From a virus, in the IMG/VR virus record IMGVR_UViG_3300042881_003253, positions 1 to 28,448 of that record: a DNA stretch of 28,448 bases. One strand, given 5' to 3'. Below are positions 1 through 28,448 of the stretch, piece by piece (positions within the stretch are counted from its first letter, which is position 1; every line of letters starts with the position of its first letter). The position numbers and the translations under genes are program-made. The notes beneath the pieces were generated by a model that ran no database searches, was not told where the DNA came from, and saw only the letters and a program-made list of their open reading frames with translations.

Positions 1-254
1 CCTCCAAGCCGCTCCAGTAGGCCCCGCAGCGCGTCGGCCATTTCCTCATGTCGCTTGATATGCTCCGGCCCTTCCGCGAACATTCCGATTGCCAGCCAGA
101 CGGCTTCCCACTCATCGGCGGTGAGCGCGGGCTGCGGTGGATGAACCAGCGGGCCTCCTGCACCGCCTGACAAGGACGCCCGCAATGACTCTCGCTGCTC
201 GTCTGTGAGCGTCACGTTTATTTGCGACGGAACTTGACATTGTGTTTTAGTCAC
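1..254 (-). CDS. Small cassette protein ending in an LLER motif, partial (runs off left edge)
   Basis: Reading leftwards from a GTG at 254, at least 84 codons stay open to the window edge. The GTG overlaps the stop of the gene before it (GTGA, 251-254). The protein starts MTKTQCQVPS, contains TLTDEQRE and later LTADEWEAVWLAIG, and near the window edge has ALRGLLERLG. This pattern, LT(D/A)xExE then a helix and an LLER end, recurs in the genes at 251-580 and 2418-2642 and more weakly at 1761-2153, so these are probably paralogues. A second possible start is the GTG at 215 just before TLTDEQ. No enzyme motif is visible and the function is unknown. It most likely belongs to the same gene cassette as 251-580, whose left boundary lies outside the window. 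Confidence 0.6.
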   Translation of the reverse strand, partial: MTKTQCQVPSQINVTLTDEQRESLRASLSGGAGGPLVHPPQPALTADEWEAVWLAIGMFAEGPEHIKRHEEMADALRGLLERLG

Positions 255-580
255 TTCGTTCTCTCCAGTAGGTTGCGAAGCGTGTCAACGCGATCAAACT
301 CTTCGCAGTTTCCAGCGAGTTCTTCCGCCCACTCCACCGCCTCCCGCTCCTCGTCGGTGAGCGTGGGCTGAAAAATCCTCGCAATCCTCCGCGCCGCAAG
401 CCTCGCCCTGTCTTCGGCGTAACTGTTGCCGCCCTGCCACTTCTTTGTGGTGCCCTCGCGATACCACCGCATGGCGCAGTGGACGATTTCGGCACCCCGC
501 TCCAGTTGGGATTCCCCGTGAGAACCAGCGGATGCAGGAGACATCGCCTTGTCGTCCTGCGGTGTAGTTTCGTCACTCAT
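251..580 (-). CDS. Small cassette-encoded protein with attC-encoded leader and LTDEER/LLER family body
   Basis: 109 residues. The ATG at 578-580 lies inside an attC-like site; its Shine-Dalgarno AGGAG (minus strand) is the L' box of that site, six bases upstream. Residues 1-21 (MSDETTPQDD..., SPASAGSH) are encoded by the attC itself and nearly match the start of the protein at 1761-2153. The body is mostly helical and acidic, with LTDEEREAVEWAEEL and the end LRNLLERTK, shared with neighbouring small cassette genes. No membrane segment, no metal site and no known catalytic motif is seen. I do not know its function; the shared body suggests a family of small phage or cassette proteins duplicated in the array. 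Confidence 0.75.
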   Translation of the reverse strand: MSDETTPQDDKAMSPASAGSHGESQLERGAEIVHCAMRWYREGTTKKWQGGNSYAEDRARLAARRIARIFQPTLTDEEREAVEWAEELAGNCEEFDRVDTLRNLLERTK

Positions 581-608
581 GCGATGCTCCTGATCCTGCG
601 TGTTATCC
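519..608 (+). repeat. attC-like recombination site 1
   Basis: Boxes on the plus strand: R'' TGAGAAC at 519-525, L'' GGATGCAGGAG at 530-540, L' CTCCTGATCC at 587-596, R' GTTATCC at 602-608. L'' and L' pair perfectly if one G of L'' is left out (GGAT-g-CAGGAG with CTCCTG-ATCC). CATCGC/GCGATG extends the stem. R' GTTATCC is complementary to the R'' of the next site (GGATAAC, 1338-1344), not to its own R'', as expected if cassettes are swapped by cutting at G|TT in R'. Confidence 0.88.
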
Positions 609-610
609 GA

Positions 611-1414
611 TCAAAACAGTACGCCCTGACTGAGTCGCTTCGCCGCGATCTCGCAGTATCGCTCCTCAACCTCAATGCCGATGGCTGACCGGCCGCAGTT
701 GCGAGCCGCAACGAGTGTCGTTCCGCTACCCATGAAAGGGTCAACGCACGAGCCGCCGGGGGGCACAATCGTATTCACGATGTATTCAATCATCGGCAGC
801 CACTTTTGCGTCGGGTGGTCAACTTTCTCGTCAGCCCGAATGCCGTGCCTGTAGCCGTCGCAAGCGTAAACGTTGCACCGCTTGCCGCTTTCGTCGCCAA
901 ACCACGCCCCAGGGCGGTATGCGTACATAGCCAACTCAAAGGCAGACGGCCACCAGTTTCCGGGCATAGGTGGCGGCGGGCACTTCTTCACTCTCGCCCA
1001 CGGCTTGACGGTGTACCCGTGCTTCCGAACCTGCTGCGCGAGGTTTCCGTAGTGGTCGGGGTCGCAGAACAGGTGAAGAGCATTCGCCTTTGATGCAGCG
1101 GCATCGACTATTGTTGCCACCCTATCCATCACTCCCACGGGCTGGTCGAAATCGAACTGCATTCGCCGCAACTGAGTTTTCCCAGGCTTTCCTACGGAAT
1201 ACGTTGACTGACCAAACTCACCGACGATCCCATACGGCGGGTCTGTAACTACGGCGTCCACATCGGGAAGCAGAGAAACGAAGTCAATGGCGTCACCGTG
1301 GTAGATGGTGATCCCGTCCCGCTGGTAGTACGGTCGCGGATAACCACACGATGGAGCAGACCCGCCGGCTGCGTCCGTGGTGATCGCGTCGTCTTGTCTC
1401 GGCGTGCTGCTCAT
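611..1414 (-). CDS. DNA methyltransferase, amino-MTase of the beta order (N6-adenine or N4-cytosine)
   Basis: 267 residues from the ATG at 1414. The catalytic motif DPPY is at about residues 58-61, the S-adenosylmethionine-binding loop DPFMGSGTT at about 225-233, and HPTQKW lies shortly before it. Catalytic motif first and SAM motif last, with the target-recognition region between, is the beta-class arrangement of the N6/N4 MTase family (PF01555). No restriction endonuclease is adjacent, so it looks like an orphan phage enzyme that could protect DNA from host restriction. Two starts are possible: ATG 1414 (MSSTPRQDD, inside the attC site, matching the leaders of other cassette proteins) and ATG 1438 with a better Shine-Dalgarno (AAGGA) but lying in the neighbouring cassette. 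I prefer 1414 on cassette logic. The stop is 2 nt from the left R' box. Confidence 0.93.
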   Translation of the reverse strand: MSSTPRQDDAITTDAAGGSAPSCGYPRPYYQRDGITIYHGDAIDFVSLLPDVDAVVTDPPYGIVGEFGQSTYSVGKPGKTQLRRMQFDFDQPVGVMDRVATIVDAAASKANALHLFCDPDHYGNLAQQVRKHGYTVKPWARVKKCPPPPMPGNWWPSAFELAMYAYRPGAWFGDESGKRCNVYACDGYRHGIRADEKVDHPTQKWLPMIEYIVNTIVPPGGSCVDPFMGSGTTLVAARNCGRSAIGIEVEERYCEIAAKRLSQGVLF

Positions 1415-1428
1415 CTTCGGTGTTCTAC
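1338..1428 (+). repeat. attC-like recombination site 2
   Basis: R'' GGATAAC 1338-1344, L'' GATGGAGCAG 1350-1359, L' CTGCTCATC 1407-1415, R' GTTCTAC 1422-1428. GAT-g-GAGCAG pairs with CTGCTC-ATC, a different L sequence from the other sites but again fully complementary with one extra G. R' matches the R'' of site 3 (GTAGAAC). Confidence 0.87.
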
Positions 1429-1721
1429 GGCCGCCCATCGCATTCCTTGAAAACCTCTACCACGCGAGCCTTTGAGCAGTCTCCCAAGGGCAGTGTGTCC
1501 AGGGCTTCTAGGGCCGCCTTCATCGCTGCAAGCGTTGTCGCGTCTACAAGTTGGAGCGCTTCGGCGAGGCAAATAGCGTCCCCTAGGTTTGTCACCGCCG
1601 AGTAGATGTAGCCGACGAGCATTCCGAGATCATGCAGCCGTTCGGCCTTTGATCCTTGAACGTCAATCCAGTCCGTAGAACCACGCGATGCAGCGGACAT
1701 CTCATCAGCCTCGTCTGTCAT
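1425..1721 (-). CDS. Small cassette-encoded protein of unknown function
   Basis: 98 residues. The ATG at 1719-1721 lies in the centre of attC site 3, four bases after a strong AGGAGG; residues 1-16 (ending SAASRGST) are read from the attC. The remainder is acidic and alpha-helical, with a hydrophobic stretch (LVGYIYSAVTNLG) too short and polar for a confident membrane segment, then AMKAALEALDTL and ending ECDGRP. No known motif. Its stop at 1425 falls inside the R' box of site 2, so the gene fills the whole 335-bp cassette. Confidence 0.7.
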   Translation of the reverse strand: MTDEADEMSAASRGSTDWIDVQGSKAERLHDLGMLVGYIYSAVTNLGDAICLAEALQLVDATTLAAMKAALEALDTLPLGDCSKARVVEVFKECDGRP

Positions 1722-1763
1722 GGTGCCTCCTGTGTTCGATGCCGCTGATCGCTGGCGTTCTCA
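1675..1763 (+). repeat. attC-like recombination site 3
   Basis: R'' GTAGAAC 1675-1681, L'' GATGCAGCGG 1687-1696, L' CCGCTGATC 1742-1750, R' GTTCTCA 1757-1763. GAT-g-CAGCGG pairs with CCGCTG-ATC. R' is the complement of R'' of site 4 (TGAGAAC) and contains the stop codon of the minus-strand gene at 1761-2153. Confidence 0.88.
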
Positions 1764-2153
1764 ATGTATTACTGACGCCAATTTGCACTCAGCGCGGTGG
1801 CCTTGATTGCTCGGGAGATCGCCATGCTCGTCAGCGCCGTGTCCGGGTTTGATGCCGCCGCAGACAGGACAGCAGCGCCAGCCGGTGCAATACGAGTAGG
1901 CGGCCGACCACTCCAGCCCACGCAAGACAGCGACCGCAGAGACAGCCGATGCAACGGATCGCTCGTTCGTCCGCTCTAACAATCCGTCCAGCACCGCCGC
2001 TATCTCATTACACGCCACATCGTCCTCGTCGGCATAGGCGTCTCGCGCCCTCGCGATGCAGTGCCTTTCGTATTGCGTCAACGTCAAACCGTGAGAACCA
2101 GCGGATGCAGGAGGCATCGCTGCCGAGTCCTGCGGTGTAGTTTCGTCGCTCAT
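1761..2153 (-). CDS. Cassette-encoded protein with Cys/His-rich C-terminus
   Basis: 130 residues. The ATG at 2151-2153 is preceded by AGGAG contributed by the L' box of attC site 4. Residues 1-22 (MSDETTPQD..., PASAGSHG) are the attC-encoded leader, almost the same as in the gene at 251-580. LTLTQYERH and DGLLERTNE recall the LTDEER/LLER family. The C-terminal third has CCPVCGG, then GHGADEHGD, GHRAEC: Cys and His spaced as a possible zinc site, a pattern seen in many small phage proteins. It may bind nucleic acid, but that is inference. Confidence 0.72.
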   Translation of the reverse strand: MSDETTPQDSAAMPPASAGSHGLTLTQYERHCIARARDAYADEDDVACNEIAAVLDGLLERTNERSVASAVSAVAVLRGLEWSAAYSYCTGWRCCPVCGGIKPGHGADEHGDLPSNQGHRAECKLASVIH

Positions 2154-2181
2154 GCGATGCTCCTGATCCTGCGTGTTCTGT
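2092..2181 (+). repeat. attC-like recombination site 4
   Basis: R'' TGAGAAC 2092-2098, L'' GGATGCAGGAG 2103-2113, L' CTCCTGATCC 2160-2169, R' GTTCTGT 2175-2181. The stem continues past L (CATCGC with GCGATG), as in site 1, whose sequence is closely similar. R' matches R'' of site 5. Confidence 0.88.
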
Positions 2182-2183
2182 GG

Positions 2184-2384
2184 CTACGCCTGCCATTGAA
2201 GTTGCACGCCGCAGTCTGGGCAGTAAAGAAACGAGCGGGCGATGTGTTCCTTTCCGCACTTGGGGCAACGATACCAAGGGCAATACCACTCGTCGTACCC
2301 CATGTTCTGCGACTCACCGATGGACACAGAACCAGCGGATGCAGGAGAAGGCTCAGCATCGCCCTGCGTGTTGTCGTCGCTCAT
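2184..2384 (-). CDS. Small zinc-ribbon protein in a cassette
   Basis: 66 residues. The ATG at 2382-2384 lies in attC site 5, nine bases after AGGAG of the L' box. The first 23 residues are attC leader (MSDDNTQGD..., PSPASAGSV). The body has two CxxC knuckles, CPKCGKEH and CPDCGVQL, about 16 residues apart, with YCPWYR before the first: a typical small zinc ribbon. It could bind nucleic acid or a protein partner. The gene fills the 234-bp cassette and stops 2 nt past the left R' box. Confidence 0.78.
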   Translation of the reverse strand: MSDDNTQGDAEPSPASAGSVSIGESQNMGYDEWYCPWYRCPKCGKEHIARSFLYCPDCGVQLQWQA

Positions 2385-2415
2385 AGTTCGCCGCTCCTGA
2401 TCCTTGTCGTTCTGT
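2326..2415 (+). repeat. attC-like recombination site 5
   Basis: R'' ACAGAAC 2326-2332, L'' GGATGCAGGAG 2337-2347, L' CTCCTGATCC 2394-2403, R' GTTCTGT 2409-2415. GGAT-g-CAGGAG pairs with CTCCTG-ATCC. R'' matches R' of site 4 and R' matches R'' of site 6. Confidence 0.88.
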
Positions 2416-2417
2416 GG

Positions 2418-2642
2418 CTATCCGATCCGCTCCAGCAGGCTTTCCAGCGTGGATGCCGCCGCCCTACTGCGGACCTTGTCCTTTGGCTTTAGGTCGTCCC
2501 AGCCGACGCACAACGTATTCGCTGCCCATGCAATCGCGTCCCGTTCGGCCTCTGTGATCCGAAGGTTGTCAGCGTCGCTACGGAGAGCGGCCATCGCCTC
2601 CATGTGGTCAAACAGCATCCGGTCAAAGACAACGTCGCTCAT
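2418..2642 (-). CDS. Small LLER-family protein, third gene of a three-gene cassette
   Basis: 74 residues, ATG at 2640-2642 overlapping the previous stop (ATGA). It begins MSDVVFDRML and contains ITEAERDAIAWAANTL and ends STLESLLERIG, clearly related in layout to the genes at 251-580 and 1-254. Unlike the genes that start inside an attC it has no A-S-x-G-S leader, because it is internal to its cassette. Function unknown. Confidence 0.68.
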   Translation of the reverse strand: MSDVVFDRMLFDHMEAMAALRSDADNLRITEAERDAIAWAANTLCVGWDDLKPKDKVRSRAAASTLESLLERIG

Positions 2643-2845
2643 GGATTCTTCTGGGCTTCTGTTGGAGGCGGCGGAAACGGCATCCAGTGCGTTACTTGGA
2701 ACTCAGGATCGCCAGATATGTGCCAGACGCCGTCCTCCATGAACCCGCGATCCGGCAGATATTCCCCCGTCACCAAGTCGCAGACGAGGTATGACTCGTT
2801 GTCGTCCGGCAGCCTGTCTTCGACAGAGATCCATTCATTTGTCAT
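2639..2845 (-). CDS. DUF551-like protein
   Basis: 68 residues. The start MTNEWISVEDRLPDD and the later FQVTHWMPFPPPP fit the DUF551 pattern (WISVEDRLP ... THWMPLPxPP), a small family common in phages with no established biochemical role. The ATG at 2843-2845 overlaps the end of the preceding gene by 11 nt; only a weak purine-rich RBS is seen, so it may be translationally coupled. It is the middle gene of the cassette 2410-3188. Confidence 0.82.
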   Translation of the reverse strand: MTNEWISVEDRLPDDNESYLVCDLVTGEYLPDRGFMEDGVWHISGDPEFQVTHWMPFPPPPTEAQKNP

Positions 2846-3152
2846 CTCGCTCTCTCTTTCTTTTTGCCCGGCTGATGAACGTCACTGGGTTGTGTCCCAA
2901 ATGCTTGATCGCGGCCCGCAGGTCGGCGTTTTCGATCAGCATCCCTTCAATGAAATCCTTTGCCTCGTCCATTATTTCCAGCGCAAACAGCGGCACAATC
3001 TTCATGGCGTCTCCCCTGTCTGACAGTTGCTCCAAGAATGGAAGCGCCCGCAAGCGGTGGATGTCTGCCGCGCTTTGCCTTCGCCGCTCTGCACTTCCAT
3101 CCGCCACAGAACCAGACGATGCAACGGACGGCCCTGCTACGTCATGTGTCAT
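2835..3152 (-). CDS. Cassette-encoded helical protein with attC-encoded leader
   Basis: 105 residues. The ATG at 3150-3152 is inside attC site 6, with AGGAGG seven bases upstream. The leader MTHDVAGPSVASSGSV is encoded by the attC. The rest is charged and helical (LRALPFLEQL, EIMDEAKDFIEGMLIENADLRAAIKHLG) and may form a coiled coil, ending in a basic/acidic tail KRKRERDDK. No catalytic motif. It is the first gene of a three-gene cassette. Confidence 0.7.
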   Translation of the reverse strand: MTHDVAGPSVASSGSVADGSAERRRQSAADIHRLRALPFLEQLSDRGDAMKIVPLFALEIMDEAKDFIEGMLIENADLRAAIKHLGHNPVTFISRAKRKRERDDK

Positions 3153-3194
3153 GGTGAGTCCTCCTGTGGCCGCCGTTGATCTTCCGCGTTCTGT
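3106..3194 (+). repeat. attC-like recombination site 6 (right end of the array)
   Basis: R'' ACAGAAC 3106-3112, L'' GATGCAACGG 3118-3127, L' CCGTTGATC 3173-3181, R' GTTCTGT 3188-3194. GAT-g-CAACGG pairs with CCGTTG-ATC, and GGCC continues the stem. I find no further site to the right; the phage gene at 3198-3425 stops 3 nt past this R'. Confidence 0.88.
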
Positions 3195-3197
3195 CTC

Positions 3198-3425
3198 TCA
3201 CGCCCTGTGTCCTCCGCCCTGTGGCCGGCTGATCCCGGCGTTCCATTTAGCGATCTTCGCGCTCGCGGCCTCCTCGCTCTCGGCCATGCGTCGCCCGATG
3301 TGAGCCTCGCGGAGTTTGCGGGCTTCGATCTCGATCGCCGGAGCGAGCCGAAGACTCGACATGCTCGCGGCGTCCTCGGCAGGATCGACCCAGGGCTCGG
3401 ATCCGGTGTTCAGTGGTCGTCCCAT
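3198..3425 (-). CDS. Small protein coupled to the replication gene
   Basis: 75 residues, ATG at 3425 sharing a TAATG with the stop of the replication protein gene. It begins MGRPLNTGSEPW and has a helical, charged middle (EIEARKLREAHIGRRMAESEEAASAKIAKWN). No known domain. It is the last gene of the phage early operon before the cassette array; its stop is directly next to the outermost attC R' box, so the array was probably inserted just behind it without breaking it. Confidence 0.7.
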   Translation of the reverse strand: MGRPLNTGSEPWVDPAEDAASMSSLRLAPAIEIEARKLREAHIGRRMAESEEAASAKIAKWNAGISRPQGGGHRA

Positions 3426-4372
3426 TACGCCATCCCTCCGGTGATTTGCTTCAGCACGGCCGACCGTGCCTCCTCGATCCCGTCGTCCTTCGGCTGACGC
3501 GCCGACTTCGCAGCCTTCGCCGCCAGGAACTCCTCGCGGCGGCGAATCGTCTCGGGGTCCGCAGCGCCGCGAGCCCAGTCGGCCGCAGCCTGGGCGGCAG
3601 GTCGGCGGTCGTCTGCCGGTGGCCGGTGGCCGGGCTTGCCGGGTCGCTCGGTCAGCTCGTCGTAGCGGCCCTGGAGGACACGGGACACAAACCTCGGCCC
3701 GCAGAACTGCGGCAGCCCTACGGGCGTCCGAAAGTATCGGCAGCGAGCGAGCCGCCCGATCGCCGTCAGGGCGTCCTCCAGCCAGCCCGGCTCCGCGAGC
3801 CGGGCCAGAGCCTCGTCCGGTGGCTGCGGGGAGCGGTGAGGCGAGCCGGGGCCTGCCTTCCAGGCGTCCCGCAGGATTGCCCAGGCTGCCGGGTCCGGCT
3901 CTCCGTCCTCGCACGCGTGCGGTGGTGGTGGATTCTCTACCTCTCCTCTCCTCTCCTCTGGTGGCGCTTTTGTGGCGCGCGCAGCGCCACAGGATCGCGC
4001 TTTCTGTGGCGCTTCTGTGGCGCTCGGCGCGCCACGGGAGCGTTCCATCCTGTTTTTCTTCAGTGCCCTGGCCTTCGCGGAGTCGCTGCAATGCCGGTCG
4101 AATCTGGGGAACGTCAGCCCGTGGCCCGTCTCCTCCAGCCATCCAACCCGCACCATTTCAGCCGCAAACCCAGGACACCGGACGGTCCGGTCCACCCAGT
4201 CGAGCCCGACACCGTCGGCCTTGCCCTCCTGGGTGTGCCTGTCCGCCCAGGACCAGAGCCGGAACAGTTTCCCGATCACCGCGTCCTCGTCGAGGCGGCA
4301 GGCGGCCGCGAGCCGGATCGTAGCCGGGTCGTCCGCCAGGTCGTGCCGCATCTTCAGCCAGTCACCGGCCAT
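3425..4372 (-). CDS. Replication initiator-like protein with N-terminal winged-helix region
   Basis: 315 residues from the ATG at 4372. The N-terminal ~115 residues (GDWLKMRHDLADDPATIRLA, AVIGKLFRLWSWADRHT, later GWLEET, LTFPRFDRH) match the N-terminal pattern I associate with phage replication proteins of the DnaD/initiator type that read short helical winged-helix domains. A linker rich in Ala, Pro, Arg and Lys follows, containing a 15-residue tandem repeat (GAPSATEAPQKA, GAARATKAPPEE). The C-terminal half is helical with no recognisable motor motif; an ATPase role is not supported. It probably opens the origin or loads the host helicase. An iteron-like repeat inside this gene may be the origin, as in lambda O. 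Confidence 0.65.
   Translation of the reverse strand: MAGDWLKMRHDLADDPATIRLAAACRLDEDAVIGKLFRLWSWADRHTQEGKADGVGLDWVDRTVRCPGFAAEMVRVGWLEETGHGLTFPRFDRHCSDSAKARALKKNRMERSRGAPSATEAPQKARSCGAARATKAPPEERRGEVENPPPPHACEDGEPDPAAWAILRDAWKAGPGSPHRSPQPPDEALARLAEPGWLEDALTAIGRLARCRYFRTPVGLPQFCGPRFVSRVLQGRYDELTERPGKPGHRPPADDRRPAAQAAADWARGAADPETIRRREEFLAAKAAKSARQPKDDGIEEARSAVLKQITGGMA
3961..4035. repeat. Iteron-like repeat within the replication gene (candidate origin)
   Basis: GTGGCGC occurs directly at 3961, 3972, 4006 and 4017 and inverted (GCGCCAC) at 3984 and 4029: six copies in 75 bp. They form two 30-bp units (3961-3990, 4006-4035) about 26/30 identical with a 45-bp period. A polypyrimidine run of CTCTC repeats (about 3941-3959) lies directly beside them. 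Placement inside a replication protein gene is typical of lambda-like origins; function is inferred. Confidence 0.5.
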
Positions 4373-4637
4373 GGTCTGCCTCCTTACTGATCCGCTCGTT
4401 CACCAAGTCGAGCAGACTCCGGGCCTCCTTGACCGTCAGCCGTTCGTCGTCCATCGCGTCGAGGATCAGGCCCTGGACGCCGACCGGCGGCCGGCTCGCG
4501 GTCTTCGTCATCAGGTCGGGCGAGAACTTCGCGCTGCCGACCGGAGGTCGGAGACGAAGGTCGACCGGCGAGGCGACCTCGATCAGGGCCGAGAACTCCG
4601 AGACGGCGTTCGTCGAATGAATGATGTCACTGCTCAC
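4362..4637 (-). CDS. Small early protein of unknown function
   Basis: 91 residues, GTG start at 4637 in a GTGA overlap with the previous gene. The sequence is polar with a helical end (MDDERLTVKEARSLLDLVNERI). It contains two RPPVG segments (RLRPPVGSAKF and SRPPVGVQG) that look like a short internal repeat. It overlaps the start of the replication gene by 11 nt, indicating translational coupling. No domain recognised. Confidence 0.65.
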   Translation of the reverse strand: MSSDIIHSTNAVSEFSALIEVASPVDLRLRPPVGSAKFSPDLMTKTASRPPVGVQGLILDAMDDERLTVKEARSLLDLVNERISKEADHGR

Positions 4638-4942
4638 TTCCCAGCCCTCCGATACTCGTCCTCACCTCTAGCGACCTCGCGGCCCGTCCGCTCGATCGCC
4701 CCGACCTTCCGCAGCTCGTGGATCCTTTTCGAGACCTGGGCGACGGTGAGGCCCGACCGCTCCGCGATCTCCGTCTGGCCGGCAGGCCCGGCCGCCAGGG
4801 CCTCGAGGATCCGCCTGGCGTGCTCGCCGCGAATCGCCGGCACCGCGGCCGCGGCCTTGTGCGATGTCGCCGGATCATCGCGGCGAGCGGCCGCGAAGAT
4901 CGGCAGCGACTCGATCGCTTCCATGCTGGTCCGTAGCGTCAT
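4634..4942 (-). CDS. Winged helix-turn-helix protein
   Basis: 102 residues. After a short N-terminus comes DDPATSHKAAAAVP, a signature of small phage winged-helix proteins. Residues of about 43-90 read ARRILEALAAGPAGQTEIAERSGLTVAQVSKRIHELRKVGAIERTG, a clear MarR/DprA-type winged HTH: helix, recognition helix, then the wing. It probably binds DNA, either as a regulator of the early operon or as a replication accessory. Start ATG 4942, 2 nt after the previous stop. Confidence 0.78.
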   Translation of the reverse strand: MTLRTSMEAIESLPIFAAARRDDPATSHKAAAAVPAIRGEHARRILEALAAGPAGQTEIAERSGLTVAQVSKRIHELRKVGAIERTGREVARGEDEYRRAGK

Positions 4943-4944
4943 GA

Positions 4945-5163
4945 TCAGTCTCCCGTCCAGTTAGTGCCGGCCCGCGGCCCGGCGTAGCCGAGCTGCTGCG
5001 GAGCGTTGCCCCACCGCTCGAACCAGGCCTTCCGGACGGCCAGCTCGTCGGCGTAGGGTCGCGCTCCGTCCATGGATTCCATGGCGACCGCGTTGGCAAT
5101 CCGCATCGCGGCGTGCCGGTCGGCTGCCGTGTTGATCGCGTCGATCGCGTCCGTGATCGTCAT
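4945..5163 (-). CDS. Small early protein of unknown function
   Basis: 72 residues, ATG at 5163 preceded by GGAGGG. It begins MTITDAIDAINTAADRHAAMRIANAVA and ends GPRAGTNWTGD. Helical N-terminus, Trp-rich middle (AWFERWGNAPQQLG). No known domain. First gene after a structured 166-bp gap, so it may be the first gene of a downstream transcript segment. Confidence 0.68.
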   Translation of the reverse strand: MTITDAIDAINTAADRHAAMRIANAVAMESMDGARPYADELAVRKAWFERWGNAPQQLGYAGPRAGTNWTGD

Positions 5164-5329
5164 CCGTCCCTCCGTGTGTTGGCCCCGTGTCGTGGGGCAT
5201 CCGCCTAGTGCCGGTCGTCAAGGCGAACGACCTCACTAGGAGCCGGTGTTATGTCGCGACCGCCGGCAGCGCTCTCCCTGTGGCCGAGATAGGCAGCCAC
5301 TACGGCCGGGAGCGGCCGTGGACGTTAGG
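5164..5329. promoter_or_regulatory. Intergenic region with three hairpins
   Basis: Three inverted repeats lie in the gap between genes 5330-5725 and 4945-5163. (1) ACGGCC/GGCCGT at 5302-5319, just behind a stop codon. (2) 5204-5240: CCTAGTG and GGTCGT pair with ACGACC and CACTAGG around an 8-nt loop with only a CC/T interruption. (3) GCCCC/GGGGC at 5182-5198. No U-run follows, so classical terminators are doubtful; an attenuator, RNA-processing site or protein-binding site is possible. No gene is seen here. Confidence 0.5.
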
Positions 5330-5725
5330 TCACTGAACCCTGAACTTGACCCCTTCCGCAGTCGTTGAAGTCACGACGCAGTCGTAGCCAGAACCAGTTT
5401 CAAGCCCAAATGATGAGAGAGATTGCGGACGGACTGTAAACCGCACGGTGAGGCTGACCGATTTCTTGCCACCACTACTAAGAGCGTTACCTTCGCCGTT
5501 GTTGTTCGTCCGAGCACAAGTCCACTCCATCAAGTCCTCGTTGAAGTCAGCGGTGACTTTGTCGCCGTCGATCCACCGCATCCGAGCGAGCAGCGACTCG
5601 CTAAAACGAATACCTACGGCTACCCTCTTTGCTCCGCTGCCGGTGGCAAAGACTCGAACGTCTGTGAGTTGGTCGCCTGAACGCCGCCCACCCCTGGCAG
5701 ACCGTCGAAGCTGAATGATTCCCAT
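5330..5725 (-). CDS. Beta-rich early protein of unknown function
   Basis: 131 residues, ATG at 5725 preceded by AGGAG eight bases upstream. Basic N-terminus (LRRSARGGRRSG), then alternating beta-like segments (DVRVFATGS, RVAVGIRFSESLL, SVSLTVRFTVRP, DCVVTSTTAEGVKFRV). The base composition appears lower in GC than the flanking genes. It sits behind the SSB-like gene, so a role in replication is possible, but no motif supports this. Confidence 0.65.
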   Translation of the reverse strand: MGIIQLRRSARGGRRSGDQLTDVRVFATGSGAKRVAVGIRFSESLLARMRWIDGDKVTADFNEDLMEWTCARTNNNGEGNALSSGGKKSVSLTVRFTVRPQSLSSFGLETGSGYDCVVTSTTAEGVKFRVQ

Positions 5726-5801
5726 CTGCTCATCTCCTGTCGTTGGGATCTAAAATCAACCGTTCGCCAACGCGGCGAGCGGAACTGTTTGCCTTCAAAA
5801 G

Positions 5802-6314
5802 TCAAAAAGGAATGTCGTCCCCAGGCATCCGCGAGGCTTCGTCGGCCTTCTGTGCTGGCGTCCGCTTCACTGGCGGCCTCGAGGTCGGCGGAGCGACCGC
5901 CCGCTCGACCTGCGGCTTCGCGGTCGCGGTCTCGACGACCTGCTCGGCCGGCAGGAACTCGCCGACGTTGACGAACGTCTTCCCGTTGCCGGCCCGGTGG
6001 TAAATCCGTGCCCGGACGCGACGGCCGACCAGGTCGGTGATCTCGCCGGCGGCCCACTCTTCGCGGGTCATACCGACGGCCTGGCGGAGGCTCGACAGGA
6101 TCCGCCGGCCCCAGTCGGCCTTCGGGATCTTGGCGAACACCCAGCCGAAACGTCGCTCGTCGTGGACGAGTCGGAACTCGATCTTCTCGCCGTGGTCGAT
6201 CACCTCGCGGACCTGGAACGAGTGGTCGCCCTCGGGGACCAGCTCTCGATCCGGAGCCCGCGAGTCGTCGCGGACAGCAACCGGCGGAAAATCATCATCA
6301 AGACCCCAGTCCAT
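5802..6314 (-). CDS. Single-stranded DNA-binding protein-like (C-terminal DDIPF)
   Basis: 170 residues. A beta-rich core (HSFQVREVIDHGEKIEFRLVHDE, LVGRRVRARIYHR, FVNVGEFL) is followed by a disordered Pro/Ala/Arg linker (about residues 125-160) and ends in DDIPF, the acidic-hydrophobic tip by which SSBs recruit partners. The middle part (LSSLRQAVGMTREEWA) resembles DUF669-type phage SSB-like proteins, rather than the bacterial OB-fold SSB sequence. Two genes from a Sak4-like recombinase, the usual partner, so it probably coats ssDNA in replication or recombination. Start ATG 6314, overlapping the preceding gene by 17 nt. Confidence 0.75.
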   Translation of the reverse strand: MDWGLDDDFPPVAVRDDSRAPDRELVPEGDHSFQVREVIDHGEKIEFRLVHDERRFGWVFAKIPKADWGRRILSSLRQAVGMTREEWAAGEITDLVGRRVRARIYHRAGNGKTFVNVGEFLPAEQVVETATAKPQVERAVAPPTSRPPVKRTPAQKADEASRMPGDDIPF

Positions 6315-6564
6315 CGCGTGTCTCCTGTTCGTGGGATTTCGCGGTCGCGAACTCGATCACTGCGATCAAGTGGTCGCGGCCGTAGTGGTTGTGTCCGTAC
6401 TGTTTCTCCGGCTTCGTCAGGTGAGCGATCGCCGTGCGGATCTCGTAGCGGGTCATCCGATAGCCTGCGGCCTGGCTCGCGTCGACGAGGTCCGAGCAGC
6501 GGAACCAGTCGCGATCGTGGTCGTGACGCAGGCCCGAAAACGTCAGGTGTTCGAGGCTGGTCAC
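6298..6564 (-). CDS. Small protein between recombinase and SSB-like gene
   Basis: 88 residues from the GTG at 6564, which overlaps the recombinase stop (GTGA). It begins (M)TSLEHLTFSGLRHDHDRDWF and has RCSDLVDASQAAGYRMTRYEIRTAIAHL, helical segments that could form a small HTH-like fold. His-rich. No known domain; position suggests a replication/recombination accessory. Confidence 0.65.
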   Translation of the reverse strand: MTSLEHLTFSGLRHDHDRDWFRCSDLVDASQAAGYRMTRYEIRTAIAHLTKPEKQYGHNHYGRDHLIAVIEFATAKSHEQETRDGLGS

Positions 6565-7493
6565 GACGCGACCTCCTCGACCGGCTCGATCTCTTTGTGC
6601 CGCTCGTTCACCCGGTCGGTGAGCTGCGACCACTCGTCGGCCGTGATCTGGTCGGTCGAGACCAGCTCGTCGAGACGGTTGCCGATCTTGCCGAGCGTCC
6701 GGACGTTCGCCGCCTGGGCGATGAAAAGGACGATCTGGTAGTACAGCGACCCTTCGGGCGGCCCCTTCGCGGATCGGACCTCGACCGCCGGCCTGGCGGG
6801 CGTCGTGCCGTCGGAGAGCCAGGTGGCGAGCTGCCGGCCGAGGTCCTCGCCGGCCTCGCGGATCACAGCGTCCTTCAGGAACGCGGCCCGCGTCTTCGTC
6901 ACCACCAGGTCGTGGTCCTGGGTCACATCGCCGACGACCGTGAACTCGTATTCGAGGCCGTCACGCTGGACCGGCTGGAGCCCGACCTTCCGGACCTGGT
7001 TCCGGCCGCCGACGTTCTCGACGACATACTCGACCTTAGACCGGAGGGTACAGATCACATGGAGCGGAGCCCCGAGGATCGCGTCGACGAGCGAGTTGTG
7101 CCTCGGGGTCGCGTCACGCCAGGCCCCGAAGTTGTTTCCCGACTGGCTCGCCTTCGACTTCCTGTCGACTAGTTCAAGAATCCCGTCCTTTCCTGACCAC
7201 GCATGGGACAGCGAGTCGATCACGAGCGTCGCGTATCCGCCGTCGGCTGCGGCCTTGATTGCGTCGATAAACCGCTCGACCCCGTAGGTGTCCAGCTCGA
7301 TCACGTCGAAGTCGAGCCCACGCTCGCCGGCGTAGAGGCTCGCGGAGCCTCGCTCCGTGTCGATCACGGCGACGCGGCCCCCGAGGCCTGCCGCGATCCG
7401 AAGAGCCGTCATGGTCTTTCCGCTGCCGGCCGGTCCGATCAGACCGAGCCGCAGCTTCGCGGCTGCCTTCGTTGCTCTCTTGAATCCGCTCAT
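6561..7493 (-). CDS. Sak4-like RecA-fold ATPase (ssDNA annealing/recombination)
   Basis: 310 residues. Walker A GPAGSGKT at residues 20-27, then VAVIDTERGSAS near 41-52, and Walker B TLVIDSLSHAW at 89-99. The first ~215 residues form a RecA-like ATPase core; this length and order, with IDTERGSA after Walker A, fit the phage Sak4 group of single-strand annealing proteins. The C-terminal ~90 residues (QIVLFIAQAANVRTLGKIGN...) are a helical tail. With the nearby SSB-like protein it likely mediates recombination-dependent replication. The ATG at 7493 has GAGGAGG in front. A RadA/DnaB-type helicase is less likely given the short length. Confidence 0.85.
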   Translation of the reverse strand: MSGFKRATKAAAKLRLGLIGPAGSGKTMTALRIAAGLGGRVAVIDTERGSASLYAGERGLDFDVIELDTYGVERFIDAIKAAADGGYATLVIDSLSHAWSGKDGILELVDRKSKASQSGNNFGAWRDATPRHNSLVDAILGAPLHVICTLRSKVEYVVENVGGRNQVRKVGLQPVQRDGLEYEFTVVGDVTQDHDLVVTKTRAAFLKDAVIREAGEDLGRQLATWLSDGTTPARPAVEVRSAKGPPEGSLYYQIVLFIAQAANVRTLGKIGNRLDELVSTDQITADEWSQLTDRVNERHKEIEPVEEVAS

Positions 7494-7759
7494 CTCGAAT
7501 ACCTCCTCACGGTGTCACAGTCGATCCACCCTGTGTCCCGGAACACCCGGAGCAGGGTCTCGCGGTCCGGCTCCGCCGGCCGCGAACACTTGCCATGGCC
7601 TCCAGCCAGGCCGGCATCCCGCCGGCGTCCTTCTCGGCTGGGCTCCGCCCGGCCGAACTCATCCAGTGATCGGAAGTAAGCCAGCCCGACGATCGCGAGC
7701 CATGCACAGCCGAAGGCGATCCCGAGGACGGCTCCGACGAACAATGCGGCGGCGTTCAT
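7490..7759 (-). CDS. Small protein with one N-terminal membrane segment
   Basis: 89 residues, ATG at 7759 overlapping the previous stop (ATGA). Residues 3-29 (AAALFVGAVLGIAFG...IVGLAYF) are one hydrophobic helix; the rest is charged and basic (PSREGRRRDAG, ETLLRVFRDTG). A small inner-membrane protein of an early operon; function unknown. Confidence 0.65.
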   Translation of the reverse strand: MNAAALFVGAVLGIAFGCAWLAIVGLAYFRSLDEFGRAEPSREGRRRDAGLAGGHGKCSRPAEPDRETLLRVFRDTGWIDCDTVRRYSR

Positions 7760-8016
7760 TTCCAGACCTCGCCTTCCTGGTCCTCGAGGTACGGCATCGC
7801 GTGTTCGAGGGCCGCACGAGCCCGGAGCAGGACGGCCCGGTTCACCGGGCAGCCGCAGGCGTCGACCTCGTCGATCAGCGACTCCAGAGCCCGGAGAGGC
7901 CTCCAGGCCGCGATCGCCAGGTGGCGAGCGAGCCGGGCACCGCGAGCGATCGGGTGGTGCCGGTCGTGGGTGTTCCGGTGGAGGGCCGTGTCGTTTCGCG
8001 AGATCATGCGTCCCAT
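7756..8016 (-). CDS. Small His/Arg-rich early protein
   Basis: 86 residues, ATG at 8016 with AAGGAG nine bases upstream. Basic and His-rich N-terminus (MGRMISRNDTALHRNTHDRHH), helical body (ARHLAIAAWRPLRALESLIDEVDACGCPV, LLRARAALEHAMPYLEDQ). No known domain; probably cytoplasmic. Confidence 0.65.
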   Translation of the reverse strand: MGRMISRNDTALHRNTHDRHHPIARGARLARHLAIAAWRPLRALESLIDEVDACGCPVNRAVLLRARAALEHAMPYLEDQEGEVWK

Positions 8017-8027
8017 GGTCTGGCTCC

Positions 8028-8294
8028 TTAGAAGGGCAGGATCGCGCCGTCCGGCCACGGCCGGCCGTCGATCACGCGGAGCGTCTTCTCGTCGTCGGTC
8101 TCGACCACGACGAGCGGCCGGTCGCCTTCCTGGATTCGGACCACGCGGCCCGCTTCCCATTCGGTGTCCGTGTGGGTCCGCAGCCGGTAGGCAATCCGGT
8201 CGCCGATGCTCGGCAGGTGACAGGCCGTCGGCCGTCCGTAGGTCTCGGCCATGCCGTCCGCTGCGGCCTGATATTCGCGTTCGTGGGCGTCCAT
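8028..8294 (-). CDS. First gene of the early operon, small protein
   Basis: 88 residues, ATG at 8294 with a GAAAGGA region upstream. N-terminus helical (MDAHEREYQAAADGMAE), then a beta-rich part (SIGDRIAYRLR, EWEAGRVVRIQEGDRPLVVVETDDEKTLRVI) that reads like a small SH3-like barrel. It is promoter-proximal, behind the operator-like palindrome at 8323-8336, so it is probably made first after infection or induction. Function unknown. Confidence 0.68.
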   Translation of the reverse strand: MDAHEREYQAAADGMAETYGRPTACHLPSIGDRIAYRLRTHTDTEWEAGRVVRIQEGDRPLVVVETDDEKTLRVIDGRPWPDGAILPF

Positions 8295-8320
8295 CTCGCG
8301 TCCTTTCGTTGATGGTCTGA

Positions 8321-8349
8321 AGTGAACACGCGTACATGCGTTTCGTCAA
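8321..8349 (-). promoter_or_regulatory. Candidate early promoter with overlapping operator
   Basis: On the minus strand, TTGACG (8344-8349) is followed after 17 nt by TTCACT (8321-8326), a strong -35 and weak -10 box. The palindrome TGAACACGCGTACA (8323-8336, consensus TGNACRCGYGTNCA) overlaps the -10 region, where a bound repressor would block transcription of the early operon beginning at 8294. Predicted from sequence only. Confidence 0.5.
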
Positions 8350-8423
8350 ACGTTTTTAGGTGTGGTTTCGTCCGTGAAAAACACTGAGCGGAGGAGTCGA
8401 AAAGTCGTTCTGTCGTTTTTTGG

Positions 8424-8446
8424 CTTCGGTAAACGATTCACCGAAG
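8424..8446. repeat. Inverted repeat CTTCGGT-N9-ACCGAAG
   Basis: Perfect 7-bp arms around a 9-nt spacer. Its left half contains CGGTAAACG (8427-8435), which recurs at 8998-9006 just upstream of the excisionase-like gene. Candidate binding site for excisionase, integrase arm or a regulator. Confidence 0.5.
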
Positions 8447-8645
8447 AAGAACACCGGCGACACTGGCGAGCAGCTCAAGCAGATCGTGAACGGCCCTTGC
8501 GGCCGGCGAATCACTGCCGAGGTCCTGGCCGATCCGGACCAGAACTAACGACTGAAGGGCTGATGACCAGCGGCGTCGCATTGAGTGGCACTCCGTTGCC
8601 GAGAGCATCCATCGCCGGCTGCATGCCGGCCTCGAACGGTGGATA

Positions 8646-8667
8646 CGATTACCAGTTTCGGTAATCG
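8646..8667. repeat. Inverted repeat CGATTACC-N6-GGTAATCG
   Basis: Perfect 8-bp arms around AGTTTC, in the non-coding 8295-8716 stretch. Related to the palindrome at 8424-8446 (both carry CGGTAA and CGATT). Besides these repeats and the promoter I see no gene in 8295-8716 on either strand; this region and 8969-9221 are the likely control and attachment region. Confidence 0.5.
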
Positions 8668-8716
8668 CGTCAAGACCAGTTCAGGTTTTTTTTCAAAACC
8701 CAAGAAATGCCCAGCT

Positions 8717-8968
8717 TCAGCGGGCTTTGCGCTTGGCCCGCTTCGACTTGGCGGAGGCGGCTTTCGCCTCTGCCTTGCGGATGTTCGAGTTTGGGGCAAG
8801 CTGCCCGCGGAGGGCCTTGCATCCTTCGACGCTGACCATCCAGGCCCTGGCGTTCAGCTTCAGGCCCTGGAGCTTGCCCTCGCGGATCCGGAGCCGGATC
8901 AGGCCGTCGGTACAGCCTGCGATGTCGCAGGCCTCTTCGACCGAACACCATTTCCCGTCGGGCGTCAT
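8717..8968 (-). CDS. MerR-like helix-turn-helix protein, candidate excisionase
   Basis: 83 residues from the ATG at 8968, chosen because AAGGA lies eight bases upstream; ATG 8977 is an alternative. WCSVEEACDIAGCTDGLIRLRIREGKLQGLKLNARAWMVS is the short winged-HTH of the MerR/excisionase type (helix, turn, recognition helix with LRLRIREGKL, then a wing). The C-terminal third is a Lys/Ala/Arg-rich tail (KAEAKAASAKSKRAKRKAR) suited to DNA binding. It is divergent from the integrase gene and flanked by palindromes, fitting a recombination directionality factor or a regulator. Confidence 0.68.
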   Translation of the reverse strand: MTPDGKWCSVEEACDIAGCTDGLIRLRIREGKLQGLKLNARAWMVSVEGCKALRGQLAPNSNIRKAEAKAASAKSKRAKRKAR

Positions 8969-9126
8969 CGTGACCATCCTTCGCAATCTACCGTCAGCGG
9001 TAAACGGGTCAAACTGTCCAACCTGCCCGACCCTCGCGACCGGCCCGATCGGTGTGTCCGCTTGAGTCGGTCACGCCGCGGTCCGATAGTCGAGGTGTCG
9101 GGTAGATTTCGAGTGGAGGCGAGGGG

Positions 9127-9140
9127 AGTACAAACGTTCA
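9127..9140. promoter_or_regulatory. Third, weaker operator-like site
   Basis: AGTACAAACGTTCA, on the minus strand TGAACGTTTGTACT, matches TGNACRCGYGTNCA in 11 of 14 positions. It lies 22 bp left of the better site at 9163-9176. Confidence 0.35.
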
Positions 9141-9162
9141 GGTGAGGGGAGTCGAATAGTGG

Positions 9163-9176
9163 TGAACGCGTGTACA
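9163..9176. promoter_or_regulatory. Operator-like palindrome before the integrase gene
   Basis: TGAACGCGTGTACA fits TGNACRCGYGTNCA and differs at two positions from the site at 8323-8336. Both are preceded by G and the two enclose the regulatory region, so one repressor could control the integrase and the early operon together. No repressor gene is visible in the window. Confidence 0.5.
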
Positions 9177-9221
9177 GTCCGGTAGGCTGCCCGGCATCTA
9201 AACAAAAAAGGAAGTGATGCC

Positions 9222-10148
9222 ATGCGTTCAATGCCGTTGCGTGATGCGTTTCGTCGGTATGCCTTGCTCCGTGAGTTGAAGCCCCACACGGTCTCGCTCT
9301 ACGGGATGCTCTTCGATCGCCTGGAGCGATTCTTGAAACGACCGCCAACGGTCGGGGACCTCGAGGACGTGGTCGTCGCGGAGTATTTGGAATGGCGACG
9401 AGTGACGCCTGGGTGGCGTGATCGCCTGCCGAAGCCCGCCACGGTCCGGAAGGACCGGAACATGATCCGGGCCGTCTGGGAATACCTCGCCCGTAAGAAA
9501 ATCACTACAGAGTTTCCCGAGGTCCCGCGTGTCAAAGTCCCGAAGACAATCCCTCTGGGTCGTGCCTACACAGCCGACGAGGTCGGCTCTCTGATCAGGG
9601 CAGCGAAGCGTCGCATCGGAAGGACGGGCGGCCTGCCGTCGCGCTGGTGGTGGTCGACGCTCATCTACGCGGCCGTATGTACGGGCGAGCGATTCGAAGC
9701 CCTCACGTCGCTCCGCTGGGGCCAGGTGGACCTCGACCGTCGTCGCGTGATCTTCCTGGCCGGGACGAGGAAAGGAGCGACCCGCGACATCGAGCGGGCA
9801 GTCACGCCGCAGCTCGCCGCGATGCTCGCGGAGCACCGTCGCGGGCCGGACGACCTGGTCTGGCCTTGGGACCGGGCGACCCGCAGCCACTGGGCCTCTC
9901 TACAAGTCCTGTGCCGATCTGCCGGCGTCGAATACCGGGGGCGAGGCTTCCACGGATTCCGCCGCATGGCCGCCTCCTACGCGGCCCTGGCGGGCGGAGC
10001 CGCCGCGGCGACCCAGCTCCTCGACCACAGCGACCCGGCCCTCCAGGCCGTCTATGTGGACCCACTTATCTGCCCGCGGGACACCTGCTCGGTCGACACC
10101 CTGCCGCCGCTGGACCTGGGCGAACTCGACGCGACCCGGCACTCCTGA
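9222..10148 (+). CDS. int: Tyrosine recombinase (phage integrase)
   Basis: 308 residues, the only clear plus-strand gene. The N-terminal ~105 residues are a SAM-like core-binding domain (LKPHTVSLYGMLFDRLERFLK). The catalytic domain shows R157 (CTGERFEAL), K184 (GTRKGAT, beta-hairpin), H244 and R247 (HGFRR), H269 (LLDHSD) and the nucleophile Y278 (QAVYVDP). All active residues are present. It would integrate and excise the phage with the excisionase-like protein encoded divergently. The integron-specific insertion of IntI is not seen, so it is not an integron integrase. Start ATG 9222 with AAGGA nine bases upstream. The last 97 bp overlap the end of a convergent gene. Confidence 0.93.
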   Translation: MRSMPLRDAFRRYALLRELKPHTVSLYGMLFDRLERFLKRPPTVGDLEDVVVAEYLEWRRVTPGWRDRLPKPATVRKDRNMIRAVWEYLARKKITTEFPEVPRVKVPKTIPLGRAYTADEVGSLIRAAKRRIGRTGGLPSRWWWSTLIYAAVCTGERFEALTSLRWGQVDLDRRRVIFLAGTRKGATRDIERAVTPQLAAMLAEHRRGPDDLVWPWDRATRSHWASLQVLCRSAGVEYRGRGFHGFRRMAASYAALAGGAAAATQLLDHSDPALQAVYVDPLICPRDTCSVDTLPPLDLGELDATRHS

Positions 10149-10534
10149 TGGCAGGCGGCATATCCCGCGATGTCGATCCCGCCGTCGTCGGTGGCCGCTG
10201 CCCCGAGCTGCCGCGAGACCTTGTCGAGGATCATCACGAGCGCCCAGTCGGACGCCGTGAACGTCGTCCCGAATGCGGAGTTGACCATCGCGGCCGTCCT
10301 GGCGAAGTGTTCCGCCGGCGGTCCGTACTTGCCGTGCCGGTCGCGGACGGCTGCTATCGACTGCTCTAACATGTGCTCGGCCGCTGTTCTCGTTTCGATC
10401 ATGTGTCGCTCCCTTAGTTCTCGGATCATGGTCAGAGCGAACGAGGCTAGAGAACCTCCCGTGCCAGTCCAGCAATTGGCCGGACCGAGCCTGCGGCAGA
10501 GCTGCTCCGCGGCGGCGAGGTCGGCGTCGGTCAC
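10052..10534 (-). CDS. DUF6378-like protein
   Basis: 160 residues from a GTG at 10534 in a GTGA overlap. The pattern DRHGKYGPPAEHFARTAAMVN (residues 65-85), ASDWALVMILDKVSR (94-108) and DGGIDIAGYAA (117-127) fits DUF6378, a helical family often carried by phages, possibly related to nucleotide-processing all-alpha proteins; its activity is not established. The family motif ends near residue 130, and residues 129-160 (Ser/Arg-rich) are read from DNA that also encodes the C-terminus of the integrase on the other strand. The tail is probably a recent extension after a rearrangement. Confidence 0.8.
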   Translation of the reverse strand: MTDADLAAAEQLCRRLGPANCWTGTGGSLASFALTMIRELRERHMIETRTAAEHMLEQSIAAVRDRHGKYGPPAEHFARTAAMVNSAFGTTFTASDWALVMILDKVSRQLGAAATDDGGIDIAGYAACHQECRVASSSPRSSGGRVSTEQVSRGQISGST

Positions 10535-10815
10535 GGCAGCCGGTATCCCAGCGACCACAGAATCCGGGCGAGATCGCGGCCGGCCCCTGAGACGGTCTCC
10601 TCGGCCAGGTCGGGGAAAAGCTGGTGGAGACCCTCGTGGATCTCCGTCTCGAGGCGAGCCCGGCCCCGGAGCCGCTGGTCGATCAGGACCTTCCGCTCTA
10701 GGTCCGGCCGCCGCTCGTCGGGCGTGATCGACCAGCCCGCGGCCCGGCCCCGGAGGCGGGCATACCTCCACAGGACGCGGAGGCCGCGGATCTGGAAGTG
10801 ATGATCGCCACTCAC
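10531..10815 (-). CDS. Small zincin-like protein (HExxH)
   Basis: 94 residues from GTG 10815 (GTGA overlap with the preceding gene). ETEIHEGLHQLFPDLAEE contains the HExxH zinc motif (H60, E61, H64) followed by acidic residues E72/E73 as a possible third ligand. RDLARILWSLGYRL at the end is a frequent partner motif in this type of short phage zincin. The N-terminal half is beta-rich and basic. A small metallopeptidase is suggested; substrate unknown, and whether it is active is not provable from sequence. Confidence 0.72.
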   Translation of the reverse strand: MSGDHHFQIRGLRVLWRYARLRGRAAGWSITPDERRPDLERKVLIDQRLRGRARLETEIHEGLHQLFPDLAEETVSGAGRDLARILWSLGYRLP

Positions 10816-11831
10816 GACGACCTCACTCGGCCGTCGGCCGTGATCCTGTGGTTCGACACGTCGAAGGATCCGTCGGCGTGGGTCGTCACGGCCGCGAATC
10901 CGTGGTTCCACTTGTTCAATCTCGCGTACTCGGGACGAAGGTCACACAGGCAGCCGGTCGACCAGCAAAACACCTCATGCCCGAACATGTCGGGTTCGCA
11001 GTGTCCCGAGGTCCGGTGGCCGTGGCCCTCGAGGACGGTGTGGTGGAGTCGCAGGAACGCTCCGCGGGCCTGGTTCACCGGGGCCGAGATCCCCTTCCCC
11101 TTCTCGTGTCCGTGAAGGATCGGGAGTTTGCCGGCCATGATCGGCCGCTGGTCGTCGACGAGCGTGATGTCGTGCTGGTCGAGACGGAGCCAGGACGCGA
11201 GCCCCATCTCCGGCTCGTCGGATATCTCCGGGGCGTGTTGCCACAGCCAATGCGCCCAACGCTCCTCATGGTTTCCCGTTTTGAACACGATCGGAATCGC
11301 CGGGAACTCCTGGCGGATCCACGACACGAGCTGGCGGATCTGCTCGATCTCGCCCTTGAAGTTTCGGTGTCGCGGATTCTTCGTCCACCGACTGATCGCG
11401 TAGAAGTCGCAGGTGTCGCCGTTCAAGACCAGGGCGTCGATCCCGCTCGACTTCAGGTCGGCGACCGCGGCCCCGAGGGCGACCTCGGAGTGATACGGGA
11501 CGTGGATGTCGGACAGGACGCCGATCGTCCCGACGACTCCCAGGTCGTGAGTCTCCCAGGGCTCGGCCTTGCTCTTCGGCATCGTCACCACCTCGCCGGC
11601 GACCCGCGGCTGCCGGTGGAGCGACTTGTCGGCCGCATTGCCCCGCTGCTGCCGACCCTTGATTCCGAGCTGGTGCCGGATCCGCTGATATCCCTGTTGC
11701 AGCGTGATCGCTCCGCCGGTCTCGGCCGCGAGCCGGCGGCCCAGCGTCCGGGCCGGGGCGTCCGGGTGCCGCTCGACGAGCTGCCGGGCCATACGCGTGA
11801 TCTCGTCGCCGCCGATCTGGCCCTTGCGCAT
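10812..11831 (-). CDS. Metallophosphoesterase (calcineurin-like) with N-terminal HTH-like region
   Basis: 339 residues. Residues 1-60 are basic and helical (DEITRMARQLVERHPDAPARTLGRRLA, ITLQQGYQRIRHQLG), HTH-like. From about 100 come the dimetal motifs: SDIH (D108, H110), NGDTCDF (D139), TGNHEE (N187, H188), ILHGHEKGKG and GHGHRTS. Together these form a complete calcineurin-like phosphoesterase. Substrate could be a nucleic acid end, a cyclic nucleotide or a phosphoprotein; nothing in the sequence decides. The start ATG 11831 follows GGAGG. First gene of a coupled trio with the zincin-like and DUF6378-like genes. Confidence 0.9.
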   Translation of the reverse strand: MRKGQIGGDEITRMARQLVERHPDAPARTLGRRLAAETGGAITLQQGYQRIRHQLGIKGRQQRGNAADKSLHRQPRVAGEVVTMPKSKAEPWETHDLGVVGTIGVLSDIHVPYHSEVALGAAVADLKSSGIDALVLNGDTCDFYAISRWTKNPRHRNFKGEIEQIRQLVSWIRQEFPAIPIVFKTGNHEERWAHWLWQHAPEISDEPEMGLASWLRLDQHDITLVDDQRPIMAGKLPILHGHEKGKGISAPVNQARGAFLRLHHTVLEGHGHRTSGHCEPDMFGHEVFCWSTGCLCDLRPEYARLNKWNHGFAAVTTHADGSFDVSNHRITADGRVRSS

Positions 11832-11887
11832 CCGGCCCTCCGTGTTGCGGTAGGCGGCCGTCCATGGCCGCGGGCCTTCACCCTACG

Positions 11888-12181
11888 CTATGGGGTCCCC
11901 GGATCAATCTCCGCCGGGGCCGTCGAGCCAGGCGGCAGGCCGAGATATTTCGCCCCGGCAGCGTTTAGCGCCGCCTGACGCTCGGGACAGCCGCAGGGGC
12001 CGCCGACCACGGCCTCGACTCGCTGCTTCGTGATCCCGATCGAGGAGAGGCCAGCGGCGACTCGGTCGCCCAGGCCGGGCGGAGGCGTGCCGCAGTTTCG
12101 GCGGACGGACGGCGACGAGACAGCAGCACCGCAGACGCGGCAGCGGAGCGACGCAGGGTCAATGTCGCAGTCCCTGTGCAT
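11888..12181 (-). CDS. Small Cys-rich protein next to the tail fibre gene
   Basis: 97 residues, ATG at 12181, 4 nt after the preceding stop. CRVCGAA near the N-terminus, RNC, and GPCGCPERQAALNAAG in the second half give two paired Cys groups, possibly a zinc site. The helix DRVAAGLSSIGITKQRVEAVVG lies between. The GPCGCPER..ALN pattern recurs in small phage proteins near fibre genes as far as I remember, with no known role. It may bind metal or assist the fibre. Confidence 0.68.
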   Translation of the reverse strand: MHRDCDIDPASLRCRVCGAAVSSPSVRRNCGTPPPGLGDRVAAGLSSIGITKQRVEAVVGGPCGCPERQAALNAAGAKYLGLPPGSTAPAEIDPGTP

Positions 12182-12185
12182 TGCG

Positions 12186-12995
12186 TTAACACGTCGCCTG
12201 CCCGGCGTAGAAAAACGGGTAGGAATCAGATCCATAGATGAGACGCACGGCACGAATAACGCACGTCACGGAATACAGAAACCGATATTGCCTTTCCGCC
12301 GTGAATGGGTTGGCTCCGACATCTACGGTGTCGTATGAGGTAAAGTTATGGGATACCGATATATTTCTTCCGTAATAGATGTTATGCGTAAGGACGATTC
12401 TCGCAGACACAGAAAGAGTTAGCGGCAGGGCGCACGACGCGAGCGAAGCGGAGTTTGAGACGTTGACCTGCTCAACCCTCGCAGGGTCGCTAATACCTCC
12501 GAACCCAAGGCCAACCACTCCCCCTATTCTTATGTAGCTACTCTGGAATCCAGGGACAGTGCATAGCAATACAATGCCGTTTTCAAGCTTGGGGCGACCA
12601 GAAGTAGACCAAGACGACGACCCTTCGGTTCTTGTTATTACACCCAATGCGCTTCTGTAGAAGTCCAGAGTACGCACAATCTCCGTAGGACCTGCATCCG
12701 ATATAAAGCTAATATAAATAAGACCATCGGAAGACGTGTACGAGTACAAGTTAGATCCCGCAACGGATTGCGACAGTGAATACGACGAAGAAACGGCAGG
12801 GAATGGTGCCGAGTATGTGTGCGAAAACGTCGTGTTCAGTGACGACCCTGTTCCATAAAATAAGTCGCCAGACAGTGAAGCGCTGAGCGACTCCGCAGGC
12901 ATCGCGTCAAAATCGACTTCAATAGACGACGGATATGGACCGCCCGGCAGGTCGCAAGTCCCGCCGCAGCACTGACACCCAGGAAGTAGCACCAT
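12186..12995 (-). CDS. Distal tail or fibre protein, low GC, N-terminal Cys cluster
   Basis: 269 residues; the ATG at 12995 shares a TAATG with the previous stop. It opens MVLLPGCQCCGGTCDLPGG, a four-Cys cluster after a short hydrophobic stretch, then becomes Ser/Thr/Tyr-rich with beta-like repeats (SASLSGDLFYGTGSS, TFSHTYSAPF, SSSYSLSQSV), as in receptor-binding tail proteins. The base composition is visibly more AT-rich than all neighbours, which suggests recent acquisition, common for host-range proteins. Position after the tape measure and two further tail genes supports a tail-tip or fibre role. No lectin or enzyme motif is recognised. Confidence 0.65.
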   Translation of the reverse strand: MVLLPGCQCCGGTCDLPGGPYPSSIEVDFDAMPAESLSASLSGDLFYGTGSSLNTTFSHTYSAPFPAVSSSYSLSQSVAGSNLYSYTSSDGLIYISFISDAGPTEIVRTLDFYRSALGVITRTEGSSSWSTSGRPKLENGIVLLCTVPGFQSSYIRIGGVVGLGFGGISDPARVEQVNVSNSASLASCALPLTLSVSARIVLTHNIYYGRNISVSHNFTSYDTVDVGANPFTAERQYRFLYSVTCVIRAVRLIYGSDSYPFFYAGQATC

Positions 12996-13336
12996 TACGA
13001 GCACTCCGCAGCGATAACGTACCAGCGGCCGTTCGCGTGGAGCGCGACCGAGACGAACTTTCCGCTCGCGATGTTCGCGTATTTGTTGACCACGTCCGCG
13101 ACGGTCGCTCCGCTCGTCTGTGTTTCGTTCGGTGGCGTCCCGCTCTCCCACACGTTCAGCGTCGCGACCGTTCCCTTGTTGAACGCGGCCGAGGTCTTAC
13201 ACAGGCGAAGCGTCGAATCGTCGCCGGTGTCGCGGAACTTGATCGGCGGCATATCGCGATTTCCGGCCTCGTGGGCCTTCGTCGCCGCGATCACGCGACG
13301 GGCTCCGTCCTCGCTGAATGCGACAGGCTTCGTCAT
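12995..13336 (-). CDS. Small tail-associated protein
   Basis: 113 residues, ATG at 13336 in an ATGA overlap. Begins MTKPVAFSEDGARRVIAATKAHEAGNRD; has beta-rich TVATLNVWES and FVSVALHANGRWYVIAAECS. The N-terminal FSEDGARRVxxA phrase occurs in tail-tip region proteins of GC-rich phages in my recollection, with unknown function. Sits between two tail genes, so a tail or adaptor component is likely. Confidence 0.65.
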   Translation of the reverse strand: MTKPVAFSEDGARRVIAATKAHEAGNRDMPPIKFRDTGDDSTLRLCKTSAAFNKGTVATLNVWESGTPPNETQTSGATVADVVNKYANIASGKFVSVALHANGRWYVIAAECS

Positions 13337-14229
13337 GTGGGGATGAACACCGGAGTCCCGAAGCCGGTCGTAAAGTTTGCCGTTTCGTAGATGTCGACGC
13401 CGTCGCCGTTATTGATCACGGTCGGCTTCGAGCCTACGGCCTTCTTCGTGCCGTCGTTATTCAGGGCGACCGGTTGCTTCACCGGCTTTCCGTCGTTCCC
13501 GAGGACGGTCTTCCGCTCTCCGCTCACCTTCTCCATGAAGCCCACGTCCCAAGGCTTACACTTCCAGGTGTCGGGGTCGTAGCGAAACTCCCAGTGGGCC
13601 TCGATGTAGTCGAGCGTCGCCCCGTCGGCCGAGCCGTCGAGCTTCGAGACGCTGACCTTCTTCGCGCTCTTCAAGTAACACTTCACCGTTTTTTCCGGGT
13701 AGTTGCTCCAACTCGCGTTATTCACCTTCCCGGCGTAGGCACCGGCGGCAGACCCGAAAGACGCGTCTGTCGTGTAGCACTTGGTGAGCGACCAGGCGAC
13801 CTCCTCACGCTCTCGCTCCAGGCCCTCGAGCGGATCGCCGGCCGCGTTCGTGATCGAGACTCCGCTCGTGTCGCGGAAGACCGGGACCGTCGAAGTCCCT
13901 CCAGATCGCTCCCAGGCGTCCTTCGGGATCCCGGAGGCCTGCGGTGTCTTCGAGGCAGGCGGGACGTAATACTTCACGGTGAAGATCCACCGCATCCCCT
14001 CGCGGCCTTCGGCGTCGAGCGTGAACTCCATCGCCTTCAGCGCGGAAAACTCGGGGTGTGAGGCACCCCACACGATCCCGCCGGTGGCGAGCGTCTGAAG
14101 GATCGCCAGGCGGGTCGTCGTCGGCGAATCGACGCGGACCTGCCAGCGTTCCGTGGCCTGGAGCGACTCGCCGAACTTGCCCGACAGGCTCGCGCCGTCG
14201 AGGATCCGCTGGTAGGAGACGACAGCCAT
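13333..14229 (-). CDS. Tail protein downstream of the tape measure (distal tail candidate)
   Basis: 298 residues, ATG at 14229 sharing a base with the tape measure stop (TGATG). Beta-rich start (SYQRILDGASLSGKF, RWQVRVDS), then AMEFTLDAEGREGMRWIFTVKYYVP and later LDYIEAHWEFRYDPDTWKCKPWDVGFMEK. It lacks recognisable hydrolase motifs. Gene position directly after the tape measure is where distal tail and baseplate proteins are encoded in siphophages. Confidence 0.65.
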   Translation of the reverse strand: MAVVSYQRILDGASLSGKFGESLQATERWQVRVDSPTTTRLAILQTLATGGIVWGASHPEFSALKAMEFTLDAEGREGMRWIFTVKYYVPPASKTPQASGIPKDAWERSGGTSTVPVFRDTSGVSITNAAGDPLEGLEREREEVAWSLTKCYTTDASFGSAAGAYAGKVNNASWSNYPEKTVKCYLKSAKKVSVSKLDGSADGATLDYIEAHWEFRYDPDTWKCKPWDVGFMEKVSGERKTVLGNDGKPVKQPVALNNDGTKKAVGSKPTVINNGDGVDIYETANFTTGFGTPVFIPT

Positions 14230-15788
14230 CAGTTGAACTCCGCGACGACGAAATCATTCTCGGCCGTGTTCGCGGCGATCTGCTCGATCCCGTCGGCTAT
14301 ACGCTCCTGCACGTCATCACCGCCCCGCATGAGTCGGAACATCTCGGCCACGCCGGCCGACGACCGCGAGTCGATCCCCTTAATCGCCTCGGAGATATTC
14401 ACGACGACGGGCGGCTTCAGCTCTGGTGGCTTCGGTGGCTCGGCGGCCGGAGGTGTCGCCGGCGGGCGATCGCTCAGAGCTTTCTCCGCCATCGAGACAA
14501 GATCCGTGAACGTCGTCAGCGGCTTCCGCTGCTCCGCGACCGCATCAGTCAGGCGAGAAACTTCCGCGGCGAAAGCCTGGTCGAGCTGCGTCACGAATCC
14601 GCCCGACCCTTCGGCCGCGACTTGAGGAGCCAGGCCTGCCTGGATCTGGGCCTGCATCTCGTTGAGTCGCTTCGCTTCCGCAGAGATCGGCACGCCTAGA
14701 GTGTCGGCCGCCGCGAAGTACATGTCGCGAAACCCGTTGACGACCTGGTCGGCGACCGTCGCCAGGTACTTTGCCCCGTCTACGATCCCCTGCCCGATCG
14801 ACTTTCCGATATCTTTTCCGTCGAGGTCGCCGAGGAACTTCTCGATCCTAGGTATCAGGCCCTCGACGGCGGACCCGATCAGCTCGACCGCCGGCCTGAT
14901 CCCCTGCGCGATCTTCGCGAAAAGTGGCTCGACGGCCGTCAGGACCCGGGAGACGCTGGCGGCGATCGACTTGTAGAGCGGCTCGAACGCGGTCCCGATT
15001 GTCGAGAAGACGTTCGAGGCCTTCGCCGAAATCATCCGCTGCATGTTTGCGAGCGAACCGCTGGTTCGCTCGAAGTCACCCTGGGCCGACGCCGTCTGTC
15101 GTAGGATCGCCGCGTATGCTGCCTGGGCCTTGATCGCAGGCGACAGCGACCCGGTTGTCGACTTGATCAGCCCTTGCGACAGGGCCTCCTGTTTTAGCGT
15201 TGCGTCGTCCAGCAGCACTCCGAACCGGCGGATCGGCTCTGCCTCGCCTCGGAGGGCAGCCCCGAGGGCTCCGATAGCGTCCTCGACCGAGGAGTTGTTG
15301 AACGACGCGAGATCGGCACTGAGGGCCGTCATGGTCGTCGCGTAGTTTGCGGCCTCCTCCTTACCCATCCCCATTGCCGTGAATAGGTTCCCGAATGTGC
15401 CGGTCGCCGATAGGGCAGCGGATTCGGCGATGCCGATCCGGCTGGCAGTCTTCGCGAACTCGGCGACCTTCGCCGCGGAGGCCCCGAATATCACACCAGA
15501 CTTGCTCGTTTCTTCGCCGAGCGATGTGGCGGCCTCGACCGCAGCCGACAGCGACGACACGGCACTCGCCCCGAGACCAGCGACAGACTTCGCGGCGGAC
15601 ATCGCGCCACCGACAACCGACCCGAAGAGCTGCGCCCCGCTGATCGCCGTCAGGAGTCGCATATTCGACGACAGACTGGCGACATCGGACTGGAGGCTAC
15701 GGAACGACGAGGAGGCGGCCTTCACTCCGGACGTGAGGCCGGACGTGGACGCGGTGAATACGGCCGACACTTTTCCGATCGACGCCAC
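14229..15788 (-). CDS. Tape measure protein (short)
   Basis: 519 residues from a GTG at 15788, 1 nt after the preceding stop. Ala/Ser/Gly-rich helical N-terminus (VFTASTSGLTSGVKAASSSFRSLQSDV), hydrophobic AISGAQLFGSVVGGAM, and the typical tape measure segment YATTMTALSADLASFNNSSVEDAIGALGAALRGEAEPIRRFGVLLDDATLKQEAL. At about 1.5 angstrom per residue it predicts a tail of the order of 75-80 nm. It lies directly behind the frameshifted chaperones, the conserved order of siphophages. No lytic transglycosylase or peptidase domain is visible. Confidence 0.92.
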   Translation of the reverse strand: MASIGKVSAVFTASTSGLTSGVKAASSSFRSLQSDVASLSSNMRLLTAISGAQLFGSVVGGAMSAAKSVAGLGASAVSSLSAAVEAATSLGEETSKSGVIFGASAAKVAEFAKTASRIGIAESAALSATGTFGNLFTAMGMGKEEAANYATTMTALSADLASFNNSSVEDAIGALGAALRGEAEPIRRFGVLLDDATLKQEALSQGLIKSTTGSLSPAIKAQAAYAAILRQTASAQGDFERTSGSLANMQRMISAKASNVFSTIGTAFEPLYKSIAASVSRVLTAVEPLFAKIAQGIRPAVELIGSAVEGLIPRIEKFLGDLDGKDIGKSIGQGIVDGAKYLATVADQVVNGFRDMYFAAADTLGVPISAEAKRLNEMQAQIQAGLAPQVAAEGSGGFVTQLDQAFAAEVSRLTDAVAEQRKPLTTFTDLVSMAEKALSDRPPATPPAAEPPKPPELKPPVVVNISEAIKGIDSRSSAGVAEMFRLMRGGDDVQERIADGIEQIAANTAENDFVVAEFN

Positions 15789-15789
15789 A

Positions 15790-16113
15790 CTAGCCTCCTT
15801 CCTTGGTCCAGCCCTTCAACTTCTCCGCGATCTCGTCCTGGGTCATCTCCCGGTCCGGGTCATAGTTCGGCAAAAACAGATCGACGAAGTCGGACCCAGG
15901 CTTCGCCCCGAATGCAGCGATCGTGAACATCGTCCCGCGTGCCGTCCGGAGCCAGTCCTCCCCGAATGGTTCGACGCGGTAGTAAGCCATCCACCGATGG
16001 ACCTGGTCGATCGTTACCTCGTGTTTCCATTCCTCGACCTTTGGGATCTTCAGGTGTGCTGCCAGCCGGTACAGGAAGCGTTCCGTCAGTCCTGACCGGC
16101 TTCGGAGTTTTTT
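15790..16113 (-). CDS. Tail assembly chaperone extension (T part of GT, made by -1 frameshift)
   Basis: The minus-strand reading frame downstream of the slippery site encodes about 105 residues after the shift (LRSRSGLTERFLYRLAAHL..., ending EKLKGWTKEGG). It has no convincing start of its own at this place; a GTG at 16179 exists but has no need to be used. Fused to the first 113 residues of the upstream gene it gives a 218-residue GT protein. The helical segment DEIAEKLKGW is typical. T parts of siphophage chaperones bind the tape measure while G coats it, and G is made in excess. Confidence 0.85.
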   Translation of the reverse strand, partial: KKLRSRSGLTERFLYRLAAHLKIPKVEEWKHEVTIDQVHRWMAYYRVEPFGEDWLRTARGTMFTIAAFGAKPGSDFVDLFLPNYDPDREMTQDEIAEKLKGWTKEGG

Positions 16114-16445
16114 TCGTGATCCTGGACGACCTGCTCGCCGCTCCGGAGGACGGTCTTCCAGCACTGGTCGTAGATCCACATCACGACCGCGTGATTCGCC
16201 GCGAGGACCTTATCGGCCGCCAGGCCACAGGGCTTGCCGTTCACATCGCAGACGCAGGTTGTGAGCGTCTTCGCGATCAGGGCAGCCGAGGCCCGGCCGG
16301 CCGTGCCGTCCGGCTTGATCAGCTCGCCGTGGGCGTTGACCAGCTCGTGCCACTCGCGGAACGTGGGCGACCGCAGGTAGACGGCGTCGATCGTTCCGGG
16401 CGGCGTGATGGTCACGACATCGGGCGTAGTGTCGAGGGCGCTCAT
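16086..16445 (-). CDS. Tail assembly chaperone G
   Basis: 119 residues, ATG at 16445 in an ATGA overlap with the preceding gene. Core: TIDAVYLRSPTFREWHELVNAHGEL, ALIAKTLTTCVCDVNGKPC, VLAANHAVVMWIYDQCWKTVL. It ends EKNSEAGQD, the last codons overlapping the frameshift site. Size, position before the tape measure and the slippery site identify it as the G-type chaperone. Two Cys pairs (CVCD) are present. Confidence 0.85.
   Translation of the reverse strand: MSALDTTPDVVTITPPGTIDAVYLRSPTFREWHELVNAHGELIKPDGTAGRASAALIAKTLTTCVCDVNGKPCGLAADKVLAANHAVVMWIYDQCWKTVLRSGEQVVQDHEKNSEAGQD
16107..16113 (-). promoter_or_regulatory. Programmed -1 ribosomal frameshift site A AAA AAC
   Basis: On the minus strand the G gene reads CAC GAA AAA AAC TCC with the canonical heptamer A AAA AAC. 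A -1 slip continues as CTC CGA AGC in the frame open to 15790. G would end normally 21 nt after the site (TGA at 16086-16088). This is the classical GT arrangement. Confidence 0.9.
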
Positions 16446-16828
16446 GATCCTTCACCTGTGAGTTTGAATACTGCCTGGCCGACCAGAAACTCGCCGACGC
16501 TGCCGGTCACATCGAACGACTCGAGGTAGGCCGGCTTCGTCATCGAAACGCCGTCCGCGAACACCGACACACTGGCGCGAAACCCGATGTCGGCATTCAC
16601 ATACGGAGGGCATCCGTAAAGTGTGACCTCGACCGTCCCCGGATCAATCGCGACACAGTCGTAGGTTTTCACGATCCGGGCGTTCGCTCCGGAGCCGACC
16701 ACTTCGCTTGTGATGTTCGTCTTTTCGACGAACACGGCGGAGCCAGGAGAGACTCGCCAGCGAGTGATCCGGCCCAGATTCTGTCCGGCGAACGAGCAGG
16801 ACGAGCCCTGAGACGAAGGAGTCGGCAT
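16442..16828 (-). CDS. Beta-rich tail-tube candidate 3
   Basis: 128 residues, ATG at 16828 preceded by GGGAGG. All-beta pattern: ITRWRVSPGSAVFVEKTNIT, GTVEVTLYGCPPY, GFRASVSVFADG, KPAYLESFDVTGSVGEFLVGQAVFKLTG. It shares an overlapping stop/start with chaperone G. Adjacent to two further small beta-rich proteins of similar size, so it may be a tube protein, a tail terminator-like ring or decoration. I cannot assign a family from sequence alone. Confidence 0.65.
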   Translation of the reverse strand: MPTPSSQGSSCSFAGQNLGRITRWRVSPGSAVFVEKTNITSEVVGSGANARIVKTYDCVAIDPGTVEVTLYGCPPYVNADIGFRASVSVFADGVSMTKPAYLESFDVTGSVGEFLVGQAVFKLTGEGS

Positions 16829-16848
16829 CGTGACCGGCCTCCCTTACG

Positions 16849-17217
16849 TCAAGCCGCGTAGTCGCTCGTGTAGTTGGCGGACCACTTCTTTAGCTCGCCA
16901 ACCGCGTCGTCGCTCGTGGAGTCCATACACTTACAGACGACGCCTTCGGCCGTGATCGTCGAGCCCTTCGTGGGCTTCGTGGCCCCCAGGCCGTCGATCG
17001 TCACCGTGACGATCGCGCCGGTGTTTCCGTTCTGGCCGTAGTCGGTCATTCCGTTCTCGTAGACGCGAGTCCCGCCTTGAGCGATCGACAGCGTCGAGGC
17101 GTCGAGTTGCGGGGTCACGTCAGACTTCCGCGAGACCTTCACGGAGACCTTCGTCGCGCCGGAAACGCCGAACGCGTTGAACCCCTGCGAGCTGGTGAAT
17201 GTTACGGGATCTGGCAC
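16849..17217 (-). CDS. Beta-rich tail-tube candidate 2
   Basis: 122 residues from a GTG at 17217 with AAGGAG. Beta-rich: GVSGATKVSVKVSRKSDVT, TLSIAQGGTRVYENG, AIVTVTIDGLGATKPTKG, ITAEGVVCKCMDSTSD, ELKKWSANYTSDY. The N-terminal TFTSSQGFNAFGVSGATKVSVK resembles the edge strand of phage tube folds. No enzyme motif. Could be the major tail tube protein or a paralogue. Confidence 0.62.
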   Translation of the reverse strand: MPDPVTFTSSQGFNAFGVSGATKVSVKVSRKSDVTPQLDASTLSIAQGGTRVYENGMTDYGQNGNTGAIVTVTIDGLGATKPTKGSTITAEGVVCKCMDSTSDDAVGELKKWSANYTSDYAA

Positions 17218-17229
17218 TTCTACAGCTCC

Positions 17230-17574
17230 TTACGTCGTGGGCGGATAGTAGGAGAACTCGACCGAAAACGTCGCGTATTTACCGACCTCGTACGACTTCT
17301 CGAACGATTCGCAGATCCAGCCGGTCGTCGTGGCGGCCGCCGTGATCGCGAGCGTGGTGTCGCTCTTCAGGTTGCCAGACACAGAGACCGTCTTCGTCGC
17401 GGTGTTCGTCCCGCCTTCGACCAGCGGAGGGGCCGCATACTGGCGAGTCGAGTCCCCGAGGACCGTCACGTCCTCCTTCGCGGTCGCGCCTGCCGTCTCG
17501 ATATCCTTCAGGGAGATCGTCTTCGCGCCGGACGGGATCGTGGGGCCTGGCGAGGTCAGCGTGGAGATCGGCAT
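17230..17574 (-). CDS. Beta-rich tail-tube candidate 1
   Basis: 114 residues, ATG at 17574 with AGGAG upstream. Thr/Ser-rich, beta pattern (TISLKDIETAGATAKEDVTVLGDS, KTVSVSGNLKSDTTLAI, YATFSVEFSYYP). Lies immediately after the tail-terminator-like gene, the usual place of the major tail tube gene, so of the three it is the best candidate for the main tube subunit. Not proven. Confidence 0.62.
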   Translation of the reverse strand: MPISTLTSPGPTIPSGAKTISLKDIETAGATAKEDVTVLGDSTRQYAAPPLVEGGTNTATKTVSVSGNLKSDTTLAITAAATTTGWICESFEKSYEVGKYATFSVEFSYYPPTT

Positions 17575-17630
17575 AGTCTGCTCCTGTGTCGGACGTGGTC
17601 GATTTTATGGGGTGACGTGCGGGGCGAATC

Positions 17631-18044
17631 TCACTCGGCCCAGCGGATCTCGACGGACAGCTCGACCGTATACGTCGGCGTCTCGCGGCCCTCGAGGTAG
17701 TCGGGCTGACCGTCTCGCTCGTCGAGAACCAGGCAGTGTTCGACCGTGGTCCCGTCGGCGGTGCCGGCGAACTTGTGGATCGCCGCGGTGATCTGGCCGG
17801 CGAGCGTCCAGGCCTGGACGTAGTCGTCGGCGTAGACCGCCACCAGGAACCGGGCGACCGGGTTCACCTGGTCGGCGACCGGAGTGTCGTCGAACGTGTC
17901 GGCGAGGACCTGCTCGCGGCTCGTCGCCTCGCGGGCGTAGATCACGAACGGCGGCGACTGGGTGCCGGTCATGCCGACCGGCCAGGCCGTGGCCGACGTG
18001 GCGTCCTCGATCGCTTCCTTCAGCCAGACGTGCGGGGTGCTCAT
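17631..18044 (-). CDS. Tail terminator-like (DUF3168-type) protein
   Basis: 137 residues, ATG at 18044. Start STPHVWLKEAIEDATSATAWP, then beta strands and DDYVQAWTLAGQITAAIHKF, ending PTYTVELSVEIRWAE. This helix-first, strand-rich pattern of ~130 residues between gp10-like and tube genes fits the DUF3168/tail-terminator group that closes the tail tube at the head side. Confidence 0.72.
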   Translation of the reverse strand: MSTPHVWLKEAIEDATSATAWPVGMTGTQSPPFVIYAREATSREQVLADTFDDTPVADQVNPVARFLVAVYADDYVQAWTLAGQITAAIHKFAGTADGTTVEHCLVLDERDGQPDYLEGRETPTYTVELSVEIRWAE

Positions 18045-18051
18045 GTTTTTC

Positions 18052-18594
18052 CTATCGTGGGGCGACGCCGGCCGCGAGACCGCGTTTCGACATGCCGGGA
18101 TTCATTCCGGACGCCAGCTCGATCGCGGCCTTCTCTAGGGCGGCCGCCATCTCGGCCTCGAGTTTGCTGCCGACGATTCCCTTTGAGGCCGCGAGGCTCT
18201 TCTCGACCATCTTCCGCGGCTCGATCCCGCGGCTCGTGCCGAACTCCAGCCAGATCGCTTTTCTCGACTCGAATCCATACTTGTAGCCAAGGATTCCGAA
18301 GACGGCCCCGTCCTTGTTCGTGCCCTTGTATTTCGACATGAACGTCGAGGCCCGCCGCAGCGATCCGCCTCGCCGCTTGTAGTTCATCTTCAGCTCGCCG
18401 CGGACGACGGCAGCCTTCACGCGTCGGCCGCCACCGACCGGCGTGTTCGCTTTCAGGATCGGAATCGCGTCCTTTCCGGCCTTCTTCATCGCTGCCTTAA
18501 GATGCTTTTTCGCGATGTAGCGCGGCAGCTCCTCGAACCGAGCCATTAGCGCCCCGATCTGTCCCTCGACGTTATTCCACCCGAGAACGATCAC
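18052..18594 (-). CDS. HK97 gp10-like head-tail connection protein
   Basis: 180 residues from GTG 18594 in a GTGA overlap. Basic helical N-terminus (ALMARFEELPRYIAKKHLKAAMKKAGKDAIPILKANTPVG), then a beta part with GAVFGILGYKYGFESRKAIWLEFGTSRGIEPRKMV, typical of the HK97 gp10 family (YxxxxEFGTsxxxxxPF type). It acts in joining head and tail. Located between head closure and tail terminator genes as in HK97. Confidence 0.8.
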   Translation of the reverse strand: MIVLGWNNVEGQIGALMARFEELPRYIAKKHLKAAMKKAGKDAIPILKANTPVGGGRRVKAAVVRGELKMNYKRRGGSLRRASTFMSKYKGTNKDGAVFGILGYKYGFESRKAIWLEFGTSRGIEPRKMVEKSLAASKGIVGSKLEAEMAAALEKAAIELASGMNPGMSKRGLAAGVAPR

Positions 18595-18923
18595 GAGACC
18601 TGCTCCTCGACGGTCAGCTCCAGGTCCTCGCGGTTCCCCTGCTCGACGACGGCCGAGATATAGAGCAGCCTGCCGCCGCGGGCGAGCCATCGGAGCCGCT
18701 GGTCACCTGCCAGCCCGGAGCGGTAACGCGTGTAGACCGTGGCCGAGATCCCGCCGCCGACCTGCCCGCGTCGGGCCTGCTCGTTATAGGACGTGGCCTC
18801 GTAGGAACCGAAGATCGTCGCGACCGCCTCCCAGGTCTCGACGGTCCCGCCGGCCGCGTTTCGCGTGCGGACGGGTCGCTCCAGGACGAAGACTTCGCGG
18901 TAGCGGCCGGCAGCTCGTGCCAT
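18591..18923 (-). CDS. Head closure / head-tail joining protein
   Basis: 110 residues, ATG at 18923 sharing TAATG with the connector gene. Beta-rich: YREVFVLERPVRTRNAAGGTVETWEAVATIFGSYEATSYNEQARRGQVGG, RGGRLLYISAVVEQGNREDLELTVEEQVS. This is the short all-beta barrel pattern of the SPP1 gp16/HK97 head closure family (N-terminal strand with ..GGxxExWxxxAxxxAxV.). It caps the connector. Confident by pattern plus position. Confidence 0.85.
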   Translation of the reverse strand: MARAAGRYREVFVLERPVRTRNAAGGTVETWEAVATIFGSYEATSYNEQARRGQVGGGISATVYTRYRSGLAGDQRLRWLARGGRLLYISAVVEQGNREDLELTVEEQVS

Positions 18924-19483
18924 TACCAGCCTCCGTTCCACGAGCTGGCCGCGAGGAGCGTCTCGAAGGCCTGGGGCAGCTCGCCGCCGCCTTCGGTGTT
19001 CAATACGCCGCGGTTCTCGAACTGGTGGTTGACGTAGGCCAGGATCGCCGAGCGGACCATCGGCTCGATCACGCCGCCCGGAGCGACGCCTGCCCAGTAG
19101 GTGACGACGATCTTCTCGGTCGTCTCATTGTCGAGCGTGACGATAGCCGGGAACGCGTCCTGGTCGACCTCGTAGTCGGACGCCGACAGGGCAGTCCCGT
19201 CGACCGTGATCGTGATCGGATAGGTCGCGGAGATCAGCACGGGCGGAGCCGGCAGGTGGAGGATCTTCCCGCCCGTCCTCCAGGTCGCCCGGTACTGTGT
19301 CGCGACGAGTGTCACCGAGAGCCGGCTCTCGACCAGCCGGCGGGCCGCGGCGACTTTGTCGAGGAGGAATCGATCGTGTTCGGTCTGGTCCTGGGCGAGC
19401 GACACCTGAGCCTTCGCCTCGGTGAGCGTCACCGGCTCGACGATAGGCCACTGGAGGACGCGGATCGTGTCGGGCTTCGCCAT
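18923..19483 (-). CDS. Head-tail connector (gp6-like, phage connector family)
   Basis: 186 residues, ATG at 19483 behind GGAGG. Starts with VLQWPIVEPVTLTEAKAQVSLAQDQTEHDRFLLDKVAAARRLVESRLSVTL, the signature N-terminal helices of the gp6/QLRG connector family. The middle is a beta domain, and EPMVRSAILAYVNHQFENRG is the last helix. It forms the ring under the portal. Position after the capsid gene agrees. Confidence 0.88.
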   Translation of the reverse strand: MAKPDTIRVLQWPIVEPVTLTEAKAQVSLAQDQTEHDRFLLDKVAAARRLVESRLSVTLVATQYRATWRTGGKILHLPAPPVLISATYPITITVDGTALSASDYEVDQDAFPAIVTLDNETTEKIVVTYWAGVAPGGVIEPMVRSAILAYVNHQFENRGVLNTEGGGELPQAFETLLAASSWNGGW

Positions 19484-19514
19484 GCTCGCCTCCGGAGGTC
19501 CCTATAGTCAGAGA

Positions 19515-19544
19515 GCCGGGGCCGGCATCCCTGCCAGCCCCGGC
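19515..19544. terminator. Strong hairpin between capsid and connector genes
   Basis: GCCGGGGC at 19515-19522 pairs with GCCCCGGC at 19537-19544; GGCA/TGCC extends the stem around a TCCC loop with one mismatch. It lies between the stop of the capsid gene (19569) and the connector start (19483). No U-run follows on the minus strand; it may be a partial terminator or transcript-end stabiliser that raises capsid mRNA over the downstream genes. Confidence 0.5.
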
Positions 19545-19568
19545 CCCCGAGAATCACATCGTCGAGGG

Positions 19569-20792
19569 TCAGGCCTTCGCGAGGCGACCCACGAACTCCG
19601 GAGCGTGGTTGCTCACACCGAACCGGGTGTTCGCGACGTAGAGCACCTGGCGGTTCCGCATCAGGATCTCGCGGCCCGCTTCGATCTCGAGGCCGCTATC
19701 CTTCAGGCCGATCGCCGTCGACATCGCGAAGTCGCCGTAGAGGGCGAGCGTCGTGGAGGGGAGACCCTTCACGAGGTAGACCGGAGCACCGAAGATCGTC
19801 GGCACGACCCGGCCGCCGCCGACCGTGAGGGTCGTCTGCTGAGCGGACCAGATCTTCATCAGGTCGACCCAGCCGGCACGCGAGCAGACCCAGGAGGCGG
19901 TCCCCATCGCGGCCTCGTCGACCTTACCCACCACGTCGGCCAGGTTCGCGAGGCTCGTCGCCGTGGAGCCGGCCGCCACGGTGATCGTGTTGCCAGCCGC
20001 GACGCCAGCCGCGAGGCCGCCGATCGTCGGGTTCGACGCTTGGCCCGCGAGCCAGAGGGAGTCCATCTTCTGAGCGTAGGCCAGAGCGAACCGCTCGGCC
20101 ACGAGGCCGGCCACGTCGAGCGGCGAGTCTTCGATCAGGCTTCGCGAGATCGCGACCGAGCCACGCATCTCGTACATGGTCAGGGCACCGACCGAGGACA
20201 CAAGGTCCTGATCGGTCGTCGCGGTCCCTTCGGCCACGAGCGACGCGGTCGCGTCGCCGACCTTCGGGAAGTCGATCTTCTGGCCGCGGGGCCGGACGAC
20301 CGTCGCGAGCTGAAGAGCGACCGACGCGTACTGGAGCCGGTTGACGATCGCGCCGTACAGCTCCTTATAGACGTACTCGGCTCCGATCCCGTCGTAGGTG
20401 CTAGAGGTCTCGCCCATCGCTCGGGTCTCGCCCGTGTAGAGGGCCTTCAGGTACGAGCCGACGGCCTCGGCAGCACGCCGCGAGCTGAAGAGCTTGATCC
20501 CGCTCCGCACGTCGGCGGGCTCCTGGAAGTCTTCGACGGCAGCCTTCTCGGCAACCTTCGGCGACGAGGCCGAGCCGGTCACCTTCCGGAGGCCGGCGAG
20601 CTTCTCGTCGAGGTCACGCTCCGAGCCGGCGTCCTTCGACACGATGTCGGCCTTCGCGATCAGGCCCGCGAGTCGCTCCTCGATCCGGGTCCGCTCCTCG
20701 TCGTTCGAGGGCTCGACCGAGCGGAGGGTCTCGATCTCGGTGGCGATCTGGGCGGCTTCGTCCTGGAGGCGAGCGAGTCGGGGCGACGGCAT
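19569..20792 (-). CDS. Major capsid protein, HK97 fold
   Basis: 407 residues, ATG at 20792. Residues 1-~75 are a charged coiled coil (RLARLQDEAAQIATEIETLR, RIEERLAGLIAKADI), the N-terminal scaffold (delta) domain that the prohead protease removes. The body reads YVYKELYGAIVNRLQYASVALQLATVVRPRGQKIDFPKV, EGTATTDQDL, SVAISRSLIEDSPLDVAGLV, TASWVCSRAGWVDLMKIWS, TIFGAPVYLVKGLPSTTLALYGDF: classical HK97-type capsid. It is separated from the protease gene by seven genes, which is unusual since they normally adjoin. Followed by a strong hairpin. Confidence 0.93.
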   Translation of the reverse strand: MPSPRLARLQDEAAQIATEIETLRSVEPSNDEERTRIEERLAGLIAKADIVSKDAGSERDLDEKLAGLRKVTGSASSPKVAEKAAVEDFQEPADVRSGIKLFSSRRAAEAVGSYLKALYTGETRAMGETSSTYDGIGAEYVYKELYGAIVNRLQYASVALQLATVVRPRGQKIDFPKVGDATASLVAEGTATTDQDLVSSVGALTMYEMRGSVAISRSLIEDSPLDVAGLVAERFALAYAQKMDSLWLAGQASNPTIGGLAAGVAAGNTITVAAGSTATSLANLADVVGKVDEAAMGTASWVCSRAGWVDLMKIWSAQQTTLTVGGGRVVPTIFGAPVYLVKGLPSTTLALYGDFAMSTAIGLKDSGLEIEAGREILMRNRQVLYVANTRFGVSNHAPEFVGRLAKA

Positions 20793-20889
20793 GGGGAGTC
20801 CCTTCGTGTTCGTGTGGTGTCCTTACCGACCATCACGATATGAGAGGCCGCCGCGGCAGAATCTCGCGGAGCGTTCTACGGTAGGACGG

Positions 20890-21186
20890 TCAGCGACACG
20901 TCCCCGACGTGCATGTCTTCGCACGCTCCGCGACGCATCGCGGGCACTTACAGCCGCAGCGTTGCTCGATCCGTCCGTCGGGCTTCCAGACTCCGCGGAC
21001 GCACGTCTTCCCGCAGTCGCAGTCCTGCGGCGTCGGCGACGGCGGAGCCGGAGCGTCGACGAGCATCGAAGCCCGAGCGGCCGACACGGCCGCGGCGGCC
21101 TTCGGGGCCTCGAGGTCGACGGACCTCGGGTCCGACGAGAGCCAGACCAGGAAGGCGACAAACACGTTCCAGATTCCGGAGAGCAT
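20890..21186 (-). CDS. Small membrane-anchored Cys-rich protein
   Basis: 98 residues, ATG at 21186 in an ATGA overlap. N-terminal hydrophobic helix (LSGIWNVFVAFLVWLSS), Ala/Pro linker, then a C-terminal domain with nine Cys (DCDCGKTC, QRCGCKCPRC, KTCTSGTC). The spacing suggests metal binding or a disulfide knot. It could be a single-span lysis or envelope protein. The family is not known to me. Confidence 0.65.
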   Translation of the reverse strand: MLSGIWNVFVAFLVWLSSDPRSVDLEAPKAAAAVSAARASMLVDAPAPPSPTPQDCDCGKTCVRGVWKPDGRIEQRCGCKCPRCVAERAKTCTSGTCR

Positions 21187-21443
21187 CACCAGCCCCTTCC
21201 GTTGTGGATGATCGGATAGCCGTCGTCTCCGACGTTCGCGGACCTGGCGACGTGGTGGTCGGGCTGCGGCTCCTCGGGAGGCTTCTCGGCCAGGAGGGCG
21301 ACCCAGAGCAGGCTCCGAGCGGCCCTGGCGATCCACCGCACGACCGGCCGGTCGGCGGGCTTCGGCGTAATGTCATTCGACGAAGCCAGCCAGTAGCCGA
21401 CGACCAGGGCGACAGCGACGGCGGCGAGCGTGCGGCGATCCAT
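21186..21443 (-). CDS. Small single-span membrane protein
   Basis: 85 residues, ATG at 21443 preceded by GAGG. The hydrophobic segment RTLAAVAVALVVGYWLASS (about residues 3-22) is followed by a second weaker hydrophobic stretch WIARAARSLLWVALLAE. The end is polar (HVARSANVGDDGYP). Size and topology are possible for a holin or spanin-like protein; this is inference from the neighbouring peptidase gene. Confidence 0.65.
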   Translation of the reverse strand: MDRRTLAAVAVALVVGYWLASSNDITPKPADRPVVRWIARAARSLLWVALLAEKPPEEPQPDHHVARSANVGDDGYPIIHNGRGW

Positions 21444-21450
21444 GGGATCC

Positions 21451-22581
21451 TCACGGGGCGAGTGTGAACGTGTGCGGAGCGAACCAGTCGGCGATCGTTT
21501 CGGGCGGGGCCGGCGTGAGCCAGTTTCCGTTGTGGAGATCGCGCCAGCCGAAGCCACTGACCGAGCCGACCGCGAATGAGTCCTTCGCCCGGAGCATCGA
21601 TTCCACGACGGGCCGCGTCACCCAGAACGAGCCGTCCGGCTGATCGGCCGGAAACTTTCCGCGATAGGTGATCCATCGGGGTCCCCAGCTATTCAAACAC
21701 AGGAGAGCGTCCGACGGTGATCCGTTTTTCTGGTAGCGGACCGCGACGAAACACATCTGGTGTGCCCACTGCCCGGACGCGGCCGCGTAGCCCTGAGCGT
21801 CGGTCGTGCTCGCGAAGCCTTGCATCGAAGCCACAGGCACGGGGAATCCGGCCTCGATCGCGGCGGCAGCCTCGGCCCAGGTGGTCACGAGCGCGACATG
21901 GGCGGCCGGGTGCTTCTTCGCGATCGCGTCGAGCTTCCCGCCGTCTCCCTGGCCGCCACATCCATAGGCTCCCCACTCCTTCGCTCGGTTCGCGGAGTAG
22001 GCAGAGAGGTCGTAGCGGTCGAACTTCTCGCGGTAGACGACGCCCCAGTCGCGGACGAACCGAGCGGCCGCGGCCCCATACGATCCGTCGGAGTAGCCGC
22101 CGACCGGCGACGAGCCGTCACCTGATCGGCCGCGGGCCTCGACGCGAGAGCCTCCATAGATTGCCTCAGTGCTCGGGAACGACGGAGGCTCCGCGAGTCG
22201 GCCTGTCTCCCAGTCGACGGCCTGGGCGATCCACACACCGTGAGCCCAGCCCCAGGAAACACAATCCCCGATCCCCTGGCGTTCGCAGACCCAGGGCTTA
22301 CCGTAGCGGGCCAGGTGAGCGCGAACCGCGGAGCGATAGAGGAACGTGTCGACGCCTTTCGCCTCGCGGACCGTCTCGGCTCCGGCGTCGCGAAACAGCG
22401 GCTGGGGCAGCTCCGCGAGGAATCGCTCGACTCCCTGCGGGTCTGGACGGTAGCCGAAGTTTTCGTCGCCCGGCCAGCCGGCAGGGCCGGGGCCTCGGCC
22501 GAGGCCGGCGACAATCGCGGCGGCCGCGAGCCCCAGGAGCAGAGCGACGGCGAGCCAGCGGAGAGCGTTAGCGGGAGGCAT
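21451..22581 (-). CDS. Papain-like cysteine peptidase (C1 family) with N-terminal membrane segment
   Basis: 376 residues from ATG 22581; a GTG at 22605 is an alternative. Residues 6-27 (ALRWLAVALLLGLAAAAIVAGL) are a signal peptide or anchor, so the enzyme is exported. Catalytic elements of papains are present: Q102 (oxyanion hole) and C107 in RQGIGDCVSWGWAHG, H274 in QWAHQMCFVAV, and N297 in LLCLNSWGP. The region between (SPVGGYSDGSYGAAAARFV...) also fits the C1 fold. It is clearly a protease rather than a muralytic enzyme. Its place in the head gene block with small membrane proteins suggests a lysis role or cleavage of an envelope protein; a virion-processing role is another possibility. 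Confidence 0.88.
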   Translation of the reverse strand: MPPANALRWLAVALLLGLAAAAIVAGLGRGPGPAGWPGDENFGYRPDPQGVERFLAELPQPLFRDAGAETVREAKGVDTFLYRSAVRAHLARYGKPWVCERQGIGDCVSWGWAHGVWIAQAVDWETGRLAEPPSFPSTEAIYGGSRVEARGRSGDGSSPVGGYSDGSYGAAAARFVRDWGVVYREKFDRYDLSAYSANRAKEWGAYGCGGQGDGGKLDAIAKKHPAAHVALVTTWAEAAAAIEAGFPVPVASMQGFASTTDAQGYAAASGQWAHQMCFVAVRYQKNGSPSDALLCLNSWGPRWITYRGKFPADQPDGSFWVTRPVVESMLRAKDSFAVGSVSGFGWRDLHNGNWLTPAPPETIADWFAPHTFTLAP

Positions 22582-23116
22582 CGGCGGCAGCCCTCGCGAT
22601 TTCACGGTAGGCCGCGACCCACGCGGACCGCTGGGCCGGCGTCAGCGGACCGCCGGACGTGCCGGCCGTCGCGTCCAGGTGTTGTTTGATCGCCTCGCGG
22701 GCTCGCGGGTGCTTCTCGCCCAGCGAGACGCCGCGACATCGCAGCTCGCGGGCACGCTGCCGCAGATCGTCGACGGCGACTCCGGTCCGGATCAGCGGCT
22801 CGGCCTGCATCGAATCCCATTCGATCTCTGAGGCCAGCTCCTCCATCAGGGCCGAGACGGTCGCGGCGTCGGCCGAGGCGTCGGGGCCGACGAACGTCCC
22901 GCGGAGGCTGAAGCCGGGGGCCGGGCCGGGGGCCGGCTGCGGCGTCGGGGTCGGTGGAGCGGACGAGCCCCACGCGAACGCGGCCGCCGCGAGCAGGGCA
23001 GCCCCGACGACGTGTCGCCGTTCGAGGGTCGGCAGCGACACGTCGCCGATGTACTTGGTGAACTTGTCGCCGGCGAACGCATAAGCCGCGGCAGCGATCA
23101 GGAGGGCGACGATCAT
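22568..23116 (-). CDS. Membrane protein of unknown function
   Basis: 182 residues, ATG at 23116 in an overlap with the preceding stop. Two hydrophobic segments at the N-terminus (MIVALLIAAAAYAFAG; HVVGAALLAAAAFAWG around residues 35-50) are followed by a Pro-rich hinge (PPTPTPQPAPGPAPG) and a soluble helical C-terminal domain (about residues 70-182). Two-span N-terminus with soluble tail fits an inner-membrane or holin-like protein. The gene overlaps the peptidase gene by 14 nt, hinting at coordinated expression. Confidence 0.62.
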   Translation of the reverse strand: MIVALLIAAAAYAFAGDKFTKYIGDVSLPTLERRHVVGAALLAAAAFAWGSSAPPTPTPQPAPGPAPGFSLRGTFVGPDASADAATVSALMEELASEIEWDSMQAEPLIRTGVAVDDLRQRARELRCRGVSLGEKHPRAREAIKQHLDATAGTSGGPLTPAQRSAWVAAYREIARAAADASR

Positions 23117-23490
23117 CGGGCGAGCCTCACGAGCGGAAGGAGCTGCTCGATCACGCCGCCCGCGAGAGCCAGGACGAGCGACCGGACGGCCGGACGGGCG
23201 ACGAGCCAGATCGGATAGAGCGTCACCGGGACCGCGTAGTCGGCGACCGCGTCGAAGAGCCGGGCGACCGCGTCAAGGGCGAGGGCCTTCTTCTCCTTCC
23301 CGGAGAGCGTCGCCACGGAGTCGAGGGCCGAGACGACAAGCCGAAGGAGCGCGAGGAGCATCTCGCCGAACTCCGACCAGGTCAGGCCGTCGGCGGCCGC
23401 GACCTTCGCGGACGCGATGAACGTCGTGATCTTGTCGAGGAGGCCCGGCTGGTCGACCGCCTTGGTGATCGGAATCGTTGCGATGCTCAT
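23113..23490 (-). CDS. Holin-like candidate: helical hydrophobic protein
   Basis: 125 residues from ATG 23490 in an ATGA overlap. The central part is helical (MLLALLRLVVSALDSVATL), then KEKKALALDAVARLF, and the C-terminus has YPIWLVARPAVRSLVLALAGGVIEQLLPLV. Hydrophobic stretches are amphipathic rather than clear membrane spans. It is a candidate for a holin or a membrane-associated helper given its neighbours; I do not recognise a family. Confidence 0.58.
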   Translation of the reverse strand: MSIATIPITKAVDQPGLLDKITTFIASAKVAAADGLTWSEFGEMLLALLRLVVSALDSVATLSGKEKKALALDAVARLFDAVADYAVPVTLYPIWLVARPAVRSLVLALAGGVIEQLLPLVRLAR

Positions 23491-23639
23491 CGTTTTCGTC
23501 TCCACACCTGGGCGGCCGGCACGACCTGGCGGCGACGCTGCCGGCAGGTCTGACACTCGACATATCGGACCTGGCGGTCGCCGGCCCGCTTGCTCGACTC
23601 GACGCGGCAGCGGCCGCCGCAGGTCGTGCAGAGGCTCAT
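23487..23639 (-). CDS. Zinc-ribbon micro-protein
   Basis: 50 residues. Two CxxC pairs: LCTTCGGRC and VECQTCRQRRR, plus a basic tail. It is a minimal zinc ribbon. The ATG at 23639 overlaps the preceding stop (ATGA) and its own stop overlaps the next start (ATGA), so both ends are coupled, which supports that it is a real gene despite its length. Confidence 0.72.
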   Translation of the reverse strand: MSLCTTCGGRCRVESSKRAGDRQVRYVECQTCRQRRRQVVPAAQVWRRKR

Positions 23640-24142
23640 GTTTTCGTCCCGACGAGGACCATGTCGTAGGTGGCCGCCAGCGTGTTGCCGGAGATCGAAT
23701 ACGCGATCACCTTGTCGATCGGAGTCGCCGTCGCGGAGCCCTCGACATTCGACACGCCGACCGACCAGAGCAGGACGCCGCCCGGATGGACCTCGGCGCT
23801 CCAGTAGGGAGTCGACGACGAGTCGGCGAGCATGATCCCGAGGAACTGGGCCGCGCTTGTGTTCTTCACATAGATCAGTCGGACCTTGTCGATCGACGCG
23901 GTGTAGGTCGTGCCCGACTGGGTCGGCACCGTCACCGACGACAGCGTGGTCGTATCGGTCCCGGAGGTGGCGACGCTGCCCGACTTCCTGATGTAGATAT
24001 TCGCCTGGCTCGCGCCGGTCCCGTTCGCGAAGGCGATATTCTCCAGCACGACGGACGAGTCCGACACGGCCCCGACGGTGAGCGTGTTGGTCAGATCGCA
24101 GTCGATCCGGAGGAGTCCGGAAACGGTCAGAGCGGAAGGCAT
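23636..24142 (-). CDS. Beta-rich protein, possible head decoration or fibre
   Basis: 168 residues, ATG at 24142, 12 nt behind the protease stop. Ser/Thr/Val-rich, beta-like (GLLRIDCDLTNTLTVGAVSDSSVVLENIAF, TTTLSSVTVPTQSGTTYTASIDKVRLIYVKNTSAAQFLGIML, VHPGGVLLWSVGVSNV). This pattern is typical of an immunoglobulin- or jelly-roll-like virion protein. With the position between protease and capsid, a decoration protein is a reasonable guess, but no family is recognised. Confidence 0.65.
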   Translation of the reverse strand: MPSALTVSGLLRIDCDLTNTLTVGAVSDSSVVLENIAFANGTGASQANIYIRKSGSVATSGTDTTTLSSVTVPTQSGTTYTASIDKVRLIYVKNTSAAQFLGIMLADSSSTPYWSAEVHPGGVLLWSVGVSNVEGSATATPIDKVIAYSISGNTLAATYDMVLVGTKT

Positions 24143-24154
24143 AGCGTCCTCGTG

Positions 24155-25138
24155 TTAGCCGGCGTTGATTCGCATTCGGGCGACGGCGGCCGCGGCGGCA
24201 GCCTTCGATCCAGCGAGTGTCGAGACCTTGAACGAGCGAGCCGAAGGAGCCGGGGCCGCCACGATTCCCTCGGGGTAGTCGTCGACCCACACGTCGACCG
24301 CGATCCCAGCCTGGGCGGCCGCGTCGCGCTTCTGGGTGTCGGCCCCGCACAGGATCAGGTCGCCGACCTCGAGGTCCGCGAACGCGAGCCGCAGCTCCTC
24401 GCGGTTTTCGTCGGTCGCCTCGCGTCGCGAGATACAGACGACGCGGTTCCCGGCGGCCGTCGCCATGTTGACGAACGAACGCCAGAGGCCAGGGGCCGCG
24501 GTGAACGTCCGGTCGTAGTCGAGCGAGATCACGAGCCCGCGGCCCTCGGCCCTGTGGTGGACGAGCCCTCGGGCTTCGCGCCAGGCCGACAGGGACCGAA
24601 GGCCGACGGAACTATTGGGATACGCGGCGTGTGTTACGGGGCTAACGTCAAAGATCGCCGCGTCGGTGATCGTCCTGGTGACGTTGCCGGCGGGATCCTC
24701 GTCCCAGGTCTCGCCTCGAGGATCGGGCAGTGAGAACGCGAAAGACGAGCCGAAGATATAGCCTTCCCTGATTAGAGGAAGGACCTCGGCAGTCGTCGGC
24801 GTGCCGACCGGAGGGGTCGCCCGGAACACGAGCCCCTTCTCGTTCTCCTGGATCTGGAGTGTGCCGTTCGTCGTCCGGCCGAGGACGGCGGAATCCATGT
24901 GATTGTATTTCGCGACAACGTCGGCAGCGCCTCGCGGATCGTTCGGCGAGCGGTCGAGCCACTTCCGGAACGCTCCGGGCATAAAACGCTCTTTGAAGCC
25001 TCCGAGATCGACGCTCCATTTGTTCCATGGGGGAGCCATGCCGACGATCTGCGGCCGGCCGTCGTCGCGGGTCTCCAGCCGCAGCTCGACATCAGGGTCG
25101 CCAGCCTGCGCCAGATAGCGGGTCTCAACTTGCGACAT
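24155..25138 (-). CDS. Prohead protease fused to a HAD-like phosphatase domain
   Basis: 327 residues from ATG 25138 (GGAGG upstream). Residues 1-~190: HK97-type prohead protease with the H80 motif (KYNHMDSAVLGRT), the S131/S132 motif (GYIFGSSFAFSLP) and the conserved DVSPVTHAAYPNS. It cuts the capsid scaffold domain during maturation. Residues ~200-300: a second domain with all four HAD motifs: DYDRT (D207, D209), S237 in CISRRE, K270 in TQKRDAAAQAG and DD 286-287 in VWVDDYPEG. The two parts are in one reading frame with no break. HAD substrate unknown: nucleotide 5'-phosphatase or another phosphomonoesterase are options. Confidence 0.9.
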   Translation of the reverse strand: MSQVETRYLAQAGDPDVELRLETRDDGRPQIVGMAPPWNKWSVDLGGFKERFMPGAFRKWLDRSPNDPRGAADVVAKYNHMDSAVLGRTTNGTLQIQENEKGLVFRATPPVGTPTTAEVLPLIREGYIFGSSFAFSLPDPRGETWDEDPAGNVTRTITDAAIFDVSPVTHAAYPNSSVGLRSLSAWREARGLVHHRAEGRGLVISLDYDRTFTAAPGLWRSFVNMATAAGNRVVCISRREATDENREELRLAFADLEVGDLILCGADTQKRDAAAQAGIAVDVWVDDYPEGIVAAPAPSARSFKVSTLAGSKAAAAAAVARMRINAG

Positions 25139-26714
25139 CGTTCTCGCCTCCGTCCATGGGGTCCGCTGACAGATCCGAGACTCGCTTCCCGACCGTGAAC
25201 TCGGTCGCCTGCCCGTCTTCGTGAATCCGAATCGAGGCGGCCGGCGAGTCGGGCGACGCGGAGATTGCGAAGGGCGACCCTTCGACACCGAGGACGCCGT
25301 CCGTCATCAGGTGCTCGATCGTTCCCTCGCCGCCGTCGAAGTAGACGTATTGGCCGAGAGTGAACCCGCCGGCCTGGTCGACGCTCTCGCCGTTAGGTTC
25401 GAGGTCTGGGGACTCGGTCTCGGCCACTGCCGCCGGCGGATCGCCTCCGGCGGCCCCGGCCTGAGCGGCCGCGGCGTCGAGCGTCGAGAAGCCGAGCTGG
25501 ACGAAGGTCTGATTCGCGGCCGGAGTGTCGAGGAGGTCGAAGTCCTCGCGGTCGCGGATCTCGTTTGGCGTGATCGCCCCCATGTTCCAGAGCGATTGGT
25601 ACAAGGCCGCCCGGCCGGCCGTGTCGGCCCGGAGGATCCCGCGAGTGTCGAGCTTCGCGTATACGTCCTCCCCGTAGACCGGCTGGAGGGCCATGTCGAT
25701 CGGGCTTTCCATTCGGCGAGCCCATGGAAGCAAACACCAAACCTGCGCGGAGAGATGCTCCTGCTCGACCGTCGAATATTTATTCATCTTCGCGTCGCCG
25801 AGGAGCGTCGAAGGGACGCCCCAGTGACGGCACACGTCAGGCAGGATCGCGTCCCGCAGCTCTTGAAACTGCGACGCCTCCATCGAGTTTGAGTCGATCG
25901 GCTTCAGTCGCGTCTTCTTCGGGAGGACGGCGGCCTTCCCGCGGTTCTCGGCTCCGCCGTAGACCTGGTGGAGCGACTCGCGAAGAGCGTCGACCGCTTC
26001 GTCGGGGATCCGCTCGTCGGTCTCGAGGACCATGTCGGGCCGGGCGGAGTTGTCCCAGAACGCGGTCGCCGCGGTGTCGAGTTTCTGAGCCAGGCGGATC
26101 GAGGTCGCGCACATCTCGGCCGGAGCATGGCCGACGATTCCATTGTCGGAGATCCACTTCCAGTGGAGGACCTGCTCCTGTGGGATCGTCTCCCAGACGC
26201 CGCGGTCCGTCCAGAACTTGTACGACAGCGAGTAGTCGTCGAACTGCTCGACTTTCACCCGCGACGGGTGCATGGGCACGAGCTGCGACATCCAGCCGCG
26301 GTCGCCGGAGAGGATCCTGGCGTAGCCGTTCCCGTGGAGGGCCGCCCAGTAGGCTTGCAGCAGGTAGAAATCAAACGCCGACTGCCAGCGGTTTGGCCGC
26401 TTGCGGAGCGTGTAGGCGGCCGGGATGTCGGCCTTCTCGCGGCGACCGTCGGGCCGCTGCCGCATGATCTGCACAGGGCAGATCGCGACGGCCTGAGCGA
26501 TCCAACGGACGACGCCGAAGATCGAGCTGACGCGGATCGCGGTCTCGGGTCCGATGTTCCCCGGAGAGATCGCTCCGAACGCGTAGGGCGACCCGAGCGA
26601 TGTCGACCGAAACGAGATAACGCGAGCGGCCGCGGCGGCCTTCGCCGGGGAGCGGCGGCGGCTGCCGCGGCCTCCATTGGCGGTCGGCTTGCGGCTGGGC
26701 TTCTTTTCGGGCAC
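25125..26714 (-). CDS. Portal protein
   Basis: 529 residues from GTG 26714, supported by GAGG upstream and by the end of the gene before. ISPGNIGPETAIRVSSIFGVVRWIAQAVAICPVQIMR, RPNRWQSAFDFYLLQAYWAALHGNGYARI, and IPQEQVLHWKWISDNG..., GVPSTLLGDAKMNKYSTVEQEHLSAQVWCLLPWARRMESPIDMAL identify the HK97-type portal (phage_portal family). The last ~90 residues (GFTLGQYVYFDGGEGTIEHLMTDGVLGVEG...) are an extra beta-rich C-terminal part beyond the usual core. The portal forms the dodecameric DNA entry vertex. Overlaps the protease start by 14 nt. Confidence 0.9.
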   Translation of the reverse strand: MPEKKPSRKPTANGGRGSRRRSPAKAAAAARVISFRSTSLGSPYAFGAISPGNIGPETAIRVSSIFGVVRWIAQAVAICPVQIMRQRPDGRREKADIPAAYTLRKRPNRWQSAFDFYLLQAYWAALHGNGYARILSGDRGWMSQLVPMHPSRVKVEQFDDYSLSYKFWTDRGVWETIPQEQVLHWKWISDNGIVGHAPAEMCATSIRLAQKLDTAATAFWDNSARPDMVLETDERIPDEAVDALRESLHQVYGGAENRGKAAVLPKKTRLKPIDSNSMEASQFQELRDAILPDVCRHWGVPSTLLGDAKMNKYSTVEQEHLSAQVWCLLPWARRMESPIDMALQPVYGEDVYAKLDTRGILRADTAGRAALYQSLWNMGAITPNEIRDREDFDLLDTPAANQTFVQLGFSTLDAAAAQAGAAGGDPPAAVAETESPDLEPNGESVDQAGGFTLGQYVYFDGGEGTIEHLMTDGVLGVEGSPFAISASPDSPAASIRIHEDGQATEFTVGKRVSDLSADPMDGGENDVAS

Positions 26715-26775
26715 GGGCGGCGACCTCGTGGACGGTGCCCGCCAATATCCCAGCGGCCTGCCGGGCAGAATCTCG

Positions 26776-28425
26776 CTACAGGACGCGGATCCGCCACTCG
26801 TCGAGGCTCCGGCCGGAGCCCGTGTCCTCGTCGGTCGACGCGAGGGCGAGCCCATTCACGAGGGCGGCGACGCCGTCGATCTTCTCCGTCGATTTCGCCT
26901 TGTCCGGTTTAATCATCCCTGTGGGATCGGTGTAGACACAGCAATTGTTCGCGTTCCACTGTGCCACGGGATTCGCTCCCGTGCGGAGTCGCTTCTCGAC
27001 GACCAGGGCCTCGAGGAGTTTGCATGGCGAGTTGAGCGTCGACGTTTTTTGCGCTATGTCCTTCGTCGTGATCCCTTCACGCTGGAGCAGCGTCTCGAGG
27101 GCTCCGGCCTGCCAGGGGTCGCAGCCGACGGCCTTGATCTCGTGGGTCTCGCCATACGCGATGATGTCGCGAGCGACGCTCTCGTGATCGAGCCGGTGTC
27201 CGTCGGTGACGGTCACCCAGCCGTCGCGGATCCAGGAGTCGTAGGGGATCCCTTCGCGGACGCGGTCGGCCACGGTCTCGCGTGGTACCCAGTATTTCCA
27301 CTCGACCGAATAGGAGCCGTCGGATTCTTTGAACACGAACGCGGCCGCCGTCATGTCGAGATTCGACGCCAGGTCGACGCCGACCCAGCACGGCCGTCCC
27401 TCGGTCGGATCGAGCGGACCGGCGGAGCAGGCCGACCAGTCGAGAGGCGGGACGAACCATCGCGAGTCGCCGGCCTGCCAGACGTTCAGCGAGTAGCGGA
27501 GGAACTTCGACATCTTCCGCGGGTCGGTCGTCGCGTCCTGGTAGTCGGCCGCGAACTCGTCCTCGGGGAACGCGATCCCCATCGAAGGGTTCGCCTTCCG
27601 CCAGACCTTCGGGTCGGAGAAGTCGTCGTCCTCGTCGGCCGCGTAGATCAGACCGTAGAAGGTCGGGTTCGCCTTCGGATCCTTGATCACCAGCTCGCAG
27701 TCCTGCCACCAACGCCAGCCGATCCCGTTTCGATCGGAGCCCGCCGTCGAGATCGAGATCACGAGACCGTTTGCCGTGCCACGGGTCGCGTAGATCAACG
27801 CGTCGACCAGATCCGGCGAGCGGAAACTATGGATCTCGTCGAGGATCACCGATCCGTTCAGGCCTTCGTTCCGCCACGAGTCGGAGGACAGGCAGCGGAT
27901 TTCCTTCCCGGTCTCGCGGTTCCGGATGATGCTCCGCGAGTCGACGACCTCGAGGCGCTTCGATAGTTGCGGGCTCGCCTCGACCGACTGCCGGACCATG
28001 CGGTACATCGTCCGAGCCTGGAGGCGGTCGTTCGCCGCGAGGAACACGTCCTGGGCCGGAGCGTGGCAGGTCGCCATGTACTGGGCGAGCTGCGACATCA
28101 GGCTCGACTTTCGGTTCTTCTTCGGGACGAAGATCCCGGCGCGACGGAACCGGAGGCGGCCGTCTGGTCGACGCCAGCCGAAGAGCGGACGAAGGACCTT
28201 CTCGGCCTGCCACTCGATCAGCTCGATCCGCTTCGGATCTCCGCCGCGTTCGTCTGGGTGTCGACACAGCCCCTGGACGAAGTCGACAGGGGCCTGGGCC
28301 GCGTCCTCGTCCCACTTGTAGCCTGGCAGATACTCCGGCCGCTTCTTCGGGTCGAGCGGCTTACCCGCGGACGGAGAGCTTCGCGAGGATCGCGGCTTCG
28401 GGGTCGTCTTCTTCCGCTTCGCCAT
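26776..28425 (-). CDS. terL: Terminase large subunit
   Basis: 549 residues, ATG at 28425 behind GGAGG. The ATPase domain has FVPKKNRKSSLMS (variant Walker A), SVILDEIHSFRS (Walker B with catalytic E) and GLVISISTAGSDRNG. The nuclease domain has WVGVDLASNLDMTA and later EKIDGVAALVNGLALA. The layout is that of the Terminase_1 family used by HK97-like phages. It cuts and pumps DNA into the procapsid. A Lys/Arg-rich N-terminal tail precedes it (AKRKKTTPKPRSS). The small subunit should be right of the window. The 61 bp up to the portal gene contain only its RBS. Confidence 0.95.
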   Translation of the reverse strand: MAKRKKTTPKPRSSRSSPSAGKPLDPKKRPEYLPGYKWDEDAAQAPVDFVQGLCRHPDERGGDPKRIELIEWQAEKVLRPLFGWRRPDGRLRFRRAGIFVPKKNRKSSLMSQLAQYMATCHAPAQDVFLAANDRLQARTMYRMVRQSVEASPQLSKRLEVVDSRSIIRNRETGKEIRCLSSDSWRNEGLNGSVILDEIHSFRSPDLVDALIYATRGTANGLVISISTAGSDRNGIGWRWWQDCELVIKDPKANPTFYGLIYAADEDDDFSDPKVWRKANPSMGIAFPEDEFAADYQDATTDPRKMSKFLRYSLNVWQAGDSRWFVPPLDWSACSAGPLDPTEGRPCWVGVDLASNLDMTAAAFVFKESDGSYSVEWKYWVPRETVADRVREGIPYDSWIRDGWVTVTDGHRLDHESVARDIIAYGETHEIKAVGCDPWQAGALETLLQREGITTKDIAQKTSTLNSPCKLLEALVVEKRLRTGANPVAQWNANNCCVYTDPTGMIKPDKAKSTEKIDGVAALVNGLALASTDEDTGSGRSLDEWRIRVL

Positions 28426-28448
28426 GCGATACCTCCTGCGGGATCCTT

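Follow-up and report, generated by a model that had tools for sequence, protein, structure and literature searches.

The 28,448-nucleotide stretch analyzed here (hereafter the window), which is the entire linear IMG/VR record IMGVR_UViG_3300042881_003253, carries an array of gene cassettes that, taken as a whole, is probably an integrase-less integron in a tailed phage, the units of which are exchanged by the integron integrase (IntI) of the host acting in trans. The identity of this recombinase is inferred, no enzyme having been tested. With six attC sites in 2.7 kb and no IntI in the record, which is a fragment, the array meets the criterion of a CALIN, the intI criterion of a complete integron being unmet in the window. 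Since the window is the whole linear record, the array is truncated at its left end. The first-pass annotation had proposed an integron cassette array through which a phage exchanges accessory genes, and this proposal is supported by the differing cassette content of related phages and by the swapped order of cassettes in other phages.

Table 1. Features of the cassette array and of the phage backbone in the window.
Feature	Position	Strand	Details
Cassette cut by record end	1..602	+	ORFs 3-254, 251-580 (-) and S1
attC S1	519..608	+	R'' 519-525, R' 602-608; crossover G602|TT; - strand RBS and ATG (580) of ORF 251-580
N6/N4 DNA methyltransferase cassette	603..1422	+	ORF 611-1414 (-) and S2
attC S2	1338..1428	+	Crossover G1422|TT; - strand ATG 1414 of methyltransferase; poorest fold among the six
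Cassette	1423..1757	+	ORF 1425-1721 (-) and S3
attC S3	1675..1763	+	Crossover G1757|TT; - strand ATG 1721
Cassette, no family assignment found	1758..2175	+	ORF 1761-2153 (-) and S4
attC S4	2092..2181	+	Crossover G2175|TT; - strand ATG 2153
Zinc-ribbon-like cassette	2176..2409	+	ORF 2184-2384 (-) and S5; Pfam matches under gathering score
attC S5	2326..2415	+	Crossover G2409|TT; - strand ATG 2384
Three-ORF cassette	2410..3188	+	2418-2642, DUF551 2639-2845, 2835-3152 (all -) and S6
attC S6, final site of array	3106..3194	+	Crossover G3188|TT; - strand ATG 3152
Short stub, last crossover to conserved phage backbone	3189..3197	.	Homology to empty-locus relatives begins at 3198
Backbone ORF at right edge of array	3198..3425	-	Found in filled and empty relatives alike
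Phage replication initiation protein	3425..4372	-	PHROG 2509
Phage tyrosine integrase	9222..10148	+	PHROG 1
Tail tape measure protein	14229..15788	-	
Major head protein	19569..20792	-	
Terminase large subunit	26776..28425	-	

attC Sites of the Window

The six attC-like sites proposed between positions 519 and 3194 were all recovered (Table 1). A geometry scanner that constrains only AAC, GTT and the arm geometry, and whose geometry was verified against the aadA1 attC carried by plasmid R100, returned exactly these six over both strands of the 28.4 kb, none in the reversed window sequence and a mean of 0.07 sites (maximum 1) in 60 dinucleotide shuffles. In every site, the AAC (R'') and GTT (R') core triplets surround imperfectly paired L''/L' arms with the geometry of aadA1 (spacers 5 and 6, bulges 3+1+6+1+3) and two extrahelical bases six positions apart, the second being placed as in the aadA1 attC. 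The single extra G described earlier in L'' is present in 6/6 sites; the second extrahelical base (A in 5/6, G in S4) had been overlooked. Similarly, R' was said to pair with the R'' of the next site and not with its own: the former is true at 7/7 positions of 5/5 boundaries and the latter of only 4/6 sites, S5 and S6 pairing 7/7 with their own R'' as well (34/42 positions across S1-S6). A permutation test on the six sites is weak (6/720 permutations reach the result) because several R boxes are identical. The R' boxes are GTTATCC, GTTCTAC, GTTCTCA and GTTCTGT; these boxes, of the forms GTTCTNN and GTTATNN, do not follow the classical 7-bp consensus RYYYAAC / GTTRRRY, which is typical of class 1 and was not used as defining here. 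Folding of the single strands, an additional check suggested at the outset, was favorable only in part, S2 folding no better than shuffles (z -0.5, -0.9) and S3 and S5 weakly better (z -1.3 to -1.7). S1 scores 84.0 bits with model R1, which was built in part from the window sites. A gathering scan of the window against Rfam gave 0 matches, whether Rfam includes an attC family being unchecked, and a tRNA scan found nothing.

A Site Family Shared by Viral Contigs

Pattern scans of viral records delivered at least 131 loci with sites, 68 of the 131 showing one site only in the sequence examined, and the family occurs in more than 100 viral contigs. Among the matches listed, 332 of 346 sites have a top-strand G as their first extrahelical base. 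Across 70 sites, 89.3% of cells are paired and 216 cells are changed on both sides against a shuffled mean of 84, a count that 0/500 shuffles reach; the covariation score is likewise reached by 0/500 and the doubly changed pairs by 3/500. Further pair types, one measure among the five, are not above the shuffles (28 versus a mean of 29.8; 450/500 reach it). It is the predicted arm structure of attC, not its sequence, that is conserved in this family. Adjacent R'/R'' boxes, among the matches listed, pair at 7/7 positions in 83 of the 125 viral cases, where shuffling gives a mean of 19.4 and a maximum of 30; they fall short in 42 of 125, for which missed sites and decay could account, although this is not proved.

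Exchange of Cassettes Among Phages

Each unit extends from one G|TT to the next with its own attC at the right end, and comparison shows gain, loss and reordering of such units among phages. Loci L138 and L148 hold two 100%-identical cassettes in swapped order on phage backbones about 69% identical, with breakpoints at most 1-5 nt from G|TT. When boundaries are averaged, identity rises at G|TT from 30-65% to 91-100% on the left (18 pairs) and drops from 74-95% to 27-40% past +4 on the right (13 pairs); these pairs are not independent, as four loci supply 6/18 and as L097/L269 and L108/L128 represent one record or near-identical arrays, duplicate contexts being removed. Eight further viral contigs, among the matches listed, contain the leftmost cassette of the window, whole or in part (96-99.5% identity), with identity ending at G|TT and continuations that differ, a few being alike over the first 12-15 nt. 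Positions 1422-1605 are 98.4% identical to L119, from G1422 to the end of the L119 contig, the zinc-ribbon-like cassette has relatives in L130 and L193, and the three-ORF cassette has its first two ORFs in common with L168. No match was found for ORF 251-580 in the phage collection, for S1 and S6 by blastn against 50,697 phage records, or for S1 against plasmids.

As anticipated, relatives that share the backbone have, at this boundary, either different cassettes or no cassettes: the insertion point is shared to the base, being empty in G702, G707 and L248 and filled otherwise in G274 (1604 bp) and G356 (1126 bp). In the window's phage group, the module occupies a single genomic position, and some close relatives lack it. 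An order of genes and repeats fixed in all related phages would have refuted mobility; the opposite came out, content being variable among relatives and order swapped in other phages. Of note, some near-identical bodies bear clearly different attC sites of their own (97% for the bodies and 68% for the attC in L032/L053; 92% and 71% in L092/L108), which is unexplained by simple cassette exchange.

Genes Starting Inside attC

In each of the six window sites, a gene starts in the direction opposite to that of attC, in the same frame at all six. Reversed genes with starts inside attC had been overlooked in the first-pass annotation. Among the matches listed, a start codon lies within 211 of 261 viral sites, the gene exiting through R'' on the opposite strand; 196 of these 211 starts share one phase and 171 have a Shine-Dalgarno (SD) motif, which is found on the other strand, for comparison, in 3 of 185. 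In bacterial-genome loci, 17 of 58 sites have embedded starts (the 261 and 58 sites include a few repeats of one record, L097/L269 and L208/L230). Among the matches listed, genes are reversed in 103 of 116 viral cassettes but in only 8 of the 36 cassettes from bacterial-genome loci (Fisher 8e-14). The predicted gene of a phage cassette is usually directed against its attC, which holds the start codon and often the ribosome binding site, and this reversed design with embedded starts seems to be a new feature. In protein clustering, performed on 64 proteins (61 cluster representatives and three window ORFs), one cluster (96/204 ORFs) was probably merged via a common leader peptide.

An attI-Like Leader

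In many related arrays, a putative attI-like leader, conserved in sequence and untested for activity, precedes the first cassette. It was found at 65 loci, among the matches listed, including the window relatives G274 and G356; 63 are viral, 3 of them weak (E above 1e-4), and at 0 of the 65 does an attC lie ahead of the leader within the sequence examined. In 49 of 57 cases, among the matches listed, the leader R' is complementary to the first attC at 7/7 positions. In the window, whose array is cut at the left, the sole match to the leader model is at 21342, away from the array (11.9 bits). The two best bacterial matches adjoin IntI sequences and are weak (24 and 21 bits), IntI being broken or fragmentary. 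The leader of the viral loci seems to be a further new feature. Among the matches listed, genes of 103/116 viral cassettes run toward the leader side, and a cassette promoter (Pc) reading inward from attI would not serve them.

Integrase Search and Host

The absence of an integron integrase, claimed from the outset, is confirmed within the window record, itself a fragment, where TIGR02249 has no match at E 0.01. The search was extended to 100 of about 126 site-bearing viral records: among the matches listed, 0/100 contain IntI above the cut-off, with one weak match of 24.8 bits, and a first look with the IntI model gave no candidate whatever in 89/100. Of the 12 planctomycete or Cyanobium genomes matched by the site pattern, 8 have IntI above the cut-off. 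That pattern scan of species genomes gave 24 stretches, 11 of them labelled planctomycete, 1 Cyanobium and 12 others; the latter (7 from sphingomonads, all with an 81-nt span) had no good site by the geometry scanner and were put aside as unrelated, and no good site was found by the scanner in 2 of the 11 planctomycete stretches (L223, L226) either. At E 0.001, model R1 matches 54/194 genomes of the Cyanobium class and 36/246 planctomycete genomes, weakly and mostly at 30-50 bits; high scores alone were therefore taken as phage-type.

In a host search without positive control, the phage integrase had no match at E 1e-30 in any of 294 planctomycete genomes or of 291 genomes from cyanobacteria. 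The terminase matched 11/246 planctomycete genomes only distantly (26-42% identity). A cyanophage origin was rejected: photosystem family PF00124 is present in 0/50 records, and the site-bearing viral loci are GC-rich (median 63% across 131, among the matches listed).

Proposed Mechanism and Alternative Explanations

We propose that the IntI of the infected host would recombine, in trans, folded attC single strands and the phage leader; the natural junctions lie at G|TT, the enzyme being untested. Any cassette in the array would be translated from a phage transcript entering from the right, and the cargo, which comprises DNA methyltransferases along with small uncharacterized proteins, may aid phages against host defences. 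It is moreover rather probable that a large phage group has domesticated an integron, with its own attI-like docking site, a shared cassette pool, a lost integrase and an attC remodelled to combine, in 90 bp, a recombination hairpin with an opposite-strand RBS and start, the host integrase being borrowed to reassort anti-defence genes inside a phage lineage, from one lineage to another and in exchange with bacterial integrons.

It can be objected that the repeats are merely conserved translation-start leaders of early phage genes, swapped by ordinary homologous recombination, with a likeness to attC that is inherited and now unused. Indeed, they are coding leaders with an RBS and a start codon, they resemble each other (62-83% for the left sites in most compared pairs), genes for Sak4-like and RecT-like proteins are present in this phage group, and different attC sites occur on some near-identical bodies. 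We nonetheless hold this explanation to be unlikely: breakpoints lie within 1-5 nt of G|TT (L138/L148), and at G|TT in averaged profiles, instead of being spread over 90 nt, the attI-like leader is no copy of attC yet has the same crossover, and compensatory changes keep the arm pairing and bulges, which a mere leader would not need. 

Movement by the phage's own tyrosine integrase, which the window phage does encode, or by another phage recombinase appears quite improbable, as empty-locus phages occur among relatives with 97-99% identical integrase; the 89/100 records without IntI-model candidate, among the matches listed, also speak against it, although this is not a test of every recombinase. 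Finally, the array could be a passive copy from a host integron, now a static CALIN. Planctomycete genomes have related sites and IntI, and off-target homologous and illegitimate recombination is raised as a possible source of phage CALINs by the authors of PMC9892861. This is barely tenable, since close backbones differ in cassette content, reordering is seen and the reversed gene design is a minority in bacterial-genome loci; variable content contradicts it unless the contigs are assembly chimeras.

With an integrase-less integron served by host IntI as the preferred reading, integrons, seen as bacterial capture devices with phage CALINs as occasional passengers, would have an apparently working phage version, in which loci are either empty or filled, cassettes are exchanged at G|TT, a leader occupies the position of attI and the cassette design suits phage transcription. 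It offers a concrete route, open to testing, for the trade of accessory genes among phages, including DNA methyltransferases, and it connects the cassette pools of viruses and bacteria. A further question is how a hairpin under selection for IntI can double as a translation start.

Comparison With Known Systems

Phage CALINs were already known, 17 being reported in 10,705 named genomes and 5 of 6 phage attC sites having worked with IntI1 in an assay (Qi 2023; PMC9892861). They share with the present arrays attC without IntI in phages, methyltransferase cargo and the G|TT crossover, whereas the single site family described here extends over more than 100 viral contigs and features reversed genes, starts inside attC, its own leader, empty and filled versions of the locus and cassette exchange seen by comparison. 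The same report describes the inactive Shewanella prophage M16-3, with attI at the start of its CALIN and IntI also carried; in contrast, 0/100 viral records here have IntI above the cut-off, among the matches listed. By the same scanner, the class 1 aadA1 attC (plasmid R100) has identical spacers, arm lengths and bulge positions; it differs by its first extrahelical base (C instead of G, the second being A), its GTTRRRY R boxes and its length (60 bp versus about 90).

The attC sites of planctomycetes have been recognised as a group specific to that taxon (PMC8352920). The planctomycete chromosomal integrons of G002 (contig 19 = L344) and L213 are alike in attC geometry and in GATGCA/TGATC arms, but have IntI on the same contig (broken in L213, which has a leader-like site); the IntI-adjacent G002 array displays the same R-box departures and first-bulge G as the phage sites. 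Genes of bacterial-genome loci run mostly along attC (28/36 cassettes), with fewer embedded starts than in phage sites. The integron of Cyanobium sp. FGCU52 (JANWUS010000039, L218/L340) differs in being on a bacterial contig with IntI (457 bits) and in that its remaining cassettes have another attC type; one of its cassettes has a phage-type attC and leader peptide, window ORF 251-580 has a homologue in the integron (64% aa), and the R1 match found there, at 85 bits, is the best in the 194 genomes searched from that class.

The site family

The window is linear, extends over an entire IMG/VR record of 28,448 bp and is therefore probably a fragment of a phage genome. It belongs to a tailed phage, with genes for terminase, major head protein, tape measure, replication initiator, a Sak4-like protein and a tyrosine integrase, the last making it probably temperate. 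It bears six attC-like sites, S1 to S6 (see table). A geometry scanner with AAC, GTT, arm lengths and two bulges as sole requirements returned, on both strands, exactly these six and no others, found none in the reversed window sequence and a mean of 0.07 (maximum 1) in 60 dinucleotide shuffles. The aadA1 attC of plasmid R100 obtained a full score, with spacers equal to those of the window sites.

Coordinates of the window features and of features in compared records
Feature	Record	Position
Left cassette, with S1, cut by record end	window	1-602
ORF of left cassette, minus strand	window	251-580
Six attC-like sites	window	519-3194
S1	window	519-608
S2	window	1338-1428
S3	window	1675-1763
S4	window	2092-2181
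S5	window	2326-2415
S6	window	3106-3194
Backbone; insertion base at which homology to G702 begins	window	3198 onward
GTGGCGC-type repeats	window	3961-4042
Two related adjacent cassettes	L137	2173-4033
Single TCA at empty locus	G702 (L435)	5376-5378
Split IntI, then leader-like site	L213	4319-5341
Sites on the Cyanobium contig	L340	13070-15724

The first-pass annotation had claimed that the R' of each site complements the R'' of the next one, which holds at 7/7 positions for 5/5 window boundaries. Taken alone, the six window sites give a weak permutation test (6/720 permutations); across viral loci, the match is 7/7 in 83 of 125 pairs of adjacent sites (shuffled mean 19.4, maximum 30). The single-strand folding it had proposed as a check bore out S1, S4 and S6, clearly better than shuffles, and only weakly S3 and S5, while S2 was not better. 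Inverted and direct GTGGCGC-type repeats lie in the replication initiator gene and also occur in L248, a related phage locus.

A degenerate site pattern matched at least 119 viral-contig stretches and only 24 stretches of a one-genome-per-species collection (257 billion bases). Among the matches listed, 346 good sites (320 distinct) occur in 151 loci, viral, bacterial and window together, and their anatomy is uniform: the first bulge is G in 332, the second is A in 325 and the spacers are 5 and 6 in 338. Across 2.48 Mb, the geometry scanner found 398 sites vs 23 in the reversed control. Compensatory change keeps the arm pairs in a 70-site alignment, with 216 doubly changed arm cells vs 84 in shuffles (0/500 shuffles reach 216) and pairing abolished when slid by one base; further pair types in this alignment were not above shuffles (450/500). 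By blastn, S1 and S6 had no match in 50,697 phage records, nor S1 in plasmids.

Cassette exchange

That related phages would keep the same backbone with varying cassettes was a test named beforehand, and it was passed. Thirteen loci, many on short fragments, have an integrase 97-99% identical to that of the window phage. Of the records spanning the array locus, G702 (30.8 kb), G707 (29.5 kb) and L248 are empty, with no good attC and an unbroken backbone there; G274 and G356 are filled, their inserts (1604 and 1126 bp, respectively) entering the G702-type backbone at one identical base, the one at which window homology begins. G356 was found via its cassette (locus L201), not via integrase. Sites were present in 14 of 33 records scanned. 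Both inserts have TCA on either side, against a single TCA at the empty G702 locus, which may be coincidence or a target duplication of 3 bp.

Eight further viral contigs contain all or part of the left window cassette with S1 (96-99.5% identity), and in each of them identity stops at most 5 nt past G602|TT before the sequences diverge; some of the nine continuations are alike for their first 12-15 nt. At L201, the window backbone directly follows this cassette, the other window cassettes being missing, and the cassette after S2 is common to the window and locus L119, beginning exactly at G1422. Contigs L138 and L148, both with phage genes, share a backbone about 69% identical over 3.4 kb and carry 430- and 790-bp cassettes that are 100% identical, in opposite order, with identity stopping 1-5 nt from G|TT. 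In averaged profiles, identity at left boundaries (n=18) steps up at G|TT, from 30-65% to 91-100%, and at right boundaries (n=13) it drops to 27-40% after TTCT (pairs not all independent). The mobile unit is thus the body plus its own right-hand attC, in canonical polarity. Against this, a few near-identical bodies differ clearly in the attC they carry (clusters 2 and 8 among the compared cassettes), so that attC itself seems to be exchanged at times.

In the array of L137, two adjacent cassettes are related (84% where aligned), a possible duplication. A much larger viral contig (L016/L351, 167.8 kb), with a lower GC content of 52% in its first 12 kb, carries the left window cassette near its end at 99.5% identity; different phage types thus seem to have cassettes in common.

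An attI-like leader

The G274 and G356 inserts start with a common element of ~145 bp, ending GCATAATCANTGG|TT, downstream of which their cassettes differ. This leader is absent from the window, which is cut. A profile search of the compared loci located it at 65 distinct places, 63 of them viral (3 weak), with no attC upstream at any within the DNA examined; where an attC follows (57 places), the R' of the leader is 7/7 complementary to the R'' of that attC in 49. The profile matched 13 of 45 bacterial genomes at E 0.1, and the two best matches, although weak (24 and 21 bits), both adjoin IntI sequence. On L213, a planctomycete MAG contig, a leader-like site with 7/7 complementarity stands between an IntI broken in two pieces and the first attC; in G215, IntI fragments lie about 290 nt from the match, with no attC found. 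We read the leader as a putative phage attI-like site. The genome of L213 has a second IntI above cut-off on another contig (G006:C174).

Reversed cassettes

All six window sites contain a minus-strand ATG whose frame exits through R'', in one phase, and five have a Shine-Dalgarno motif there. Among the matches listed, such starts occur in 211 of 261 viral sites, 196 of the 211 sharing one phase and 171 having the motif at proper distance, compared with only 3 of 185 comparable opposite-strand starts; AGGAG often comes from the L' arm itself. Bacterial-genome loci have embedded starts in 17 of 58 sites, with mixed phase and the motif in 3. The longest ORF is reversed in 103/116 viral cassettes vs 8/36 from bacterial-genome loci (Fisher, 8e-14). 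Because the phage genes next to the array lie on the minus strand, transcription probably enters the array from the right, and such a transcript would, we infer, allow any captured cassette to be translated from the start inside attC. A hairpin formed by attC in mRNA could, in principle, mask the ribosome site.

Cargo, precedents and recombinase

A family scan of 64 cassette proteins (E 0.001; one protein may match several families) gave matches to C5 methyltransferase (4), N6/N4 methyltransferase (2), Mom (1), Dam (1), DUF551 (3) and HNH (2). By inference, the DNA-modification genes suggest that the cargo serves evasion of restriction.

Phage CALINs are a kind already known, because Qi et al. 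(2023, PMC9892861) reported 17 of them, with methyltransferases among the cargo, IntI1 activity on 5/6 phage attC sites and an inactive prophage having attI at the CALIN start and also IntI. The literature searched, which included PMC8876359, PMC8352920 and PMC2426708 but not most subscription journals or bioRxiv preprints, showed no description of phage cassettes in reverse orientation whose start codon lies within attC, or of a phage lineage that has an attI-like site but lacks an integrase.

As the first-pass annotation had stated, the array lacks an integron integrase: no IntI was found in the window, and none of 100 viral records bearing such sites has one above cut-off. IntI exceeds the curated cut-off in 8 of 12 planctomycete or Cyanobium genomes matched by site pattern, and a Cyanobium contig with IntI also carries a phage-type site, the phage leader peptide and a homologue (64% identical) of the ORF of the left window cassette. 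A host IntI acting in trans is thus inferred, from sequence alone and with no host identified, to be the likeliest recombining agent. Without family search, genes of this Cyanobium contig (Cyanobium sp. FGCU52, JANWUS010000039; L218/L340) were read as lipA- and psbP-like. On it, one or more phage-type cassettes stand beside others whose attC is of another type, and one ORF pair is present twice, read, again without family search, as a MazF-like toxin-antitoxin pair.

Follow-up and report, generated by a model that had tools for sequence, protein, structure and literature searches.

Integrons are regarded as bacterial gene-capture platforms, with sense-oriented cassettes expressed from the Pc promoter. 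The chromosomal integrons of Planctomycetota (intI, then attI, in the same direction) resemble the arrays described here in attC architecture and in their G|TT cassette boundaries, and in at least two genomes also in the attI sequence. They carry intI and sense genes, whereas the phages have no intI and carry antisense genes, often starting inside the attC. Phage CALINs (Qi et al. 2023, PMC9892861) are likewise clusters of attC sites lacking an integrase, and have DNA methyltransferase cassettes. The genes of TJE1 and PH101 run in the usual direction, unlike those of the present arrays, and the accessible parts of that paper hold no report of systematically reversed genes or of an attC as antisense start. 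The present related arrays have an attI in addition, a site that a CALIN by definition can lack. ORF-11 at attI1 aids the translation of the first cassettes (PMC4670013). There, too, a cassette gene owes its translation initiation to a recombination site; ORF-11 is, however, a separate short sense ORF at attI, whereas here each attC would start its own reversed gene. Phage CALINs and translation help at attI are already known. In the openly accessible literature searched, there was no account of systematically reversed cassettes, of an attC as antisense start, or of such intI-less viral arrays with their own attI.

The window, i.e., the whole stretch of DNA analysed, is a complete IMG/VR record of 28,448 bases and a fragment of a tailed phage, whose genes for structure and replication lie mostly on the minus strand. 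We consider it likely that its left region is the distal part of a phage-borne cassette array, an intI-less viral integron that is served in trans by a host IntI and whose antisense cassettes are transcribed as part of the phage operon. By megablast, positions 1–12000 had no match in a phage collection, and blastn of attI or attC against phage isolates gave none either. The pattern AGAACCAGNNGATGCANNGGA was found in 82 stretches from 84,980 bacterial and archaeal species genomes; according to the attC finder only two of these stretches (L071 and L079, both Planctomycetota) were real arrays.

attC sites and reversed cassette genes

A rule-based attC finder, which looks for R''/R' boxes, two stem blocks and two extrahelical positions on the L'' side, recognized six sites with a score of at least 20 between 519 and 3194, all on the plus strand, and none at this score on the minus strand of the window. 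Shuffled windows gave a chance expectation of ~0.1 matches. The features of the region are:

143–264, plus strand: possible decayed attC of the next cassette leftward, with a box-like GTTCTCT at ~258–264; found by inspection, unscored by the finder and uncertain
251–580, minus strand: cassette gene, start inside attC1 with a Shine-Dalgarno AGGAG from the L' stem, end beside the box-like GTTCTCT; protein MSDETTPQDDKAMSPASAGSHG...
519–608, plus strand: attC1, R'' TGAGAAC, R' GTTATCC, L'' GATgCAGGAGa
611–1414, minus strand: cassette gene for an N6/N4 DNA methyltransferase (PF01555, 5e-21)
1338–1428, plus strand: attC2, R'' GGATAAC, R' GTTCTAC; its R'' is the reverse complement of the attC1 R' (same cassette)
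1425–1721, minus strand: cassette gene, start in attC3 with Shine-Dalgarno AGGAGG, stop TAG inside the attC2 R'
1675–1763, plus strand: attC3, R'' GTAGAAC, R' GTTCTCA
1761–2153, minus strand: cassette gene, start in attC4 with Shine-Dalgarno AGGAG, stop TGA inside the attC3 R'
2092–2181, plus strand: attC4, R'' TGAGAAC, R' GTTCTGT
2184–2384, minus strand: cassette gene for a zinc-ribbon-like protein, start in attC5 with a Shine-Dalgarno
2326–2415, plus strand: attC5, R'' ACAGAAC, R' GTTCTGT
2418–2642, minus strand: gene 3, in transcription order, of the distal cassette
2639–2845, minus strand: gene 2 of the distal cassette, DUF551 (PF04448)
2835–3152, minus strand: gene 1 of the distal cassette, start in attC6 with Shine-Dalgarno AGGAGG; protein MTHDVAGPSVASSGSV...
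3106–3194, plus strand: attC6, the distal attC, R' GTTCTGT at 3188–3194, adjoining a phage gene
3198–3425, minus strand: phage gene at the distal array border, conserved in the related phage L162
3425–4372, minus strand: phage replication initiation protein, upstream of the array (phrog_2509, 7e-47)

All six sites are imperfect palindromes (R''-L''...L'-R') of the layout AAC-n5-GAT-g-6 bases-(a) ... complement ... GTT. The unpaired bases, a G and six bases later an A (GATgCAGGAGa), lie on the L'' arm of each. Since the strand that recombines is set by the extrahelical bases (Bouvier et al. 2009, PMC2727003), the plus strand is the attC top strand, as a sequence-only reading of this DNA had proposed. 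Phage TJE1, whose attC sites were assayed with IntI1 in PMC9892861, served as polarity control; the finder gave three plus-strand attC at the 3' ends of plus-strand genes, in agreement.

Against these six plus-strand sites, all cassette genes of the window lie on the minus strand, antisense to the attC and in the direction of phage transcription. Most minus-strand genes here end in or just after an R' box: the stops at 611, 2184 and 2418 are 2 nt and that of the phage gene at 3198 is 3 nt beyond the box, and those at 1425 and 1761 lie inside it, their TAG and TGA being part of GTAGAAC and TGAGAAC. Both the orientation and the gene ends had been noticed from the sequence alone, and both stand. 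Five genes (starts at 580, 1721, 2153, 2384 and 3152) begin inside their own attC, with a Shine-Dalgarno taken from its L' arm or spacer. The methyltransferase gene starts either inside attC2 (1414, internal, no Shine-Dalgarno) or upstream at 1438. The distal cassette spans 2409–3188 and holds three genes.

We surveyed gene orientation in 130 cassettes from related IMG/VR phages, by scoring codon usage trained on genes away from the arrays. From 110 scorable cassettes, 108 were antisense, none sense and two unclear, compared with 26 sense, two antisense and two unclear in Planctomycetota integrons with IntI. This scoring supersedes an earlier count by ORF length (75 antisense, 9 sense, 42 ambiguous), in which GC-rich frames, open on both strands, left many calls ambiguous. 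In the phage cassettes the median distance of the stop from G|TT was 5 nt, and some stops lay inside the box (TGAGAAC, GTAGAAC and similar). In some phages (L044, L045 and L049) the array is flanked by terminase-like and portal-like genes, whereas in the window and L050 it adjoins a replication gene; its direction is always that of the phage operon.

attI, recombinase and array ends

From the polarity of the attC sites, an attI is expected at the left of the array. Related phages have a recurrent sequence left of the first attC, ending CCGCAGAAACACTG|GTT. This attI-like motif occurred in 74 IMG/VR records, 61 of which had attC to its right on the same strand; only two matches, both low-scoring, had attC to the left, and most of the remaining records ended too soon. 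Phages L026 and L212 did not differ at a single position (100% identity) in the 4003 nt before G|TT and then carried different cassettes. Other near-identical pairs also switched cassette at the attI G|TT (L026/L030, 99.7%; L217/L228, 96.3%). These switches exactly at G|TT between near-identical phages show that the attI, at the left end, is in natural use. The best score of an attI matrix in the window was −4.0. The window starts inside the array, to the right of the point where the related phages have attI at the array 5' end, and its own attI is therefore not visible; we infer that it lies beyond the left end, the array probably extending left of position 1. Three phages (L204, L207 and L220) had an attI-like site with no recognised attC for several kb rightward; these sites are possibly empty, or hold single cassettes whose attC was lost.

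The matrix, built from 62 such sites, was run on 42 Planctomycetota intI loci, and in five the best match lay just 3' of intI. G043 and G044 scored 17.8 and 14.3 bits, L332 8.1, and two more were weaker, the background maximum being −0.3 over 336,000 positions; two matches were thus far above background and three of the five weak. A search of 392 Planctomycetota genomes with the attI motif, one mismatch allowed, gave five matches, near chance level. At the sequence level, the phage attI resembles the attI of those Planctomycetota integrons in which intI is directed at the array.

The TIGR02249 model recognised no IntI above its cut-off in 92 array-phage records (42 + 50), whereas 50 of 294 Planctomycetota genomes had one. 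As viral records are fragments, individual phages may still have an intI. The arrays are not classed as complete integrons, as no IntI exceeded the cut-off; with two or more neighbouring attC and no intI in the vicinity, the window is a CALIN. Several IntI genes or fragments per genome were present in the Planctomycetota G261, G292, G319 and G239. Relative to attC, the intI of Planctomycetota occurs in two layouts, divergent or in the same direction.

With a host-like attI kept and no integron integrase encoded, the phages seem to swap genes by an enzyme that they do not encode themselves. We think a host IntI the more likely one, because the phage attI resembles the host attI. A possible though doubtful alternative is the phage's own tyrosine recombinase, encoded in the window at 9222–10148 on the plus strand, opposite to its neighbours. 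Proteins matching PF00589 were present in 35 of 50 array-phage records, 27 of 30 compared recombinases formed one family (25–67% identical to that of the window), and the R boxes of the phages deviate from GTTRRRY, which might reflect another enzyme. On the other hand, the window's recombinase is of the ordinary phage integrase class (phrog_1) and below the IntI model, its gene lies far from the array and on the other strand, two array phages over 40 kb (G027 and G042) had no PF00589 match, and the attI next to intI in hosts is similar to that of the phages.

The cassettes behaved as units. We compared R'' with R' in 69 non-redundant cassettes, taken from related phages as well as from the window; in 56 of them R'' was the reverse complement, at all four variable bases, of the R' that bounds its own cassette at the opposite end. 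Shuffling gave 8/69 as expectation and a maximum of 19 in 2000 shuffles, and R'' matched the following R' in only 7/69. Excision and insertion at G|TT produce such pairing, which accounts for the match at the cassette ends. We dropped this matching as evidence of polarity, since it is identical for both polarities.

Arrays that came from a host integron and have since become immobile would also have no IntI in the phages and a few degenerate attC, as the finder reported. Such fossil arrays are very improbable, given that the first cassettes differ exactly at G|TT between near-identical phages, that 182 cassettes fell into 144 families, that R'' and R' at the two cassette ends still match, and that the orientation is opposite to that of host cassettes.

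The sequence-only reading had also taken 3198 as the entry point of the array, an attI-like target directly after a stop codon. The gene at 3198–3425 does end 3 nt from the outermost R' box, and the array is absent there in L162, a phage close to the window that lacks it. In L162 the protein of this gene is 98.6% identical and the region around 3198 96% identical; the same gene and stop codon are followed immediately by unrelated sequence, with no R' box, target sequence or empty attI behind the stop. Because L162 diverges there with no box, 3198 is a distal array boundary or a mosaic junction and not an empty attI. With attI conserved at the opposite end in related phages, entry at 3198 is even less probable than immobility, and we abandoned it. 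At L162 8690–8720, where homology ends at the stop of the gene matching window 3198, another small gene comes next.

The least credible reading is that we have the attC polarity wrong and that gene and attC share one direction, as they ordinarily do: R-box matching, the same for both polarities, cannot tell them apart, but every site has its extrahelical bases on the L'' arm, the finder polarity agrees with TJE1 and Planctomycetota host genes, and attI was found on the predicted side.

attC sites as putative translation starts

Across the phages, about half of the cassettes with a long attC had a start codon inside it. In total 47 genes started inside an attC, 35 of them with a Shine-Dalgarno, at few fixed distances; a further 60 started elsewhere, mostly just past R'' and often with a Shine-Dalgarno of their own. 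Read in antisense, the L''-R'' half is CCT GCA TCC GCT GGT TCT, or PASAGS, and the N-terminal leader encoded by the attC ends in (P/A)ASAGS. Where the attC had an open ATG leader, the gene was in its frame in 47/53 cases (one third expected, p 8e-17), and in 7/22 where there was no open leader. An ATG with an open frame was present in 126/166 long phage attC vs. 2/33 host attC.

The R boxes differed as well. An antisense stop was found in 6/212 phage sites vs. 30/69 host sites, and a GTTRRRY box in 1/212 vs. 43/69. The phage boxes keep the GTT core, and the variable part is mostly GTTCTNN or GTTATNN. The GTTRRRY consensus is loose, so the phage boxes are a variant and not excluded from attC. 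With a usual R box such as GTTAGGC, the end of the leader would be a stop (GGT TAG). A second job of attC as translation start would explain the loss of GTTRRRY. The leader spacer showed no excess of changes at the third codon position (184/351/354). The leader frame is thus kept open while the peptide is not visibly conserved, and we make no claim of selection on it.

Proposed integron class, host and cargo

The integron of this phage group would be reduced to an attI and an attC array, with no intI. Cassettes would be excised and inserted at the G|TT of the R' box, with attI at the array end that is downstream in phage transcription, and recombination would most likely be provided in trans by the IntI of a Planctomycetota host. 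Because the cassette genes are reversed relative to attC, the phage operon could transcribe them from the other side with no need for Pc. In about half of the long-attC cassettes, the attC bottom strand would act as translation start: its spacer or L' arm would hold Shine-Dalgarno and ATG, and its L''-R'' half would be read in the frame of the gene, giving a hydrophilic (P/A)ASAGS linker. Translation from the attC starts, IntI acting in trans and the identity of the host are all inferred here. The array phages, which are uncultured, probably infect Planctomycetota, judging from the resemblance of attI and attC and from terminases 25–39% identical.

With less assurance than for the window itself, we favour a class of intI-less viral integrons: phages of Planctomycetota with a host-like attI and their own pool of reversed cassettes, exchanged by host IntI, whose attC would serve for recombination and, with an in-frame leader, also as antisense start. 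If so, the promoter of a host integron would transcribe the wrong strand of these cassettes, and they could be read only inside a phage operon. Viruses appear to run a stripped integron with the opposite gene polarity. On this view phages would rely on host IntI, the cassettes would form a pool specific to viruses, and a single DNA element under the joint constraints of recombination and coding would become open to testing.

Few of the 112 cassette proteins had Pfam matches: DUF551 (8), DNA methylases (2), HNH nucleases, HTH and zinc ribbons. The modification enzymes hint, as a guess, at protection of phage DNA. In the alignment of the 112 proteins, a short C-terminal stretch immediately before the R' box (ERxAIxWAxxxL...TLRxLLERL) was seemingly common to many otherwise unrelated cassette proteins, and could be a common domain. 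The two Planctomycetota integrons L071 (2722–3140) and L079 (1761–2197) had in common a small two-gene cassette, HicB/HicA-like by eye and in the usual sense orientation.
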